A stretch of 64,000 nucleotides of DNA from Banduia mediterranea. GTDB taxonomy: Bacteria; Pseudomonadota; Gammaproteobacteria; Nevskiales; Nevskiaceae. Below the pieces are notes generated by a model, which saw nothing but the letters and a program-made list of their open reading frames with translations, was not told the origin of the DNA and did no database searches. The number at the start of each line of letters is the position of its first letter. Within the stretch, counting starts at the first letter, position 1. The stretch spans positions 62,001-126,000 of the forward strand of contig NZ_JAVRIC010000007.1 of the NCBI RefSeq assembly GCF_031846245.1, read 5' to 3'. Below, piece by piece: positions 1 through 64,000 of this stretch. A program made the position numbers and the translations under genes.

Positions 1-459
1 GACCGGCTTGCACTCGATGCCGCCCACCTGCTGAAAGTAGGTGAACTGCGTGACTTCCATGCCGTTGAGCCAGACTTCCCAGCCCAGGCCCCAGGCGCCG
101 AGCGTCGGCGATTCCCAATTGTCCTCGACGAAGCGGATGTCATGCGTCAGCGCATCGAAGCCGAGTTCGCGCAGCGAATCCAGATAGAGATCCTGAATGT
201 TCGGCGGGCTCGGCTTCATCAGCACCTGAAACTGATAGTAATGCTGTAGCCGGTTCGGATTGTCGCCGTAGCGGCCGTCGGTGGGGCGGCGGCTCGGTTG
301 CACATAGGCGGTGTTCCACGGTTCCGGGCCGATCGAACGCAGAAAGGTCGACCAGTGAAACGTGCCAGCGCCAACCTCCATGTCCATGGGCTGCACGATC
401 ACGCAGCCCTGTTGGGCCCAGAAGTGCTGCAGTCGGAGGATCAGTTCTTGAAAGCTCAT
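1..459 (-). CDS. glyQ: Glycine--tRNA ligase alpha subunit (N-terminal 153 residues; continues outside window)
   Basis: Catalytic alpha subunit of the heterotetrameric class II glycyl-tRNA synthetase, which charges tRNA-Gly in the cytoplasm. The reading frame starts [19 protein letters not shown] and carries the block around [14 protein letters not shown] and [20 protein letters not shown] that is nearly invariant in GlyQ. The start codon is the ATG at 457-459. The gene runs off the left edge, so about half of a normal 300-residue GlyQ is visible. It is divergent from glnA and shares a 270-bp intergenic region with it. The family is certain; the rest of the gene is not visible. Confidence 0.97.
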
Positions 460-541
460 TTCGAGTCGACGTTTTCAGGCGGTATTGCAAAACGCCGCGA
501 GTATAAAGGAGCCTGCGGGGTGTCAGCCCTCGCAGCGCATT

Positions 542-582
542 CGCACCAAAATGATGCGCACGCCCAAGTTTGGGGCGTGCGC
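542..582. promoter_or_regulatory. NtrC-type dyad sites upstream of glnA
   Basis: Two dyads lie 45-85 bp upstream of the sigma-54 promoter. The first, GCACCAAAATGATGC (543-557), matches the NtrC enhancer pattern GCACC-N5-GGTGC with one arm mismatch. The second, at 556-582, is a longer palindrome with arms GCGCACGCCC and GGGCGTGCGC. Known NtrC enhancers sit upstream of glnA in enteric bacteria. Binding here is inferred from sequence. Confidence 0.65.
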
Positions 583-625
583 TGGCGCTGCAACGGCTCC
601 TGACGCATTCTGAGCACGCATACCG

Positions 626-643
626 CTGGCACAAAAGCTGCTT
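626..643 (+). promoter_or_regulatory. Sigma-54 (RpoN) promoter of glnA
   Basis: The sequence CTGGCACAAAAGCTGCTT has the -24 GG (628-629) and -12 GC (640-641) separated by exactly 10 bases, the spacing sigma-54 requires, and the -24 element TGGCAC is perfect. It predicts a transcription start near 653 and a leader of about 75 nt before glnA. With the upstream NtrC-like dyads it implies nitrogen-controlled glnA expression. Confidence 0.85.
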
Positions 644-729
644 TTTCCTGCCCACCGCCGGGGCGTGGGGCAAAGCCGGCGGTATAACAACCGTTCCCCT
701 CTTAAACAAAGCGCATGACGGAGAGCCTA

Positions 730-2142
730 ATGTCGGCAGCTAATGACGTGTTGAAACTGATCAAAGACAAGGGCGTGAAGTTCGTTGACTTCCGCTTCAC
801 GGATACCCGGGGTAAGGAGCAGCACGTAAGCGTTCCGTCTCACACGGTGAACGCGGACCTGTTTACCGACGGCAAGATGTTCGACGGTTCGTCGATCGCC
901 GGCTGGAAGGGCATCAACGAGTCGGACATGATCCTGATGCCGGACCCGGAATCGGCCTTCATGGACCCGTTCTTCGAAGAACCGACGCTGGTGATGAGCT
1001 GCGACATCATCGAGCCGTCGTCGATGCAGGGCTACGAGCGCGACCCGCGTTCGCTGGCCAAGCGCGCAGAGGCCTACCTCAAATCCACCGGCATTGCCGA
1101 CACCGCCTTTTTCGGCCCCGAAAACGAGTTCTTCGTCTTCGACACGGTGCGTTGGGACGACGGCATGTGGGGCTCCTACGTGCACATCGACGCCGAAGAG
1201 GCCGCCTGGAACTCCGGCAAGGCCTATGAAGAAGGCAACATGGGTCACCGCCCGGGCGTCAAGGGTGGCTACTTCCCGGTGCCGCCGGTCGATTCGCTGC
1301 AGGACATGCGCTCCGCGATGTGCGAAACGCTGGAGGCCATCGGCATCGAGACCGAGGTGCACCATCACGAAGTTGCCACCGCCGGCCAGTGCGAACTCGG
1401 TGTGCTGTTCAACACCATGACCAAGAAGGCCGACGAGGTCCTCAAGCTCAAGTACGTGGTGCAGAACGTGGCCGCGCAGTTCGGCAAGACCGCGACCTTC
1501 ATGCCCAAGCCGATCGTCGGTGACAACGGTTCCGGCATGCACGTGCATCAGTCCCTGTCCAAGGAAGGCACCAACATCTTCGCGGGCGACGAGTACGGCG
1601 GCCTGTCCGAAACCGCGCTGTTCTACATTGGTGGCATCCTCAAGCACGCGCAGTCGATCAACGCCTTCGCCAACGCTTCCACCAACAGCTACAAGCGCCT
1701 GGTGCCGGGCTTCGAAGCGCCGGTCATGCTGGCCTACTCGGCGCGCAACCGCTCCGCGTCGATCCGCATTCCGTGGGTCTCCAGCCCCAAGGGTCGCCGC
1801 ATCGAGGTGCGTTTCCCGGACTCCACCGCCAATCCGTACTTCGCCTTCGCGGCGATGCTGATGGCGGGCCTGGACGGCATCCAGAACAAGATTCATCCGG
1901 GCGAGGCGGCCTCCAAGGACCTCTACCACCTGCCGCCGGAAGAGGACAAGCTGATCCCGAAAGTCGCGCACAGCCTCGACATGGCGCTGGAAGCCCTGGA
2001 CAAGGATCGTGACTACCTCAAGGCCGGCGGTGTATTCACCGACGACCTGATCGATGCCTACATCGAACTGAAGATGGACGAGGTCACGCGCTTCCGCATG
2101 ACCACGCATCCGATCGAGTTCGATATGTACTATTCGTTGTAA
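730..2142 (+). CDS. glnA: Glutamine synthetase type I
   Basis: Cytoplasmic enzyme that condenses glutamate and ammonia with ATP, the main route of ammonium assimilation. 470 residues, the usual GlnA length. Visible signatures are FDGSSIAGW near the N-terminus, the metal/ATP segments GPENEFF and [16 protein letters not shown], and the adenylylation loop [10 protein letters not shown] with Tyr399, so it is the beta subtype controlled by GlnE. The ATG at 730 is chosen because GGAG lies at 720-723; an in-frame ATG at 715 has no such site. A sigma-54 promoter with NtrC-type sites precedes it and a strong terminator follows. The sensor/regulator pair ntrBC lies just downstream. Confidence 0.98.
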
Positions 2143-2185
2143 GGCTCAGGCTTTCCTCGAATATCCGGCACCGTCCGGCATTGCA

Positions 2186-2216
2186 GAAACGCCCCGCTTG
2201 CGGGGCGTTTCTTCTT
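2186..2216 (+). terminator. Rho-independent terminator after glnA
   Basis: An 11-bp perfect stem (GAAACGCCCCG paired with CGGGGCGTTTC) with a CTTG loop is followed by TTCTT. It lies 43 bp after the glnA stop and would separate most glnA transcripts from the downstream ntrBC genes, as in enteric glnA-ntrBC loci. Confidence 0.9.
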
Positions 2217-2313
2217 ACGGAGGATCGGCTCGGAGCATTACCGGACGGCGCGAGGCTTCCGGACGGAGCCGCGAAACAGTAGATTGGACGCTCCGCAATC
2301 ATCCGGATTTTCG

Positions 2314-2853
2314 ATGACGCGTATTTTCCTGCCTGCACTGCTCGGCCTGTTGCTGACGGCTCAGGCGCTCGCTCAAGGCGAGCCGATCTACCGCTATGTG
2401 GACGAGGACGGCGTCGTGCACTACACCGACAAGCCGCCCAGCCAGAACGCGCAACCCGCCGACCTGCCACCGCTGCGAACCTATACCCCGGCCGAACTGG
2501 AATCGGTAGAACACCAGCTCGATGAAAATGACGGATCGAACAGTTCCGAAAAGGTCGAGAAATATCGAGAGCTGAGAATTGTCACGCCCTCTCCCGAGGA
2601 GACCATACGCGGTGCCGAGCGCATCGTTCCGGTGGCCGTCACCTCGGACCCGAGTCTGATGGCCGGCCACCGGGTCCAGTTCTTTCTCGACGGTGAGGCA
2701 CAGGCGCCACCGGCGCTGTCGACATCCACCGTGTTTTCAGGTGTCGAGCGCGGCACCCACGCCGTTTCTGCCGCGATCGTCGACGAACAGGGCAAGCCCC
2801 TGATCAGGGCCCAACCGGTCCAGGTGTTCGTCAAACCGCCGATTGCGCGCTGA
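2314..2853 (+). CDS. DUF4124 domain-containing secreted protein
   Basis: 179-residue exported protein of unknown role. A signal peptide (about residues 1-21, ending AQALAQG) is followed by the DUF4124 motif YRYVDEDGVVHYTDKPP (about residues 26-42). A variable linker and a C-terminal beta-rich region with repeated hydrophobic strands complete it. DUF4124 proteins are often found between glnA and ntrB in gammaproteobacteria; the reason is not known. The ATG at 2314 is preferred over an upstream in-frame TTG because it begins the signal peptide directly. Two further DUF4124 genes lie at 38.1-38.9 kb. Confidence 0.85.
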   Translation: MTRIFLPALLGLLLTAQALAQGEPIYRYVDEDGVVHYTDKPPSQNAQPADLPPLRTYTPAELESVEHQLDENDGSNSSEKVEKYRELRIVTPSPEETIRGAERIVPVAVTSDPSLMAGHRVQFFLDGEAQAPPALSTSTVFSGVERGTHAVSAAIVDEQGKPLIRAQPVQVFVKPPIAR

Positions 2854-2857
2854 GGCG

Positions 2858-2880
2858 CAACGCACCAGAATTGTGCGCCA
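2858..2880. promoter_or_regulatory. NtrC-like dyad upstream of ntrB
   Basis: GCACCAGAATTGTGC (2862-2876) fits GCACC-N5-GGTGC with a single mismatch and is extended outward by GGCGCA...TGCGCC. It lies about 70 bp before the ntrB start. In enteric bacteria NtrC represses the ntrBC promoter from such a site, so autoregulation is a reasonable inference. Confidence 0.5.
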
Positions 2881-2943
2881 ACCGCGGGGTCAGGGCGGTG
2901 CGGCGCGCACCGTCGTGGCCCACTATTTGCTACCCGCCCTCAC

Positions 2944-4014
2944 ATGAAGCTGGTTCCCCGTACACGCATGAGACCTGAGGTCATCCTCGATGGCATGACC
3001 ACGGGTGTAATCAGCGTTGACGCCGATCTGCGCATCGCAGCGCTCAATTCAGCCTGCGAAAGCCTGTTTGGCATGAGTCAGAAGTTTGCGTTGGGCGAGG
3101 AATTGAAAATCGCGGTTCCGCATCTGGATGGTCTGTTGCCAAGGCTGAGGCAGGCCCTGTCCACAGGCTCCGGATTCATCGAACGCGAAGTGCAGTTGCG
3201 CAGGACCGGCGAAGCGTCGATCACTGTGGACTGCATGGTCACGCCGATGTTGATCGCGCGGCAGCCGGGGCTGTTGCTGGAACTGGCCCCGCTGGACCGG
3301 CACCTGCGGATTTCGCGGGACGAGTGGCAGGCGGCACAACACGAGGCGACCCGGGAACTGGTGCGCGGACTCGCGCACGAAATCAAGAACCCCCTGGGCG
3401 GAATTCGTGGCGCAGCGCAGCTGCTCGAACGCGAATTCCCGGATTCCCAGCATCGCGAATACACGCGCGTGATCATTCGCGAGGTCGACCGGCTGCAGAA
3501 TCTGGTCAACCGTCTGCTGGGACCGAATCGTTTGCCGGCCCACAATTTGCTCAACGTGCACGAGGTGATCGAGCACGTACGCAGGCTGATCGAGGCGGAG
3601 GCCCCGGATGGGGTCAGTGTGCAACGCGACTATGACCCGAGCATCCCGGATGTCATCGCCGATCGTGAGCAGCTGATCCAGGCGGTGCTGAATGTCGCAC
3701 GCAACGCGCTGCAGGCTCTGGACGGTCACGGCCAGGTCATGGTGCGCACGCGCGCACGACGTCGTTTCACGATTGGCGGACGCATGCACAAACTCGTGGC
3801 GCAGATCGACATCGAGGATGACGGGCCCGGAATTCCACCGTCGCTGCTCGAGAAGATCTTCTACCCGATGGTGACGACACGTGCTGAAGGCAGCGGGCTG
3901 GGGCTGCCGATTTCTCAGCATCTCATCCATACCCACGGAGGACTCATCGAGTGCCAGAGCCAGCCCGGGTGCACCGTTTTCTCGATTTATCTCCCACTAG
4001 AACGACCGCTATGA
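2944..4014 (+). CDS. ntrB: Nitrogen regulation sensor histidine kinase NtrB
   Basis: Cytoplasmic two-component sensor that phosphorylates or dephosphorylates NtrC in response to P-II proteins. 356 residues: a PAS domain (about 10-120), an H-box GLAHEIKNPLGG with the phosphorylated His145, and a HATPase domain with the N-box around NVARNAL, then DDGPGIP and GSGLGLPIS. No membrane segment is present, as expected for NtrB. Its TGA overlaps the ntrC ATG by 4 bp, so the two are translationally coupled. The P-II proteins it would sense are encoded at 39.6-41.9 kb. Confidence 0.96.
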   Translation: MKLVPRTRMRPEVILDGMTTGVISVDADLRIAALNSACESLFGMSQKFALGEELKIAVPHLDGLLPRLRQALSTGSGFIEREVQLRRTGEASITVDCMVTPMLIARQPGLLLELAPLDRHLRISRDEWQAAQHEATRELVRGLAHEIKNPLGGIRGAAQLLEREFPDSQHREYTRVIIREVDRLQNLVNRLLGPNRLPAHNLLNVHEVIEHVRRLIEAEAPDGVSVQRDYDPSIPDVIADREQLIQAVLNVARNALQALDGHGQVMVRTRARRRFTIGGRMHKLVAQIDIEDDGPGIPPSLLEKIFYPMVTTRAEGSGLGLPISQHLIHTHGGLIECQSQPGCTVFSIYLPLERPL

Positions 4015-5459
4015 GCCAGCCGATAACCGTTTGGGTCGTCGACGACGACGAATCCATACGTTGGGTGCTGGAGCGCTCACTGATGCGCGACGGCATGAAC
4101 GTCAAGTGCTTCCCCGGTTCTGCCGAACTGCTGGATGCCTTGCAGGACGAGCTGCCGGACGTGTTGGTATCCGACATCCGCATGCCCGGCGTCAACGGGC
4201 TGGAACTGCTGGAACGCCTGCAGGCCCGTGCCCCGGAGCTGCCGGTCATCATCATGACGGCGCATTCCGACCTCGATGCCGCGGTTGCCGCTTATCGTGG
4301 CGGCGCGTTCGAATATCTGCCAAAACCGTTCGACGTTGATGGTGTCGCCACCCTGGTGCGACGCGCTTCGCGGGTCCGCGGCGAAGCCGGTGATCCGGAC
4401 GCCCTCAACGGCCCGGATACCCTGTTGATCGGTGAAGCGCCGGCGATGCAGGACGTGTTCCGCGCGATCGGCCGCCTCTCGCAGTCACAGATCACCGTAT
4501 TGATCACCGGCGAGACCGGTGCCGGCAAGGAACTGGTGGCGCGCGCCCTGCACGCCCACAGCCCGCGTTCCAAACAACCGTTCATCGCCGTCAATACCGC
4601 GGCGATTCCCAAGGATCTGATGGAATCGGAGTTTTTCGGCCACGAGCGCGGTGCCTTTACCGGCGCCCAGGCACAGCGGCGCGGCCGCTTCGAACAGGCC
4701 GACGGCGGCACCCTGTTCCTCGATGAAATCGGCGACATGCCGCTGGATCTGCAGACGCGTTTGCTACGCGTGCTCTCGGACGGCGAGTTCTATCGCGTCG
4801 GCGGACACTCGCCGATCAAGGTCGACGTGCGCGTGATCGCCGCCACCAATCAGGAACTGGAAATCGCGGTCGGGCAGGGTCGTTTTCGCGAAGACTTATT
4901 CCATCGGCTCAATGTCATTCGCATCCGCATCCCCTCGCTGCGCGAACGGCGCGAGGACGTGCCACAACTGGCCCGTCACTTCCTGGCCTCGGCGGCGCGG
5001 GAGCTCAAGGCCGAGCCCAAGCGCATGCGTCCGGAAGTGATCGCCAGCCTGCAGCGCTTCGAGTGGCCGGGCAACGTCCGTCAGCTCGAAAACGTCTGTC
5101 GCTGGCTGACCGTGATGGCGCCGGGGCAGGACGTTCATCTGCTCGATCTGCCGCCGGAACTGCGAATCTCCACCGCACCGACGGTGACGACCGCAGCAAA
5201 TACCAGCACCGCCGGCGGCGGCGTGGCCAACGAGGTGGTCAACATCGGCAGCTGGCAGGACAGTCTCCGATCCTGGGCCGAAACGCAGTTGCGGGCAGGC
5301 CGCAGCAATCTGCTGGGCGAGGCGCTGCCGGACTTCGAGCGCATGTTGATCCAGACGGCGCTGGCCGAGTGCCGTGGCCAGCGTATCGAGGCGGCCAAAC
5401 GTCTCGGCTGGGGCCGCAACACGCTGACACGCAAGATCAAGGAACTCGACCTGGATTGA
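4011..5459 (+). CDS. ntrC: Nitrogen regulation response regulator NtrC
   Basis: Sigma-54-dependent enhancer-binding activator of nitrogen genes. 482 residues: a receiver domain (1-120) with acidic pocket DDDES and phosphorylation site Asp55 in VSDIRMPG; an AAA+ domain with Walker A GETGAGKE (167-174), the sigma-54 contact loop GAFTGA and Walker B LFLDEIGDM; and a C-terminal Fis-type helix-turn-helix ending RNTLTRKIKELDLD. The start at 4011 overlaps the ntrB stop. It is the likely ligand of the dyads near glnA, ntrB and glnK in this window. Confidence 0.97.
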   Translation: MSQPITVWVVDDDESIRWVLERSLMRDGMNVKCFPGSAELLDALQDELPDVLVSDIRMPGVNGLELLERLQARAPELPVIIMTAHSDLDAAVAAYRGGAFEYLPKPFDVDGVATLVRRASRVRGEAGDPDALNGPDTLLIGEAPAMQDVFRAIGRLSQSQITVLITGETGAGKELVARALHAHSPRSKQPFIAVNTAAIPKDLMESEFFGHERGAFTGAQAQRRGRFEQADGGTLFLDEIGDMPLDLQTRLLRVLSDGEFYRVGGHSPIKVDVRVIAATNQELEIAVGQGRFREDLFHRLNVIRIRIPSLRERREDVPQLARHFLASAARELKAEPKRMRPEVIASLQRFEWPGNVRQLENVCRWLTVMAPGQDVHLLDLPPELRISTAPTVTTAANTSTAGGGVANEVVNIGSWQDSLRSWAETQLRAGRSNLLGEALPDFERMLIQTALAECRGQRIEAAKRLGWGRNTLTRKIKELDLD

Positions 5460-5509
5460 GCGCGCCGCTTTGCGACAATGCCGCCCATCGTTCGGAGCGG
5501 AGGAGCTTG

Positions 5510-5902
5510 ATGACACGACGTTGCTTGCTTGCGGTTTGCGCGCTGCCGCTGGTGCTGCTGGCCTGTCAGATGCATCGCCCGGCGCCGAAGCCCGGGCCGG
5601 TTCCTGCCTTGCTGTTGCCCTCGGACGCCGAAGTCTGGCTTGGGCTGGAGGCGGCTGCCACGGAACTGGTCGGCCAGCCGGTCACGCTGGATGACGACGC
5701 CTTCGCCGAAGTCGACTTCGCCGAAGTGGAGCCTGACGAGCCCCGCGAAACCGATGGCAGTGCGCTGGCCGGCCAGGTCTACGGACGGCCGCAGACGCTG
5801 CGCTTGCTCAAGGATGGCGCAGACTGCGTGTTGCTCAATCAGGACAGCGGCCAGCAGCGGATCGTGACCGGTGCGCGCTGTCGCATTGCGCCTTCGGTTT
5901 GA
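5510..5902 (+). CDS. Small putative lipoprotein, function unknown
   Basis: 130-residue protein with an N-terminal signal sequence and lipobox LLAC (Cys19), so it is probably membrane-anchored. The rest is acidic in the middle and carries no family signature I recognise. The ATG at 5510 has a strong GGAGGAG ribosome site 6-8 bases upstream. It lies 50 bp after ntrC on the same strand and may be cotranscribed. A dispersed repeat begins immediately downstream. Confidence 0.7.
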   Translation: MTRRCLLAVCALPLVLLACQMHRPAPKPGPVPALLLPSDAEVWLGLEAAATELVGQPVTLDDDAFAEVDFAEVEPDEPRETDGSALAGQVYGRPQTLRLLKDGADCVLLNQDSGQQRIVTGARCRIAPSV

Positions 5903-5906
5903 GTCG

Positions 5907-6060
5907 CTAACGGCCATGCCACCAAGCGGCACCTACGCAGAATGAATCGCCTGCGGCATGGCCGTTGCCCTCACCCACCGCCCGCATTCGCGAGCGGCCC
6001 CCTCTCTTTCCCGCAAGCGGGCGAGGGTGGCTCGGCATCACGCCGTGCGTGATTCACGCT
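5907..6060 (+). repeat. Dispersed intergenic repeat, copy A (long form)
   Basis: A 154-bp element filling the gap between two convergent genes. It begins CTAACGGCCATGCC, contains an internal inverted copy (GGCATGGCCGTT), a CCCGCAAGCGGG-type hairpin, and ends GGCATCACGCC...GCGTGATTCACGCTA. The same blocks recur at 35847-35973 (same orientation) and 38041-38119 (inverted, shorter). The structure suggests a BIME/MITE-like non-coding element. A role as bidirectional terminator here is possible. Confidence 0.8.
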
Positions 6061-6064
6061 AGTC

Positions 6065-6937
6065 CTATTCGGCGTTGCCGCGCGGCGGCGCGCTCAGCGC
6101 ACTGGATTCGGGATCGTCCGGATCCAGCTCCGGATAGCGTCGACGCAGCCAGCGTTCCTGAAACACATAGCGTGATACCTGCGCCACGTCATAGACGTAC
6201 CAGGCATTGACCGAACTGCCGACAATCGCGCCCAGCACCGGCACCATACCCACCGATTTGCGCGCGCCCAGGTTCACGCCGAGTTTCTTTGCCAGGTTCT
6301 GCAGCGAGAACACCGCCGCCTCCTTGGCCAGTTCGCGTTCGGCGACGCGCTCCACGCCGTCGCGCAGGGCCGCGTCGATCAGGCCGCTCTGCAGGTCACG
6401 GATGGCGCGAATCGCGGTGAGCTTCTCGTCCATGCTGTTGGCGGACGCCAGCGCGAAGATGGCGATGGCCAGGCGACTGCGGTTGCCGTCCAGCGGATCG
6501 TCGCCGTAGCACAGGCCAACGCGGTGGATCGTCCGCAGGGCCAGCGTGATCAGCGCTGGAATGTCCGCCACCATGCCGGCCGCGCCCGCCGCGCCGAACA
6601 CCGCGCCGCCGGCACCGGCCATGCCCATGGCCCAGCGCTGCTCGATGCGCATCGAGCGGTCATGCGTATTCAGCGGCATCGCGCGCAGTTCTTCGAGCGA
6701 ACCGGCCTTCGCGCGTTTGAGGATGGACTGCTCGTCGGACAGACGTTCGGCCACGCGATTCACGCCCGTGAGCGCCGCACGCAGCGCGTCCACCGGCACC
6801 ATCGACTGCACCGCCTGGGCGATGCGGCCGCCGGGCTTGGCCATCAGCCGCGCGCCCCAGCCCGGGGACTGCGCCTGCCACTCGTGGATCGCGGCAAGCT
6901 GTCGCGTTTCGTAGGGAGTGAGCTGAAAGCCGGTCAT
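6065..6937 (-). CDS. EcsC family protein
   Basis: 290-residue protein of the EcsC family, named from a Bacillus gene beside an ABC transporter; the molecular role is poorly known. The central glycine/alanine-rich hydrophobic stretch (about residues 105-135, GMAGAGGAVFGAAGAAGM) and the following helix ending GLCYGDDP are typical. The ATG at 6935-6937 starts the conserved N-terminal TPYE region. It stands alone, divergent from the NRDE gene and convergent with the small lipoprotein. Confidence 0.8.
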   Translation of the reverse strand: MTGFQLTPYETRQLAAIHEWQAQSPGWGARLMAKPGGRIAQAVQSMVPVDALRAALTGVNRVAERLSDEQSILKRAKAGSLEELRAMPLNTHDRSMRIEQRWAMGMAGAGGAVFGAAGAAGMVADIPALITLALRTIHRVGLCYGDDPLDGNRSRLAIAIFALASANSMDEKLTAIRAIRDLQSGLIDAALRDGVERVAERELAKEAAVFSLQNLAKKLGVNLGARKSVGMVPVLGAIVGSSVNAWYVYDVAQVSRYVFQERWLRRRYPELDPDDPESSALSAPPRGNAE

Positions 6938-7044
6938 CCCCGGATTGTAGCCCGGGATATCGCCGCCGACGATGAAAGCCGCGCGCAGCGACGGCCGATC
7001 GGGTTAGCCTCGCCACTCGTTCCCCGCGCGGAGTCCCGTTGCCG

Positions 7045-7818
7045 ATGTGCCTGATCGCCCTGTCCTGGCGGACGCACGCCCGATACCCCCTGCTGATCGC
7101 GGCCAATCGCGACGAGTTCCATGCGCGTCCGGCCGATCCGGCGGCGCATTGGCAGGACACGCCACAGGTCTACGGCGGCCGCGATCGTTTGCAGGGCGGC
7201 GGCTGGCTCGCGGTGTCGCGGCGCGGTCGTCTGGCCGCAATCACCAATGTGCGACGCATGCTGCCGCCGAACCCGCGAACCCTGTCGCGCGGCCGCCTGG
7301 TCGCCGACTTCGTGCGTGGTGACGGCAGCGCCCAGGAATTTTGTGAGGCACTGATGCCGCATGCGCACGAATACGGCGGCTTCAATCTGTTGCTGTGGGA
7401 CGGTGCGTGCCTGCGCTTCGCGACCAATCAGGGTGAAACTGGAGAAAGCCGCGAGGTCGATCCGGGTATCCATGTGCTGTCCAATGCGACACTGGACACG
7501 CCCTGGCCGAAATCCGAGCGTCTGCGGACCGCGATGCAGCAGGCCAGCGGCCACGACACACCGGATATCGAGGCCCTGTTCACCGCCCTCGCCGACACCG
7601 CCATCGCCCCCGACGCGGCCTTGCCAGACACCGGGCTTGAGCTGGAACGTGAACGCTGGCTCTCCTCACCGTTCATCCGCGGCCCGGAATACGGCACGCG
7701 AGCCAGCACCGTGGTGCTCGTCGCGCAAGACCGTCTGCGGTTCGTGGAACGCCTCTTTGGTCCGAATGGGCGCGCGAACGGGGACAGCGACCAGGTCTTG
7801 CCGCTCGCGGCCGACTGA
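7045..7818 (+). CDS. NRDE family protein (TANGO2-like)
   Basis: 257-residue protein of the NRDE family, named for the Asn-Arg-Asp-Glu motif visible in LLIAANRDEFHARP near the N-terminus. It starts with Met-Cys, a conserved arrangement in which Cys2 could act as an N-terminal nucleophile after Met removal. Other family blocks are GGRDRLQGGGWLAVS and NVRRMLPP. The eukaryotic homologue TANGO2 is linked to lipid/haem handling, but the bacterial function is unproven. Upstream in-frame TTG is ignored in favour of the MC start. Confidence 0.85.
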   Translation: MCLIALSWRTHARYPLLIAANRDEFHARPADPAAHWQDTPQVYGGRDRLQGGGWLAVSRRGRLAAITNVRRMLPPNPRTLSRGRLVADFVRGDGSAQEFCEALMPHAHEYGGFNLLLWDGACLRFATNQGETGESREVDPGIHVLSNATLDTPWPKSERLRTAMQQASGHDTPDIEALFTALADTAIAPDAALPDTGLELERERWLSSPFIRGPEYGTRASTVVLVAQDRLRFVERLFGPNGRANGDSDQVLPLAAD

Positions 7819-7828
7819 GCGCCTGCCT

Positions 7829-8602
7829 TCACGTCAGGCGGAGCCCGCCGTCTACTGGCAGCGTCACGCCGGTGATGTATGAAGCCTGCTCGGACAGCAG
7901 AAAGCGCACCGCGTGCGCGACATCCTCCGGTGAGCCCAGACGCTGCATCGGAATGCGCGCGGATTCCGCCTGCATTTGTGCGTCGCTGAGGGTTTCGTGG
8001 TCCGACCAGAGGATGTGGCCCGGCGCCACCGCGTTGACGCGAATGCGCGGCGCCAGTTCGCGCGCCAGCGCGCGGCCCAGGGTATCGAGCGCGCCCTTGG
8101 CCGCGCTGTAGGCGGCAAAGCCGCACATCGGCGCCTGCACGTGAATGTCGACGATATTGACGATGCTGCCCTGCGTGACCGCGCCCGCAAAGGCCTGCGA
8201 CAGGAACAGCGGGGCCTTGAAGTTGGAACCCATCAGATCGTCGAAGGCCGACTCGTCGATCGAGCCGATCGGTGTCGGGTAGTAACTCGACGCATTGTTG
8301 ACCAGCGCATCCAGCTGTCCCCAGGTCTGCTTCGCCTGTTCGATCAGGCGTTCGCGACCGGCACGCTCCAGTAGATCGGCCTGCACTGTCGCCGCGCTGT
8401 CGGGGCGCAGCGATTCCAGTTCGGTCGCCAGTTCCTGCGCGGCCTCGGCGGACTGGCGGTAATGCAGTGCCACGCACCAACCGTCTGCGTGCAGCTCGCG
8501 TGCGATCTGCGCGCCGATGCGCCGTGCCGCGCCGGTGATCAGGGCGACACGCGGCGTTGCCGCTGTTCGAGTGTCCGCCGTGTACTTGGCGCCTTGGGTC
8601 AT
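7829..8602 (-). CDS. Pteridine reductase-like SDR
   Basis: 257-residue short-chain dehydrogenase resembling pteridine reductase/FolM, which reduces dihydropterins or dihydrofolate with NADPH. It has the arginine-rich cofactor motif TGAARRIG (instead of TGxxxGIG), NNAS, and the catalytic pair in YSAAK, followed by PGHILW and a C-terminal VDGGLRL. The TGAxRRIG form is characteristic of pteridine reductases. It ends 11 bp from the convergent NRDE gene and is divergent from uppP. Confidence 0.8.
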   Translation of the reverse strand: MTQGAKYTADTRTAATPRVALITGAARRIGAQIARELHADGWCVALHYRQSAEAAQELATELESLRPDSAATVQADLLERAGRERLIEQAKQTWGQLDALVNNASSYYPTPIGSIDESAFDDLMGSNFKAPLFLSQAFAGAVTQGSIVNIVDIHVQAPMCGFAAYSAAKGALDTLGRALARELAPRIRVNAVAPGHILWSDHETLSDAQMQAESARIPMQRLGSPEDVAHAVRFLLSEQASYITGVTLPVDGGLRLT

Positions 8603-8693
8603 GGGTATCCTTTATGCTTGTCTCTATCCGAATCCACACTATCCGCGACGGCCCGCAAGCGGTCTTTCGCGTATCGCGCACAGGTTCCAAACC

Positions 8694-9473
8694 ATGCTTG
8701 AAGCCCTGATTCTCGGTCTGGTCGAGGGTTTGACCGAGTTTTTGCCGATTTCCAGCACCGGACACCTGCTGATTGTGCAGCACTGGCTGCCGCGCCGTAG
8801 CGACCTGTTCAACATCGCGATCCAGGCCGGGGCCATCGTCGCCGTGTGTCTGGTCTACCGTCATCGCCTGCGCGAACTGGCGACTGCCCGGCGCGATCCG
8901 GTCAACCGCGACTACGTGATCAAGCTGATCGCTGCCTTCTGCGTCACCGCCGTACTGGGCCTGCTCGCCAAGACACTCGGCGCCGAACTGCCGGAAACGG
9001 TGGCGCCGGTGGCCTGGGCACTGATCATCGGTGGTGTGGTGATCTTCATCGCCGAATACTACGCGCGGCACCATGTGCCGGCCGAATCCATCACCTGGAA
9101 AGTGGCAATCGTGGTCGGCATCGCACAGGTCGTGGCCGGCGTGTTTCCCGGTACCTCGCGTTCGGCGGCGGCAATCTTCGCCGCGATGTTCGCCGGCCTG
9201 ACGATGCGTGCGCGCGCCGCCGAGTTCGCCTTCCTGGTCGGCATTCCGACAATGTTCGCGGCCACCGGCTACGAACTGATGAAGACCCTGGGCGACGGCG
9301 CCGCGATCGCCGCCGAAGCCTGGGACGAGCTCGCGGTGGCCTTCGTCGCCGCCGCGATCACCGGCTTCGCCGCGGTGAAGTGGCTGCTGGGATTTATCGC
9401 GGGCCACACCTACATCGTGTTCGCCTGGTACCGGATTCTGCTCGGAGCGCTGCTGTTGCTGATGCTGGCTTGA
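8694..9473 (+). CDS. uppP: Undecaprenyl-diphosphatase
   Basis: Integral membrane phosphatase (BacA/UppP) that recycles undecaprenyl pyrophosphate for peptidoglycan and LPS synthesis; it also gives bacitracin resistance. 259 residues, normal length, with multiple hydrophobic segments. The start MLEALILGLVEGLTEFLPIS and the PGTSRS phosphate-binding motif are diagnostic. The ATG at 8694 is chosen because the family begins at this residue; an upstream extension is not conserved. It is convergent with cca, 13 bp apart. Confidence 0.96.
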   Translation: MLEALILGLVEGLTEFLPISSTGHLLIVQHWLPRRSDLFNIAIQAGAIVAVCLVYRHRLRELATARRDPVNRDYVIKLIAAFCVTAVLGLLAKTLGAELPETVAPVAWALIIGGVVIFIAEYYARHHVPAESITWKVAIVVGIAQVVAGVFPGTSRSAAAIFAAMFAGLTMRARAAEFAFLVGIPTMFAATGYELMKTLGDGAAIAAEAWDELAVAFVAAAITGFAAVKWLLGFIAGHTYIVFAWYRILLGALLLLMLA

Positions 9474-9486
9474 TCGGAGTACCGGT

Positions 9487-10704
9487 TCAGCGGCGTGCCC
9501 GTTTGATGGCGGCGATACGCAGCTGGCGCAGTCTTTCGCCGATCTGAGGACCGACCGCGCCCTGCGCCATGGCATCGCTTGCCTGCACGGTGGCCGCGAC
9601 ATCGCGCGCCGCGCGCAGGCGTTCGATCGACGGATAGTCCACGGATTCCCGATCGAGCCGGCCGCGCACATCGCAGCGGCAGGCCCACAACGCATCCTCG
9701 AAGTACTCGGGATCGCGCAGCCCGCGGAACTGCTCGACCAGGTCCAGGGTGGTGCTGGCGCGCAGTTCTTCGCTGCGGTGGACGCGCAGGTGGTTTTCGG
9801 TGACGGCCAGCGCCAGATCGCGGCAGACATGGGGGACGCGCAGTCGCGCGCAGAAGCCACGCACCAGCGGAATGCCGGTCTGTTCGTGACCACGGTGACT
9901 GGGCCAGTGCTCGCGCGGAGTGACCCCTTTGCCGAGATCGTGCAACAGCACTGCGACGCGTACCCTGAGCGGGGCGGATTCGCGGGCGGCCACGTCCAGC
10001 GCCATCATCACGTGGCGGCCGCTGTCGATCTCCGGATGGTATTGCGCGGGCTGCGGCACGCCGAACAGGGCGTCGATCTCCGGCATGATCCGCGCCAGCG
10101 CACCGCAGGCACGCAGGGTCTCGAAGTACACGCTGGGCCGGTCATGCATCAGCGCGCGCGCGGTCTCCCGCCAGACGCGTTCAGCCACCAGATGGTCCAC
10201 CTCGCCGGCCTCCACCATCTGTCGCATCAGTTGCTGCGTTTCCGGGGCCACGCTGAAACCCAGCGCGGCGAAGCGCGCGTGAAAGCGCGCCACGCGCAGG
10301 ATGCGCACCGGGTCTTCGGCGAAGGCCTCGGAGACGTGGCGCAGTACGCGCGCTTCGATATCCGCGCGGCCGCCGTAAGGGTCGATCAGGCGACCATCGA
10401 CGTCCTGGGCGATGGCGTTGACGGTAAGGTCTCGCCGCAGCAGATCGTCCTCGATGGTGACTTCGGGACCGGTGTGAAACGTGAAGCCGTGATAGCCGCG
10501 GCCGGACTTGCGTTCGGTGCGTGCGAGCGCGTGTTCCTCCTGCGTTTCGGGGTGCAGGAACACCGGAAAGTCGACGCCCACGGGGCGATAGCCCTGGGCC
10601 AGTAGGGTGTCCGGATCGGCACCGACCACGACCCAGTCCCGTTCGTGCACGGCCAGACCCAGCAGCGCATCGCGAACCGCGCCGCCGACCAGATAGCGTT
10701 TCAT
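9487..10704 (-). CDS. cca: CCA-adding tRNA nucleotidyltransferase with HD domain
   Basis: Adds or repairs the 3' CCA of tRNAs. 405 residues: nucleotidyltransferase head starting MKRYLVGGAVRD with the metal-binding pair in ERDWVVVG, the RRDLTVNAIA and RILRVARFHAR blocks, and a C-terminal HD phosphohydrolase domain (VLLHDLGKG with HRGHE), as in E. coli Cca. An alternative ATG at 10713 would overlap the slt stop as ATGA; the start at 10704 matches homologues. It probably shares a transcript with slt. Confidence 0.95.
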   Translation of the reverse strand: MKRYLVGGAVRDALLGLAVHERDWVVVGADPDTLLAQGYRPVGVDFPVFLHPETQEEHALARTERKSGRGYHGFTFHTGPEVTIEDDLLRRDLTVNAIAQDVDGRLIDPYGGRADIEARVLRHVSEAFAEDPVRILRVARFHARFAALGFSVAPETQQLMRQMVEAGEVDHLVAERVWRETARALMHDRPSVYFETLRACGALARIMPEIDALFGVPQPAQYHPEIDSGRHVMMALDVAARESAPLRVRVAVLLHDLGKGVTPREHWPSHRGHEQTGIPLVRGFCARLRVPHVCRDLALAVTENHLRVHRSEELRASTTLDLVEQFRGLRDPEYFEDALWACRCDVRGRLDRESVDYPSIERLRAARDVAATVQASDAMAQGAVGPQIGERLRQLRIAAIKRARR

Positions 10705-10709
10705 TCCGA

Positions 10710-12680
10710 TCATTCCGATTCGCCGAGCCGCGCGGGGACCGGCTGCATCAGCTGGTCGAGGGTGGTGGGTTCGCCGTTGAGGCGCCAGCCGAAGATCACG
10801 ATGTTGTAGAGCACGCGCGTAATGTAGCCGCGCGTCTCGTTGAACGGTACGTTTTCGATCCACACGTCGGCGTCCATTTCCCGTGGCGGCAGCCAGCCGG
10901 GGATGCGGTAGGGGCCGGCGTTGTAGGCAGCGATCACCAGCAGGAAGTGGCCGTCGAAACGCTCGTTGAGCTCGGCCAGGTAGTGACTGCCGATCGGGAT
11001 GTTGACGTCCGCCTGCTTCAGCGTGTCGCGCGTCGGTATCGGCAGTCCATGCCGCCGCGCGACCTCGCGGGCCGTGGTCGGCAGCAGCTGGAGCAGGCCA
11101 TAGGCATTGGCGCCGGACACCGCGTTCGGGTCGTACAGGCTCTCGGCGCGCATCACCGAATACACCCAGTCCGGTGGCAGGCCGGAGTCCTTGGCCGCGG
11201 CATCGACCCGTTCGCGGAATGGCAGCGGGAAGCGCGCCAGCAGATCGTCCCATTGCTGGGATTCGGCCATCAGCGCGATCGACGGGGCGTACCAGCCGAT
11301 GCGGTTGAGCAGCAGGCCGGTCTGCAATCGTCCCGACGGATTGAGATCCTCGATTGCGGCGTACAGTTCGCGGATGGCCGCGGTATCCATGTCGACCGTG
11401 CGCAGTTCCAGCGCGCGCTGGATGCCGGCCAGGTTCATGATCTGAGCCTGCGCCGAAGCGTCGCGCGGCAGCGCCTGCGGCCCCAGGTCCGGCGTCACGC
11501 CGAGCCGGTCGGCGGCAAAGAAGCCATACGGGTCGCGTTCCAGCGTGAGTGCACGAAACAGGGCTTCGGATTGTTCGGTCTGGCCGAGCCGTTCCAGGGC
11601 CCGCGCACGCCAGTAACGCCAGCGCGCGGTGTCGGCCAGCGTCGCCGGCATGCGGCCGATCACCGCCAGCACCTCGGGCCAGTCGGCCTGATACAGCGCG
11701 GCGCGGGCGTTCCATTCCAGCGTTTGCTCGTCGCGGACGTCTGCCGGGAGGTCGGCGAACCAGGCCAATGCGCGTTCGTCGCGGTCATAGGCCAGGCCCA
11801 GCGCCAGCGAGCGACGCAGCATTGCGCGCTGCTCTGCACGGATGTCGCGAGCCTTGATCAGACGATCGTAACGGGACATCGCCGTGGCCGAATCACGGCG
11901 CGCGATGCGGTCGAAGGCCTGCTCGATCCAGCGCCAGGCCACCGGCGCGGCCGGCGAGTCGATCAGACGGTCGAGCATGATCGTGGGAGTTTCCTGTAGC
12001 AGCGCGGCGTTGACGAACGGGCGAGCCAGGGCATCCGGCAGTCCGCGCGCGAGGTAACGCACCAGCGCCGGCTGCCGCGCGTCGAGCGCGGCATCGATGC
12101 GCTGCAATACGCGATCCTTGCTCAGGGCACCCTGTTGCGCCAGCCAGCCGAAAACCGGGTCGCAGGCCTTGGGCAGACTGCGTCCGCGCAACCAGGTGTC
12201 GAGCGCGATCGACTGCAGTTCGGCGGTGTCACCGAGCGTGAATTTGGCATTCAGCCAGTGGCAACGCAGCAGATCGTCGTCGGGCGCCTGGGGTGTCGTG
12301 GCGAGATAGGTCTGCCATTGCTCGCGCGCGGCGAGATTCAACAGCCACGCCACGCGAAGCTCGGCCGCCACCGGCTCCCCGCCATGCCGGGAAAGGAAAC
12401 GGGCGATGCGTGCGTCGGTGACCGCACCGGGCATCTGCCGCAGATCGCTGCGCAAGCGTGCCGCCTGTAGATACGGATAGAGCAGATAGTCCTTGAGCTC
12501 GGCTGGGTCTTCCTGAGCGGCGCTACCAGGATTGGCGATCGCCGCCTGGAATCGCGCACGCAGCGCGTCGCTTGGTCCCGCCCAGGCCGTGCTCGCGCCC
12601 AGCCAGCCCACAGCGAGAAAGCCCGCAGCGAGAACGGGTGCAAGTAGGGAGCAGGCCAGCCATCCGTAGCGGTTTCTCAC
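10710..12680 (-). CDS. slt: Soluble lytic murein transglycosylase
   Basis: Periplasmic enzyme that cleaves glycan strands to 1,6-anhydromuropeptides. About 656 residues, close to the 645 of Slt70. A signal sequence (about 1-35, ending ASTAWAG), a long superhelical U-domain of paired helices and a C-terminal catalytic domain: DWVYSVMRAES holds the catalytic Glu, followed by GLLQLLPTTA and AYNAGPYR. A GTG at 12678-12680 is chosen as start because it places the signal peptide at the N-terminus. cca follows with near overlap. Confidence 0.93.
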   Translation of the reverse strand: MRNRYGWLACSLLAPVLAAGFLAVGWLGASTAWAGPSDALRARFQAAIANPGSAAQEDPAELKDYLLYPYLQAARLRSDLRQMPGAVTDARIARFLSRHGGEPVAAELRVAWLLNLAAREQWQTYLATTPQAPDDDLLRCHWLNAKFTLGDTAELQSIALDTWLRGRSLPKACDPVFGWLAQQGALSKDRVLQRIDAALDARQPALVRYLARGLPDALARPFVNAALLQETPTIMLDRLIDSPAAPVAWRWIEQAFDRIARRDSATAMSRYDRLIKARDIRAEQRAMLRRSLALGLAYDRDERALAWFADLPADVRDEQTLEWNARAALYQADWPEVLAVIGRMPATLADTARWRYWRARALERLGQTEQSEALFRALTLERDPYGFFAADRLGVTPDLGPQALPRDASAQAQIMNLAGIQRALELRTVDMDTAAIRELYAAIEDLNPSGRLQTGLLLNRIGWYAPSIALMAESQQWDDLLARFPLPFRERVDAAAKDSGLPPDWVYSVMRAESLYDPNAVSGANAYGLLQLLPTTAREVARRHGLPIPTRDTLKQADVNIPIGSHYLAELNERFDGHFLLVIAAYNAGPYRIPGWLPPREMDADVWIENVPFNETRGYITRVLYNIVIFGWRLNGEPTTLDQLMQPVPARLGESE

Positions 12681-12869
12681 GATGGATCTTTGGTGCGGTC
12701 GGGTCAGTCGAGCCGGTCTTCTGGCTTGGGAGCCATGAGGAGACGGTGCCAGGACACTACAAGATTCACGATAGTCTAAGGCCAACGCCTGAATGGCCGG
12801 AAAACGGTGGTGTGATGTGGCCGGTGTTTGCGCGTTTGGCTACATCGTGGCCGGGCGGGGTGTTGTCGG

Positions 12870-13047
12870 GCCTCCTGACGGCAGCCTGGCTTACGTCTCG
12901 CTACCAGGTTCCGCGATCATCGCCTTGAGCAGCGTGGCGCTGGCGCCGATTGGCGCGCGACTTGTCCACCGCCTGTCTCCCGCGCTGTTGCGGCGGGCAT
13001 TCGCGCTGCTGCTGCCGGTGTTCGGGCTGAAGATGCAGCTCGGTTGA
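12870..13047 (+). pseudogene. C-terminal remnant of a TauE/SafE-type permease
   Basis: About 60 codons resemble only the end of a TauE/SafE (sulfite exporter-like) membrane protein: a hydrophobic helix around ALSSVALAPIGARL, then HRLSPALLRRAFALLLP and a terminal FGLKM block, typical of the last helices of that family. No N-terminal three quarters are present in any frame upstream, where slt's promoter lies. It is read as a decayed fragment and is not likely to be a functional gene. Confidence 0.55.
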
Positions 13048-13215
13048 TCTGGAGCGTCGCGAGGCAGTCGCGTGGCCGACCCTGCGACCGTTTGCTCCCC
13101 CTGGCTATACCGTTGATCCGGAAGCGGGCGAGGCGCGGTATGTTTTCTCTACATGCGCGACCCCATGTTTCCGGAGCACGCGCGCAGACTGTGTCCCCGA
13201 CTACAGGGACACCTC

Positions 13216-13593
13216 ATGAAAATTACGGGTCGCACAGTCGAAATCGCGGTCCTTGACGTATTTTCCCGCTATGGCGTCTATGCGGGCGGCCGCCTGATGC
13301 TGAATGATGTCGAGGCCTCCTGGGCACAGACCGGGCTGCGTCGCGGGGATCTTGTCGACGGACTCAGCCAGTTGATCAACATGAGTGCCGTCAAGCTGGT
13401 TTCCGAGGCCGACGGCCTGTTCCTGGAGCTGACCACGCGCGGCTTCGAACGCATGAGCGCGAACAAGCGCGGCCTGCGTGAAATCTGGGAAGAGTCGCGG
13501 TCGGTCGCGGTACTCAAGCGCGCGCAGATGCGTCGCCGCGAACAGGTTCCGGCCAGCGGTCGCCGTATGCTGGACATGCCCATTCCGCAATAG
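13216..13593 (+). CDS. Conserved-looking hypothetical protein, 125 residues
   Basis: Small soluble protein with no signal peptide, starting MKITGRTVEIAVLDVFSRYG. The N-terminal 80 residues look like a compact helical fold that could be a winged-helix (helices around LMLNDVEASWAQ and DLVDGLSQLINM, then a strand pair ending LELTTRGFERM). The C-terminus is basic (KRAQMRRREQ). GGGA at the expected distance supports the ATG at 13216. It precedes a thioesterase gene on the same strand. Function is not recognised. Confidence 0.65.
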   Translation: MKITGRTVEIAVLDVFSRYGVYAGGRLMLNDVEASWAQTGLRRGDLVDGLSQLINMSAVKLVSEADGLFLELTTRGFERMSANKRGLREIWEESRSVAVLKRAQMRRREQVPASGRRMLDMPIPQ

Positions 13594-13655
13594 GCGGATT
13601 CGCGCCCCCGGCCGAGGCGCTACAGTAGGCGACCCATTTGTCTTGTGGCGCCCCG

Positions 13656-14177
13656 ATGAGCGATTCCCCCCCGCCGCCGGCGAAGCCGGTCGGCAGTTCG
13701 GCGATCACCGAACAGGTCTACATGGTGTTCCCGAACGATCTGAACGCCAATGACACGGTGTTCGGCGGCATGGTCATGGCGCAGATGGACCGGCTTGCCG
13801 TGGTCGTTGCGGACCGCCATTCCGGCCGCGTCTGCGTTACCGCCAGCGTCGACGCCGTGCACTTCATGAAGCCCGCCAAACGCGGCGACGTGTTGATTTT
13901 GCATGCCGGCGTCAATCGCGCCTGGCATTCCTCGATGGAAATCGGCGTCAAGGTCGAAGCCGAAACCCATACCGGCGCCGACCGCCGCCACATCCTGTCC
14001 GCCTACCTCACCTTCGTGGCGCTCGACCCCGAAGGCAAGCCCTGCGCGGTGCCGGATGTGGCACCGCAGACCACGGCGGAAAGCCGCCGTTACGAAGAAG
14101 CGGGACTGCGCCGTCAGCAGCGCCTGCGCCACGCCGAAGAGATCAAACAGTTGCGCGCGCTGCGGCACGAGGACTGA
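13656..14177 (+). CDS. Acyl-CoA thioesterase, hotdog fold (YciA-type)
   Basis: 173-residue single hotdog-domain enzyme that hydrolyses acyl-CoA to free acid and CoA in the cytoplasm. The region VFPNDLNANDTVFGGMVMAQMD is the family active-site strand/helix, with the catalytic Asp in the NDT/GG segment, followed by ASVDAVHFMKPAKRGD. The C-terminal 30 residues form a charged helix. It is convergent with maiA, 5 bp apart. Substrate preference cannot be read from sequence. Confidence 0.85.
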   Translation: MSDSPPPPAKPVGSSAITEQVYMVFPNDLNANDTVFGGMVMAQMDRLAVVVADRHSGRVCVTASVDAVHFMKPAKRGDVLILHAGVNRAWHSSMEIGVKVEAETHTGADRRHILSAYLTFVALDPEGKPCAVPDVAPQTTAESRRYEEAGLRRQQRLRHAEEIKQLRALRHED

Positions 14178-14182
14178 ACGCG

Positions 14183-14836
14183 TCAGTGCGGAGTCGGCGC
14201 ATCCGGCTGGTGATCCGGCAGCGCATGTACGAAGGCCGGCAGCGCCTGGCACGCCGATTCGATTTCGGTGAGTCGCGGCCAGCGCGTCAGTTCGCAATCG
14301 AAGCGGCGCGCCGAGTAGAGCTGAGGAACCAGGCAGCAATCCGCGAAGCCCGGCGTCTCGCCGAAGCTGAAGCGGCTTTGCGGATGCGCCTGAAGCCGTG
14401 TCTCCAGCGCGTCCAGCCCCAGCGTGATCCAGTGGCGGACCCAGGCCTGCTGTCGCGCGCCGTCCTGTGCCAGATCGTCTTGCAGGTGTCGCAGCACGCG
14501 CGAGTTCTGCAGCGGCTGCACATCGCTGACGATGTTCAGACAGGCTTCCAGCACCCGCGCGCGCAGCGCCGGTTCGGTTGGCAGCAATGGCGGGTGCGGC
14601 GCCAGCGCTTCCAGATAGTCGAGAATCGCCAGCGACTGGCTGATCCGCAGCTCGCCGTCGACCAGCAGCGGCACCATGGCCTGCGGATTGAGCCTGCGGT
14701 ATTCGCTGCGAAACTGCTGGCCGCCTTCGTGCATCAGATGCACCGGTTCGATCAGGTACTCCAGCCCCTTGAGATTGAGTGCGATCCGTACCCGGTAGGC
14801 GCTGGAACTGCGCCAGAAGCTGTAGAGCTTGAGCAT
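14183..14836 (-). CDS. maiA: Maleylacetoacetate isomerase
   Basis: GST-zeta type enzyme that converts maleylacetoacetate to fumarylacetoacetate with glutathione, the penultimate step of tyrosine degradation. 217 residues. The diagnostic SSSAYRVRIALNLKG motif carries the glutathione-activating serine pair at about residues 10-12, with the ESQSLAI-type thioredoxin-fold segment represented by RISQSLAILDYLEA. It follows the fumarylacetoacetase gene by 14 bp on the same strand and is the last gene of that pair. Confidence 0.94.
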   Translation of the reverse strand: MLKLYSFWRSSSAYRVRIALNLKGLEYLIEPVHLMHEGGQQFRSEYRRLNPQAMVPLLVDGELRISQSLAILDYLEALAPHPPLLPTEPALRARVLEACLNIVSDVQPLQNSRVLRHLQDDLAQDGARQQAWVRHWITLGLDALETRLQAHPQSRFSFGETPGFADCCLVPQLYSARRFDCELTRWPRLTEIESACQALPAFVHALPDHQPDAPTPH

Positions 14837-14850
14837 GCTGCAGGCCTTGT

Positions 14851-15864
14851 TCAGGCGGCCACGACGCGCTGGTCGATGGCCCCGAAAATGGAGAGTCCGT
14901 GAGCGTCCAACATTTCGATGCGCACCCGGTCTCCGGCCCGCAGGAACGGCGAGCGCGCGGCGCCGTGGCGCAGAACTTCCACGCTGCGCTGTTCGGCCAG
15001 ACAGGAATAGCCGAGGCCGCCTTCGGCGATCGGCAGGCCCGGCCCGCCCTCGGCATCACGATTGGAGACGGTGCCGCTGCCGATGATGCTGCCGGCGACC
15101 AGCGAGCGCGTGCGCGCCGCGTGCGCGATCAGCTGCCCGAAGTCGAAGCTCATGTCGGCGCCGGCGTCCGGTCGGCCCAGGAGCTGGCCGTTGACCTCAC
15201 TCTGCAGCGCGCCGTGCAGCTTGCCGTCGCGCCAGGCCTCACCGAGTTCGTCCGGCGTCACCGCCACCGGCGAGAATGCCGAGGCCGGCTTGGCCTGGAA
15301 GAAGCCGAAGCCCTTGGCCAACTCGCCGGGGATCAGGCCACGCAGCGACACGTCGTTGACCAGCATCAGCAGGCGCACACCGTCCAGCGCGCGGCGTGCA
15401 TCGATTCCCGCCGCAACATCGGCGGTGACCACGGCGATTTCCGCCTCCAGATCACAGCCCCAGTCCGGATCGCCCAAGGGAATATCGCCATGCGGGTCGA
15501 GAAAGCTGTCCGACCCTCCCTGGTACATCAGCGGGTCGGTCCAGAAGCTGTCCGGCATGTCGGCACCGCGCGCCTGGCGCACCAGCGCCACGTGATTGAC
15601 ATAGGCCGAGCCGTCCGCCCACTGATAGGCGCGCGGCAGCGGCGAACGGCACTCGGCAGGCACGAAATCCATGGTACCGGCGATCTTGCCGTTGTTGAGC
15701 TCGTCGTAGAGGCCACGCAGATGCGGTTCCACCAGCGGCCAGTCGTCGAGCGCCCGCTGCAGATTGCGCGCCAGCTCCGGCGCCGGCGCGCAGGCCGACA
15801 GGTCGCGCGACACGACGACCAGGCGGCCGTCGCGGGTGTCGTCGTTGAGCGTGGCAAGTTTCAT
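14851..15864 (-). CDS. fah: Fumarylacetoacetase-type hydrolase
   Basis: Hydrolyses fumarylacetoacetate to fumarate and acetoacetate, the final step of tyrosine catabolism. 337 residues of the FAA hydrolase family, bacterial type that starts MKLATLNDDTRDG. Acidic metal ligands are visible in CDLEAEIAVV, with the following VNDVSLR and KGFGFFQAKPAS blocks. The ATG at 15862-15864 is the conserved start. It is immediately upstream of maiA; hppD and phhA lie beyond one oppositely oriented gene. Confidence 0.93.
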   Translation of the reverse strand: MKLATLNDDTRDGRLVVVSRDLSACAPAPELARNLQRALDDWPLVEPHLRGLYDELNNGKIAGTMDFVPAECRSPLPRAYQWADGSAYVNHVALVRQARGADMPDSFWTDPLMYQGGSDSFLDPHGDIPLGDPDWGCDLEAEIAVVTADVAAGIDARRALDGVRLLMLVNDVSLRGLIPGELAKGFGFFQAKPASAFSPVAVTPDELGEAWRDGKLHGALQSEVNGQLLGRPDAGADMSFDFGQLIAHAARTRSLVAGSIIGSGTVSNRDAEGGPGLPIAEGGLGYSCLAEQRSVEVLRHGAARSPFLRAGDRVRIEMLDAHGLSIFGAIDQRVVAA

Positions 15865-16029
15865 GGGCGGTTTGCGGGTGTTCGGTGCATGCGTCCTGGT
15901 CGGGTTTACCGGTGTCGGCGCGACACGTCAACCGAAAGCGCGACGAGGCATTGAAGGTTTGTGTGCACGGCCAAGCCAGCTCGCAGGCCGCGTCGCTCGC
16001 GAGCATCAATCAATTGTCGGAGAGTCGCG

Positions 16030-16869
16030 ATGCATAAAATTCTGATCACCACGATCTGCGCACTTGGCGTGGGAATGACGGCCTCCGCCTATGCGGGCAA
16101 TCGCCAGCACGGACCGAAATACCATGAGCATGGCCGGTCGCCGATGGGCTTCGTGCGCCAGCTGGACCTCAGTGCCGGGCAGCGCAAGGCCATGCGTGAA
16201 ACGCTCGTCCAGCACCGCACCGGTTTCGAGACGATGCGCGATGCGATGCGTGAACAGGTGCAAGCGCTGGCGGAGCTGGACAACCAGGCGCCGGAATACG
16301 CGGCGCGTGTGGAGGCCTTCGCTGATCGCGCGTCCAATCTGGCGCGCCAGCGTGTCGACGGCATGGCCCAGCTTCGCGGTGAACTGTGGGCGATCCTCAC
16401 ACCGCAGCAGCGCAGCAAGCAGCTGGCCATGGTTGCCGAGCTGGCGGACCGCGCGCCCGGCCGTATCGAGAAGCGCTTGCGCGAGCATGGCGAAGAGCGC
16501 TTCGAGCGCATGGCTCAGGATCTGGAGCTGAGCGACGAACAGCGCATGCAGGTCGAGGGTCTGCTCACGCAGTTCCGCGACAAATCGGCGCCGACGCGTG
16601 CAGCGATGCGCGGCGAGTTCATGGAGCTGCTGGCGATGAACCCGGAAGCGGCGGATTACAGCAGCCGTGTGCAGGCGGCGGCGGACGTGGCGGCGCGCAG
16701 TGCCTACACCCGGGCACGCGATCTGGCCGGCTTGCAGGGCGAACTGGCCAGCGTGTTGACGCCGCAGCAGCGAGAGGCTTTGATGGCGCGCATCAGCCAG
16801 GGTGGACGTCGGCATCACGATGGGGAGCCGCGCGGCGATCACCGTCAGGCGCCCGAGGCGCTCGGCTGA
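16030..16869 (+). CDS. Periplasmic Spy/CpxP-like LTxxQ protein
   Basis: 279-residue exported protein. A signal peptide (residues 1-22, ending ASAYAG) is followed by two tandem helical modules, each ending with an LTPQQR motif (near residues 120 and 245), the LTxxQ signature of the Spy/CpxP/CnrR group. Such proteins are periplasmic chaperones or stress sensors. The ATG at 16030 has GGAGAG at a good distance. It stands on the opposite strand between hppD and fah, so it interrupts the tyrosine cluster. The role here is unknown. Confidence 0.72.
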   Translation: MHKILITTICALGVGMTASAYAGNRQHGPKYHEHGRSPMGFVRQLDLSAGQRKAMRETLVQHRTGFETMRDAMREQVQALAELDNQAPEYAARVEAFADRASNLARQRVDGMAQLRGELWAILTPQQRSKQLAMVAELADRAPGRIEKRLREHGEERFERMAQDLELSDEQRMQVEGLLTQFRDKSAPTRAAMRGEFMELLAMNPEAADYSSRVQAAADVAARSAYTRARDLAGLQGELASVLTPQQREALMARISQGGRRHHDGEPRGDHRQAPEALG

Positions 16870-16914
16870 GTTTCGGCCGGTCTGTCGATTGCTTGTGGTT
16901 TGGCTCGGTCCGGA

Positions 16915-18000
16915 TCAGGCGGCCGAGCCGATCACGCCGCGCTTGATCTGGTCTTCCTCGATCGATTCGAACAGCGCGCGGAAGTTGCCTTCGCCGAAAC
17001 CCTCGTTGCCCTTGCGCTGGATGATTTCGAAGAAGATCGGACCGATCACGGTGCTGGTGAAGATCTGCAGCAGGATGCCGTCCCCCGGCGCGCCGTCGAT
17101 CAGGATGCTGAGCTCGCGCATACGCGCCACCGATTCGCCATGCTGCAGGACCCGTGCATCGACCTTGTCGTAGTAGGTGTCCGGCGTTTCCATGAACACC
17201 ACGCCGGCTTCACGCAAGCCGGACACGGTGGTGTAGATGTCGTCGGTCGCCAGCGCGATGTGCTGGATGCCTTCGCCGCGATAGTCACGCAGGAATTCCT
17301 CGATCTGCGATTTGTCATCGGCGGATTCGTTGATCGGAATCCGGATCTTGCCGCAGGGGCTGGTCATCGCGCGCGACAGCAGGCCGGTCATCTTGCCTTC
17401 GATGTCGAAGTAGCGAATTTCGCGGAAATTGCCGATGTTCTCGTAGAACCCCGACCAGGTGTCCATGTTGCCGCGTTCGACGTTGTGCGTGAGGTGATCG
17501 ATGAAGCGCAGACCCTTGCCTGCCGGATGCGGGTCGATGCCGTCGAAGTAGCGGAAATCCACATCGAAGATCGAGCGATCACCGTAGCGGTCCACGAAAT
17601 AGATCACGCTGCTGCCGATGCCGTAGACCGCAGGCAATCGCAGCTCCATCACGCCCGGCTGGGTATCGAAGGCCACGGCGCCCTGCGACAGCGCGTACTG
17701 GTAGGCGCGCGCCGCATCCCGCACCCGCCAGCCCATGGCGCAGGCACTGGGACCGTGGGCGCGCGCGAACTGCTCGAAGTGAGTGTACGGCGTGCCGTTG
17801 ACGAGAAAATTGATTTCACCCTGGCGGAACAGGGTCACGTCCTTGCGGCGGTGACGTGCCACCGCGACAAAGCCCAGGGTCTTGAGCAGGCGGTGCAGCT
17901 GGTCGATACCGTCGCGCGTCGGCGCGGTGAATTCGACGAATTCGAAGCCGTCGGTGGACAGCGGGTTGATGTCCCAGTCGTTGTCGGGGCGGTCGTTCAT
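16915..18000 (-). CDS. hppD: 4-Hydroxyphenylpyruvate dioxygenase
   Basis: Fe(II) enzyme that converts 4-hydroxyphenylpyruvate to homogentisate. 361 residues with two vicinal-oxygen-chelate domains. The three iron ligands are visible in the C-terminal domain: His169 (FIDHLTHNV), His247 (GIQHIALAT) and Glu325 (PIFFEIIQRKG), and the C-terminal GNFRALFESIE helix is present. It follows phhA by 43 bp on the same strand, so phenylalanine and tyrosine breakdown start from one transcript. The next enzyme, homogentisate dioxygenase, is not in the window. Confidence 0.97.
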   Translation of the reverse strand: MNDRPDNDWDINPLSTDGFEFVEFTAPTRDGIDQLHRLLKTLGFVAVARHRRKDVTLFRQGEINFLVNGTPYTHFEQFARAHGPSACAMGWRVRDAARAYQYALSQGAVAFDTQPGVMELRLPAVYGIGSSVIYFVDRYGDRSIFDVDFRYFDGIDPHPAGKGLRFIDHLTHNVERGNMDTWSGFYENIGNFREIRYFDIEGKMTGLLSRAMTSPCGKIRIPINESADDKSQIEEFLRDYRGEGIQHIALATDDIYTTVSGLREAGVVFMETPDTYYDKVDARVLQHGESVARMRELSILIDGAPGDGILLQIFTSTVIGPIFFEIIQRKGNEGFGEGNFRALFESIEEDQIKRGVIGSAA

Positions 18001-18043
18001 CGGGTTCTCCAGTGGGGCGGCGCTGGCCGTGCGCGGCGGCCGT

Positions 18044-18847
18044 TCAGGCGGCGCGCGGTGGCGCCGGTTCGAACAATGGCGGCAGCATGCCCCGTTGTTC
18101 GGCCTTGTCGATTTCGGCCAACAGGTCCAGTCGCGTCAGTGATTCGAGTTCCCGGAAGTTCTCGATCACGTAGTACAGCGGCTGCACGATGTCGATGCGA
18201 TAGGGCGTGCGCATGACTTCGTCCAGCTTGAATCGTCGGCGCTGCGGCTGATCGGAATCCTGCGCGGACAGCGTCTCGCCGATCGACGACAGAATGCCGC
18301 CGCCGTAGATGCGGCGTTCGCCCCCGGCCGGCTGGATCAGTCCGAATTCGGCGGTGAACCAGTACAGCCGCGCCAGGAAGGCGCGCTGCCGCTTGTCCGC
18401 GGCCAGGCCGAGCCGGCCGTAGGTCTGCGTGAAATCGGCGAACCCGGGATTGGTCAGCATCGGGGTGTGCCCGAAGATCTCGTGAAAGATATCGGGTTCC
18501 TTCAGATAATCGAGTTCCTCGCCGCTGCGCACGAAGGTGGCGGCCGGGAAACGACGATTGGCGAGCAATTCGAAGAACTGCGTAAACGGGATCAGCGCCG
18601 ACACCGGTGCGACTTCCCAGCCGGTTTCGCGCTGCAGCCGGGCCGACACCTCGCTCAGCTGCGGAACCCGGTCACGCGGCAATTTCAGCAGATCGAGTCC
18701 TTGCAGGAACTCATCGCAGGCCCTGCCGCGGATCGCGCGATCCTGGCGCTCGTACAGCTCCGCCCAGATCGCATGTTCCTCCTCCGTGTAACGCACGACA
18801 CCACTCGAATCGGGCTCGCGCGCCACGTGATTCGTGGAGTCCTTCAT
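18044..18847 (-). CDS. phhA: Phenylalanine 4-monooxygenase
   Basis: Tetrahydropterin-dependent non-haem iron enzyme that hydroxylates phenylalanine to tyrosine. 267 residues, the bacterial single-domain length. Iron ligands His122 and His127 (DIFHEIFGHTPML) and Glu167 (LYWFTAEFGL) are visible. The ATG at 18845-18847 has GAGAGG upstream; the long in-frame extension beyond it is not part of the family. A pteridine reductase gene at 7.8 kb could relate to cofactor supply, but the link is speculative. It is first in the order phhA-hppD. Confidence 0.96.
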   Translation of the reverse strand: MKDSTNHVAREPDSSGVVRYTEEEHAIWAELYERQDRAIRGRACDEFLQGLDLLKLPRDRVPQLSEVSARLQRETGWEVAPVSALIPFTQFFELLANRRFPAATFVRSGEELDYLKEPDIFHEIFGHTPMLTNPGFADFTQTYGRLGLAADKRQRAFLARLYWFTAEFGLIQPAGGERRIYGGGILSSIGETLSAQDSDQPQRRRFKLDEVMRTPYRIDIVQPLYYVIENFRELESLTRLDLLAEIDKAEQRGMLPPLFEPAPPRAA

Positions 18848-18953
18848 CGCGCGCCTCTCAATATTGTTGCTGCGGCCATCAGGACCGCGGATAGGGCGAT
18901 TATCCGCCCCGTCGCAGTGCAACAACAAGGCGGCGGCATTTGCCGCAGACGGT

Positions 18954-19913
18954 CTACAGTCGTGCGAAGCCGTCGGTGGCATCCAGCAGAGCGGACAGGA
19001 TGCCGGCTTCGCTGGCCGCGTGGCCGGCATCCGGAACGATCTGCAGATCGGCCTCGGGCCAGGCGCGATGCAGATCCCAGGCGGTTTTCGTGGCGCAGAC
19101 CACGTCATAGCGGCCCTGCACGATCACCGCCGGAATATCCCGGATGCGGTCCACATTCTCGATCAGCTGGTTGGGCGTGTCGAAGAAGCCGCCGTTGACG
19201 AAGTAATGGCATTCGATGCGCGCAAAGGCCTCGGCGAAGCGGTCATCATCGTAGTGCTTGAGCATGCTGCCGGATTGCAGCAGTTTGCTGGTGGAGCCCT
19301 CCCACACGCTCCAGGCGCGTGCCGCGGCCCGTCGCACCTCACGATCCTCGCTGGTCAGCCGCCTGAAGTAGGCCTGCATCATGTCGCCGCGTTCCTCGTG
19401 CGGAATCGGTGCCAGGAAATGTTCGAAGGCATCCGGATAGATCCAGGAACAACCTTCCTGATAGAACCAGGCCAGCTCCTCCGGCCGCAGCAGGAAGATG
19501 CCGCGCAGCACCAGCGCCTTGACCCGGGCGGGATGGGTTTCGGCATAGGCCAGCGACAGCGTCGATCCCCAGGAGCCGCCGAACACGACCCAACGTTCGA
19601 TGCCCAGCGTGGTGCGGATCGTCTCCATATCGGCCACCAGATCCCAGGTGGTGTTCTCGCGCAGTTCCGCATGCGGCGTCGATCGGCCGCAGCCGCGCTG
19701 GTCGAACAGCACGATCCGATACAGTGCCGGATCGAAGAACTGGCGATGCCAGGGCTCGCAGCCACCGCCGGGCCCGCCATGCACGAACACCACGGGCTTG
19801 CCGTTCGGATTGCCGCACTCCTCGACGTGAATTTCGTGCAGGTCCGACACCTTGAGGCGCTGCTCGCGGTAGGGCTTGCAGGGCGGGTACGGGTCTCTGG
19901 GCTGGGTCGGCAT
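18954..19913 (-). CDS. pip: Proline iminopeptidase (prolyl aminopeptidase)
   Basis: Cytoplasmic serine peptidase (S33 alpha/beta hydrolase) that removes N-terminal proline. 319 residues. The oxyanion motif HGGPGGGC, the DQRGCGRS block, the nucleophile elbow GGSWGS and the catalytic His in PDAGHAASE are all present, and GRYDVVC holds the catalytic Asp. The ATG at 19913 is used; a GTG 9 bases upstream is also possible. It stands alone downstream of a small membrane protein gene. Confidence 0.94.
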   Translation of the reverse strand: MPTQPRDPYPPCKPYREQRLKVSDLHEIHVEECGNPNGKPVVFVHGGPGGGCEPWHRQFFDPALYRIVLFDQRGCGRSTPHAELRENTTWDLVADMETIRTTLGIERWVVFGGSWGSTLSLAYAETHPARVKALVLRGIFLLRPEELAWFYQEGCSWIYPDAFEHFLAPIPHEERGDMMQAYFRRLTSEDREVRRAAARAWSVWEGSTSKLLQSGSMLKHYDDDRFAEAFARIECHYFVNGGFFDTPNQLIENVDRIRDIPAVIVQGRYDVVCATKTAWDLHRAWPEADLQIVPDAGHAASEAGILSALLDATDGFARL

Positions 19914-19948
19914 GCTGTTCACGAAAAAGGTGTTGGTGTGCGCGAACC

Positions 19949-20245
19949 TTACAACAAGGTGCGAACGAAGCCGTACAACAGAAGCACGAACGCACCAATC
20001 TCGCCGATCGCCAGCGCCACCACGAGCCCGTGCAGCCGTACGCCCGGCAGCGTGCCGCGGCCGAGGCGATAGGGTTTGCGGAACTGGTTGTCGGTATCGC
20101 GCAGCAGACCATACAGCACATAGCTGGCGATGGCGCCTGCGCCCGTTCGGTGGCCTGCGATGCGGGCATACTTCCAGACACCGGTGAGCTGGCCGGCGCG
20201 AAAGTAGGCGCCGGCCGCCAGAAGACATAAGTTCTCGGGATTCAT
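19949..20245 (-). CDS. Small membrane protein, function unknown
   Basis: 98-residue protein with a hydrophobic N-terminal segment and a clear C-terminal transmembrane helix (about residues 73-95, LVVALAIGEIGAFVLLLYGF). The centre contains ASYVLYGLLRDTDNQFRKPYR. I do not recognise the family. It sits 35 bp upstream of pip on the same strand and may be cotranscribed. Length and an ordinary codon pattern make it plausible as a real gene, but support is limited. Confidence 0.55.
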   Translation of the reverse strand: MNPENLCLLAAGAYFRAGQLTGVWKYARIAGHRTGAGAIASYVLYGLLRDTDNQFRKPYRLGRGTLPGVRLHGLVVALAIGEIGAFVLLLYGFVRTLL

Positions 20246-20330
20246 GAATTTTTTTGTCCGGCCTGATTGAATGGTGCCGAGGCACTACGCTAGCATCGGG
20301 TGACTAGCGTGATACTGCGGGGACAGCACA

Positions 20331-22283
20331 GTGCGGCTCATCGCAACAATTCTGGTCGGTGCAAGCCTGTTTACGGGTGCAGCCTCGGCCGCGAGCGAAA
20401 CGACGCTCAAGACCAGCAAGGAGGACGCGGTGTTTCCGCGGCCGGCGCAACTCGAAGGCGCCGTCAGCTTCTGGCGCAAGATCTTCGCGGAGTATTCCGA
20501 GAATCAGGTGGTGATCCATTCCATGGATTACCCCAACAAGATCTATGGCGTGCTCGACTATCGTGATGATGCCGCGCGCGGCGTCGACAAGACGACGATC
20601 CGCACGCGGGCCCGCGAGGACGAGCGCGCCGCGCGCGACAAGATCGAGCGCCTGCTCAAGCTTGTGCATGCCAATCGCAAGACGCCGCAAAAGCTCGACC
20701 CGGAAGCACGCAAGGTCTACGAGTTGTTTGCGGACATCGACGATCCGAATGTCTACAGGGATCAGCTGGACCGCGTGCGTTCGCAGCGCGGTTTGCGGGA
20801 ACGCACCGGCAATGCGATGGCGGTGTCGGGCCGCTATCTGCCGAACATGGAAGCGGTGTTCAAGTCCTATCAGCTTCCGGTGGGACTGACGCGCCTGCCG
20901 CTGGTCGAATCCTCGTTCAATGTGGATGCCTACTCCAAGGTGGGTGCTGCCGGCATCTGGCAGTTCATGCCGTCATCGGCGCGCATCTACATGCGGCTCG
21001 ACGAAGTGGTGGACGATCGACGCGATCCCTGGTTCGCCACCGATGGCGCCGCGCGTCATCTGCGTGACGACTACGCGCTGCTGCAGCAATGGCCGCTGGC
21101 GGTCACCGCCTACAACTATGGCCGTATGGGTCTGGCACGCGCGCTCAAAGCGGTTGACGGCAGTACGCTCGAAGACCTGCTGGATGATTTCGATGGCCGC
21201 CGGTTCGGCTTCGCTTCGCGCAATTTCTACGCGGAGTTTCTGGCCGCGCTGGATGTGGCGCGCAACCGTGATCGCTACTACAAGGATGTGCAGCCCGAGA
21301 AGCGCCTCGACTTCGACGTGATCACCACGGCCAACTACGTGCCCTACGAAACCCTGCGCGAACTGGCCAGCATCGATGAAGCCAGCTTCCGTCGCCTCAA
21401 TCCTGCGTATCAGGACGAAGTCGTCGCCGGCAAGCTCTACATCCCGCCGCATCACGAAGTGCGTGTACCGGCAGGGCTGGGCAAGACCTTCAAGCTCGCC
21501 TATGCCGGGCTCGGCCAGGGCCGGGTGTTCGACCGCCAGCGGGTCTACTGGATTCAACACCGCGTTGCGCGCGGTGAAACCCTGGGCGGAATCGCACACC
21601 GTTATGGCAGCAGCATTCGCGACATCCAGCAGGCCAACGGCATCAGAAACCCGCGCCTGATCCGCATCGGTCAGACCATCAAGGTGCCGCCTCGCGACAC
21701 GCCTCGCGACAGTAGCGGCGTAGTCATCGCCGCCGCGGCGCCGAGTCTGCAGTCCACCGTGCTGCAACACCGTATCGCCAGTGGCGACACGCTCGGCGCC
21801 ATCGCGCGCCGCTACGGCAGCAGCGTGAGCGACATCCAGCGCGCCAACGGCATCAGCGACCCGCGCCTGATCCGCATCGGTCAGACCATCAAGGTGCCGG
21901 CCAGCGGCGTCTCGGCGCAGGCTGCGGTGATGACGCACCGCGTGCGCAGTGGCGACACCCTCGGCGGCATCGCGGATCGCTACGACACCACCGTCAGCGC
22001 CCTGAAGGCGCTCAACGGCATCTCCAATCCGCGCTCGCTGCGCAGCGGCCAGGTGATCCGCCTGCAAGAAGCCGCTACCGCGGACGGCGGCCTGCAGGAG
22101 CTGGCGTACAGCAAGGCCTCGTCGGAGCCTTCATACCGTCTGCATCGGGTGGAATCGGGGCAGACGCTGTCGGCGATCTCGCGGCGCTACGGCATCAGCT
22201 CGGCGCGCCTGTCGAGCTACAACGGCCTGACCGATCCGGACCAGGTGCGGGCCGGGACCTTGCTGAAGGTGCCGGAGCGCTAA
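20331..22283 (+). CDS. mltD: Membrane-bound lytic transglycosylase D-like protein with four LysM domains
   Basis: Periplasmic peptidoglycan lytic transglycosylase. 650 residues: signal peptide (1-20), SLT domain with catalytic Glu193 in LPLVESSFN and the GIWQFMPSSAR and TAYNYGRMG blocks, then four LysM glycan-binding repeats starting near residues 410, 480, 536 and 605. E. coli MltD has two LysM repeats and a lipobox; here there are four and no lipobox cysteine is evident. The GTG start has GGGGA 8-9 bases upstream. The stop overlaps the aroE stop by 4 bp. Confidence 0.9.
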   Translation: MRLIATILVGASLFTGAASAASETTLKTSKEDAVFPRPAQLEGAVSFWRKIFAEYSENQVVIHSMDYPNKIYGVLDYRDDAARGVDKTTIRTRAREDERAARDKIERLLKLVHANRKTPQKLDPEARKVYELFADIDDPNVYRDQLDRVRSQRGLRERTGNAMAVSGRYLPNMEAVFKSYQLPVGLTRLPLVESSFNVDAYSKVGAAGIWQFMPSSARIYMRLDEVVDDRRDPWFATDGAARHLRDDYALLQQWPLAVTAYNYGRMGLARALKAVDGSTLEDLLDDFDGRRFGFASRNFYAEFLAALDVARNRDRYYKDVQPEKRLDFDVITTANYVPYETLRELASIDEASFRRLNPAYQDEVVAGKLYIPPHHEVRVPAGLGKTFKLAYAGLGQGRVFDRQRVYWIQHRVARGETLGGIAHRYGSSIRDIQQANGIRNPRLIRIGQTIKVPPRDTPRDSSGVVIAAAAPSLQSTVLQHRIASGDTLGAIARRYGSSVSDIQRANGISDPRLIRIGQTIKVPASGVSAQAAVMTHRVRSGDTLGGIADRYDTTVSALKALNGISNPRSLRSGQVIRLQEAATADGGLQELAYSKASSEPSYRLHRVESGQTLSAISRRYGISSARLSSYNGLTDPDQVRAGTLLKVPER

Positions 22284-23113
22284 GCCGCCCCGAATTCCCA
22301 AAGCGCCTTGTGCAACACCGCGATCAAGGCATCGGTGCGCGGCAGGACGCCGTTCCACAACTCGAATGCCACCGCCGCCTGCTCGGCGAGCATGCCGATG
22401 CCGTCGGCGATCAGGCTGGCGTTCTGTGATTCGGCCCAGGCGTGAAACGGCGCGTGTGCCGAGCCGTAGCTGAGGTCGTAGCAGGCGCCGCCTTCGGCCA
22501 GCAGCTGTCCGGGCAGGCGCGGCATCTCACCGCTGTGACCGGCGGAGGTGGCGTTGATGATCAGGTCGAAACGATCGCCTTTGAGCGCGAGGTGGGTGCA
22601 GGGCCGCAGGGCACCAACCGGTTTGAAATGCTCGGCCAGGGCCTCGGGCTTCCAGGGATTGCGGTTGGAGAGCACCAGTTCGGCGGGGCTCTGCGCGAGC
22701 AGCGGACCGATCACACCGCGCGCCGCGCCGCCGGCGCCGAGCAGCAGCACGCGGCGGCCACGCACTTCGATGTCGAGATTGTCGCGCAGGTCGCGGATCA
22801 GGCCTTCGCCGTCGGTGTTGTCACCGTTCCAGCCGGTATCGCTGCGCACCAGGGTGTTGACGGCGCCGGCGAGTTTCGCGCGCTCGCTGCGGGTTTCGCA
22901 GAACGCCGCCACACTGACCTTGTGCGGCAGGGTCACGTTGAGACCCTTGTAGCCGGCACGGTGCAGCTTGGACAGCTCCTGCTCCAGCGCGGCCTGGGAT
23001 ACTTCGATGGCCTCGTATTCCAGGGCGATCCGCGTCTGCTGCGCGAAGTCGGCGTGGATACGCGGCGAGAGACTGTGAGCGATCGGTTGCCCGATGACGG
23101 CGTAACGGTCCAT
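22280..23113 (-). CDS. aroE: Shikimate dehydrogenase
   Basis: NADPH-dependent enzyme that reduces 3-dehydroshikimate in aromatic amino-acid synthesis. 277 residues. Substrate-binding motif AVIGQPIAHSLSPRIH at the N-terminus, catalytic Lys in NVTLPHKVSV, NGDNTDGEG, and the nucleotide loop GAGGAARGV are all present. The ATG at 23113 is 11 bp after the hemB stop. hemB and aroE are likely cotranscribed. Confidence 0.96.
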   Translation of the reverse strand: MDRYAVIGQPIAHSLSPRIHADFAQQTRIALEYEAIEVSQAALEQELSKLHRAGYKGLNVTLPHKVSVAAFCETRSERAKLAGAVNTLVRSDTGWNGDNTDGEGLIRDLRDNLDIEVRGRRVLLLGAGGAARGVIGPLLAQSPAELVLSNRNPWKPEALAEHFKPVGALRPCTHLALKGDRFDLIINATSAGHSGEMPRLPGQLLAEGGACYDLSYGSAHAPFHAWAESQNASLIADGIGMLAEQAAVAFELWNGVLPRTDALIAVLHKALWEFGAA

Positions 23114-23124
23114 GCGTTCCTGTT

Positions 23125-25053
<1,929 letters not shown>

Positions 25054-25167
25054 CAACAAGTTTCCCGAGCTTACGCGACGTTGTAAGATTCGCCGCCAAA
25101 CTAACCCGACCTCCGCCTGCACCGCCACTGTCGGTCTGCGGGTTCCGCTGATAATGGAGTCTTTTGA

Positions 25168-25782
25168 ATGAAGCGCTTTGTCTTCTTGGCCCTGCTGGGC
25201 AGCATTGGTCTCGCCCACGCGGCCGATCCGTTTGTGGACGGCGACGCGGAAGCAGGAGAAGCCAAGGCCGGCGTCTGCGTCGCCTGTCACGGTGTCGCCG
25301 GCAAGAGCACCAATCCGCAGTGGCCGAAGCTGGCCGGGCAAAGCGCCAAGTACATCGTCAAGCAGTTGGCCGCCTTCAAGTCGGGTGAGCGCAGCAATCC
25401 GCTGATGACACCGCAGGCGATGTCGCTGAGCGAGCAGGACATGGCCAACCTAGGCGCATATTTCGCGGCGCAGGAGCTGTCGCCCGGTGTTGCGAGTGAA
25501 GATTCGATCGAATTGGCACAGCCGATTTATCGCGGCGGCGACGGCGAGCGCGGCCTGCCGGCCTGTGCCGCATGTCACAGCCCCACGGGCGCCGGCAACC
25601 CGGGTGCCGGCTTCCCGCACATCGGTGGGCAGCAGGGCGAGTACACCGCCGCCAGCTTGCGCGCCTATCGCTCAGGGGAACGTGGAGCGGGTACGCAGGG
25701 TCTGATCATGCAGAGCGTGGCCGAAAAGCTGACCGACGCCGAGATTGACGCGCTCGCTTCCTACATCGCCGGATTGCAATGA
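25168..25782 (+). CDS. Dihaem cytochrome c4
   Basis: Periplasmic electron carrier with two class I cytochrome c domains. 204 residues: signal peptide ending AHAAD (1-19), haem sites CVACH (Cys37-His41) and CAACH (Cys133-His137), and methionines in the MTPQAMSLSEQDM and MQSVAEKLTDAEI segments as likely axial ligands. Cytochrome c4 typically feeds cytochrome oxidases. Its stop is near-overlapped by dsbA, a common arrangement in gammaproteobacteria. Confidence 0.93.
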   Translation: MKRFVFLALLGSIGLAHAADPFVDGDAEAGEAKAGVCVACHGVAGKSTNPQWPKLAGQSAKYIVKQLAAFKSGERSNPLMTPQAMSLSEQDMANLGAYFAAQELSPGVASEDSIELAQPIYRGGDGERGLPACAACHSPTGAGNPGAGFPHIGGQQGEYTAASLRAYRSGERGAGTQGLIMQSVAEKLTDAEIDALASYIAGLQ

Positions 25783-25793
25783 GGTTTTCGACC

Positions 25794-26438
25794 ATGCGTT
25801 TGTTCGCCCAGATTTGTCTGTTGTTTGTCGCACTCAGCCCGATTGCCTGCTCCGCGCAGGACGGACCGATGCGCTACCTGGAAGGCGAGCAATACCGCAA
25901 GGTCAGCAGTGTCACCGAACCCAAGGACGCGTCCAAGATCACCGTGACCGAGGTGTTCTGGTATGGCTGTGCCCACTGCTATGCCTTCGAGCCGTACATG
26001 CGCAAGTGGGCCGAGACCAAGCCGGGCGACGTGGTGTTCGAACGCATGCCGAATTCGCTGGGACGACCGGTCGGTCTTTTGCATAGCCGCGCCTACTACA
26101 CCGCCGAGCAACTGGGCATCGAAAAGCAGTTCACGCCGAAGATGTTTGCGGCGATGCACGACCAGCGTCTGCCGATGTCCACCGAGTCCGCCATCGGCAC
26201 CCTTGCCACCCAGCTCGGCATCGACGAAGCCAAGTTCAGCAGCACCTTCGAGGGCTTCGCGGTCGACAGCCAGGTGCGCCGCGCCGAGCAGCGGTCCCGC
26301 GACTGGGGCGTGACCGGCACTCCGACCGTGATCGTCGGCGGCAAGTACATGACGGCACCATCGATGGCGCACGGCTCGGACGAGGCGATCGACGTGGTTC
26401 GCTTCCTGGTCGACAAGGTGCGCGCCGAGCGCAAATAG
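25794..26438 (+). CDS. dsbA: Thiol:disulfide interchange protein DsbA
   Basis: Periplasmic oxidase that introduces disulfides. About 214 residues: signal peptide (1-21), thioredoxin fold with active site CAHC (Cys59-Cys62) in FWYGCAHCYAFEP, and the cis-proline region GVTGTPTVIVGGKY. Most DsbA have CPHC, so Ala replaces Pro. Two starts exist: an ATG at 25779 overlapping the cytochrome c4 stop, and the ATG at 25794 preceded by GAGG at 9 nt; the latter is chosen. Link to c-type cytochrome maturation is consistent with its neighbour. Confidence 0.93.
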   Translation: MRLFAQICLLFVALSPIACSAQDGPMRYLEGEQYRKVSSVTEPKDASKITVTEVFWYGCAHCYAFEPYMRKWAETKPGDVVFERMPNSLGRPVGLLHSRAYYTAEQLGIEKQFTPKMFAAMHDQRLPMSTESAIGTLATQLGIDEAKFSSTFEGFAVDSQVRRAEQRSRDWGVTGTPTVIVGGKYMTAPSMAHGSDEAIDVVRFLVDKVRAERK

Positions 26439-26441
26439 TCC

Positions 26442-27380
26442 GTGAAGGGACTTCTGCTCGCCGCCGTGGCGGGCGCCTGCCTGGTGCCTCGGCTCGCCGC
26501 GGCGGCACCGGCGGCACGGTTGCCACTGCCGCTGGCGACCGTTGAGCAGGCTTGCGAGACCCTGTCACAGCGCCTCGGCAGCGTTGCCTTGAGCGACTGC
26601 CTTGGTGCCGACTTTCGCATGGCCGACAGCGGTAGCGTCGAGGGCCGTCCGATTCTGGTTCGCGATTTCCCGCCGACGGCGGCGCAGCCCGAAGGCGCCC
26701 GCGCCCCGCGCATCCTGCTGTTCGGCGGCATTCACGGCGACGAATACTCGGCCGTCAGCATCATGTTCCGCTGGATCGAACTGCTCAAGCACGATCGCTT
26801 CCAACGCTACGACTGGCGCGTGATTCCTTCGCTGAATCCGGATGGCCTGCTCGACCGCCCGGCCACCCGAATGAACGCCAACGGTGTCGACCTGAACCGT
26901 AATTTCCCGAGCGAGCACTGGGAGGAACGCGCGTTGCCGTACTGGCGCGAGAAGACCTTCCGCGACCCCCGGCGCTATCCCGGCAAGGCCGCCTTGTCGG
27001 AGCCCGAAAGCGCCTGGCTGGCGGCCGAAATCCGGGCATTCGTGCCGGACGTGATCGTCTCCGTTCATGCGCCGCTCGGCGTGCTCGACTTCGATGGCCC
27101 GCCGCCGCCGCCGGATCGATTGGGTTATCTTCGCCTCAAGCATCTCGGTGTCTATCCCGGTTCGCTCGGCAATTTCGCGGGCGTGACGCTGGGCATCCCG
27201 GTGCTGACCCCCGAACTGCCGCACGCCGGCATCATGCCCAGCGGGCAGCAAGTGCAACGCATGTGGGCGGACCTCAACGAATGGCTGGACGGCAACGTCG
27301 AAGCGCGCGAGGCGCCGCCGGTGCTGCTGGGACTCGATGAATGGGAATGGATGCCTACGCTGAGCCGGCGTTCGCGCTAG
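26442..27380 (+). CDS. M14-family zinc carboxypeptidase, MpaA-like
   Basis: Exported metallopeptidase of the M14 carboxypeptidase/AstE fold. 312 residues with an N-terminal signal-like segment. Zinc ligands are in GGIHGDEYS (His, Glu) and SVHAPLG (His); NPDG and NANGVDLNRNFP form the substrate site, and the catalytic Glu is probably in LTPELPHAG. The pattern resembles murein peptide amidase MpaA, which trims cell-wall tripeptides, but here with a signal sequence. A GTG 3 bp after the dsbA stop is the start. It overlaps the L,D-transpeptidase stop by 4 bp. Confidence 0.8.
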   Translation: MKGLLLAAVAGACLVPRLAAAAPAARLPLPLATVEQACETLSQRLGSVALSDCLGADFRMADSGSVEGRPILVRDFPPTAAQPEGARAPRILLFGGIHGDEYSAVSIMFRWIELLKHDRFQRYDWRVIPSLNPDGLLDRPATRMNANGVDLNRNFPSEHWEERALPYWREKTFRDPRRYPGKAALSEPESAWLAAEIRAFVPDVIVSVHAPLGVLDFDGPPPPPDRLGYLRLKHLGVYPGSLGNFAGVTLGIPVLTPELPHAGIMPSGQQVQRMWADLNEWLDGNVEAREAPPVLLGLDEWEWMPTLSRRSR

Positions 27381-28555
27381 TCGCTTTCCTCACGGACGAT
27401 GCGCCACTGTCCGTCGCTTTCCAGTCGCCAGTACTGCTGCTTGTGCGACAGGGTGGCGAAGCTGTCGCTCTTGTAGTCCTGATCGAACTCGGCGAGTACC
27501 AGATTGTCTTCGCCCGGATACAGGTACACATCCAGATTCTGGAGCGTCACGTCGATGTAGCGCTTGGCGCCGTTGACCCGCCGCTTGTATTGCGAGAACG
27601 CCTTCAGGTCCATGTTATCCACGGTGAAGGTCTTGGAATAGAAGCCGAGATAGGCCTCGGTGTCCTTGGCGGACCAGGCGGCGCGCCAACTTTCGATTCG
27701 CGCGAGGAAGGTGGCGCGCCGTGCAGCGGCCTCGGCAGCCGGCAGCCAGCTCGTGCCGTCGCTGAGGATGATCGGTGTCTCGCCTGGCTGAATGTAGCTG
27801 CGCAAGGCCAGCAGGTCCGCATTGGCGACGGTGACGCAGCCCTCACTGGAGCGTGGCGCGCGCGTATAGGTGTCGTCCGGCACGCCGTGCAGCCAGATGC
27901 CGTAACCGGTCTTGCCGAGCGAACGGTCCCAGACATTCGGATAGTTCGTCGGAAAGGCGCCGGCGCCGTACAGCTCCGGCAGACCGGAGCCGGCCAGCCA
28001 GTTGATGATGCGGTAAACCCCAACCGGCGTGCGGTTGTCGCCCATCACCTGTTTTCCGTAGCCATCCTTGCCCATCGCAACATAGAAGTCAGCCAGCACC
28101 TGCGGACTGCCGTCGCGGTTCTCGAGCAGATACAGCCGCGCGCGCGGCAGGTCCGCCAGCAAAGCATGCTGGTGACGTGGTGACAGACTCAGGATCGAGG
28201 CCGGCACACTGCCCGGCGGTGGCTCGCTGGTGTTGAGCCTCAAGCGCGCTTCTTCGATCAGTGCGTCGACCGGGGCGTCACCGCTGCTGAAGGAGCTGTT
28301 CACCGCACCGGCTCTGGTCGCCAGCATCTGGCTGTAGAGCAGCTGCGCGAGACGGAAATTGGGTTCGTCGTGGACCAGCTGGTCGAGATCGCGCAGAGCC
28401 TGGTCGATACGGCCGGCGTGCATCGCGTCCACGGCCTCACGCAGACGCTGCTCGGGATGGTCGAGCAGGGCGGAAGCCGTGGCGGTGCCGGCGCAGATGG
28501 CCGAGGCGATCAGGCCCGCAATCAGCTGCCGGCCGACACGCTTGTCAGTGCGCAT
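27377..28555 (-). CDS. L,D-transpeptidase (YkuD) with NTF2-like C-terminal domain
   Basis: Exported enzyme expected to form 3-3 peptidoglycan crosslinks or anchor proteins. About 392 residues: signal peptide (to about residue 29), a helical TPR-like region (30-80), a YkuD domain with His223 and the nucleophile Cys240 in HGVPDDTYTRAPRSSEGC, and a C-terminal NTF2-like domain (about 285-392) beginning RIESWRAAWSAKDTEAYL. That last domain is shared with the adjacent TPR protein. The ATG at 28555 puts the signal peptide at the N-terminus. It lies 59 bp after the TPR gene, same strand. Confidence 0.88.
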   Translation of the reverse strand: MRTDKRVGRQLIAGLIASAICAGTATASALLDHPEQRLREAVDAMHAGRIDQALRDLDQLVHDEPNFRLAQLLYSQMLATRAGAVNSSFSSGDAPVDALIEEARLRLNTSEPPPGSVPASILSLSPRHQHALLADLPRARLYLLENRDGSPQVLADFYVAMGKDGYGKQVMGDNRTPVGVYRIINWLAGSGLPELYGAGAFPTNYPNVWDRSLGKTGYGIWLHGVPDDTYTRAPRSSEGCVTVANADLLALRSYIQPGETPIILSDGTSWLPAAEAAARRATFLARIESWRAAWSAKDTEAYLGFYSKTFTVDNMDLKAFSQYKRRVNGAKRYIDVTLQNLDVYLYPGEDNLVLAEFDQDYKSDSFATLSHKQQYWRLESDGQWRIVREESD

Positions 28556-28614
28556 CCGGAGCGCCGGACCGCGTTCTTTTCCTGCGCGATGCAAGAGATC
28601 GCGGCAAGCCCGCC

Positions 28615-29589
28615 TCAAAGCACCATTTCGCGCGTGATGCGCCATTGGCCGCCGCTCTGCCGAAGCTCAAGCAGCTTGGTGACCTGATCCGAGTAGGTAT
28701 CCGACTCGTAGGTCTGGATGAAGCGGACCTGTGCGCGATCGGCACTCAGCAGATCGATCTGGGGATTGATGACGCGGACTTCGACCTTGCCCGGAGCCCC
28801 GACGCGCGCCCGGCGCTGGGATTCCCATTGCGCCCGGGTCTGACCGTCACCCGGATCGAAGTCAGGATCGTAGCTGGCGAGGTAGGCCGCCACGTTCTGG
28901 TCCGACCAGGCGGAAGACCAGTCATAGATCGCTTGCGAGATCGCTTCGGCGGTTTCCGGCGTCAGGGTCGTTGCCGGGGCCGGCGGCGCGCTCGCGATGG
29001 TCGCCGGTGGCGTCTGGATCGTCGGCGCCGGTGCCGTTGTCGGGGCAGTGGGTGCGACCGACACCGCTGGCGCGGCTTCGCCGGGCAAGGTGTTCATCTG
29101 TTCGAGCAGCCGCAGCTTCTGACGGACCACGCCATTGTCCTGGTCCAGCATCAGCGCGCGGTTGTAGGCCGCCGAGGCCAGTGCGGCGTAGATGTCGCCG
29201 AGATTCTCGTGCGCGGTGGCGTAGCTGGGGTGCGTGGCCAGTGCTGCTTCCAACGCATCGCGCGACTTCTCGTAGTCGCCGCGTTGGGCGTACAGCACGG
29301 CAAGATTGTTGTACGGCTCAGGCAGCTGCGGATAGTCGCGCGTCAGATCGGAGAACGCCTTGAGCGCATCGTCTTCGCGGCCGAGCTTGACCAGCACCAG
29401 CGCACGCGTGAACCGCGCTTCGGCGTCCTGGGGCACCTGCTTGAGGTGCGAGTCGAGGACGGTCAGTGCCTGTTGGTACTGTCCGCTGTTGATCAGGGAC
29501 TGGGCCTGATCAAGCGCGGCGGCGCCGAGCGCGCTGCCCGCAATTGCGAAGATCGTCACCGCAGCGGCGACCCGGAAAATCCGTTTCAC
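28615..29589 (-). CDS. TPR-repeat periplasmic protein with NTF2-like C-terminal domain
   Basis: 324-residue exported protein: signal peptide (1-23, ending SALGAA), about three to four TPR units (25-155, including EPYNNLAVLYAQRGDYEKS), a Pro/Ala/Thr linker (about 175-215) and a C-terminal NTF2-like domain starting AIYDWSSAWSDQNVAAYL and ending GGQWRITRE. The same C-terminal domain ends the next gene, an L,D-transpeptidase. GTG at 29587-29589 has GAGGGA upstream. Probable scaffold partner of the transpeptidase; that is inference from domain sharing and adjacency. Confidence 0.8.
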   Translation of the reverse strand: MKRIFRVAAAVTIFAIAGSALGAAALDQAQSLINSGQYQQALTVLDSHLKQVPQDAEARFTRALVLVKLGREDDALKAFSDLTRDYPQLPEPYNNLAVLYAQRGDYEKSRDALEAALATHPSYATAHENLGDIYAALASAAYNRALMLDQDNGVVRQKLRLLEQMNTLPGEAAPAVSVAPTAPTTAPAPTIQTPPATIASAPPAPATTLTPETAEAISQAIYDWSSAWSDQNVAAYLASYDPDFDPGDGQTRAQWESQRRARVGAPGKVEVRVINPQIDLLSADRAQVRFIQTYESDTYSDQVTKLLELRQSGGQWRITREMVL

Positions 29590-29731
29590 GCAGGAATCCC
29601 TCGGATTGGTAAGGAGATTTGAAATCGACGGTAATATAAAGCATCGCAGGCACCGACGTAGCCCCTCGTGGCGCTCCGAGTGTCGTCTGTCCATGACCGT
29701 CCGCCGTCCCGCCCCCTTCAAGCGTCCACGC

Positions 29732-30778
29732 ATGAGTTCAGCAGCCCCCGCGGCGCCCCTTTTGCCCACCGCCTCAGACGGTTTTGCGCCGCGCATCCTG
29801 ATCGTGCGGCTCAGCAGCATCGGCGACCTGGTATTCACCACATCGCTGCTGCGCGCTCTGCGCGCGGCCTACCCGAAAGCGCGGATCGGCTGGCTGGCGC
29901 GACGCGAACTGGTGGGCTGGTTGCACGCAGATCCGGACATCGATCAGGTGCATGCCTGGGACCCGCCAAAGTCGCGCAATCCCTGGATTTGGTGGATGCG
30001 TCTGCGCGCATTGCGCCGCGAGCTTCGTGGCGCGGACTACGACATTGCGATCGAGGCTCAGGGGCTGCTCAAGAGCCGCGTGCTGTGCCGGCTGTCCGGG
30101 GCGCCCCGGCGCTTCGGTTTCGATTCCCGGGAGCCTGGCGGCTTTTTGCTGCACACGCGGATTCCCAAAGCGGGCCAAGTACGTCTGATCAGCTCCGAGT
30201 ATCGCGATCTGGCGGAGCGTCTCACCGGCCGCTTCGCGCCACCACCAAGTCTGAGGCTGCCGTCACCCCAGCGCGAGTTGCCGCAGGGTGTGGCGGTGTT
30301 GTGTCCGTTCACGACGCGGCCGCAGAAGCATTGGTTCGACGACTACTGGCCACAGCTCGCCGCCCTGCTCAAGAACAATCTGGGCCTGGACAGCGTGATT
30401 CTCGGCGGCCCCGGTGACCGTGAGCATGCACAGCGGCTGTTGGCACAGTGCCCGCCCGGCACGCTTGGCCTGGCTGGCGAGACCTCGCTGATCGAGGCCG
30501 CGCAGACCATCGAACGCGCCCGCGTGCTGATCGGCGTGGATACCGGCCTGACGCACATGGGCGTGGCACTGGGTATTCCCACGGTGCCGCTGTTCGGTTC
30601 GACCGTGCCGTATCGCGAGGGCGGTTCCGGGCCGATGCGCGTGCTCTACGACGAACGCCACTGCTCGCCGTGCAAGCGCCGGCCAAGCTGTGGCGGCGCC
30701 TACACCTGCATGCACGATCTCACGCCGATGCGGGCGTTCGAAGCGGCGCGTGAACTGATCGCGGGGCGAGTCGCATGA
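29732..30778 (+). CDS. LPS heptosyltransferase-type glycosyltransferase (GT9)
   Basis: Inner-membrane-associated glycosyltransferase of family 9, expected to add heptose to the LPS inner core. About 348 residues. N-terminal ILIVRLSSIGDLVFTTSLLRAL and the C-terminal GVDTGLTHMGVALG nucleotide-sugar site are diagnostic, and the Cys-rich tail CSPCKRRPSCGG is common in these enzymes. Starts at 29693 and 29732 are both possible; neither has a strong ribosome site. It overlaps the next glycosyltransferase by 4 bp. WaaC versus WaaF cannot be decided. Confidence 0.85.
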   Translation: MSSAAPAAPLLPTASDGFAPRILIVRLSSIGDLVFTTSLLRALRAAYPKARIGWLARRELVGWLHADPDIDQVHAWDPPKSRNPWIWWMRLRALRRELRGADYDIAIEAQGLLKSRVLCRLSGAPRRFGFDSREPGGFLLHTRIPKAGQVRLISSEYRDLAERLTGRFAPPPSLRLPSPQRELPQGVAVLCPFTTRPQKHWFDDYWPQLAALLKNNLGLDSVILGGPGDREHAQRLLAQCPPGTLGLAGETSLIEAAQTIERARVLIGVDTGLTHMGVALGIPTVPLFGSTVPYREGGSGPMRVLYDERHCSPCKRRPSCGGAYTCMHDLTPMRAFEAARELIAGRVA

Positions 30779-31866
30779 AGGTCGTGCATCTGGAAACCGG
30801 GCGTCATCTGTACGGTGGTGCGCAGCAGGTGGCCTATCTGCTGTCGGCGCTGCCGCGCGAACTGGTCGACAGTCATCTGGTTTGTGTGCCGGACGCGCAG
30901 ATCGGCGCGGCGGTGGCGAGCCTCGGCTTGCCGGTGCACGAACTACCGATGACTGGCGATCTGGACCTGGCGTTCATCGGTCGCTTTCGCCGCCTGTTAC
31001 GACAGCTGCAGCCCGATCTCGTGCACATTCACAGCCGGCGCGGCGCCGATGTGCTCGGCGGGCTTGCCGCGCGTCGCGCCAAGGTGCCGGCGATTCTGTC
31101 GCGGCGTGTGGACAACCCCGAACCCTGGCTGTCGGTGCGATTCAAATACCCCTTGTTCGATGCCGTGCTGGCAATCTCCAACGGTGTGCGCGACGCGCTG
31201 CGTGCCAGCGGCGTGAGCCAGGCGATCGAGGTGGTGCGTTCCAGCGTCGATCCGGCGCCGTGGCGCGAGCCGGCACCCCGCGAGGAATTCCTGCGCAGCT
31301 TCGATCTGGACGAGACGGCGATCACCATCGGCGTGGTCGCGCAACTGATCATGCGCAAGGGCCATCACGTTCTGTTGCAGGCGCTCCCGCCACTGGTCGC
31401 GCGGCATCCAAATCTGCGTGTGCTGTGTTTCGGACAGGGGTCGCGCCGCGAAGCCTTGGAGGCAGCGGCGCGTGAGCTGGGTCTGAGCGAGGTGGTCCGT
31501 TTCGTCGGATTCCACAAGGACCTGTCGCGCTGGATGGGCCACTTCGACCTGCTGGCACATCCGGCGCTGATGGAAGGCCTGGGCGTCACTCTGCTGCAGG
31601 CGGCCGCGGCCGGCGTGCCGGTCATCGCCTGCCGTGCCGGCGGCATGCCCGAGGCCGTGCACGACGGTGTCAACGGGATTCTGGTGCCGCCGGGCGAGGT
31701 CGATCCGCTGCGCGAGGCCCTGGCCCGCTTGCTCGACGACGCGGCGCTGCGCCAGCGCTACGCGGAGGCCGGGCGGCGTCTGGCGGATACCGAGTTCTCG
31801 ATCGCGGCGATGGCCGAAGGCACGCTGGCGGCGTATCGGGCGGTGCTTGCGTCAGCCGGACGATAA
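30775..31866 (+). CDS. Glycosyltransferase family 4 (LPS core)
   Basis: 363-residue GT-B glycosyltransferase of family 4. N-terminal sugar-acceptor domain with YGGAQQVAYLL and HIHSRRGADVLGG, and C-terminal donor domain with the EX7E region in HPALMEGLGVTLLQAAAAGVPV, then GGMPEAVHDGVNGILV. Its ATGA start overlaps the GT9 stop, so it probably acts in the same LPS core assembly. Sugar and linkage unknown. Confidence 0.88.
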   Translation: MKVVHLETGRHLYGGAQQVAYLLSALPRELVDSHLVCVPDAQIGAAVASLGLPVHELPMTGDLDLAFIGRFRRLLRQLQPDLVHIHSRRGADVLGGLAARRAKVPAILSRRVDNPEPWLSVRFKYPLFDAVLAISNGVRDALRASGVSQAIEVVRSSVDPAPWREPAPREEFLRSFDLDETAITIGVVAQLIMRKGHHVLLQALPPLVARHPNLRVLCFGQGSRREALEAAARELGLSEVVRFVGFHKDLSRWMGHFDLLAHPALMEGLGVTLLQAAAAGVPVIACRAGGMPEAVHDGVNGILVPPGEVDPLREALARLLDDAALRQRYAEAGRRLADTEFSIAAMAEGTLAAYRAVLASAGR

Positions 31867-31873
31867 AGCCTCG

Positions 31874-31961
31874 GGTTCGCGCAAAGACGCGAAGAACAGC
31901 GTTCAAATCAAAACGGTTTGCTGTTGATTTCTCTTGGCGCCTTTGCGTCTTTGCGCGAACC
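31874..31961. terminator. 17-bp perfect inverted repeat between convergent LPS genes
   Basis: GGTTCGCGCAAAGACGC (31874-31890) is repeated inverted at 31945-31961, with a 54-nt AT-richer loop. It sits exactly between the ends of two convergent genes, so a bidirectional terminator or transcript-stabilising hairpin is likely. There is no long T-run, so termination efficiency is uncertain. The arm resembles the AAAGACGC-type repeats seen in intergenic regions of many bacteria. Confidence 0.6.
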
Positions 31962-31972
31962 TCAAAAGCCTT

Positions 31973-32887
31973 TCAGTAAAGGCTGGCTTCGCCTTCGGGC
32001 CGGTGCTTGAAGCGCCGATGAATCCAGAAGTACTGGGGCAGTGCCTCGCGAATGCCGTCTTCGATCACCCGATTGATGGTGGTCGCGTCCGCCAGCTCAT
32101 CACCGCTCGGAAAGTCTTCGAGCGCCGGGTGGATCGTGACGATGTAGCGCCCGTTTTCGCGCGCGCAGAAAAACGGCACGACGGCGGCGCGACCCATCTG
32201 CGCCAGCCGCGCGGTGGCGGTGATCGTGGACGCCTGTATGCCGAAGAACGGCGCGAAGACAGAGATGCGCCGGTCCAGGGTCTGGTCCGGTGCGTACCAG
32301 ATCGACTGGCCGCGGCGCAGCGCCTTGACCAGGGTGCGCAGTTCGTCGCGCGGCAGTGCCGGCAGTCCGGAGCGCTGCTCGCGCCAGCGATGCATGTAGA
32401 AATCCAGCACCGCGTTGTTGTACGGACGATACATGGCATGAAACGGCACGCCGGCGATGCACAGGTATCGTGCCGCGATTTCCAGCGTGGTGAAGTGGCC
32501 CGTGAGCAGCAGCGCGCCCTGCCCGCGTGCCTGCGCCGCGCGCAGATGTTCGATGCCGCGCACCTCGCCACGCGGCGCCAGCCGCCGGTCGGACACCCAC
32601 CAGGCCATGCAGGCTTCGAATCCGCCGGTGCCGATGGCGGCGAAGTGTTCGTCGCAGAGTTGTTCGATCTCCTCGGCCGGGCGAGTCGGGAAGCACAGGT
32701 GCAGATTGGTGCGCACGATATGGCGGCGCGATTTCATCACGCGGCCCAGGCTGCGGCCGATGAAGCTGCCCAGCCCCAACTGCCAGTCGATCGGCAGCAG
32801 GCACAGCACGCGCGCCACGCCCAGTCCCAGCCAGGTCGGCCAGAAGCGCGGATACAGCAGCGCGAGCTTGAAGTCGGGTCGGAACAC
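31973..32887 (-). CDS. lpxL: Lipid A lauroyl/late acyltransferase LpxL-like
   Basis: Inner-membrane acyltransferase that adds a secondary acyl chain to Kdo-lipid A. 304 residues. Catalytic HxxxxE motif in LTGHFTTLEIAARY, followed by MYRPYNNAVLDFYM, YAPDQTLDRR and the C-terminal WIHRRFKHRPEGE typical of LpxL/LpxM/LpxP. A GTG 3 bp after the upstream stop is the start. Its neighbours waaA, the epimerase and the core glycosyltransferases form an LPS locus. Confidence 0.9.
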   Translation of the reverse strand: MFRPDFKLALLYPRFWPTWLGLGVARVLCLLPIDWQLGLGSFIGRSLGRVMKSRRHIVRTNLHLCFPTRPAEEIEQLCDEHFAAIGTGGFEACMAWWVSDRRLAPRGEVRGIEHLRAAQARGQGALLLTGHFTTLEIAARYLCIAGVPFHAMYRPYNNAVLDFYMHRWREQRSGLPALPRDELRTLVKALRRGQSIWYAPDQTLDRRISVFAPFFGIQASTITATARLAQMGRAAVVPFFCARENGRYIVTIHPALEDFPSGDELADATTINRVIEDGIREALPQYFWIHRRFKHRPEGEASLY

Positions 32888-32890
32888 CCC

Positions 32891-33907
32891 TCAGACGCCG
32901 TAATAATCGCGATACCACGCCACGAAACGTGGAATGCCCTCGTCGATAGAAGTCTTGGGGTCAAAGCCGGTGTCGCGCCGCAGTTCGTCGATGTCGGCAT
33001 AGGTCTGGCGCACATCGCCGGGCTGCATCGGCAGCAGTTTCATGTTGGCGCTGCGGCCGGTCGCACGCTCGATCACCGCGATGAAATCGAGCAGCGCTTC
33101 GGGACGGTGGTTGCCGATGTTGTAGAGCCGGTAGGGCGCACGGCTGGAACTGGCGTCCGGTTCAGCCGGATTCCACGCGTCGTTCGCTTGTGCGATGCGC
33201 TCCATGATGCCGCGCATGCCGTCGACGATGTCATCGATGTAGGTGAAGTCGCGGCGCATGTCGCCGTGGTTGTAGACCTCGATCGGCTGCCCTTCGATCA
33301 CCGCCTTGGTGAACTTGAAGTAGGCCATGTCCGGCCGGCCCCAGGGGCCGTACACCGTGAAGAAGCGCAGACCCGTCGTGGGAATGCCGTAGAGATGCGC
33401 ATAGGTATGCGCCATCAGCTCGTTGGATTTCTTGGTGGCCGCGTACAGCGAGATCGGATGGTCCACGTTGTCGTTCACCGAGAACGGCAGACGTTCGTTG
33501 GCGCCATAGACGGAGGATGAAGACGCGTAGACCAGATGCCGCACCTGTTGCGCGCGGCAGCCTTCGAGGATGTGCAGGAATCCGTTGAGATTGCTCTGCA
33601 CATAGGCGTGGGGGTTGCTGATCGAATAGCGCACGCCGGCCTGCGCCGCCAGATGAACGACGATGCTGAAACGGTTGGCCGCGAACAGGGCTTCCATTGC
33701 CTCGCGATCGGCGAGGTCCACCGTGTGGAACGCGAAGCCGGGACTACCGTCCAGCTGGGCCAGCCGCGCGTGTTTCAGCGCCGGATCGTAGTAGTCATTG
33801 AAGTTGTCGATGCCGACGACGTCGTAGCCGTCCGCCAGCAGCGACCGGCAGTAGTGATAGCCGATGAATCCGGCGGCGCCGGTGACCAGGATTTTGCCGT
33901 CGCGCAT
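32891..33907 (-). CDS. UDP-glucuronate 4-epimerase-type NAD-dependent epimerase
   Basis: 338-residue extended SDR enzyme. NAD motif TGAAGFIGYHYC, DNFNDYYDPALKHARL (characteristic of UDP-glucuronate/galacturonate epimerases), and the catalytic SLYAATKKSNE with Tyr and Lys. GPWGRPDMAYF is also family-typical. It would supply UDP-galacturonate for surface polysaccharide or LPS core. lpxL follows by 3 bp. The ATG at 33905-33907 directly precedes the Rossmann strand. Confidence 0.9.
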   Translation of the reverse strand: MRDGKILVTGAAGFIGYHYCRSLLADGYDVVGIDNFNDYYDPALKHARLAQLDGSPGFAFHTVDLADREAMEALFAANRFSIVVHLAAQAGVRYSISNPHAYVQSNLNGFLHILEGCRAQQVRHLVYASSSSVYGANERLPFSVNDNVDHPISLYAATKKSNELMAHTYAHLYGIPTTGLRFFTVYGPWGRPDMAYFKFTKAVIEGQPIEVYNHGDMRRDFTYIDDIVDGMRGIMERIAQANDAWNPAEPDASSSRAPYRLYNIGNHRPEALLDFIAVIERATGRSANMKLLPMQPGDVRQTYADIDELRRDTGFDPKTSIDEGIPRFVAWYRDYYGV

Positions 33908-33993
33908 AGGGGAGGGTCGCGGTGGTGACGTTATCGGGCGCGTAGTTTATCGCTGCTTGCACCAGCGCCGTGCGGCCGCCATGCTGCGCCGCG

Positions 33994-35241
33994 ATGCGCA
34001 TCCTGTATACCGTGCTGCTGTATCTGCTGACGCCACTGGCGCTGCTGCGTCTGGCCGTGCGTGGTTTGCAGCTGCGCGACTATTGGCGGCGATGGGGCGA
34101 GCGATTCGGCCTGGTGGTGCCCGCCGCCGAGCCTACGGAAGTCTGGGTACATGCCGTGTCCGTGGGTGAGTCGCTGGCGGCGATGCCGATGATTCGCGAA
34201 CTGGTGGATCAGTACGGACCCGGCCGCGTCTGGGTCACGACCACCACGCCCACCGGCAGCGCGCGCGTGCGCGAGTCCCTGGGCGACGCGGTGCGGCACA
34301 GCTACTTTCCCTACGATCTGCCGGGCTCGGTGCGGCGCGCCATGCGGCGAATCGCACCACGTCGCATCGTGATCATGGAAACCGAATTGTGGCCCAACCT
34401 GTTCCGTGCGGCGCGAAACCGCGACGTACCCTTGCTGGTGGCGAACGCGCGCCTGTCACCGCGATCGTTCCGCGGCTACTCGCGGGTGCGCGGCTTCGCC
34501 GCCGAGACGCTGCAGAACTGCGCCCTGATCGCGGCACAGTCCGAACATGATGCGATGCGCTTCAAGAGCCTGGGGGCACCGCGTGTGGAGGTCATGGGCA
34601 ACATCAAGTTCGATCTCACGGTGCCGGCCGATCAGGTCGAAGCCGGTGCCGAACTGCGCGAGCGCTTCGGCGCGGCTCGGCCGGTATGGATCGCCGCGAG
34701 CACGCACGAGGGCGAGGAAGTGGCCGCACTCGACGCCCATCGCGAGTTACGCAAGCACTTCCCCGATGCCGTGCTGATTCTGGTGCCGCGACACCCGCAA
34801 CGATTCGACACGGTGTGGGGCCTGATCGACCGTTCGCGTCTGCGTGGCGCGCGCCGACAGTGGAACAACGCCGATGCGCACACCGAGGTTTTGCTCGGCG
34901 ACAGCATGGGCGAAATGTTCACCTATCTTGCCGCCAGCGACCTCGTCTTCGTCGGCGGCAGTTTCGCGGCTGTCGGCGGCCACAACATTCTGGAGCCGGC
35001 CGCGATCGGCAAGCCCGTCTTGTTCGGCCCGCAGATGCACAACTTTCTGCCGTCGCGGGCGCTGCTGCTGTCGCTCGGCGCCGCCGTGGAAGTGCCGTAC
35101 GCGGCCAAGCTCGGCCCCGAACTGATCGCGCTGTTCGGGAACGCCGAGCGTCGGCGTCGCATGGGTGCCGACGGGCGCGCCGCCATTGCCGCCAACCGTG
35201 GCGCGCTGCGTCGTTTGATCGAACTGCTCGACGGTTTGTAG
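33994..35241 (+). CDS. waaA: 3-Deoxy-D-manno-octulosonic acid (Kdo) transferase
   Basis: Inner-membrane GT30 enzyme that adds Kdo to lipid IVA. 415 residues: N-terminal membrane anchor (MRILYTVLLYLLTPLALLRL), acceptor motifs VWVHAVSVGESLAA and TTTTPTGSARVRE, METELWPNL, and donor domain with GGHNILEPAAIGKPV and FGPQMHNF. The ATG at 33994 is used because the hydrophobic anchor starts there. It is divergent from the epimerase-lpxL pair. Confidence 0.95.
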   Translation: MRILYTVLLYLLTPLALLRLAVRGLQLRDYWRRWGERFGLVVPAAEPTEVWVHAVSVGESLAAMPMIRELVDQYGPGRVWVTTTTPTGSARVRESLGDAVRHSYFPYDLPGSVRRAMRRIAPRRIVIMETELWPNLFRAARNRDVPLLVANARLSPRSFRGYSRVRGFAAETLQNCALIAAQSEHDAMRFKSLGAPRVEVMGNIKFDLTVPADQVEAGAELRERFGAARPVWIAASTHEGEEVAALDAHRELRKHFPDAVLILVPRHPQRFDTVWGLIDRSRLRGARRQWNNADAHTEVLLGDSMGEMFTYLAASDLVFVGGSFAAVGGHNILEPAAIGKPVLFGPQMHNFLPSRALLLSLGAAVEVPYAAKLGPELIALFGNAERRRRMGADGRAAIAANRGALRRLIELLDGL

Positions 35242-35308
35242 CCGCTCAGCAAGAGGCGTTTCGCTTGGTGGCGTCTCGGTTTGCGCACCGTCAGATGATG
35301 CGCAGGAC

Positions 35309-35761
35309 TCAGTCCGGATCGTCCACGTCCGGACTGTCCGGTTGCTCGTCGTCTTCCGGATCGTCGGTTTCCGCTACATTCCCGGCTTTCGGCTTGGCGG
35401 GTATGCCGGAGTCCGGTTTCGGTACGGTCTTGAGATCGGCCGGCAGATTCCACTCCTCCGGCGCAAAGCCCGCACCGCGCATTGCACGAACCAGGGTTTC
35501 GAGCGGCTTGCGACTGCCCCGCGTCGAAACCAGCGAACCGGATCGTGCGATCACGGTGTCGAGTTTTTCCAGCACCAGGGCCCGGTCGCGTATCGGTGAT
35601 CCGGTGCTGTTGCGGCGTTGCGCCCATTTCTGCGCGAATGTGAACTCTGCCGTCGGCACGATCAGCGCGCCCTCGCCCGGCATCACCAGCTGCACCAGCT
35701 CACCGTAACGGCTGACTTGCAGCCGCGTCAGTGCGGATTCGAACATCTTGAGGTCAGGCAT
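35309..35761 (-). CDS. Hypothetical protein, possibly with a disrupted lipoprotein N-terminus
   Basis: 150 residues from the ATG at 35761; acidic Asp/Glu/Pro-rich tail (last 25 residues, ending SPDVDDPD). The frame stays open upstream to a GTG at 35872 and encodes ACGKVDAAEPKAVQAIP, which looks like the start of a mature lipoprotein (Cys followed by a short linker) but with RRRIP in place of a hydrophobic signal. The upstream part of the frame enters repeat copy B at 35847, so the original signal sequence may have been replaced by the repeat. No function recognised. Confidence 0.5.
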   Translation of the reverse strand: MPDLKMFESALTRLQVSRYGELVQLVMPGEGALIVPTAEFTFAQKWAQRRNSTGSPIRDRALVLEKLDTVIARSGSLVSTRGSRKPLETLVRAMRGAGFAPEEWNLPADLKTVPKPDSGIPAKPKAGNVAETDDPEDDEQPDSPDVDDPD

Positions 35762-35846
35762 GAGCGCTTCGGGTCGTCCTGAGGGAATCGCCTGGACCGC
35801 TTTCGGTTCAGCGGCATCCACCTTGCCACAGGCCGGGATACGCCGC

Positions 35847-35973
35847 CTTAAAGGCCATGCCGCGAGCGGCACCCCGCAGAATGAATCTGCTGCGGCATGG
35901 TCGTTCCCTCAGCCCCCTCTCCCGCAAGCGGGCGAGGTTAGGTCGGCATCACGCCGCGCGTGATTCACGCTAA
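35847..35973 (+). repeat. Dispersed intergenic repeat, copy B
   Basis: 127-bp copy of the element at 5907-6060: TTAAAGGCCATGCCGCGAGC start, CTGCGGCATGGTCGTT internal inverted arm, CCCGCAAGCGGGCGAGG hairpin, and the GGCATCACGCC/GCGTGATTCACGCTAA end. It abuts the 5' end of a hypothetical gene. The 171 bp from here to the tRNA gene (35974-36144) hold no ORF or motif I can support beyond a probable tRNA promoter. Confidence 0.8.
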
Positions 35974-36144
35974 TGCCGGACCGGCAATCCTTCAACGCTC
36001 GATAGTGCCGCCGTAGTACCCGTGCTTCTGGGACCTGAGTTATGCTTCGCGCCCGCCATGACGTCGGATTCATGGCGCGGCGTTAGCAAGGCGAGGAACC
36101 CGCCGTAGGTGAAGCCGCATGCTGCCGTTACAATGAAGCCCGAC

Positions 36145-36221
36145 GCGCCTGTAGCTCAGCTGGATAGAGTACTGCCCTCCGAAGGCAGGGGTCGCAGGTT
36201 CGAATCCTGCCAGGCGCGCCA
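36145..36221 (+). tRNA. tRNA-Arg (anticodon CCG)
   Basis: A 77-nt cloverleaf: acceptor arms GCGCCTG/CAGGCGC with G discriminator and encoded CCA, D-arm GTAGCTCAGCTGGATAGAGTA, anticodon stem CTGCC/GGCAG with CCG in the loop, and T-arm around GGTTCGAATCC. Reads CGG arginine codons. Downstream tandem repeats contain copies of its 3' end. Confidence 0.97.
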
Positions 36222-36503
36222 ATCAATCCAAGCTCGCAGTACCGTTCAAGGCGAGACGGCCTTCAAGGCTCGTATTCGAACCTGCGGCCCCAGAACAACG
36301 CATCGCCCGGCGATGGAAAGCGAAGCGAGCCATCGCGAGTTCGAATCCTGCCAGGCGCGCCAATCAATCCAAGCTCGCAGTACCGTTCAAGGCGAGACGG
36401 CCTCCAAGGCTCGTATTCGAACCTGCGACCCCAGAACAACGCATCGCCCGGCGATGGAAAGCGAAGCGAGCCATCGCGAGCTCGAATCCTCCCAGGCTCT
36501 CCA
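36222..36503 (+). repeat. Two 141-bp tandem repeats derived from the tRNA-Arg 3' end
   Basis: Units 36222-36362 and 36363-36503 are almost identical. Each ends with a copy of the tRNA 3' end: perfect over 24 nt in unit 1, with four mismatches in unit 2. Each also holds an inverted copy of the T-arm (36274-36291 and 36415-36432; ATTCGAACCTGCGACCCC in unit 2) and a GCGATGG/CCATCGC hairpin. The layout is like the rtT repeats after E. coli tyrT. The next 114 bp to the IS66 remnant hold nothing recognised. Confidence 0.9.
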
Positions 36504-36617
36504 ATCAATCACTTAGCAGATGCTGCCGTCTGAGCTTGTCCGTTTCTTATGCATTTTTTGGATGGCAAGCAATCAATCCGCAATAGCCTTCAGCAACGCA
36601 TCCTTCGCGTCGGGTAA

Positions 36618-37460
36618 CTACTCACCCGTTTCAGCGTAGAGCTGACCGGAAAGCGCGAGTTGGATAGCGATGAGGGGGTTGTATCCACGGTTGGCCATGG
36701 TCTGCAGGTAGCTGGAGATGCGGCAATAGGCTTGGGCGTACGCCCGGTTGCGGAAGCAACCGGAGACTTTCCGCTTGACCTTGCTCATGCGCAGCTCACG
36801 CTCGGCACGATTGTTGGTAAACGCGACATGAGACTCTTTGGCAAACAGCAGGACGGCGCTCTCATGGTCGCTCAGTCGTTCCCACAGCTTGTGGGCATCT
36901 GATTTGGCGATTCGGCCGCGCTTGCCGTTCTGCCGTGGGGGAATCGGCGGGAGTTCCTTGTCGCCCCGGGTCAGGATGTTGCGGTAGAGTTTCGGGAGTT
37001 TCGCGTATTCACGGCCGTTGAGCTTTTTCCGTTTGCGCCTGGAGACCACCGCGCAGGTCTGTTGCAGCAGGCGCTTGAGGTTTCTCGCCCAGGCGTAGCC
37101 GTCGGCGTCGGCGTCGGCGATGAAGGTGAGCTCCCGCAAGAGGTGCGCGCCGCACAGCCTGTGCCCGCAGTGGTCGTACGAGAAGTAGGAGGCCCAGCAG
37201 TCGTGGATCATGGCGCCGCCGTAGCACGGGATGACACCGATGTCCGCCATCGCTTCGAGCCCACGCTTGGGGTGCAGGAACTTCAAGACGTACTTGAGGA
37301 GCGTGCCCCGGAGATCGCGAGGCCAATCAGGGTCTGCTCGAGTTCGTGCTCGTCTTGGCGGTGTGCTTCTCCAGGAACACGGCCATCAGGAGCTTCAGGA
37401 GCATCAGCAGTGCCTCCACCAGGGCGCGGCCGCCGAGGTGGGTCTCTATGATGGCCGGCT
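36618..37460 (-). pseudogene. IS66-family transposase remnant (internal deletion and frameshift)
   Basis: The 222-codon frame 36618-37286 is the C-terminal part of an IS66 transposase (TnpC): HPKRGLEAMADIGVIP, the catalytic-Asp region MIHDCWASYFSY, CGAHLLREL, and the catalytic Glu in NNRAERELRMSKVK. A second frame further upstream (about 37330-37460) encodes the usual IS66 N-terminus, LVEALLMLLKLLMAVFLEK then HTAKTSTNSS, and stops. The zinc-finger region and first catalytic segment between them are missing. No intact tnpA/tnpB or clear terminal repeats are seen, so the element is dead. Confidence 0.85.
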
Positions 37461-37545
37461 CGGTAAGCCAAGGAACCCACAGTGTCAATTGTGTCCAGAG
37501 GTCAGCTGACCGACGGCGGTGATCTGGGGCCAGCGCGGCGCGGGG

Positions 37546-37881
37546 TCAGGCTTGGGTGGCGATGAAGCCGTACTGAGTCAGGGCCTTGATCCAACGGGGC
37601 GCGTTGCGTTTGACGCTGCGGGCTTGGTAATCGACGACGGTGTTTCAGTACGGCTGGTTGCGGCTGAGCATGTAGAAGACGGTTCGCAAAAGCTTGTGGG
37701 CCATCAGTTCTCTGAGCACGAAGACATGGCTGGCCGTCAGCTCGCCTTGCACGGCATCGAACAGCGTCTCGCGGGTGGCCTTGAGCCGCCGACTGCCCGT
37801 GGACGTCACTGACCGACCACGCCCAGGCGGATGCCGAACCGAAAAAGCCTGATGGCGATCAATCGCTGTCGGCCGGTTCAA
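37546..37881 (-). pseudogene. IS110-like transposase remnant with in-frame stop
   Basis: The frame encodes SRRLKATRETLFDAVQGEL plus HVFVLRELMAH, like the middle of an IS110 transposase. It then jumps straight to a C-terminal block KLLRTVFYMLSRNQPY, an in-frame TGA (37645-37647), and continues NTVVDYQARSVKRNAPRWI to a second stop at 37546. The order matches the end of IS110 proteins, with an internal deletion plus a nonsense codon where the family usually has a coding residue. Family call is moderate. Confidence 0.55.
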
Positions 37882-38040
37882 CGTGCGCTCTCGAAGGAAG
37901 TAATCTGGGGGGCGAGTCGGTCCGGTGGGTCACGTTAGAGTGCGGGGTCATTGCCGCCAAAAATTTGCGCGACCTTCTTCCTCCATCTCCCGCCCTACTG
38001 TCTCTTTCTTCCTCGGGGGCAGCGCACGTCGCAATCATCG

Positions 38041-38119
38041 TTAGCGTGAATCACGCGCGGCGTGATGCCGAACGACCCTCGCCCTCTCGCGGGAGAGGCG
38101 CTCGCGGCATGGCCGTTAG
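38041..38119 (-). repeat. Dispersed intergenic repeat, copy C (short form, inverted)
   Basis: 79-bp inverted copy of the element at 5.9 and 35.8 kb. Read on the minus strand it has CTAACGGCCATGCCGCGAGC, then directly CCTCTCCCGCGAGAGGG, then GGCATCACGCCGCGCGTGA and TTCACGCTAA. The internal segment carrying the second GGCATGGCCGTT arm is absent. It precedes the stop of a DUF4124 gene. Confidence 0.8.
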
Positions 38120-38137
38120 TACCGGCCGAACACCGGA

Positions 38138-38584
38138 CTATGGCGCGACCATGAAGTCCGGTGGCTCCGGCGCGGCCCAAAGCACTTCTGCGGCGTCTTC
38201 GGCGCAGTAACGCCGCGCCGCCTCGGCTGCCTCCTGGATCAAAGCCTGGCGCTCCTCGGGCGCCATCGGGTCCGGCCGTCCGCTCGGGTCGCGCCCGGAA
38301 ACCTGTGTCGCGCTTCGGTAGGCCGCGACCCGCTCCTGACGTAGACCACACTCCGCCCGGACTTTCTCCGCGAACTCGCGTGGCACGACCGACAGCGATC
38401 GGGGCGCGATCTGGCGCGATTCGATGTAGTGACGATCAAGGCGCAGGGCCGGGCCCGGCGCACGATCCGCGTAGTGCACGACACCGTTCGCGTCCGTCCA
38501 CTTGTAGACGCCGGCCGCAAGAGACAGAGACGTGGACGTCAGCATCGGCAGTAAGCACACGCAGATGCGAACGACCGGTTTCAT
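38138..38584 (-). CDS. DUF4124 domain-containing secreted protein
   Basis: 148 residues: signal peptide (1-24, ending LSLAAG), then DUF4124 motif YKWTDANGVVHYADRAP (about 27-43), then a charged helical tail. Unknown function. Its ATG overlaps the stop of another DUF4124 gene by 4 bp, so the two are coupled. Confidence 0.82.
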   Translation of the reverse strand: MKPVVRICVCLLPMLTSTSLSLAAGVYKWTDANGVVHYADRAPGPALRLDRHYIESRQIAPRSLSVVPREFAEKVRAECGLRQERVAAYRSATQVSGRDPSGRPDPMAPEERQALIQEAAEAARRYCAEDAAEVLWAAPEPPDFMVAP

Positions 38585-38940
38585 TGACTGTCGGCGCCGC
38601 AAGTGTCTCGAACCCGGGCCTGCGTCCGTTCGAGCAGCTGCGCATGCTGAACCGCGTCGAGCGTTCGGCGCTGGCCCAGGGCGTCTTCCTCGATGATGCT
38701 TTCGGCGTCCCGATACTGCTGCAGGCGCTGCCTTGCCGCCTCGCAATCCGCCGACGCTGACGGGGCCTGCGTGTCGGAAGCAGGCATCGCCCGGTCGGGA
38801 ATTTGGGCAGCGCCCGGCGCCGGCTGGTCGCCAAAGTGCGCGCGTCCCTGGGCGTCAACCCAGCGATAAATCGTCGCACCGCTGACTGCAGTTGGTGCAG
38901 CCAGACAGAGGCTCAACAGGAATACGATTTCGCGCAGCAT
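38581..38940 (-). CDS. DUF4124 domain-containing secreted protein
   Basis: 119 residues: signal peptide (1-22), DUF4124 motif YRWVDAQGRAHFGDQPAPGA (about 25-44), then a Cys-containing helical region (ADCEAARQRLQQYRD) ending with CGADSQ. Two cysteines in the mature part could form a disulfide. Function unknown. Overlaps the next DUF4124 gene; an NlpC/P60 lipoprotein gene lies upstream. Confidence 0.82.
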   Translation of the reverse strand: MLREIVFLLSLCLAAPTAVSGATIYRWVDAQGRAHFGDQPAPGAAQIPDRAMPASDTQAPSASADCEAARQRLQQYRDAESIIEEDALGQRRTLDAVQHAQLLERTQARVRDTCGADSQ

Positions 38941-39032
38941 TGGCGCCCTCCCGCGACCAGCGCTCAGTGTATTGTGCGGCTGACGGCGCGCACAAACGGC
39001 GTTCGCCCTGGGCGGCTGCCTGAACGCAGGGC

Positions 39033-39527
39033 TCAGGGGGCCACGGCCACCGCAGCCTCGAACCGACGCATCCACCAGGGCACGTCAATGTGAATCACCT
39101 CGACTTCGCCCGTGCCCGAAGGCGCGTGAATCGCACGACCGCCGCCGAGCCACATCACCACATGGACACCGTTTGCCTGATTTCCGGGAAAGCGAAAAAA
39201 CAGCAAATCGCCGGGACGCACATCCTCTGAGTCAATTTCCAGGCCACTGTGCATCTGATCGCGCGCCGAACGTGGCAAACTCAGACCCGCCGCCCGGTAA
39301 CTGAAATGCACCAGCCCGCTGCAGTCGAATCCCGCAGAATCGGCACCGCCATAGCGATAGGGTCGGCCCAGCTGACCCAATGCGGCATCGAGCGCACGCT
39401 CGCGTGTTCCTGAGTCACCCTGTTGCGGACGCAAGGGCTCACTGCCGCAGCCCGACAGAATCAACGCGGCCCAGCACAGCAGTAGCCAGCAGGGGCGCAG
39501 CAGAATCATGCCGTCGGGGCGCCGCAT
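39033..39527 (-). CDS. NlpC/P60 family lipoprotein peptidase
   Basis: Outer- or inner-membrane lipoprotein expected to cleave peptidoglycan stem peptides. 164 residues: signal with lipobox LSGC (Cys27), and an NlpC/P60 domain with catalytic Cys69 in GFDCSGLVHF, His122 in GVHVVMW and a downstream His134 (RAIHAPSG). Similar in size to Spr/MepS-type endopeptidases. The ATG at 39527 is used; an ATG at 39509 is possible. Confidence 0.9.
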   Translation of the reverse strand: MRRPDGMILLRPCWLLLCWAALILSGCGSEPLRPQQGDSGTRERALDAALGQLGRPYRYGGADSAGFDCSGLVHFSYRAAGLSLPRSARDQMHSGLEIDSEDVRPGDLLFFRFPGNQANGVHVVMWLGGGRAIHAPSGTGEVEVIHIDVPWWMRRFEAAVAVAP

Positions 39528-39600
39528 TTCAGAATAATCCGCGGAGTCTCACTGGGTAGAGGTCGTGCGTGCCGAATCCACGGCAGCGGCCGACAAGTGT

Positions 39601-39939
39601 TCAGACCGCGTCGGGACCTCGTTCTCCGGTACGAATGCGCGTGGCCTGCCCGAGATCGTAGACGAAGATCTTGCCATCGCCGATTTCTCCGGTGCGCGCA
39701 GCCTGGGTAATCGCCTCCGTCGCCGGCTCGACCATGTCCGGCTCCAGCGCGAGTTCGATCTTGATCTTGGGCAGCAGGTCAACGACATACTCAGCACCGC
39801 GATACAGCTCGGTGTGCCCCTTCTGCCGCCCGAACCCACGAACCTCGGTCACCGTCATGCCCTGCACGCCGATATCCGACAGCGCTTCGCGCACTGCGTC
39901 GAGCCGGAACGGCTTAATGATCGCAATCAGCATTTTCAT
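39601..39939 (-). CDS. glnB: P-II nitrogen regulatory protein (second copy)
   Basis: 112-residue trimeric signal protein that reports 2-oxoglutarate and ATP/ADP and acts on NtrB, GlnE and AmtB. Starts MKMLIAIIKPF; T-loop [17 protein letters not shown] holds the uridylylation site Tyr51; the C-terminal GDGKIFVYDLGQATRIRTGE block is present. GGG upstream supports the ATG at 39939. It follows amtB but a terminator lies between, so it probably has its own promoter. glnB versus glnK cannot be settled from sequence; the symbol is tentative. Confidence 0.9.
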   Translation of the reverse strand: MKMLIAIIKPFRLDAVREALSDIGVQGMTVTEVRGFGRQKGHTELYRGAEYVVDLLPKIKIELALEPDMVEPATEAITQAARTGEIGDGKIFVYDLGQATRIRTGERGPDAV

Positions 39940-40019
39940 CGGCACTACCCTTCTGTTGTTCCTGGAACCCGATCCAGGTTCCGATCAATGTAGAGGGCAG
40001 TGTAGACGGCGCCTCGCGC

Positions 40020-40052
40020 AAAAAGAAAGGCGGGCGCATTGCTGCGCCCGCC
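40020..40052 (-). terminator. Rho-independent terminator after amtB
   Basis: On the minus strand a 10-bp perfect stem GGCGGGCGCA/TGCGCCCGCC with a 4-nt loop is followed by TTTCTTTTT. It lies 24 bp after the amtB stop, between amtB and the second P-II gene. Confidence 0.9.
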
Positions 40053-40075
40053 CGGTTTGCCGCAAGACCGAGGGC

Positions 40076-41518
40076 TTACTCCCGCTTGAATTCCGGATAG
40101 GCCTCGAGGCCACATTCGGAAAGGTCCGTACCCATGAGTTCTTCTTCTTCGCTGACGCGCAGACCGAGGATCATCTTGAGGACGAACCAGACGATCAGGC
40201 TGGTGATGAACACCCACAGGAAGATGCTGACCAGACCCAGAAGCTGGGCGCCGAAGCTCGCACCCTCGTTGGTGATCGGCACCGCCATCAGACCCCACAT
40301 GCCAACCACGCCGTGGACCGAGATGGCACCAACCGGATCGTCGATCTTGAGCTTGTCGAGACCGATGATCGAGAACACCACGATGATGCCGCCCACGGCC
40401 CCGATCAGCGTGCCGGCGACCGGAGTCGGGGCCAGCGGTTCGGCGGTGATGGCGACCAGGCCCGCGAGTGCGCCGTTGAGCGCCATCGTGAGATCGGCCT
40501 TGCCGAACACCAGACGTGCCACCACCAGCGCGGCGATGGTACCGCCGGCCGCCGCCATGTTGGTGTTCACGAAGACGCGTGCCACTGCATTGGCCTCGTC
40601 GATGTTCGACACCACCAGTTCGGAACCACCGTTGAAGCCGAACCAACCCAGCCACAGGATGAACGTACCCAGGGTGGCCATCGGCATGTTCGCACCCGGA
40701 ATCGGGTTGATCTTGCCGTCTGCGCCATACTTGCCGAGACGCGGACCGAGCAACAGTACGCCCGCCAGTGCCGCAGAAGCGCCGCACAGATGCACGATGC
40801 CGGAACCTGCGAAGTCGTTGAAGCCGGCGGCGTCGAGGAAGCCGCCGCCCCACTTCCAGAAGCCCTGAACCGGGTAGATGAAGCCGGTCATGAAGACGGC
40901 GAAGGCGAAGAACACCCACAGCTTCATGCGCTCGGCAACCGCACCGGAGACGATCGACATCGCGGTCGCAACGAACACGACCTGGAAAAAGAAATCGGAC
41001 AGGCCGGAGTAGTAGGTATCACCACCACTGGCCAGCACGTCTTCGACGGAGTTGTCACCACCGCCCAGCAAACCGCCGAAGCCGGGGAAGTACGGGCTCA
41101 TCGCATCACCCGGATACATGATGTTGTAGCCCATCAACATGTACATGACGCAGGCCACGGCGTACAGGCCGATGTTCTTGGTCAGGATTTCGGCCGTGTT
41201 CTTGGCACGGACCAGACCCGATTCAAGCATCGCGAAGCCGGCCGCCATCCACATGACGAAGGCGCCCATCACCAGGAAGTAGAACGTATCCAGCGCATAC
41301 GCGAGCTGGACCGTCGCATTTTCGGCATCGGACATTTCCGCCGGAGCCTCTTCCTCGGCCATCGCCGGTGCCTCGCCCATGGTTGACTCGGGCGCCATTT
41401 CCTCGGCCAATTCCATCGTTTCCGGCGCTTCCGGCGCCATCTCATCCTGCGCCATCGCGAACCCGCTGAAGCCCAACATCATGGCCGCGAGCAATGACAT
41501 CAAACGCATCGTTTTCAT
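40076..41518 (-). CDS. amtB: Ammonium transporter AmtB
   Basis: Inner-membrane ammonium channel. 480 residues: signal peptide (about 1-23), an unusual Glu/Ala/Pro/Met-rich stretch (about 24-65), then the 11-helix Amt core with MLESGLVRAKN, the GAVAERMKLW region, GSGIVHLCG with a pore histidine, NTNMAAAGG and SVHGVVGMWG with the second pore histidine. C-terminal tail is cytoplasmic. It lies between two P-II genes; the upstream one probably shares its promoter. P-II binding would gate the channel when nitrogen is plentiful. Confidence 0.95.
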   Translation of the reverse strand: MKTMRLMSLLAAMMLGFSGFAMAQDEMAPEAPETMELAEEMAPESTMGEAPAMAEEEAPAEMSDAENATVQLAYALDTFYFLVMGAFVMWMAAGFAMLESGLVRAKNTAEILTKNIGLYAVACVMYMLMGYNIMYPGDAMSPYFPGFGGLLGGGDNSVEDVLASGGDTYYSGLSDFFFQVVFVATAMSIVSGAVAERMKLWVFFAFAVFMTGFIYPVQGFWKWGGGFLDAAGFNDFAGSGIVHLCGASAALAGVLLLGPRLGKYGADGKINPIPGANMPMATLGTFILWLGWFGFNGGSELVVSNIDEANAVARVFVNTNMAAAGGTIAALVVARLVFGKADLTMALNGALAGLVAITAEPLAPTPVAGTLIGAVGGIIVVFSIIGLDKLKIDDPVGAISVHGVVGMWGLMAVPITNEGASFGAQLLGLVSIFLWVFITSLIVWFVLKMILGLRVSEEEELMGTDLSECGLEAYPEFKRE

Positions 41519-41537
41519 GCTTTTGTCCCCCTGATTT

Positions 41538-41964
<427 letters not shown>

Positions 41965-41990
41965 GCATGCGTTCCGAAATGGAATTTCCC

Positions 41991-42005
41991 GCACCATCCT
42001 GGTGC
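41991..42005. promoter_or_regulatory. NtrC-type site upstream of glnK
   Basis: GCACCATCCTGGTGC is a perfect GCACC-N5-GGTGC dyad, the core of the NtrC consensus. It sits about 30 bp upstream of the sigma-54 element, close to where an enhancer-binding protein could act. Confidence 0.75.
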
Positions 42006-42080
42006 CGATCACGGCTTGTGCTCGCGTCCAGACAGTAACTTGTCTAGGCTTGAGGCTGGATCCGATTCGGGGTGTACGCG

Positions 42081-42341
42081 ATGTCCACAAGCCGGCAACT
42101 GGAAGAGCTGGCCGCAAAATTGGCGCAGGCACTGCCACCAGGCCTCAAGGGCCTGAGGCGCGAGCTGGAGGATAATTTCCGGGCGGTGCTGCGCGCCCAC
42201 CTAGATCGGCTCGATCTGGTGTCCCGCGAACGCTTCGACGTTCAGGCGGAATTGCTGGCACGCACCCAACAGAAGTTGCAGCGTCTGGAGCAACGACTCG
42301 ACGCGTTGGAATCCCGCTCCGCCTCGAATACATCCGCCTGA
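42081..42341 (+). CDS. ubiK: Ubiquinone biosynthesis accessory factor UbiK
   Basis: 86-residue BMFP-domain protein that helps aerobic ubiquinone synthesis, acting with UbiJ and lipids. The N-terminal amphipathic helix LEELAAKLAQALPPG is followed by ELEDNFRAVLRAHLDRLDLVSRERFD and a C-terminal coiled coil (LARTQQKLQRLEQRLDALE). Length and motif order match UbiK/YqiC. The ATG at 42081 is chosen over a GTG three codons earlier. comM follows 25 bp later. Confidence 0.9.
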   Translation: MSTSRQLEELAAKLAQALPPGLKGLRRELEDNFRAVLRAHLDRLDLVSRERFDVQAELLARTQQKLQRLEQRLDALESRSASNTSA

Positions 42342-42366
42342 AGCGGCGCGGGTTCCTGAGCCGTTC

Positions 42367-43878
42367 ATGTCCCAGCACAGCCTCGCAACCGTCCACTCGC
42401 GGGCGCAGAACGGCTTGCAGGCGGACCCGGTCACGGTGGAAGTGCATCTCGCGCCCGGTCTGCCAGGACTGTCGATCGTCGGCCTGCCCGAGGCCGCTGT
42501 TCGTGAGTCCAAAGACCGTGTACGCGCCGCCATACAGAATTGTGGCTACGAGTTCCCGGCGCGCCGCATCACGATCAATCTGGCGCCGGCGGACCTACCC
42601 AAGGAAGGCGGACGCTTTGATCTTGCAATCGCCCTCGGCATCCTCGCCGCTTCGCGGCAGATACCACACGAATCGCTGAGCGACATCGAGGTACTGGGCG
42701 AACTGCGTCTGTCCGGCGCGATCGCGCCGATCCGTGGCGCCTTGCCCGCTGCAATCAAGGCCGCGGACGCCGGGCGACGCCTGCTGCTGCCACTCGATAA
42801 TCTCGGCGAGGCCACGCTCGCCCCCGCCGCCGAGGCGATCGCCGCCGAACGTCTCGGCGATCTATGCGAGCAATTGCAGCGCGGCCCGCTCGCCAGCAGC
42901 GAGCCACCCACGCTTGAGCCGACACCGTTCGCACAGGCCGATATCGCCGACGTGCGCGGGCAACATCAGGCCAAGCGCGCGCTCGAAATCGCTGCCGCAG
43001 GTGGACATTCCCTGCTCATGGTCGGACCACCCGGCAGCGGCAAATCCATGCTGGCACAGCGCCTGCCAGCCCTGCTGCCACCGCCGGACGCTGCCGAATC
43101 TCTGGAAATCGCCAGTGTTGCGTCCATTTCACGAGAAGGCTTTGACGTGTCCCGCTGGGGCCAACGCCCCTACCGCGCGCCGCACCACACCGCTTCGGCC
43201 GTGGCTCTGGTCGGCGGCGGCAGCGACCCGCGTCCCGGCGAGATCACGCTGGCGCATGGTGGCGTGCTGTTTCTCGACGAGCTTCCGGAATTTCAACGAC
43301 AGGTGCTGGAAGCGCTGCGCGAGCCATTGGAAACGGGACAGGTCACGATTTCGCGCGCCGGACGGCAGGCCGATTTTCCGGCCCGGTTTCAGTTCGTGGC
43401 GGCGATGAACCCCTGCCCCTGCGGCTGGAGCGGTGATCGCGAACGCGAATGCCGCTGCTCGCCGGACCGCATTCATCGTTATCGGGACCGGATCTCGGGG
43501 CCGCTGCTGGACCGTATCGACCTGCACATCGAGGTGCCCCGGCTGCCGGCCGCGGAACTCAGTGGACCGTCCAATGCATCGGCCACTGAAACCACGACTG
43601 AGGTTCGAGCCCGCGTCATCCGCGCCCGCGAACAGCAGTTGCGGCGATCGGCCCGACCCAATGCCGCGTTACTGCCAAACGAACTGGACAGCCTGGTTGA
43701 ACTGAGCGAAATGGCACGATCCATATTGGTGCAGTACGCGTCCAAAATGGTGCTTTCGGCGCGCGCCATGCACCGCGCCGTTCGTGTCGCGCGTACCATT
43801 GCGGACCTTGGCGACAGCGCTCAGATTCGGCCGGCGGACATGGCAGAAGCGCTGCGTTATCGCGCGCTGTCCGCTTAA
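42367..43878 (+). CDS. comM: ComM/YifB family AAA+ Mg-chelatase-like helicase
   Basis: 503-residue AAA+ ATPase; ComM is a hexameric branch-migration helicase that aids recombination during natural transformation. The N-terminal Lon-like domain (GLPEAAVRESKDRVRAA, NLAPADLPKEGGRFDLAIALG), Walker A GPPGSGKS (near residue 220), Walker B LFLDELPEF and the CPCG...CRCS zinc-like cysteines (NPCPCGWSGDRERECRCS) are present. Normal length. Convergent with the torF gene, with a shared terminator. Confidence 0.95.
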   Translation: MSQHSLATVHSRAQNGLQADPVTVEVHLAPGLPGLSIVGLPEAAVRESKDRVRAAIQNCGYEFPARRITINLAPADLPKEGGRFDLAIALGILAASRQIPHESLSDIEVLGELRLSGAIAPIRGALPAAIKAADAGRRLLLPLDNLGEATLAPAAEAIAAERLGDLCEQLQRGPLASSEPPTLEPTPFAQADIADVRGQHQAKRALEIAAAGGHSLLMVGPPGSGKSMLAQRLPALLPPPDAAESLEIASVASISREGFDVSRWGQRPYRAPHHTASAVALVGGGSDPRPGEITLAHGGVLFLDELPEFQRQVLEALREPLETGQVTISRAGRQADFPARFQFVAAMNPCPCGWSGDRERECRCSPDRIHRYRDRISGPLLDRIDLHIEVPRLPAAELSGPSNASATETTTEVRARVIRAREQQLRRSARPNAALLPNELDSLVELSEMARSILVQYASKMVLSARAMHRAVRVARTIADLGDSAQIRPADMAEALRYRALSA

Positions 43879-43897
43879 GCACGGCATGCATGGCTCC

Positions 43898-43931
43898 AAA
43901 AAAAAAACCCGGCTTTCGCCGGGTTTTTTTA
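43898..43931. terminator. Bidirectional rho-independent terminator
   Basis: CCCGGC-TTTC-GCCGGG stem flanked by a run of A on the left and seven T on the right, so it works on both strands. It separates the convergent comM and porin genes. Confidence 0.92.
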
Positions 43932-43952
43932 TCGAAGCTTGTCGAACCAACC

Positions 43953-44666
43953 TTACAGATCGAATCCATAGCTCATGCCGAGGATGAACTTGGGATCGTC
44001 CTCGAAACCACTCACGTCGATATCGGTATCGATGTACTGGAAGCTGGCGCTCAGGTTGTCGTCGATTGCGACGGACAGACCGATGCTGTAGTCGATGTAG
44101 GAATCTTCCTCACCGCCGAAATAACGCTCGATCTCATCGCCCGAGTACTGGCCGACACTGGCAGTAAAGGCAAGCTTTTCGGTAATCGGCAACTCCATAC
44201 CCAGCGACAGATAGCCCGCCTCTTCCGCATCACCATCGCCCATGAAGAAGTTGGTTTCATCGCCGTAGGCATACGACAGGCTGAAGTAGCTGAACGAGAC
44301 ACCGACATAGAATTCCAGCGTGCTCAGATCCGAATCGGTTTCATCTTCTTCCGGGTACCAATAGTAGGTCGCCCCGAAATCGTAGCCCAGCTCACCCACC
44401 GAACCGCCGAAACCGACATAGAAATCCTGCTCGGTGCCACCGCCGAAGCCGATGTTCGATGCCCAGGTGCCCGCGTACAGGCCGCTGTCACCTTCCCAAT
44501 CGATACCGCCCTGAACCGCAGCATCGCCACCCTTGCCCTGCGAAAGGCCGCGGAAGCTGTAATCGCTGAAAGCACCCACGTTCCCCGACCAACCGGCAAA
44601 TGCGGTGGGGCTCGCAGCCGCCGCGCACAATGCCGCCATAGCAGCCACTCGCTTCATTTTGAACAT
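43953..44666 (-). CDS. TorF family putative outer-membrane porin
   Basis: 237-residue outer-membrane beta-barrel candidate: signal peptide (1-24, ending AFAG), then GNVGAFSDYSFRGLSQGKG, the hallmark of the TorF/TIGR02001 group, and alternating aromatic beta-strands with acidic loops ending in GMSYGFDL (terminal hydrophobic residue). GGGAGAG supports the ATG at 44666. Such genes are often near glnK-amtB, and this one lies 2 kb away; a role in uptake of nitrogen compounds is a guess. Confidence 0.85.
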   Translation of the reverse strand: MFKMKRVAAMAALCAAAASPTAFAGWSGNVGAFSDYSFRGLSQGKGGDAAVQGGIDWEGDSGLYAGTWASNIGFGGGTEQDFYVGFGGSVGELGYDFGATYYWYPEEDETDSDLSTLEFYVGVSFSYFSLSYAYGDETNFFMGDGDAEEAGYLSLGMELPITEKLAFTASVGQYSGDEIERYFGGEEDSYIDYSIGLSVAIDDNLSASFQYIDTDIDVSGFEDDPKFILGMSYGFDL

Positions 44667-44811
44667 GTAAATCTCTCCCAATCGGTTGCGCAATGATTTT
44701 CTGAACTTATGCACGGCGCGGAGGCTGCCTCCATGAATGCCCAATTCCCCCTAATCGCCGAGCACCACATTGTAGCAATTTGGATGCCAAATCGGTGCAC
44801 GCCGGAAATCC

Positions 44812-44857
44812 GGCCCAAAACAAAACGGCCGGCTCGTCTCGGACGAACCGGCCGTTT
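44812..44857 (-). terminator. Rho-independent terminator after the cytochrome c5 gene
   Basis: On the minus strand a 10-bp perfect stem AAACGGCCGG/CCGGCCGTTT with a 15-nt loop is followed by a TTTTGTTTT tract, 36 bp after the gene's stop. Confidence 0.88.
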
Positions 44858-44892
44858 CTGATTCCGCTCGCGTGAGGCGCCCCCAGAAGTGA

Positions 44893-45381
44893 CTACAGAC
44901 CGGACTGGCCGAGCATGTACTCCACCGCCTCTTGCACTTCTTCGTCGGACAGCGACGGATCACCGCCCCGTGCAGGCATCTGGTTGATACCGTTGATCGC
45001 GCCCTCGACGATGGCGTCCACGCCACCCTGGGCATCGATGCGCGCCTTCCAGGCGGCGGCCTCTCCGATTTTGGGCGCGCCGAGCACGCCCGCCTGATGG
45101 CAGGCGCCGCAGACCTTGCCGACGATTTCCTCGCCGCTCATCGGCGCGCGCGCACTCGCTTCGGTCTTCTGCATCAGCGCCGCCGGATCGGTCACGACCA
45201 TGGCGACGGGCTTGACGCGCTCTTCGAGCCGCGCCATGGCCGCCGGGTCCATGCCTTCGTTGGTCGCGGAAAAATCGACGATGGAGGCCGCGATCGCGAT
45301 GAGAAAGGCAAGGCCCACCAGAATCGCGAGAACGGTGAGGAAGGTAGCGAGGAATTTCTTGTCGTGATTGGCGTGGTCCAC
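44893..45381 (-). CDS. Membrane-anchored cytochrome c5 family protein
   Basis: 162 residues: uncleaved N-terminal helix (about 10-33, ATFLTVLAILVGLAFLIAIA) and a periplasmic monohaem class I domain with CGACH (about residues 91-95) and an axial Met in INQMPARGGDPSLSD, typical of cytochrome c5/c555. Likely passes electrons in respiration. A terminator follows. 181 bp upstream up to the CoA-transferase stop hold no clear motif. Confidence 0.9.
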   Translation of the reverse strand: MDHANHDKKFLATFLTVLAILVGLAFLIAIAASIVDFSATNEGMDPAAMARLEERVKPVAMVVTDPAALMQKTEASARAPMSGEEIVGKVCGACHQAGVLGAPKIGEAAAWKARIDAQGGVDAIVEGAINGINQMPARGGDPSLSDEEVQEAVEYMLGQSGL

Positions 45382-45562
45382 CAGCGGACTCCGGTCCCGT
45401 GAGAGAAATTAAGGCGCGCAGTATAGCCATGCCGCGCGCCGTTGGCGTGGCGATCAACAGTTCAAATCGGAATCAATCGCGTGAATTGTAGTACAGCCGC
45501 AACACTCATGCGGACGCCGTTGCCGAGGATGGCTCGAACCGGCGGTCGAAAAGCGGAACCGA

Positions 45563-46189
45563 TCAATAGACCGTACAGCCGGTCTTGGCGCGCAGTTCTT
45601 CCGCGCTCACTTCCGACGCCAGCTCGACCAGACGAATGCCTTGCGGCGTCACGTCCAGAACGCCCAGTTGCGTAATGATGCGGTCGACCACGGCGACGCC
45701 GGTCAGCGGGAGGTCGCAGTTCCCGAGGATCTTGTGCGACCCGTCCTTGGCAGTGTGTTCCATCATCACCACCACGCGCTCGACACCGGCCACCAGATCC
45801 ATCGCACCGCCCATGCCCTTGATCATCTTGCCGGGCACCATCCAGTTCGCCAGATCGCCACGCTCGGACACCTGCATGGCGCCGAGAATCGACAGGTTGA
45901 TGTGCCCGCCGCGAATCATCGCGAAAGAGTCCGCGCTGGAAAAATAGGCGCTGCCGGGCAGCTCGGTGATCGTCTGCTTACCGGCATTGATCAGATCCGC
46001 GTCGACCTCGCTGTCCAGTGGATACGGGCCGATGCCCATGAGGCCGTTTTCGCTCTGCAACCATACGTCCATGCCCTCCGGGATATAGCCTGGAATCAGG
46101 GTGGGCAGACCGATCCCAAGGTTGACGTAGTAGCCATCCTGCAGCTCCTGCGCCGCGCGCTTGGCCATCTGTTCGCGTGTCCAGGCCAT
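45563..46189 (-). CDS. scoB: 3-Oxoacid CoA-transferase subunit B
   Basis: Beta subunit of succinyl-CoA:3-ketoacid CoA-transferase, which activates acetoacetate. 208 residues. The catalytic Glu47 lies in [10 protein letters not shown], with NLGIGLPTL near the start and GGAMDLVAG and [10 protein letters not shown] further on. It begins 1 bp after the subunit A stop. In this operon it would use acetoacetate made by leucine and tyrosine degradation. AtoA-type specificity cannot be excluded. Confidence 0.93.
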
Positions 46190-46190
46190 T

Positions 46191-46889
46191 TCAGCTCTCC
46201 CGCGTGGTGCGCTTTTCGATGCGCTTTTCAGGACTGGGGTTGTGTACCAGGCGCTTCACGTAGATGCCGGGCGTATGAATCATGTCGGGATCGAGCTCGC
46301 CAATGTCCACCAGTTGCTCGACCTCCGCGATGCACATCTTCGAGGCTGTTGCGCACATCGGATTGAAGTTGCGCGCGGTCTTGCGAAACACCAGATTGCC
46401 GGCGCGGTCGGCCTTCCAGGCCTTCACCAGAGACAGGTCCGCGCGCAGACACCTTTCCATGATGTGGGGCTCGCCGTCGAACTCGCGTACCTCCTTGCCC
46501 TCGGCCACCAGCGTGCCGTACCCGGTCTTGGTGTAGAACGCCGGAATCCCGGCGCCGCCAGCCCGCAGCTTCTCGGCGAGACTGCCCTGCGGCGTGAACT
46601 CCAACTCCAGTTCGCCGGCCAGGAACTGCCGCTCGAACTCCTTGTTTTCGCCGACGTAGGACGCAATCATCTTGCGGACCTGTCGCGACTCCAGCAGTAC
46701 GCCCAAGCCGAAACCATCGACGCCCGCATTGTTCGAAATCACCGTCAGATCCTTGCAGCCGGTTGCGCGCAGGGCGTCGATCAGCGCCTCGGGAATCCCG
46801 CACAGCCCGAAGCCGCCCACCGCCAGTGTCATGCCGTCGCGAACCACGCCCTCCAGCGCGGCGGCAGCACTGGGATATTGTTTGTTCAT
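46191..46889 (-). CDS. scoA: 3-Oxoacid CoA-transferase subunit A
   Basis: Alpha subunit of the same CoA-transferase. 232 residues. CoA-binding motif [25 protein letters not shown], and [15 protein letters not shown] are diagnostic. It lies 71 bp downstream of the biotin carboxylase gene, same strand, and is followed directly by scoB. Confidence 0.94.
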
Positions 46890-46960
46890 CGCCTCGTCCT
46901 CCAGGCCAAGCCCGTTTCAGGCTGATTTCGCATGCGGTGCGGAACGTCAGCCACTCGCAT

Positions 46961-48949
46961 TCACTCGGCCGGCTCGAACTCGACCAGTTCGGCGCCATCG
47001 GCAACCTGTTCGCCGACGGCGCAGAGCAAGCCGGTGACCGTGCCGCGTGCCGGCGCCGAAAGCGTGTGTTCCATCTTCATCGCCTCCATCACCACCAACG
47101 GTGTTCCCTTGTCGACCAGTACACCGACTTCGGCCGGCAGCTCCAGTATTTTCCCCGGCATCGGCGCCAGCAAACCGCCCTGCGCATCCTGCTCCTCACC
47201 GGCATGGGCCAGCGGATCGAGGCGCGTCAGCCGGTACGAATTCCCGCCAATGAAGACCTGCAGAATCTCGCCGAGCGCAACGACGCGCGCATTGAAATGC
47301 CGGCCGCCGACGGTGGCCTGCAAACGGCCGCTCGCATCGAGCCGCGCCTGCGCGGCCTCACCGTCGATCCGGTAACCCTCCGGCGCGTACTCCACTTCGA
47401 GCACGCGGTGCACATCGGCGTGAAGCCATTCGATCTTGCGCCGCGATAGCCCGTTGAGGCGCCAGCCGTCGGCCTGTGCCCACGGTGACCAGCGGTCGAG
47501 CGAACCGGCTGCATCCTCGGCCCGTGCGCGTGCTTCGTCCAGCAGGTGGTGCAGCCCGGCAGCTTCGAATACCTCGCGCGGCGGTGCGGCAGCCGGCGCA
47601 AGCAGAATAGCGCGCTCGCGTTCGATCAGACCGGTATCGACACGCCCGGCACGGAAGTCGACATGGTCGATCAAGCGCGCCAGAAAGCGGGCGTTGTTGC
47701 CCACGCCCGCCACCTCGAACGCGGCGAGCGCACCCAGCATGCGGTCGATGGCGCGATCACGGGTTTCGTCCCAGACGATGAGCTTGGCCAGCATCGGATC
47801 GTAGTGCGGGCTGACTTCGTCGCCCTGATCAACGCCGCTGTCGATCCGCACATGCGCCGATTCGGCCGGCGTGCTGAACAGCGCCAGGCGACCGATCGAC
47901 GGCAGAAAGCCCTTTTCCGGCTCCTCGGCGTAGAGCCGCACTTCGATCGAATGCCCGTGCAGTGGCACCTGCTCCTGGCTCAGCGGCAGCGCTTCGCCGG
48001 CGGCGATCCGCAGCTGCCATTCGACCAGATCGAGACCGGTGATCATTTCGGTCACCGGGTGCTCCACCTGCAGACGCGTATTCATCTCCATGAAATAGAA
48101 CTGGCCGCTCGAATCCGCGATGAACTCGACGGTGCCGGCACCGACGTAGCGGACGGCGCGCGCAGCATCACAGGCGGCCTTGGCCATGGCGGCGCGTCGT
48201 TCGCCATCGATGCCGGGCGCCGGTGCTTCCTCGACCACTTTCTGGTGGCGTCGCTGCGCCGAGCAGTCGCGCTCGTGCAGGCTGATGACCGAGCCCTGGC
48301 TGTCGCCGAACACCTGAATTTCGATGTGGCGTGGCTGCTGCAGATACTTCTCGATCAATACCTGCTCGTCACCGAAACTGGCCCGCGCCTCGCGCTTGCA
48401 GGACGCCAGCGCGGCGGCAAACTCGCCGCTGCCTTCGACCACGCGCATGCCCTTGCCGCCGCCACCGGCCGAGGCCTTGATCAGCACCGGGTAGCCGATT
48501 TCGTCGGCCTTGGCCTGCAGCAGCGCCGGCTCCTGCGCATCGCCGTGGTAACCGGGCACCAGCGGCACACCGGCAGCGTGCATCAAGGCCTTGGCCGCGG
48601 ACTTGGAGCCCATGGCCTGAATCGCCTCGACCGGCGGGCCGATGAAGACGACGCCAGCCTCGGCACAGGCGCGCGCGAAACCCTCGTTCTCGGACAGGAA
48701 GCCGTAGCCGGGATGGATCGCCTCGGCGCCGCTGCAACGTGCCGCGTCGAGGATGTTCGGCACCTGCAGGTAGCTGTCCTTGGAGGCGGCCGGCCCGACG
48801 CAATAGGCTTCGTCGGCGAGCCGCACATGGCGCGCCTCGGCATCGGCCTCCGAATACACCGCCACGCTGCGAATGCCGAGGCGGCGGCAGGTCCTGATGA
48901 TGCGGCAGGCGATTTCGCCACGATTGGCGATCAGTACTTTTCCGAACAT
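46961..48949 (-). CDS. liuD: Methylcrotonyl-CoA carboxylase biotin-containing alpha subunit
   Basis: Carries biotin carboxylase and biotin carrier functions for carboxylation of 3-methylcrotonyl-CoA in leucine breakdown. 662 residues: biotin carboxylase domain starting MFGKVLIANRGEIACRI with the ATP loop KASAGGGGKGMR and EMNTRLQVEHPVTE; a BT-type middle domain; and a C-terminal biotinyl domain with Lys625 in EAMKMEHT. Context with isovaleryl-CoA dehydrogenase favours methylcrotonyl- over acetyl- or propionyl-CoA. ATG at 48949 is the conserved start. Confidence 0.92.
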   Translation of the reverse strand: MFGKVLIANRGEIACRIIRTCRRLGIRSVAVYSEADAEARHVRLADEAYCVGPAASKDSYLQVPNILDAARCSGAEAIHPGYGFLSENEGFARACAEAGVVFIGPPVEAIQAMGSKSAAKALMHAAGVPLVPGYHGDAQEPALLQAKADEIGYPVLIKASAGGGGKGMRVVEGSGEFAAALASCKREARASFGDEQVLIEKYLQQPRHIEIQVFGDSQGSVISLHERDCSAQRRHQKVVEEAPAPGIDGERRAAMAKAACDAARAVRYVGAGTVEFIADSSGQFYFMEMNTRLQVEHPVTEMITGLDLVEWQLRIAAGEALPLSQEQVPLHGHSIEVRLYAEEPEKGFLPSIGRLALFSTPAESAHVRIDSGVDQGDEVSPHYDPMLAKLIVWDETRDRAIDRMLGALAAFEVAGVGNNARFLARLIDHVDFRAGRVDTGLIERERAILLAPAAAPPREVFEAAGLHHLLDEARARAEDAAGSLDRWSPWAQADGWRLNGLSRRKIEWLHADVHRVLEVEYAPEGYRIDGEAAQARLDASGRLQATVGGRHFNARVVALGEILQVFIGGNSYRLTRLDPLAHAGEEQDAQGGLLAPMPGKILELPAEVGVLVDKGTPLVVMEAMKMEHTLSAPARGTVTGLLCAVGEQVADGAELVEFEPAE

Positions 48950-49034
48950 CAGAATGTGCTCCCCGACAACAAGCTGCGCGTGCCGAAGATGGCGTCGACC
49001 TCGCTCCTGGAAACTCTCATCGCAGGGCGCTCCA

Positions 49035-50642
49035 TCACATCCGGAACACGCCGAAGCGCGTCTGCGGAATCGGCGCATTGAGCGCGGCCGACAGGCCCAG
49101 CGCCAGCGTGCGGCGCGTCTGTGCGGGGTCGATGATGCCGTCGTCCCAGAGCCGCGCCGTGGCGTAGTACGGATCGCTCTGCAGATCGAACTGACTGCGG
49201 ATCGGCTCGCGGAACGCGGTTTCGTCGTCGGCGCTCCAGAGTCGCCCCTTGGCTTCCAGCGCGTCGCGGCGCACGGTGGCGAGCACACTCGCGGCCTGCT
49301 CGCCGCCCATCACCGAGATTCGCGAATTCGGCCAGCTCCAGAGGAAACGCGGCGAGTAAGCGCGGCCGCACATGCCATAGTTGCCGGCGCCGAAGGAGCC
49401 ACCGACCAGCACCGTGAACTTCGGCACCTGCGCAGTCGCCACAGCCGTGACCAACTTGGCGCCGTCCTTGGCGATGCCGCCGTTCTCGTACTTGCGGCCG
49501 ACCATGAAGCCGGAAATGTTCTGCAGGAACAGCAGCGGAATGCCGCGCTGCGCACACAGCTCGATGAAGTGCGCGCCCTTCTGTGCGGACTCGGCAAACA
49601 GGATGCCGTTGTTGGCGACGATGCCCACCGGATAACCATGAATGTGTGCGAAGCCGGTCAGCAGGGTGGCGCCGTAACGTGCCTTGAATTCATCCAGGCG
49701 TGAACCGTCGACCAGACGCGCGATGATTTCACGCACGTCATAGGGCTTGCGCGCATCCGCCGGAATCACGCCGTAGATTTCTTCCGGATCGTAAAGCGGC
49801 GCTTCCGGTACCTGCAGGTCCACGCCCGGCTGCTTGCAGCGATTGAGATTGGACACGAGACGGCGCACCAGCGACAGCGCATGGTGATCGTTTTCAGCCA
49901 GATGGTCGGCCACGCCGGACAGGCGCGTGTGCACATCGGCACCGCCGAGATCCTCGGCGCTCACCACCTCGCCGGTGGCGGCCTTCACCAGGGGCGGACC
50001 GCCGAGAAAGATCGTGCCCTGATTGCGCACGATCACGGTTTCGTCGGACATCGCCGGCACATAGGCGCCGCCAGCGGTGCACGAGCCCATCACGCAGGCG
50101 ATCTGCGGTATGCCCTGCGCCGAAAGATTGGCCTGATTGAAGAAGATGCGGCCGAAGTGCTCCTTGTCCGGAAACACCTCGTCCTGCATCGGCAGGAAGG
50201 CACCACCGGAATCGACAAGATAAACGCAGGGCAGATTGTTCTCGCGCGCGATTTCCTGGGCGCGCAGATGCTTCTTGACGGTCATCGGGTAGTAGGTGCC
50301 GCCCTTGACCGTCGCGTCGTTGGCCACGATCACGCATTCCCGACCGCTGATGCGGCCGATGCCGGCCACCACGCCGGCACTGGAAATCTCCCCGCCGTAC
50401 ATGCCCCAGGCCGCCAGCGACGACAGTTCCAGGAACGGCGAACCGGCGTCCAGCAGACCGTCGATGCGCTCGCGCACCAGCAGCTTGCCGCGTGCCACAT
50501 GCTTGGCCCGCGCCGCTTCGGACTCGCCCTGCGCCACGCGCTGCATGGCCTCGCGCAGTCCGTCCACCTGCGTCTTCATGCCCGCAGCATTGGTGCGGAA
50601 CTCCTCGCTGGATGTCCGCAATTTCGATTGGATGATGCTCAC
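49035..50642 (-). CDS. liuB: Methylcrotonyl-CoA carboxylase carboxyltransferase beta subunit
   Basis: Transfers CO2 from biotin to 3-methylcrotonyl-CoA. 535 residues with N- and C-terminal crotonase-like carboxyltransferase halves. [40 protein letters not shown] and [16 protein letters not shown] are characteristic of MCC beta rather than propionyl-CoA carboxylase. Its ATG overlaps the dehydrogenase stop (ATGA). The enoyl-CoA hydratase gene that often follows is absent. Confidence 0.95.
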
Positions 50643-51802
50643 CCGAGCGTCTCGCCGAAGAGTTCGCGGCCGATCAGCATGCGGCGGATTTCCGAGGTCC
50701 CGGCACCGATTTCATAGAGCTTGGCGTCGCGCCACAATCGGCCCGCCGGAAACTCGTTGATGTAACCGTTGCCGCCCAAAGCCTGAATCGCCTGCCCGGC
50801 CATCCAGGTGGCCTTTTCAGCCGAATACAGAATCGCGCCAGCCGCATCCTTGCGCGTGGTCTCGCCGCGATCACAGGCCTTGGCCACGGCGTAGACATAG
50901 GCACGGCAGGCGTTGAAGCCCACATACATGTCCGCCAGCTTGCCCTGCATCAACTGGAATTCGCCGATCGCCTGGCCGAACTGCTTGCGTTCGTGCACGT
51001 ACGGCAGCACTGCGTCGAGGCAGGCGGCCATGATGCCCAGCGGCCCACCGGACAGGACCACCCGTTCGTAGTCCAGGCCGGACATCAACACATTGACGCC
51101 GCGTCCCACCTCGCCCAGTACATTGTCTTGCGGCACCTCGCAATCCTCGAACACCAGCTCGCAGGTGTTGGAGCCGCGCATGCCGAGCTTGTCGAGCTTC
51201 TGCGCCGTGGAAAATCCGGCAAAGCCCTTCTCGATCAGGAAGGCGGTGATGCCGCGCGCGCCAGCGCCGGGATCGGTCTTGGCGTAGACGATCAAGGTGT
51301 CCGCGTCCGGACCATTGGTAATCCACATCTTGCTGCCGTTGAGCACATAGCGATCACCCTTGCGGTCCGCGCGCAGGCGCATCGACACCACGTCCGAGCC
51401 CGCCCCGGGCTCGGACATCGCCAGGGCCCCGACATGCTCGCCACTGATCAACTTCGGCAGGTAGCGTCGCTTCTGCGCCTCGCTGCCGTTCTTGCGCAAC
51501 TGGTTCACGCACAGGTTCGAATGCGCGCCGTAGGACAGGCCGATCGAGGCGCTGGCACGGGAGATTTCCTCCATTGCCACCACGTGCGCGAGATAGCCCA
51601 TCTCGGTACCGCCGTATTCGGGCTCCACTGTCAGACCCAGCACGCCCAGTTCGCCGAACTTGCGCCACAACGGCATCGGAAAGGCATTGTCCTGGTCGGT
51701 CTTCGCCGCCAGCGGCACGATCTCGCGCTGCGCGAACTTCTGCGTGATCTCTCGCAGTTGGTCGACCTCATCGCCAAGATCGAAATTCAGGCTTGCGCTC
51801 AT
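50639..51802 (-). CDS. liuA: Isovaleryl-CoA dehydrogenase
   Basis: FAD enzyme that oxidises isovaleryl-CoA to 3-methylcrotonyl-CoA. 387 residues of the acyl-CoA dehydrogenase fold. [15 protein letters not shown] and [12 protein letters not shown] are the FAD/substrate blocks; the segment [14 protein letters not shown] places the catalytic glutamate region as in isovaleryl-CoA dehydrogenases, and [23 protein letters not shown] follows. First gene of the leucine operon, divergent from the TetR regulator. Confidence 0.94.
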
Positions 51803-51936
51803 CCGGGACTCGCTCCGTGCTGGCCACCCTTGTGTGTGTGTCCCACGATCTATAGCTGCGCAGCGACACCTGCCGGGTTTGGCGGCTCAGTGGAATGTGC
51901 CCGGCACGACGGATTCTAGGCGCCACGCATCAAAAA

Positions 51937-51952
51937 GTGAAATATGATTCAC
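51937..51952. promoter_or_regulatory. Candidate TetR operator in the liuA/tetR divergent region
   Basis: GTGAAATATGATTCAC is a dyad with GTGAA/TTCAC arms and 6-bp spacer. A further TTCAC half-site lies at 51968-51972, just before the tetR start. The surrounding AT-rich patch is unusual for this GC-rich window. Binding by the adjacent TetR protein is inferred. Confidence 0.5.
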
Positions 51953-51975
51953 AAAAAACAATTGAGATTCACATC

Positions 51976-52590
51976 ATGGCTTACCAACGCTCGCCGCTGA
52001 TGCAGGAACGACTGGCCGACAATCGCCAGCGCATCCTGCGTTCCGCGCGTCGACTGGTGGCGAGCGGCGGCTTCCGCGCCGCGTCGATCAGCGCGGTGGC
52101 GGCGGAGGCTGGCTTGTCCACCGGCGCAATGTATCGCTACTTCCCGTCCAAGAAAGACCTGTTCGTGGAAGTGCTGGACGAGGCCGTCACCCATGAAGTG
52201 TCGATCCTGCGCGAGATCGTGGACCGACCGGCGCCGGCCATCGAACGCCTGCGCGCCGCGGTGGAATCCTTCGCAGCGCGCGCCCTGCAGGGTCCATACC
52301 TCGCCTACGCCTTCATCGCCGAACCGACCGACCCCGAAGTCGAAGCCGCCCGTATCGTCTGCCGACAGCGGTTCGGCGAAGTGTTCAAGGACGTACTGCG
52401 CGCCGGCGTCGCCAGCGGCGAGTTTCCCGAGCAGTCCGTCGAGGTCAGCGCAGCCTGCATCGTCGGCGCGTTCACCGAAGCCCTGGTGCGTCCGGTGGCG
52501 CCATCGTCCAAGGCCAGTGACGCTCACGCGCTGATCGATGCGATTGCAGACTTCTGCGTGCGTGCGGCGAGGGGGAACAGGAGCGCCTGA
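51976..52590 (+). CDS. TetR family regulator, probable repressor of the leucine operon
   Basis: 204-residue DNA-binding protein. N-terminal helix-turn-helix (about 15-60): RQRILRSARRLVASGGF, AEAGLSTGAMYRYFPSKKDL. The C-terminal ligand domain is variable. It is divergently transcribed from liuA, with a dyad in between. In some betaproteobacteria a TetR protein (LiuQ) controls branched-chain degradation; similarity of role is inferred from context only. Start at 51976 chosen as first Met before the HTH. Confidence 0.88.
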   Translation: MAYQRSPLMQERLADNRQRILRSARRLVASGGFRAASISAVAAEAGLSTGAMYRYFPSKKDLFVEVLDEAVTHEVSILREIVDRPAPAIERLRAAVESFAARALQGPYLAYAFIAEPTDPEVEAARIVCRQRFGEVFKDVLRAGVASGEFPEQSVEVSAACIVGAFTEALVRPVAPSSKASDAHALIDAIADFCVRAARGNRSA

Positions 52591-52709
52591 TTCGCCTGAT
52601 TCAACGCAGGTATCGAACCCCTAAGCCGGCATAGCCGGAACCAAACAGGATGAGGCAATCTGTCGTCGTGTCGATGGAGACCGACGATGACAGAGATGCT
52701 GGCGGCAGC

Positions 52710-53061
52710 GTAAGCGTTCAAACCGCAGCGTCCTATTCGCGCGGATCATTGGCCATTAGCCTGCACGCATCGACTGAAACGGAGCGATGCGATGGAAACA
52801 GGAATGGGCAGAGTTCGTTACGTCCGACGCAGCGAGTCGGATTGGCGCGCGTTGATTGAAGAGTGGGCGCAAAGCGGGCAGAACCAAGAAGCGTTCTGCC
52901 GCACGCGTGGGCTTGCGCTGAGCACGCTGGGCAACTGGCGGCGCAAGCTCAAGGGCGAATCGGTGTCATCGCCCGAATCGCCGCCGCGTGAAGCCGCCGG
53001 CTTTATCGAGCTGACGGCACCGGTGGCGTCAGAAAAAGAATCGCCGGCCTGGGATGCACAA
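52710..53061 (+). pseudogene. IS66 left end with truncated accessory gene tnpA
   Basis: GTAAGCGTTCA at 52710 looks like an IS66 terminal repeat. The ATG at 52792 (GGAG upstream) opens the IS66 accessory protein: EEWAQSGQNQEAFCRTRGLALSTLGNWRRKL is the typical TnpA helix-turn-helix. Homology stops at about 53061, where AWDAQ runs into foreign repeat sequence. No tnpB or tnpC follows, so only the left end of the element survives. Confidence 0.7.
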
Positions 53062-53109
53062 AGGTCGAAGGTCGGGGTCAGGTCTAGGTCGAAGGTCGGG
53101 GTCAGGTCT
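53062..53109 (+). repeat. Two tandem 24-bp repeats
   Basis: Two identical direct copies of a 24-bp unit (53062-53085 and 53086-53109), each beginning AGGTCGAAGGTC and ending GGGTCAGGTCT. The second merges into the left inverted arm of the neighbouring RAYT remnant. Confidence 0.85.
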
Positions 53110-53387
53110 TGCGCCTTGACGCAGCCCGCCGATCCACACCTCGCGCGATCCGGCTTACCGTCGAGTAGTCGAGTAGTGCTACCCGAAGTGCACACCGATC
53201 TGCGGAAGTTGTCGGTGTCCGCTCTCGTAGGCGTCGCGACCTTCGTCATTGAGGAAGATAGCTTGACGGGCATTGCCGCGCGCCATCACATGATGGATCG
53301 CGTCGGGGAATTCGATACGCAGAGGGCGGGCCATGCGGGGAACGTAGCGAAGCCAAAAAAATTTGGCAAGGAACAAGACCTGACCCC
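53098..53387 (-). mobile_element. RAYT (REP-associated tyrosine transposase) remnant bounded by inverted repeats
   Basis: GGGGTCAGGTCTTG (53098-53111) and its exact complement CAAGACCTGACCCC (53374-53387) bracket a minus-strand fragment, 53179-53334. The fragment starts MARPLRIEFPDAIHHVMARG, then NARQAIFLNDEGRD, the conserved N-terminus of RAYT/TnpA-REP transposases, with the HxM metal site (HHVMARG). It ends after about 50 codons; the catalytic Tyr region is missing. GGTCAGGTCTTG-type ends commonly flank RAYT genes. Confidence 0.7.
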
Positions 53388-53506
53388 AACGCTTGGGACT
53401 TTTTGGGCGCGCAACAACAGGTCAGACTGGGCGTGCTGAACGCTCGAGCACACATATTCCGAACGCCGCAAATGAGCGAAACCGCACCGCCAAGGCTAGG
53501 ACTTTT

Positions 53507-53926
53507 TTTGAGCAAGCGCCGAATGCGACCAGCCGCATGACCTTGGGCGGCGAGGCAGATTCGTTCGGGCTGCCCAGGGTCCGTCTCAATTGGCAGCTCA
53601 CGTTTCTGGACCATCATTCGCACTGCGTGCTTGCCTCCGCACTGGCCGACGATCTTTTGAGACGCGGCATTGCCAGACGCCTGGGTCCGATCGGTCTCGC
53701 CGACGAGGTGCAGTTTTCGAACCACCCGCTCGGCACGACACGGATGTCCATCGACCCGGGCGACGGAGTGGTCGATACGAACTGTCGCGTGCATGGCATC
53801 GACAACCTCTTCACTGCCGGCGGCAGTGTCTTCCCGACGGGGAGCTGAGCCAATCCAACAGTCACCGTTCTCACACTGACGCAGCGCCTCGCGCGCCACT
53901 TGTCTACGGTCTTCGCCACTGCGTGA
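53507..53926 (+). pseudogene. GMC oxidoreductase C-terminal remnant
   Basis: Encodes FEQAPNATSRMTLGGEADSF, GLPRVRLNWQLTF and later HPLGTTRMSIDPGDGVVDTN, CRVHGIDNLFTAGGSVFPTG: the C-terminal domain of glucose-methanol-choline oxidoreductases with its catalytic His. An in-frame TGA (53846-53848) interrupts the usual GGYANPT segment; the frame then resumes ANPTVTVLTLTQRLARHLS to a second stop. The FAD-binding N-terminal two thirds are absent. Confidence 0.8.
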
Positions 53927-54030
53927 GCGCGCTTCGACACAGCTTGTCACCGTCCGGAGCGAGCGACACGGCACAGTCGACTACGCGCGGCGCGCGTGCC
54001 GGCTCGGCGGGACAAGCGTAAGCGTCTTTC

Positions 54031-55026
54031 TCAATCGCGCAGATCGACGAGATAGCGGCCGGTCATGCTGGCGCCCATCAGGTCCTCGGCGGCCTGGGTC
54101 ACCTCGTCGAGGCGGATCGTGCGGCTGACGATCCGGTCCAGATGACGCGGCTTCCAGTCGCTGGCGAGGTGCTTCCAGATCTCCAGCCGCCACTCGCGCG
54201 GCACCTCCACCGACCAGATCCCCAGCAACGACGCGCCGCGCAGAATGAACGGAATCACCGTGGTTTCGAGCTTGGGCGAGGACGCCAGACCGATCAAGGC
54301 GATATTGCCCCAGGGTTTGACGGTGCGCGTGAGATAGGCCAGCGCATCGCCGCCGAGATTGTCGACGGCGCCACCCCAGACCGCCGTTTCCAGGGGCTTG
54401 CTGCCAAAGTCGAGGCGCTTGCGATCGACGATCTCGCTGGCGCCGAGCGCCTTGAGGTAGTCGCCGGCCTGCTCCGGCTTGCCGGTGATCGCGGCCACCT
54501 TGAAACCGGCGCGTGAGAACAGGTCGGTGGCGATCGATCCGACACCGCCGGTCGGCCCGGTGATCGCGATCGGGCCCATGTGCGGTCGCTGGTGATTGTC
54601 GAGCATGCGCTTGAGCGCCAGCGCGGCGGTGAAGCCGGCCGTGCCGATCGCCATCGATTCACGCAGCGACAAGCCATCCGGCAGCGGCACCACGGCATAG
54701 GCCGGCACTCGCGCGTACTGCGCGAACCCGCCGTCCAGCTGTTCGCCGATATTGCAGCCAGTGACCACCACCGCCGCACCGGCCTGCACGTCTGCGGAAC
54801 TGCTTTCGACCACCACACCGGCGAGATCGATGCCGGCCACGCAGGGCGAGCGACGCATGATGCGGCCCTTGCCGCTGACCGCGAGCGCATCCTTGAAATT
54901 GAGGCCGGACCAGTGCACGCGGACAACCACCTCGCCCGCGCTGAGATCATTCAGCGCAATCGTTTCCAGACGCGCTTCGGCGCGTTTGTCGACGGTGTGC
55001 ACTCTGAGTGCCTGAAAGCTTTCCAT
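54031..55026 (-). CDS. YhdH/AcuI family acryloyl-CoA reductase-like oxidoreductase
   Basis: 331-residue zinc-free MDR-family NADPH oxidoreductase. SGLNFKDALAVSGKG, VAGIDLAGVV, TGPTGGVGSIATDLFSRAGF (nucleotide loop) and SVEVPREWRLEIWKHLASD are typical of YhdH/AcuI, which reduces acrylyl-CoA and related quinone-type substrates. The ATG at 55026 is used; no clear ribosome site. Divergent from pdxH. Substrate here unknown. Confidence 0.87.
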   Translation of the reverse strand: MESFQALRVHTVDKRAEARLETIALNDLSAGEVVVRVHWSGLNFKDALAVSGKGRIMRRSPCVAGIDLAGVVVESSSADVQAGAAVVVTGCNIGEQLDGGFAQYARVPAYAVVPLPDGLSLRESMAIGTAGFTAALALKRMLDNHQRPHMGPIAITGPTGGVGSIATDLFSRAGFKVAAITGKPEQAGDYLKALGASEIVDRKRLDFGSKPLETAVWGGAVDNLGGDALAYLTRTVKPWGNIALIGLASSPKLETTVIPFILRGASLLGIWSVEVPREWRLEIWKHLASDWKPRHLDRIVSRTIRLDEVTQAAEDLMGASMTGRYLVDLRD

Positions 55027-55088
55027 GGGATGTCTTCCTGTAGGATGTGACCCATTGTAGGGCTCAGGTTTCGTCACTTCTCAAGGCC

Positions 55089-55709
55089 ATGCCGCAATAC
55101 ACCCGCAATCCCCCGCTGGATATTCCAGAGCTTGATCCGGACCCGCTGAAACAACTCGATAAATGGCTGGCCGATGCACGCGAGGCCGGCATGATCGATC
55201 CCACCGCGATGGCCCTGGGCACCGCTACTCCGGACGGGCGTCCCTCGGTGCGCATCGTGCTGTTCAAGGGCTTTCGGCACGGCGGTCTGAACTTTTACAC
55301 GCACCTGTTGTCGCGCAAAGGTCTTGAACTTGAGATGAACCCCTTTGTTGCGGCCACGTTCTGGTGGGACCGGCTGGAGCGCCAGGTCCGCGTCGAAGGG
55401 CGGGTTTCGCGCCTTCCGGAGACGGTGGCCCGCGATTATTTTCAGTCGCGACCACGTGAAAGTCAGCTTTCGGCCTATACCTCGCGACAATCGCAGGTGG
55501 TGGGCAGCCGTGAGGCGCTGGACGCGCGCATGCGCGACAACGCGCAGAAGTTCGAAGGTCAGGCGATCCCGTTTCCCGACAGCTGGGGCGGTTATTCGCT
55601 GGAGCCGGAATCCTTCGAATTCTGGCAGGGCCGGCCGGGCCGTACCCACGACCGGCTCTTGTACCGCCGCTGCGTCAAGGCCTGGAAGATTGAGCGCCTC
55701 GAACCCTGA
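55089..55709 (+). CDS. pdxH: Pyridoxamine/pyridoxine 5'-phosphate oxidase
   Basis: FMN enzyme that makes pyridoxal phosphate. 206 residues. FMN/substrate blocks DGRPSVRIVLFKGF, NPFVAATFWWDRLERQVRVEG and SYTSRQSQVVGSRE-like (AYTSRQSQVVGSRE), and the C-terminal HDRLLYRR...WKIERLEP are diagnostic. ATG at 55089 gives the family N-terminus. The next gene overlaps its end by 20 bp. Confidence 0.95.
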   Translation: MPQYTRNPPLDIPELDPDPLKQLDKWLADAREAGMIDPTAMALGTATPDGRPSVRIVLFKGFRHGGLNFYTHLLSRKGLELEMNPFVAATFWWDRLERQVRVEGRVSRLPETVARDYFQSRPRESQLSAYTSRQSQVVGSREALDARMRDNAQKFEGQAIPFPDSWGGYSLEPESFEFWQGRPGRTHDRLLYRRCVKAWKIERLEP

Positions 55710-56187
55710 GGGCGCCAAGTGGGTCGCGCGGCTGGGGCTGGAGCGCCACCCCGAAGGTGGCTGGTACCGGCGCATCTACCAGTCCGCGCACACGCTGAAC
55801 ACCAGGCACGGCGAACGCTGCTGCGCCAGCAGCATCCACTACCTGCTGGATCGGGGCTCGCCGATCGGCCGTCTGCACCGCAACCGCAGCGACATTCTGC
55901 ACGTACTGCAGTCCGGCGGACCGCTGGAATATCTGAGCTACGACGAGTCACGGCCACCGCGCCGGACGACGCTGGGCTTCCACGCCCCGGATGCGATTTC
56001 GCTGTTGATTCCCGGCGGCATCTGGAAGGGCTCGCGTCTGCTTGGCGAGGCCTCGCATGCGCTGGTCACGGAGCTGGTGATCCCCGGATTCGACTGGCAG
56101 GACCATCGCTACGCCGATCACCACTGGTGGCAACAGCAGACACAGGCCTTTCAGGCAATGCTCGCGCCGTTCATCGCGGACGACTGA
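55690..56187 (+). CDS. Cupin superfamily (DUF985) protein
   Basis: 165-residue single-cupin protein. RHPEGGWYRRIYQS, SIHYLLDRGSPIGRLHRNRSDILH and PGGIWKGSRL form the DUF985 cupin pattern with histidine/glutamate metal-ligand candidates. A TTG at 55690, overlapping the end of pdxH, is the only early start that keeps the conserved N-terminal part. The biochemical role of this group is not established. Confidence 0.8.
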   Translation: MSASNPEGAKWVARLGLERHPEGGWYRRIYQSAHTLNTRHGERCCASSIHYLLDRGSPIGRLHRNRSDILHVLQSGGPLEYLSYDESRPPRRTTLGFHAPDAISLLIPGGIWKGSRLLGEASHALVTELVIPGFDWQDHRYADHHWWQQQTQAFQAMLAPFIADD

Positions 56188-56354
56188 CACCGGAAGGCGG
56201 CCCGGCGCAGCGCGACAAGCTCCGCCGCTTTCGTTACCTTTCCCGCCCCCGGGACCGTTCGCGACAGTGCGCGGGCCCGGACGTGTCGATGGAACCCTTG
56301 TCCCTCGACGACACTCCAAGACGACGACAATAACCAGATCACCGGGAGATCTCC

Positions 56355-57302
56355 GTGAACCGACGCCCTCTGTTGCTGCTCGCAGCCGCCATCGTGGTGG
56401 TCATCGCGATCATCGGGTTGTGGCCCGGCAAGGACCAGGACGAGCCGCCCACCGCCGACGGCAGCGCTGCGGCGGACGCTTACGTCGAAGCGATGGGCCG
56501 GCAACACGAAGGCGATACTCCGCAGGCCAGCGAAGCGGCCAAGCAGCCGCCCACCGCCGCTGTCGAGCACGAGACCGTCAGCTACGGCTCGGTCAACGGC
56601 GAGGACTTCAACGGCTATCTGGCACGCCCGGCGGGCGTGGAAGGTGCACTGCCGGCACTGGTGATGTATCACGAATGGTGGGGACTCAACGACAACATCC
56701 GGGCGATGGCGGATCGTCTGGCCGCTCATGGATATCTGGTGCTGGCCGCGGACTTCTACGACGGCCAGATCTACGACACCCGGACCGGCGCACAACAGGC
56801 CATGAACGCAGCCCTCGACGACAAGGCGCGACTGGCGGCCAACATCTACGCAGCCTTCGACTACATCAAGTCCAAGGGTGCACCGCAGGTCGGCGTGATC
56901 GGCTGGTGCTTCGGCGGCTCGATGGCTTTCCAGAACGTGCTGCTGACCCCCGCCGGACTGGACGCCGCGGTGATCTACTACGGACAGGTCGGCGGCGACG
57001 CCGAAAAGCTGGCGCCAATCCAGTCGCCGATTCTGGCGTTTTTCGGCGGGAAGGACGACAGCATCCCCCCGAAGGCCATCGAGTCGTTCGAAAGCACCAT
57101 GCACGATCTCGACAAGTCGCTTGAGGTCCATGTCTACGCTGACGCTGGTCATGGTTTTGCCAACCCGTCCGGCAAGGCCTACCAAAAGAAAGCCGCGGAA
57201 GATGCCTGGGCGCGCACGCTGGCGTTCCTGCAGGCGCACATGAGCCCGGTCGGCGACGAAGCCGCGGCATCGCCCGCAGACTCCGATGACAATCCCGGCT
57301 GA
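56355..57302 (+). CDS. Membrane-anchored dienelactone hydrolase family protein
   Basis: 315 residues: N-terminal transmembrane anchor (about 5-24, LLLLAAAIVVVIAIIGLW), a low-complexity linker (25-75) and an alpha/beta hydrolase domain. Nucleophile Cys near residue 185 in GWCFGGSM, Asp in GGKDDSIPP and His in ADAGHGFANPSG form the DLH Cys-Asp-His triad. GTG at 56355 has GGGAG upstream. The exported form suggests periplasmic ester or lactone hydrolysis; substrate unknown. Confidence 0.88.
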   Translation: MNRRPLLLLAAAIVVVIAIIGLWPGKDQDEPPTADGSAAADAYVEAMGRQHEGDTPQASEAAKQPPTAAVEHETVSYGSVNGEDFNGYLARPAGVEGALPALVMYHEWWGLNDNIRAMADRLAAHGYLVLAADFYDGQIYDTRTGAQQAMNAALDDKARLAANIYAAFDYIKSKGAPQVGVIGWCFGGSMAFQNVLLTPAGLDAAVIYYGQVGGDAEKLAPIQSPILAFFGGKDDSIPPKAIESFESTMHDLDKSLEVHVYADAGHGFANPSGKAYQKKAAEDAWARTLAFLQAHMSPVGDEAAASPADSDDNPG

Positions 57303-57404
57303 GCCGACTGACGCAGCCGGGACAGCGGCTGATCCGTGCTTGTCGCCACGCGATTGCTTGCGCATGATGGACGCCCTTCGTCTGAACGGGATCACCCCGC
57401 CCCC

Positions 57405-58187
57405 ATGATCCGCAGCTCCGCCTTCAAGTACGGCGTACTCGTCGCCCTGAGCCTGTCGCTGCTTGTCGCCTGTGCGACCTCGCCGCTGGGTCGGCGTCAG
57501 CTCAAGCTGTTCTCCGAGCAGGAGATCGCGCAGATGGGCGTTCAGTCCTATCAGGAGCTGAAAAGCGAAACGCCGGTCACCAAGGACGCCTCGGTCAACC
57601 GCTACGTACAGTGTGTAGCGCAGGCGATCACCCGCCAGGTTGCGGGTAACACGGTATGGGAAGTCAATGTCTTTGCCGAGGATCAGGCCAACGCCTTCGC
57701 CCTGCCCGGCGGCAAGATCGGCGTCTACACCGGCCTGCTCGACGTGGCCAAGAACCAGAGCCAGCTGGCCGCCGTCATCGGCCATGAAGTGGGCCATGTC
57801 ATCGCCGGCCACTCGAACGAGCGGGTGTCCTCGCAGGCCGTGGCGCAGCTCGGCGGGCAGCTCACCTACGCCGCGACCGGCATCGATCCGCAGCTGCTCG
57901 GTGTGGCCGCGCAGACCTTCTTCCTGCTGCCGTATTCACGCGCGCATGAAAGCGAGGCCGACCTGATCGGCGAAGACCTGATGGCGGATGCGGGCTTCGA
58001 CCCGCGCGAGAGCATCCAGTTGTGGATCAACATGGGCCGGCTCAACAACGGCGAGCGCCCGCCGCAGTTCCTGTCGACCCATCCTTCACCCGAAAACCGT
58101 ATCCGCGACCTGAACAATCGTCTGGAGCATTCGATGGCGATCTACAACCAGGCACGCGCCGCGGGGCGTCGGCCGAACTGCAAGTAA
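57405..58187 (+). CDS. M48 family metalloprotease lipoprotein
   Basis: 260 residues: lipobox LVAC (Cys22) and an M48 peptidase domain with HEVGH zinc motif (in VIGHEVGHVIAGHSNERVSS) and the third ligand Glu in AHESEADLIGEDLM. STHPSPENRI is the usual C-terminal family block. Resembles the YcaL/LoiP-type outer-membrane proteases involved in envelope quality control. ATG at 57405 starts the signal peptide. Confidence 0.92.
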   Translation: MIRSSAFKYGVLVALSLSLLVACATSPLGRRQLKLFSEQEIAQMGVQSYQELKSETPVTKDASVNRYVQCVAQAITRQVAGNTVWEVNVFAEDQANAFALPGGKIGVYTGLLDVAKNQSQLAAVIGHEVGHVIAGHSNERVSSQAVAQLGGQLTYAATGIDPQLLGVAAQTFFLLPYSRAHESEADLIGEDLMADAGFDPRESIQLWINMGRLNNGERPPQFLSTHPSPENRIRDLNNRLEHSMAIYNQARAAGRRPNCK

Positions 58188-58275
58188 GGGGTGAGGCGGG
58201 AAGGCTGGCAACCGCCGCGGCCTTTTCGCGCTTCTACGCCTCACACCTCGCGCCTTTCCCCCTCACGCACATAGT

Positions 58276-59304
58276 TCACGCCGTCCGCGGAATCATCGGA
58301 CTCTCGGCATAGGCCGCGAAATGGCAGGCCGAATAGCCGCCGCTGGGAACCCGGCGCAGGACCGGCACCTGTTGCGCGCAGACATGATCGACCAGCGGAC
58401 AGCGCGTTCTGAACACGCAACCGCTGGGCGGATTCGAGGGACTCGGAATCTCGCCGATCAACTCCACGCGCTCGCCCGGAAGCTGTGCTTCGAAATCCGG
58501 TACGGCCGACAGCAGAGCACGCGTGTAAGGATGCTGCGGTGCTTCGAACAGCGCGTCGCGCGCCGACTGCTCCATGACCTTGCCCAGGTACATCACCATC
58601 ACCCGATGGCTGAGCTGGCGCACCACCGCCAGATCGTGGGAGATGAACAACATCGCCAGTCCGTACTCGCGCTGCAGGTCCACCAGCAAATGGACGATCT
58701 GGGCCTGCACCGAAACATCCAGCGCACTCACCGGCTCGTCACAGATCAATACCTTGGGGCGGACCACCAGGGCGCGCGCAATACCGACGCGCTGGCACTG
58801 ACCGCCCGAGATTTCATGCGGATAACGATCCTTCAGCTCCGCATCCAGACCGACACGCTGCATCATTTCGAGCACGCGGGCGCTGCGCTCGTTGGCCCCC
58901 ACCTCGGGACATAGTGTCTTCAGCGGTTCGGCGATGCACTGTGCAATGCTCATGCGCGGATTGAGGCTCGCCTGCGGGTCCTGGAAAACGATTTGGACCT
59001 CGCGGCGCAGCGGCCGCCAGTCGGCGTCGCTGTAAGCGGTGACGTTGTGACCGTCGATGCTGATCTGCCCGCCCGTCGGCGTCTCGAGCCCGACCAGAGC
59101 GCGCGCCAGCGTGGACTTGCCGCAACCGGATTCACCGACAATACCGAGAGTCTCGCCGGCATGGAGGTCGAAATGCATGTCGTCGACCGCCTTGATCACG
59201 CCGCACGGCCCGAACAAGGGCCAGACACGCCCCCGCTTCAGCGGATAGTGAACTCGAAGGCGCCGCACCGAAAGAACCGGACGTCGCGTAGCTACTGTAA
59301 ACAT
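58276..59304 (-). CDS. Oligopeptide/dipeptide ABC transporter ATPase (OppF/DppF type)
   Basis: 342-residue cytoplasmic ATPase. Walker A GESGCGKSTLARAL, Q-loop VFQDPQASLNPRM, signature EISGGQCQRVGIARAL, Walker B VLICDEPVSALDVS, and the OppF/DppF C-terminal extension with CVFRTRCPLVDHVCAQQ and HPYTRALLSAVP. The signature has GGQC rather than GGQR. Partner permeases, OppD and binding protein are not adjacent, so it is an orphan within this window. Confidence 0.92.
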   Translation of the reverse strand: MFTVATRRPVLSVRRLRVHYPLKRGRVWPLFGPCGVIKAVDDMHFDLHAGETLGIVGESGCGKSTLARALVGLETPTGGQISIDGHNVTAYSDADWRPLRREVQIVFQDPQASLNPRMSIAQCIAEPLKTLCPEVGANERSARVLEMMQRVGLDAELKDRYPHEISGGQCQRVGIARALVVRPKVLICDEPVSALDVSVQAQIVHLLVDLQREYGLAMLFISHDLAVVRQLSHRVMVMYLGKVMEQSARDALFEAPQHPYTRALLSAVPDFEAQLPGERVELIGEIPSPSNPPSGCVFRTRCPLVDHVCAQQVPVLRRVPSGGYSACHFAAYAESPMIPRTA

Positions 59305-59407
59305 GGCGCCTCGCCCTCTCAACCTGAACGGCTGCAGACGATTCTGCCGCCGTTCGGCGGGCGCAACTGTGCCCCGCGTCGCGGGACACGGCAATCCCCC
59401 ATATCGG

Positions 59408-59875
59408 TTACTCGAGCAGACTGCGCAGCATCCATGCGGTCTTCTCGTGCAATTGCATGCGCTGTGTCAGCAGATCGGCCGTGGCTTCGTCGTCGGCCTG
59501 CTCGGCCTGCTGGAACACCTCGCGAGCGGTCCGCGCAACGGTTTCATGACCGCCGACGAGCTGGACCACCATGTCCTTCCACTCCGGTACGCCCGGTTCT
59601 TCCTCGATCTGCGAGAGTTCGGCGTACTGCTTGTAGGAACCGGGAGCGGGATAGCCAAGCGCGCGGATGCGCTCGGCAATCTGGTCGACCGCCGTCGCGG
59701 ATTCAGTGTACTGGCCCTCGAACATCAGATGCAGGGTGTTGAACATCGGACCCGTCACGTTCCAGTGAAAATTGTGCGTCTTGAGATATAGCGTGTACTC
59801 GTCCGCCAGCACCCGACTCAGCCCCTTGGCGATGGCCTGACGCTGTTCCTGGCTGATTCCGATATCGATCTTCAT
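59408..59875 (-). CDS. dps: Dps-family ferritin-like DNA protection protein
   Basis: 155-residue four-helix ferritin-like protein that stores iron and protects DNA. The dinuclear ferroxidase site is in LYLKTHNFHWNVTG (His) and FEGQYTESATAVDQIAERIRALG (Asp/Glu). Normal Dps length; no long Lys-rich N-terminal tail. ATG at 59873-59875. About 247 bp upstream, to the next gene's stop, contain no supported gene. Confidence 0.92.
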   Translation of the reverse strand: MKIDIGISQEQRQAIAKGLSRVLADEYTLYLKTHNFHWNVTGPMFNTLHLMFEGQYTESATAVDQIAERIRALGYPAPGSYKQYAELSQIEEEPGVPEWKDMVVQLVGGHETVARTAREVFQQAEQADDEATADLLTQRMQLHEKTAWMLRSLLE

Positions 59876-60122
59876 GGTTCTGCCCTTAAATATGGATGAA
59901 CGAACGCAACAGACAGCGCCCGATATGTATTGCGTAAATTAATACTGGTCCGCTTAACAATCCATTAATTCTATTGAAACGAGGGTCTCGCATCGTCGCG
60001 CAGGATGATGCGCGGTCCAGCGGCCATGTCGGCAGAGGCACCTTGAAAATGAATCCTGTGCCAGGCAGGCTGCCCATCTCCCGCTTCAATTGTAGCGACG
60101 CGCCGGGCGGGCGGAGCCACCG

Positions 60123-61079
60123 CTAGTGCGGCGAAATCGCCTTTTGCTTGCGATAGTACGAAAAGATATCGCTCAGGCTGTGCCTGGGGGACCAGCCGAA
60201 GGTATCGCGGAAAGTGTGCCCATCGATGATCACCGGATATTTGAAATAGTTGATCAGATAAGGCGGAAAGAACGCGTTCCAGTTGAGCAGACCACTGATC
60301 GCCTTGGGTAGCATCGGCGGCACCGAGGGCACCGGCAACTTGCGGCATCCCGCCTGCACGACGGCCTCCTGATAGGGCACCCAGTCTTCGGGCGCCACGT
60401 TGTAGATGCCGGGCCGGTTCCTTTCGAAAGCCAGCACCATCGCCTCGGCCATGTCCTCGACATGGACGAACTGCATCATCGGAGAAAACCCCGTCAGCAC
60501 CGGTGCCAGCGGTCTCGACAGCAGCAGCGACATACTGTTCTTGACGCCCGGACCGAGCACATTGCATGGCCGCAGGATCGTCATGTGCAGCTTGCGATGC
60601 TTCCACAGATAGATCTGCGCGAGGCTTTCGAGTTCGACCGAATCCACCAGATCCTGGGTCACCTCGGAGGCCTTGAGCGGCGCCTCTTCCGACAACAATG
60701 CCGGATTGTAGGGACTGGCGCCGTAGACGAAATACGTGGAATGCATGACGACCTGCGAAACCTTGTACTTGCAGCACAGGTCGAGCAGGCGCTTCGCACC
60801 GAGCACATTGGTGTTGTAACGGCGCAGGCGATCGGATTCATGCGCGAACATGCGGCCGATGTGCAGCACGGCGTCGAACTGGTGGCGGCGGAAGATGTCC
60901 TCGAAGCCGCGCGTATGTGTGGCGACCTTGTACGAGGGAATGCCCTCGTCGGTCTCGACGCGACGGCGAAAGTCCACAGCAACGACGTTGTGGCGCTCGT
61001 GAAGCCGGGCGATCACGCGCTTGGCGAGCGCACCGGCGGCGCCGGTCACCAGAACCGTCTTTCTTTTCGGGGGCGGCAT
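60123..61079 (-). CDS. Atypical NAD-dependent epimerase/dehydratase (SDR)
   Basis: 318 residues. N-terminal Rossmann fold TGAAGALAKRVIARL, acid loop AVDFRRR, and the LRPCNVLGPG and NVAPEDWVPY blocks are SDR-like. The position normally holding YxxxK reads VDSVELESLAQ, so Tyr and Lys are not in place. It may be a non-catalytic or differently mechanised member. It starts 1 bp after the stop of the PlsC gene, suggesting a joint lipid-related role. Confidence 0.8.
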   Translation of the reverse strand: MPPPKRKTVLVTGAAGALAKRVIARLHERHNVVAVDFRRRVETDEGIPSYKVATHTRGFEDIFRRHQFDAVLHIGRMFAHESDRLRRYNTNVLGAKRLLDLCCKYKVSQVVMHSTYFVYGASPYNPALLSEEAPLKASEVTQDLVDSVELESLAQIYLWKHRKLHMTILRPCNVLGPGVKNSMSLLLSRPLAPVLTGFSPMMQFVHVEDMAEAMVLAFERNRPGIYNVAPEDWVPYQEAVVQAGCRKLPVPSVPPMLPKAISGLLNWNAFFPPYLINYFKYPVIIDGHTFRDTFGWSPRHSLSDIFSYYRKQKAISPH

Positions 61080-61080
61080 G

Positions 61081-61920
61081 CTAAAAGACCTTCTTCCGTT
61101 CCTTCAGACCCTTGCGTATCAAGCCCCCGATCGCCTTCTTGACCATGTCGACCCGCGCCAGCACTTCGTCCTCGCTCTGCACCGGGCATTCGAAGCGCAT
61201 CGGCTCGCCGAAGTTGAGGATCACGCGCGCCGGTAGCGGCAACGGCGGCGCGATCGGCACATAGGGCACCCCGAGCAGACGCGCCAGCGGCGAGATATTG
61301 AACAGGGAGGGCATGGTTTCCTCGCAGCCCACCACGCCGACCGGCACGATCGGCGCATTGTGCTGCAAGGCCAGGTGCATGAATCCGTTACCGAATCGCT
61401 GCAGCTGGTAGCGGTCACGGTAGAGCTTGCCGCTGCCGCGTATTCCCTCGGGAAACACCACCACGGCTTCCTCGCGTTCGAGCATGCGCCCGCAATTGAC
61501 CGGGTCTCCGATCACCCCGCCAATCGCATTGAGCCAGTTTCCCAGCCACGGCACCGTCGGGAAGAAGCGTTCGATCATGGCGCGACCGGCGCGCGGACCG
61601 TGCGGATTGGTCAACATCGAGTAGCCGATCAGCAGACCGTCCATCGGCAGCTGGCCCGAATGATTCGGCACGATCAGAACCCGGCCCTGCGCCGGAATGT
61701 TTTCCAGTCCGTGCGCAACCACGCGGAAATAGTGCTCGTAGAGCCAACGCACCGGCGGCACCCCGAGCTTGATCGCATCTTCGTTGTATCCCCAGGGGTC
61801 GTAGCCGAAGCTGCCGAGTGGCTTGGGAACACGCGCCAGCAGGCCCTGAATCTCGGCACTGACGAATCGATCGGTCAATTTCTGCTTCAGGCTGGTTTGC
61901 TGCATTGCATGGGCCGGCAT
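61081..61920 (-). CDS. PlsC-type 1-acylglycerol-phosphate acyltransferase family protein
   Basis: 279 residues. Acyltransferase motif NHSGQLPMDG (HxxxxD) and VVFPEGIRGSGKLY are visible, with IVPVGVVGCEE later. The group includes lysophosphatidate acyltransferases and diacylglycerol acyltransferase-like proteins. GGAGG 6 bases upstream fixes the ATG at 61920, although the frame extends much further. Coupled to the downstream SDR gene. Confidence 0.85.
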   Translation of the reverse strand: MPAHAMQQTSLKQKLTDRFVSAEIQGLLARVPKPLGSFGYDPWGYNEDAIKLGVPPVRWLYEHYFRVVAHGLENIPAQGRVLIVPNHSGQLPMDGLLIGYSMLTNPHGPRAGRAMIERFFPTVPWLGNWLNAIGGVIGDPVNCGRMLEREEAVVVFPEGIRGSGKLYRDRYQLQRFGNGFMHLALQHNAPIVPVGVVGCEETMPSLFNISPLARLLGVPYVPIAPPLPLPARVILNFGEPMRFECPVQSEDEVLARVDMVKKAIGGLIRKGLKERKKVF

Positions 61921-62075
61921 GTCCCGGCCCGCCTCCTTCAGGCAATCGGTACAACTTTGCGTGTGCTGCCGACATGAACACGAGTGGAGAGCCTGCAGGT
62001 TCGCCGGTCCGGTCGGACTTGTGTCTGCACTATAGCGAGAACCGCAGGACCGCGGCCACGCAAACCACCGGCTGT

Positions 62076-63896
62076 TCAGTCGCGGGCTTGCTCGCTGGTC
62101 TGCGGCGCGAGCGCGCGGCGCTGAAGATTCCACAGCCGTGCATAGTCGCCGTCAGCAGCCAATAGCGCAGCATGATGACCGCGTTCGACGATAAGGCCGT
62201 GACGCAGCACGATGATTTCGTCGGCATCGACCACGGTCGACAGCCGGTGTGCGATCACCAGCGTGGTGCGCTGCCGCGCCGCTTCCGCCAGTGCGCCCAG
62301 AATCGCCCGCTCCGATTCAGTGTCCAGCGAGGACGTCGCCTCGTCGAAGATCATGATCGGCGGATCCTTGAGCAGCGCCCTTGCGATGCTTACGCGCTGC
62401 TTTTCTCCGCCCGAGAGCTTCAGGCCGCGTTCGCCGACCTGCGTATCAAGGCCGTCCGGCAGTTGAGCGACGAAACCGTCCAGATGCGCCAGCCGCACCA
62501 CGCGTTCGATATCCTCGCGCGAGGCGCCCGGCCGGCCGTAGCCGATGTTGTAGGCCAGGCTGTCATTGAACAGGACGGTGTCTTGCGGCACGACGCCGAT
62601 ATGCGTGCGCAGGCTGTTCTGCGTGTAGTCGGTGATGTCGCGCCCGTCCACGAGTATCCGCCCCCGGTCCGGATCGTAGAACCGGAACAGCAGGCGCGCC
62701 AGTGTGGATTTTCCGGCCCCGCTCGGCCCGACCACGGCCACGGTCCTGCCGGCCGGAATCTCGAAACTCAGCTCGCGCAGAATCGGTCGGCTCGCGTCAT
62801 AGGCGAAGCCCACCTGCTCGAATCGCACCGCCGCCGAGCTCACCGCCAGGGTTCGCGCGCCGGGTTCGTCGACCACGGCCGGCGGCACGTCCAGCATCGT
62901 CAGCATGCGCTGCATGTCGGTCAACGCCCTGCGGATTTCGCGATAGACGAAACCCAGCACGTTCAAGGGAATGAACAATTGCGTCATGTAGGCGTTGATG
63001 GCCACGAAATCGCCGATCGTCATGTCGCCGGCCGCCACCTGCACCGAGGCCAGCACCATGATGCCCGTGACCGAACCGGCGATGATGACCGCCTGGCCGA
63101 TATTGAGCGTCGCCAGCGACTTGCGGTTGCGCCGTTGCGCGCGTTCCCAGTCCGCCAGCGCCCGGTCATACTCGCGCGCCTCGTAATCCTCGTTGACGAA
63201 CAGCTTCACGGTTTCGTAGTTCAGCAGCGAATCGATGGCGCGCGTATTGGCCTGCGAATCCAGCTGATTGGCGGTACGCACGAAACGCGTGCGCCATTCG
63301 GTCACCATCACCGAGAACAGTACGTACAAGCTGACGGCACCGAGCACGATCAGGGCATAGACCCAGCCGTACTGGACCAGCAGGATCCCGGCCACCAGCA
63401 ACATCTCGAACAGGGTCGGAACGATGTTGAAAGTGAGGAAGCGCAGCAGAAAGCTGATGCCCGAAACGCCGCGCTCGATGTCGCGCGACAGACCGCCGGT
63501 CTGGCGCGACAGGTGATAGCTCAGGTCCAGACGATGCAGGTGACGGAACACTTCCAATGCGGCACGGCGCATCGCGCGTTCGGCGACGCGGCCGAAGATG
63601 ACGTCACGCAGCTCGGAGAACAACACCACGATCAGTCGCAGCACGCCATAGAACAACAGCAGCAGCAACGGAATTGCGACCACCGCCGCAGCCTCGGTGT
63701 CGAGCGCATCGACCAGATGCTTCATCACCATCGGCAGGCTCACGCCGGCCAGCTTGGCGGCGACCAGCAGGCTCAGCGCAATGCCGACGCGCAGCGGGAA
63801 TTCACGCAGATAGGGCCACAGCCTGCCAAGGCTGCGCCACTCCGGCTTCGCTGGCATTCCGGATTCGGGCAGCGACGAAGGGCGGCGCGCGGGCAC
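62076..63896 (-). CDS. Atm1/ABCB7-type ABC exporter (fused permease-ATPase)
   Basis: 606-residue half transporter: six transmembrane helices (about 30-320) and an ATPase domain with Walker A GPSGAGKSTLARLL, Q-loop VPQDTVLFNDSLAYNI, signature LSGGEKQRVSIARALL, Walker B IMIFDEATSSLD and H-loop IAHRLSTVV. SLLNYETVKLFVNEDYEAREYD is typical of the Atm1/HMT group that exports glutathione-linked compounds and metals. GTG at 63896 or ATG at 63857 may be the start. Substrate is inferred from family. Confidence 0.9.
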   Translation of the reverse strand: MPARRPSSLPESGMPAKPEWRSLGRLWPYLREFPLRVGIALSLLVAAKLAGVSLPMVMKHLVDALDTEAAAVVAIPLLLLLFYGVLRLIVVLFSELRDVIFGRVAERAMRRAALEVFRHLHRLDLSYHLSRQTGGLSRDIERGVSGISFLLRFLTFNIVPTLFEMLLVAGILLVQYGWVYALIVLGAVSLYVLFSVMVTEWRTRFVRTANQLDSQANTRAIDSLLNYETVKLFVNEDYEAREYDRALADWERAQRRNRKSLATLNIGQAVIIAGSVTGIMVLASVQVAAGDMTIGDFVAINAYMTQLFIPLNVLGFVYREIRRALTDMQRMLTMLDVPPAVVDEPGARTLAVSSAAVRFEQVGFAYDASRPILRELSFEIPAGRTVAVVGPSGAGKSTLARLLFRFYDPDRGRILVDGRDITDYTQNSLRTHIGVVPQDTVLFNDSLAYNIGYGRPGASREDIERVVRLAHLDGFVAQLPDGLDTQVGERGLKLSGGEKQRVSIARALLKDPPIMIFDEATSSLDTESERAILGALAEAARQRTTLVIAHRLSTVVDADEIIVLRHGLIVERGHHAALLAADGDYARLWNLQRRALAPQTSEQARD

Positions 63897-63925
63897 CGTT
63901 CAGACGACCCGCAGCCCGGATCCGC

Positions 63926-64000
63926 TCAAACCGGATACTTGCCGCGCATCGAGTCTATGGCGCGCAGCACGTGGCTACGCGTGATGTGGCCGATGACACG
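63926..64000 (-). CDS. C-terminal end of a CBS-domain protein (partial)
   Basis: The last 24 codons, RVIGHITRSHVLRAIDSMR then GKYPV and TGA, match the end of a CBS domain (viGvitrsdvl pattern). The rest lies beyond the right edge. Could be a stand-alone CBS protein or a channel/transporter with CBS tail. Confidence 0.6.
   Translation of the reverse strand, partial: RVIGHITRSHVLRAIDSMRGKYPV

Follow-up and report, generated by a model that had tools for sequence, protein, structure and literature searches.

A tandem array behind tRNA-Arg(CCG) that may belong to a recurrent class of rtT-like tRNA 3'-flank elements

The described system closest to the locus analysed here is rtT (RttR), a repeat in the tyrT operon of E. 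coli, which presumably gives rise to a stable RNA released from the tRNA transcript and contains the coding sequence of Tpr, presumably a small basic protein. To our knowledge, the rtT repeats of E. coli have so far stood alone and without an explanation. REP-like palindromic elements are short non-coding hairpins which are present in several copies per genome. Partial tRNA copies also occur at integrated elements, as described in an excerpt of PMC9897764. Within open-licence papers, no description of antisense T-arm copies in tRNA 3' repeats was recognised, the inverted copy of E. coli K-12 included.

The window, i.e. the whole stretch of 64 kb that was analysed, contains a single tRNA gene, which encodes tRNA-Arg(CCG) and is the sole Arg(CCG) gene among the 45 tRNAs of its genome (Table 1). 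It is followed by two head-to-tail units of 141 bp (36222–36362 and 36363–36503), confirming the tandem repeats which a first-pass annotation had placed there; Tandem Repeats Finder reports them at 36198–36510 with a period of 141, 2.2 copies, 96% matches and a score of 584, the highest of 11 rows in the window. In each unit, a spacer (trailer) comes first, next an 18-nt inverted copy covering variable loop and T arm, then a hairpin segment of 47 nt, and the unit ends with a repetition of the final 24 nt of the tRNA. Both the agreement of the unit ends with the tRNA tail and the presence of the inverted T-arm copy in every unit are as that annotation had described them. The inverted match of unit 1 scores 15, a value reached by none of 2000 dinucleotide shuffles of the unit (maximum 11). 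The duplicated part had been taken to end at the CCA of the tRNA; the tail copy stands, but this end does not, since the trailer start ATCAATC is also duplicated. As the array closes with a third trailer start, the duplication comprises the tail plus the trailer, with the antisense and hairpin parts lying between the copies.

Table 1. tRNA-Arg(CCG) and the components of the array behind it, in positions of the window.
Feature	Position	Strand	Basis
tRNA-Arg(CCG)	36145–36221	+	ARAGORN; Rfam RF00005, 68.8 bits
Unit 1 spacer (trailer), 52 nt, begins ATCAATC	36222–36273	+	sequence
Unit 1 inverted copy of 36188–36205 (variable loop, T arm), 17/18 (1 mismatch)	36274–36291	-	sequence
Unit 1 hairpin segment, 47 nt; stems CATCGC/GCGATG and GCGATGG/CCATCGC	36292–36338	+	sequence, centroid fold
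Unit 1 tRNA tail copy (last 24 nt), 24/24 (0 mismatches)	36339–36362	+	sequence
Unit 2 spacer, 52 nt, begins ATCAATC	36363–36414	+	sequence
Unit 2 inverted copy of 36188–36205, 18/18 (0 mismatches)	36415–36432	-	sequence
Unit 2 hairpin segment, equal to that of unit 1	36433–36479	+	sequence
Unit 2 tRNA tail copy (last 24 nt), 20/24 (4 mismatches)	36480–36503	+	sequence
Third trailer copy, start only (ATCAATC); array end	36504–36510	+	Tandem Repeats Finder, sequence

No terminator-like site was found on the tRNA strand between 35900 and 36700, and the other strand of this region has three, where shuffles predict 0.6 on both strands together. As no terminator was found between the tRNA and the units, the latter would be transcribed within the pre-tRNA as a structured 3' trailer. 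The C-terminal part of an IS66-family transposase (36621–37286, minus strand; Pfam PF03050, E = 4.7e-21) begins about 110 bp past the array. Elsewhere in the window, positions 53062–53109 hold a perfect tandem pair with a 24-bp unit (100% matches, score 96).

At E < 0.1, unit 1 matches its own genome (3.83 Mb, 97 contigs) only in the array, twice on contig 43, once on contig 35 and in the tRNA itself, and the unit matches are confined to places behind tRNAs or a tRNA remnant. Contig 43 carries tRNA-Tyr, tRNA-Gly and tRNA-Thr(GGT), the last of which is followed by two 130-bp units (2.5 copies according to Tandem Repeats Finder); their hairpin segment is identical to that of Arg(CCG) at 35 of 47 positions, and their antisense and tail parts match the local tRNA. 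The match on contig 35 (L055, about 460–620, minus strand) is one repeat unit that follows an Arg(CCT)-like tRNA remnant whose 5' half is degenerate; the remnant was recognised by our own reading of the sequence, and ARAGORN makes no call for it. A separate intact tRNA-Arg(CCT) is present in this genome (L240).

Among the 45 tRNAs of the genome, the inverted-copy score is 19 for Thr(GGT), 18 for Arg(CCG) and 18 for Ser(GCT), the module of which (L255) has its 18-nt inverted copy 46 nt downstream and no tail copy. The remainder score at most 10: Ser(CGA) (L261) has a weak inverted copy (score 10) together with an rtT-type direct tail copy of 19 nt, Tyr scores 10 only through its flank, which reaches into the Thr module, and all others score at most 9. 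The modules of Thr(GGT), Arg(CCG) and Ser(GCT) match their own tRNA best among the 45, by 1 to 3 points, and mismatched tRNA/flank pairs score at least 11 in 8 of 1760 cases, six of which come from the Gly(TCC) flank running into the Thr module. The inverted copy of Ser(CGA) matches Ser(GGA) better than its own tRNA, which counts against a fit to the own tRNA.

Conservation in close relatives, which the first-pass annotation had named as a check against a neutral duplication, is partial. A genome of the same genus (G001) has units behind Thr(GGT) (2.4 copies of 130 according to Tandem Repeats Finder) and one degenerate unit behind Arg(CCT), but the flank of its Arg(CCG) gene contains no module. 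In the family Nevskiaceae, where Thr(GGT) was matched in 56 of 58 genomes, 31 flanks were compared (30 of those loci plus that of G037, added as a known module carrier); a module is present in 11 of them (inverted score 15 to 26), distributed over 7 of 12 genera, and 20 are without it (score at most 8). The start of tufB can be placed behind 26 of the 31 loci, including 9 of the 11 with a module. Presence varies between related species, and even congeners differ at Thr(GGT), with a module in G048 and a 43-nt spacer instead in G050. The element is dispensable, as the near relatives G001 and G050 are without it at Arg(CCG) and Thr(GGT), respectively. In a set of 30 loci retrieved by means of the Arg(CCG) gene, modules occur in the genome of the window, G035 and G002, and in G011 at Arg(TCT).

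At all 11 module-bearing Thr loci, the inverted copy matches its own tRNA above any different one, and the summed fit of 216 was reached in none of 20,000 permutations (mean 129, maximum 199). A stricter family pattern gave 9 matches in 6 of 85 genomes and none in the control; eight matches in five genomes were judged real from the sequence, and the ninth (G051:C256) was set aside. A loose pattern matched in 21 of 58 genomes, and these matches were judged from their sequences to be mostly due to chance; its reversed control also gave some hits. Hydrocarboniphaga and Stagnimonas, both Nevskiaceae, are included among the pattern matches listed. Repeated terminator-like hairpins and inverted T-arm pieces were also seen downstream of Ser(CGA) in G043 (L070) and Ser(TGA) in G039 (L050) of this family.

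A common scan, which required an inverted score of at least 12 together with a direct copy of at least 12, detected 2 of 45 tRNAs in the genome of the window, 13 of 123 in the Nevskiaceae loci (not a fair sample, since Thr/Arg similarity was the basis of their retrieval), 10 of 29 in Haloarcula rara, 4 of 29 in H. japonica and none of 49 in other gammaproteobacteria (29 loci, 29 genomes), which gave one lone inverted copy; with the reversed probe, all five sets stayed below 12. At cut-offs 10 and 12, the Haloarcula figures are 14/29 and 5/29 tRNAs scanned (H. rara, H. japonica), each genome having 44 tRNAs, of which 29 were scanned. Strict patterns matched in 1 of 369 genomes of the class, which is the genome of the window itself, and in 0 of 398 of the phylum, figures that understate the class, as these patterns overlook the window's own array and rtT-type units. 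A broad pattern scan of contigs gave at least 120 stretches, mostly from haloarchaea, which are examples and not a measure of prevalence; further examples among the matches listed are from Holophagaceae, Geothrix, Xenophilus, Clostridia, Ruminococcaceae and an Actinomycetes MAG.

The view that few loci of this kind are described thus has to be given up, as the layout or a variant of it recurs in Nevskiaceae, haloarchaea, Holophagaceae, Clostridia, Burkholderiales and an Actinomycetes MAG. Judged from these sequences, the array is not singular and is one case of a wider class. The inverted copy of haloarchaea mostly spans the region from the T loop to the acceptor, as against T arm to variable loop in bacteria; the haloarchaeal layout is thus a variant, which need not share its descent with the bacterial ones. 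In eight loci from other bacteria (L119, L122, L131, L169, L184, L189, L214 and L215), the module is located beyond an apparent intrinsic terminator, according to our own reading of the sequence, and it is thus not needed in the tRNA transcript.

Joint folding of the tRNA and unit 1 gives −91.9 kcal/mol (z −3.09; 1 of 200 shuffles as good); by itself, unit 1 does not fold in an unusual way (z −0.24). In the best joint folds of 13 chosen module loci, which represent thermodynamics alone, without modification or order of synthesis, the 5' acceptor strand is predicted to pair with the distal tail at every one of the 13 loci and the inverted copy to pair with the tRNA at 12 of them, with a gain of 3.1 to 21.1 kcal/mol over separate folding. 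Among eight flanks lacking a module, the native acceptor pairing is retained in seven, and the remaining flank was classed as "other". The predicted strand swap may in part be a consequence of having copies at all. Changes in the inverted copies were scored against a perfect antisense as transitions keeping G-U, transitions breaking G-U and transversions. The Nevskiaceae and other proteobacterial loci of the relatives search have 10, 0 and 12, respectively, where 4 of the 12 transversions come from a neighbouring tRNA matched to a Thr module and the 10 versus 0 stands on three alignment positions, partly common by descent. The corresponding counts are 2, 0 and 1 in other bacteria, 1, 2 and 1 in Haloarcula and 0, 0 and 6 in E. 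coli, and the haloarchaea of the pattern scan show no bias towards keeping G-U (6, 8 and 21). The bacterial bias, which involves few independent changes, hints at pairing as RNA.

GNA triloops and tandem sheared G-A pairs are known for their stability. Perfect hairpins with a 3-nt loop and a stem of at least 5 have the loop GNA in 16 cases, TNC in 1 and others in 14 among 101 module cores, many of which are interrelated and one of which, a Thr core, was counted again via its Gly neighbour; mononucleotide shuffles give 0.44, 0.32 and 5.26, respectively. At 105 haloarchaeal loci picked by a T-arm pattern, with one count per context, the motif C-GA-NN-GNA-nn-GA-G lies up to 250 nt behind a tRNA in 66 cases in sense and in 9 cases in antisense, and at other places in 39 cases. 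The H. rara loci, which were not so picked, have 19 in sense, 3 antisense and 13 elsewhere, and the tRNA loci of the genome of the window 2, 0 and 0; the window's own hairpin has no exact match to this motif. Such a bias between the strands suggests a single-stranded state, be it RNA or displaced DNA. A hairpin alignment from three species, in which a single pair differs in both partners and five others are each disrupted in one sequence, weakly supports the structure.

The reading preferred here, in which our confidence falls slightly short of even, is that the array belongs to a recurrent, clade-enriched class of rtT-like tRNA 3'-flank elements that are born at the DNA level and transcribed in the pre-tRNA. 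A probable birth and turnover at the DNA level is supported, because the trailer is duplicated, related species are without the module and kindred hairpins are found at several tRNAs. DNA events at a tRNA gene would duplicate the tail and trailer and place an antisense-plus-hairpin segment where the copies join; via the common T-loop sequence, the hairpin would spread between tRNA loci. In the transcript, the antisense copy would capture the proximal T arm and the distal tail would pair with the 5' acceptor strand, a fold that may compete with the native tRNA or remain a fallback. A tRNA normally folds before its trailer is made, which counts against such a swap. Processing could release a unit-sized RNA, as we presume for rtT. 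Any function of the transcript is putative; a candidate small RNA from the array, as the first-pass annotation had suggested, is plausible, and the putative role as an RNase P decoy, also suggested there, has no specific support.

A wider reading, which we put forward as a rather unlikely one, takes these loci as an unnamed tRNA-linked element of bacteria and archaea, in which a strand-specific hairpin, flanked by an antisense T arm on one side and a spare tail on the other, would move from tRNA to tRNA, have its ends rewritten per host tRNA and give the precursor an alternative 3' end, rtT being one worn example. If this were true, the element could be a parasite specific to tRNAs, or it could serve to control the dosage of individual tRNA genes. 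Apart from this wider reading, the layout of antisense T arm, GNA-loop hairpin and tail copy can be searched for; variants of it occur in two domains of life, and it is matched to its own tRNA. Its origin and function are testable by a comparison of species that carry the module at one single-copy tRNA gene with relatives lacking it there.

The strong rival, possible yet held with little confidence, is a neutral mutational scar, in which template switching in replication at the near-palindromic T loop (TTCGAA) produces both the inverted and the direct copies, slippage multiplies them and correction between inverted arms keeps the likeness to the tRNA, without any function. The joint duplication of trailer and tail, the turnover of presence between species and the lack of a G-U bias in haloarchaea agree with it. 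Template switching between inverted repeats homogenises their arms, according to an excerpt of PMC8604942, and this alone would make inverted copies follow their tRNA. However, the scar predicts neither the kindred hairpins that follow several tRNAs of a genome, nor strand-biased loops, nor a concentration in some clades (0/49 in the class sample; 1/369 and 0/398 genomes by strict patterns).

A weaker and doubtful rival is a minimal mobile element or integration scar, in which small circles with the tRNA tail as their core would be inserted by a recombinase that acts at the T loop, and repeated insertion in tandem would lead to the array. The direct copies start within the T loop and restore the tail of the tRNA, in the manner of the tRNA-gene integrases of an excerpt of PMC8371274, partial tRNA copies are known at integrated elements from that of PMC9897764, and kindred hairpins are present at several tRNAs. 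However, the unit has no match in 72,556 plasmid or 50,697 phage records (blastn, word 11, E 0.001), and the antisense part agrees with the tRNA at each locus, a match that a circle arriving from elsewhere would not supply. Pfam searches of five translated ORFs around the array gave an IS66 transposase, a Kdo transferase and three without a match, with no integrase among the five. As for the suggestion that the repeats mark past integrations, plain scars leave the inverted copy and the hairpin unexplained, and tRNA fragments behind tRNA genes need not mark integrated elements. That the repeat encodes a repetitive protein is very improbable: the period of 141 is divisible by three and the array is indeed open on both strands (ORFs of 135 aa on the plus and 81 aa on the minus strand), as had been reported, but the Thr(GGT) arrays of both species (own genome and G001) have a period of 130, which breaks the frame, neither ORF has a Pfam match and the plus-strand ORF passes through the tRNA gene.

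Returning to the preferred reading of an rtT-like class, the earlier interpretation of the locus is partly supported overall, and the element can be set beside the known systems. Like the attL/attR sites of integrative elements at tRNA genes, as they are described in the excerpts of PMC9897764 and PMC8371274, the array has partial copies of the tRNA 3' end beside an intact gene, but its units are about 100–140 bp and not a gene-carrying element, contain an antisense tRNA copy and a hairpin, and have no phage or plasmid match. Like REP-like elements, the modules are short non-coding hairpins in several genomic copies, but in their own genome they are matched (E < 0.1) only in tRNA 3' flanks and not at scattered intergenic sites, and their ends vary with the tRNA.

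The likeness to tyrT/rtT of E. coli that had been proposed holds for the layout, as tandem units in both cases directly follow a tRNA and each ends in a copy of the tRNA 3' end; GNA-loop hairpins are a further feature which rtT shares with the module class. In the tyrV flank of K-12 (NC_000913.3), the site of the RttR repeats, the best inverted tRNA match is a degenerate T-arm copy of 22 nt with three mismatches, compared with 17/18 and 18/18 here, and the direct tail copy is the last 19 nt. The array differs in following Arg(CCG) instead of Tyr, in its 141-bp unit, in a tail copy of 24 nt instead of 19 and in its perfect or near-perfect antisense. K-12 has an annotated tpr, whereas the ORFs of the array have no Pfam match and kindred arrays have a period of 130, which leaves no counterpart of Tpr. 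At the Rfam gathering threshold, cmscan found the tRNA alone in the window and no rtT, and up to E 5 the region 36000–36700 gave only the tRNA and a sub-threshold antisense match of the tRNA to Plastid-ycf2. By the tests made, the array is thus outside the Rfam rtT family, and, being laid out like rtT, it may work alike.
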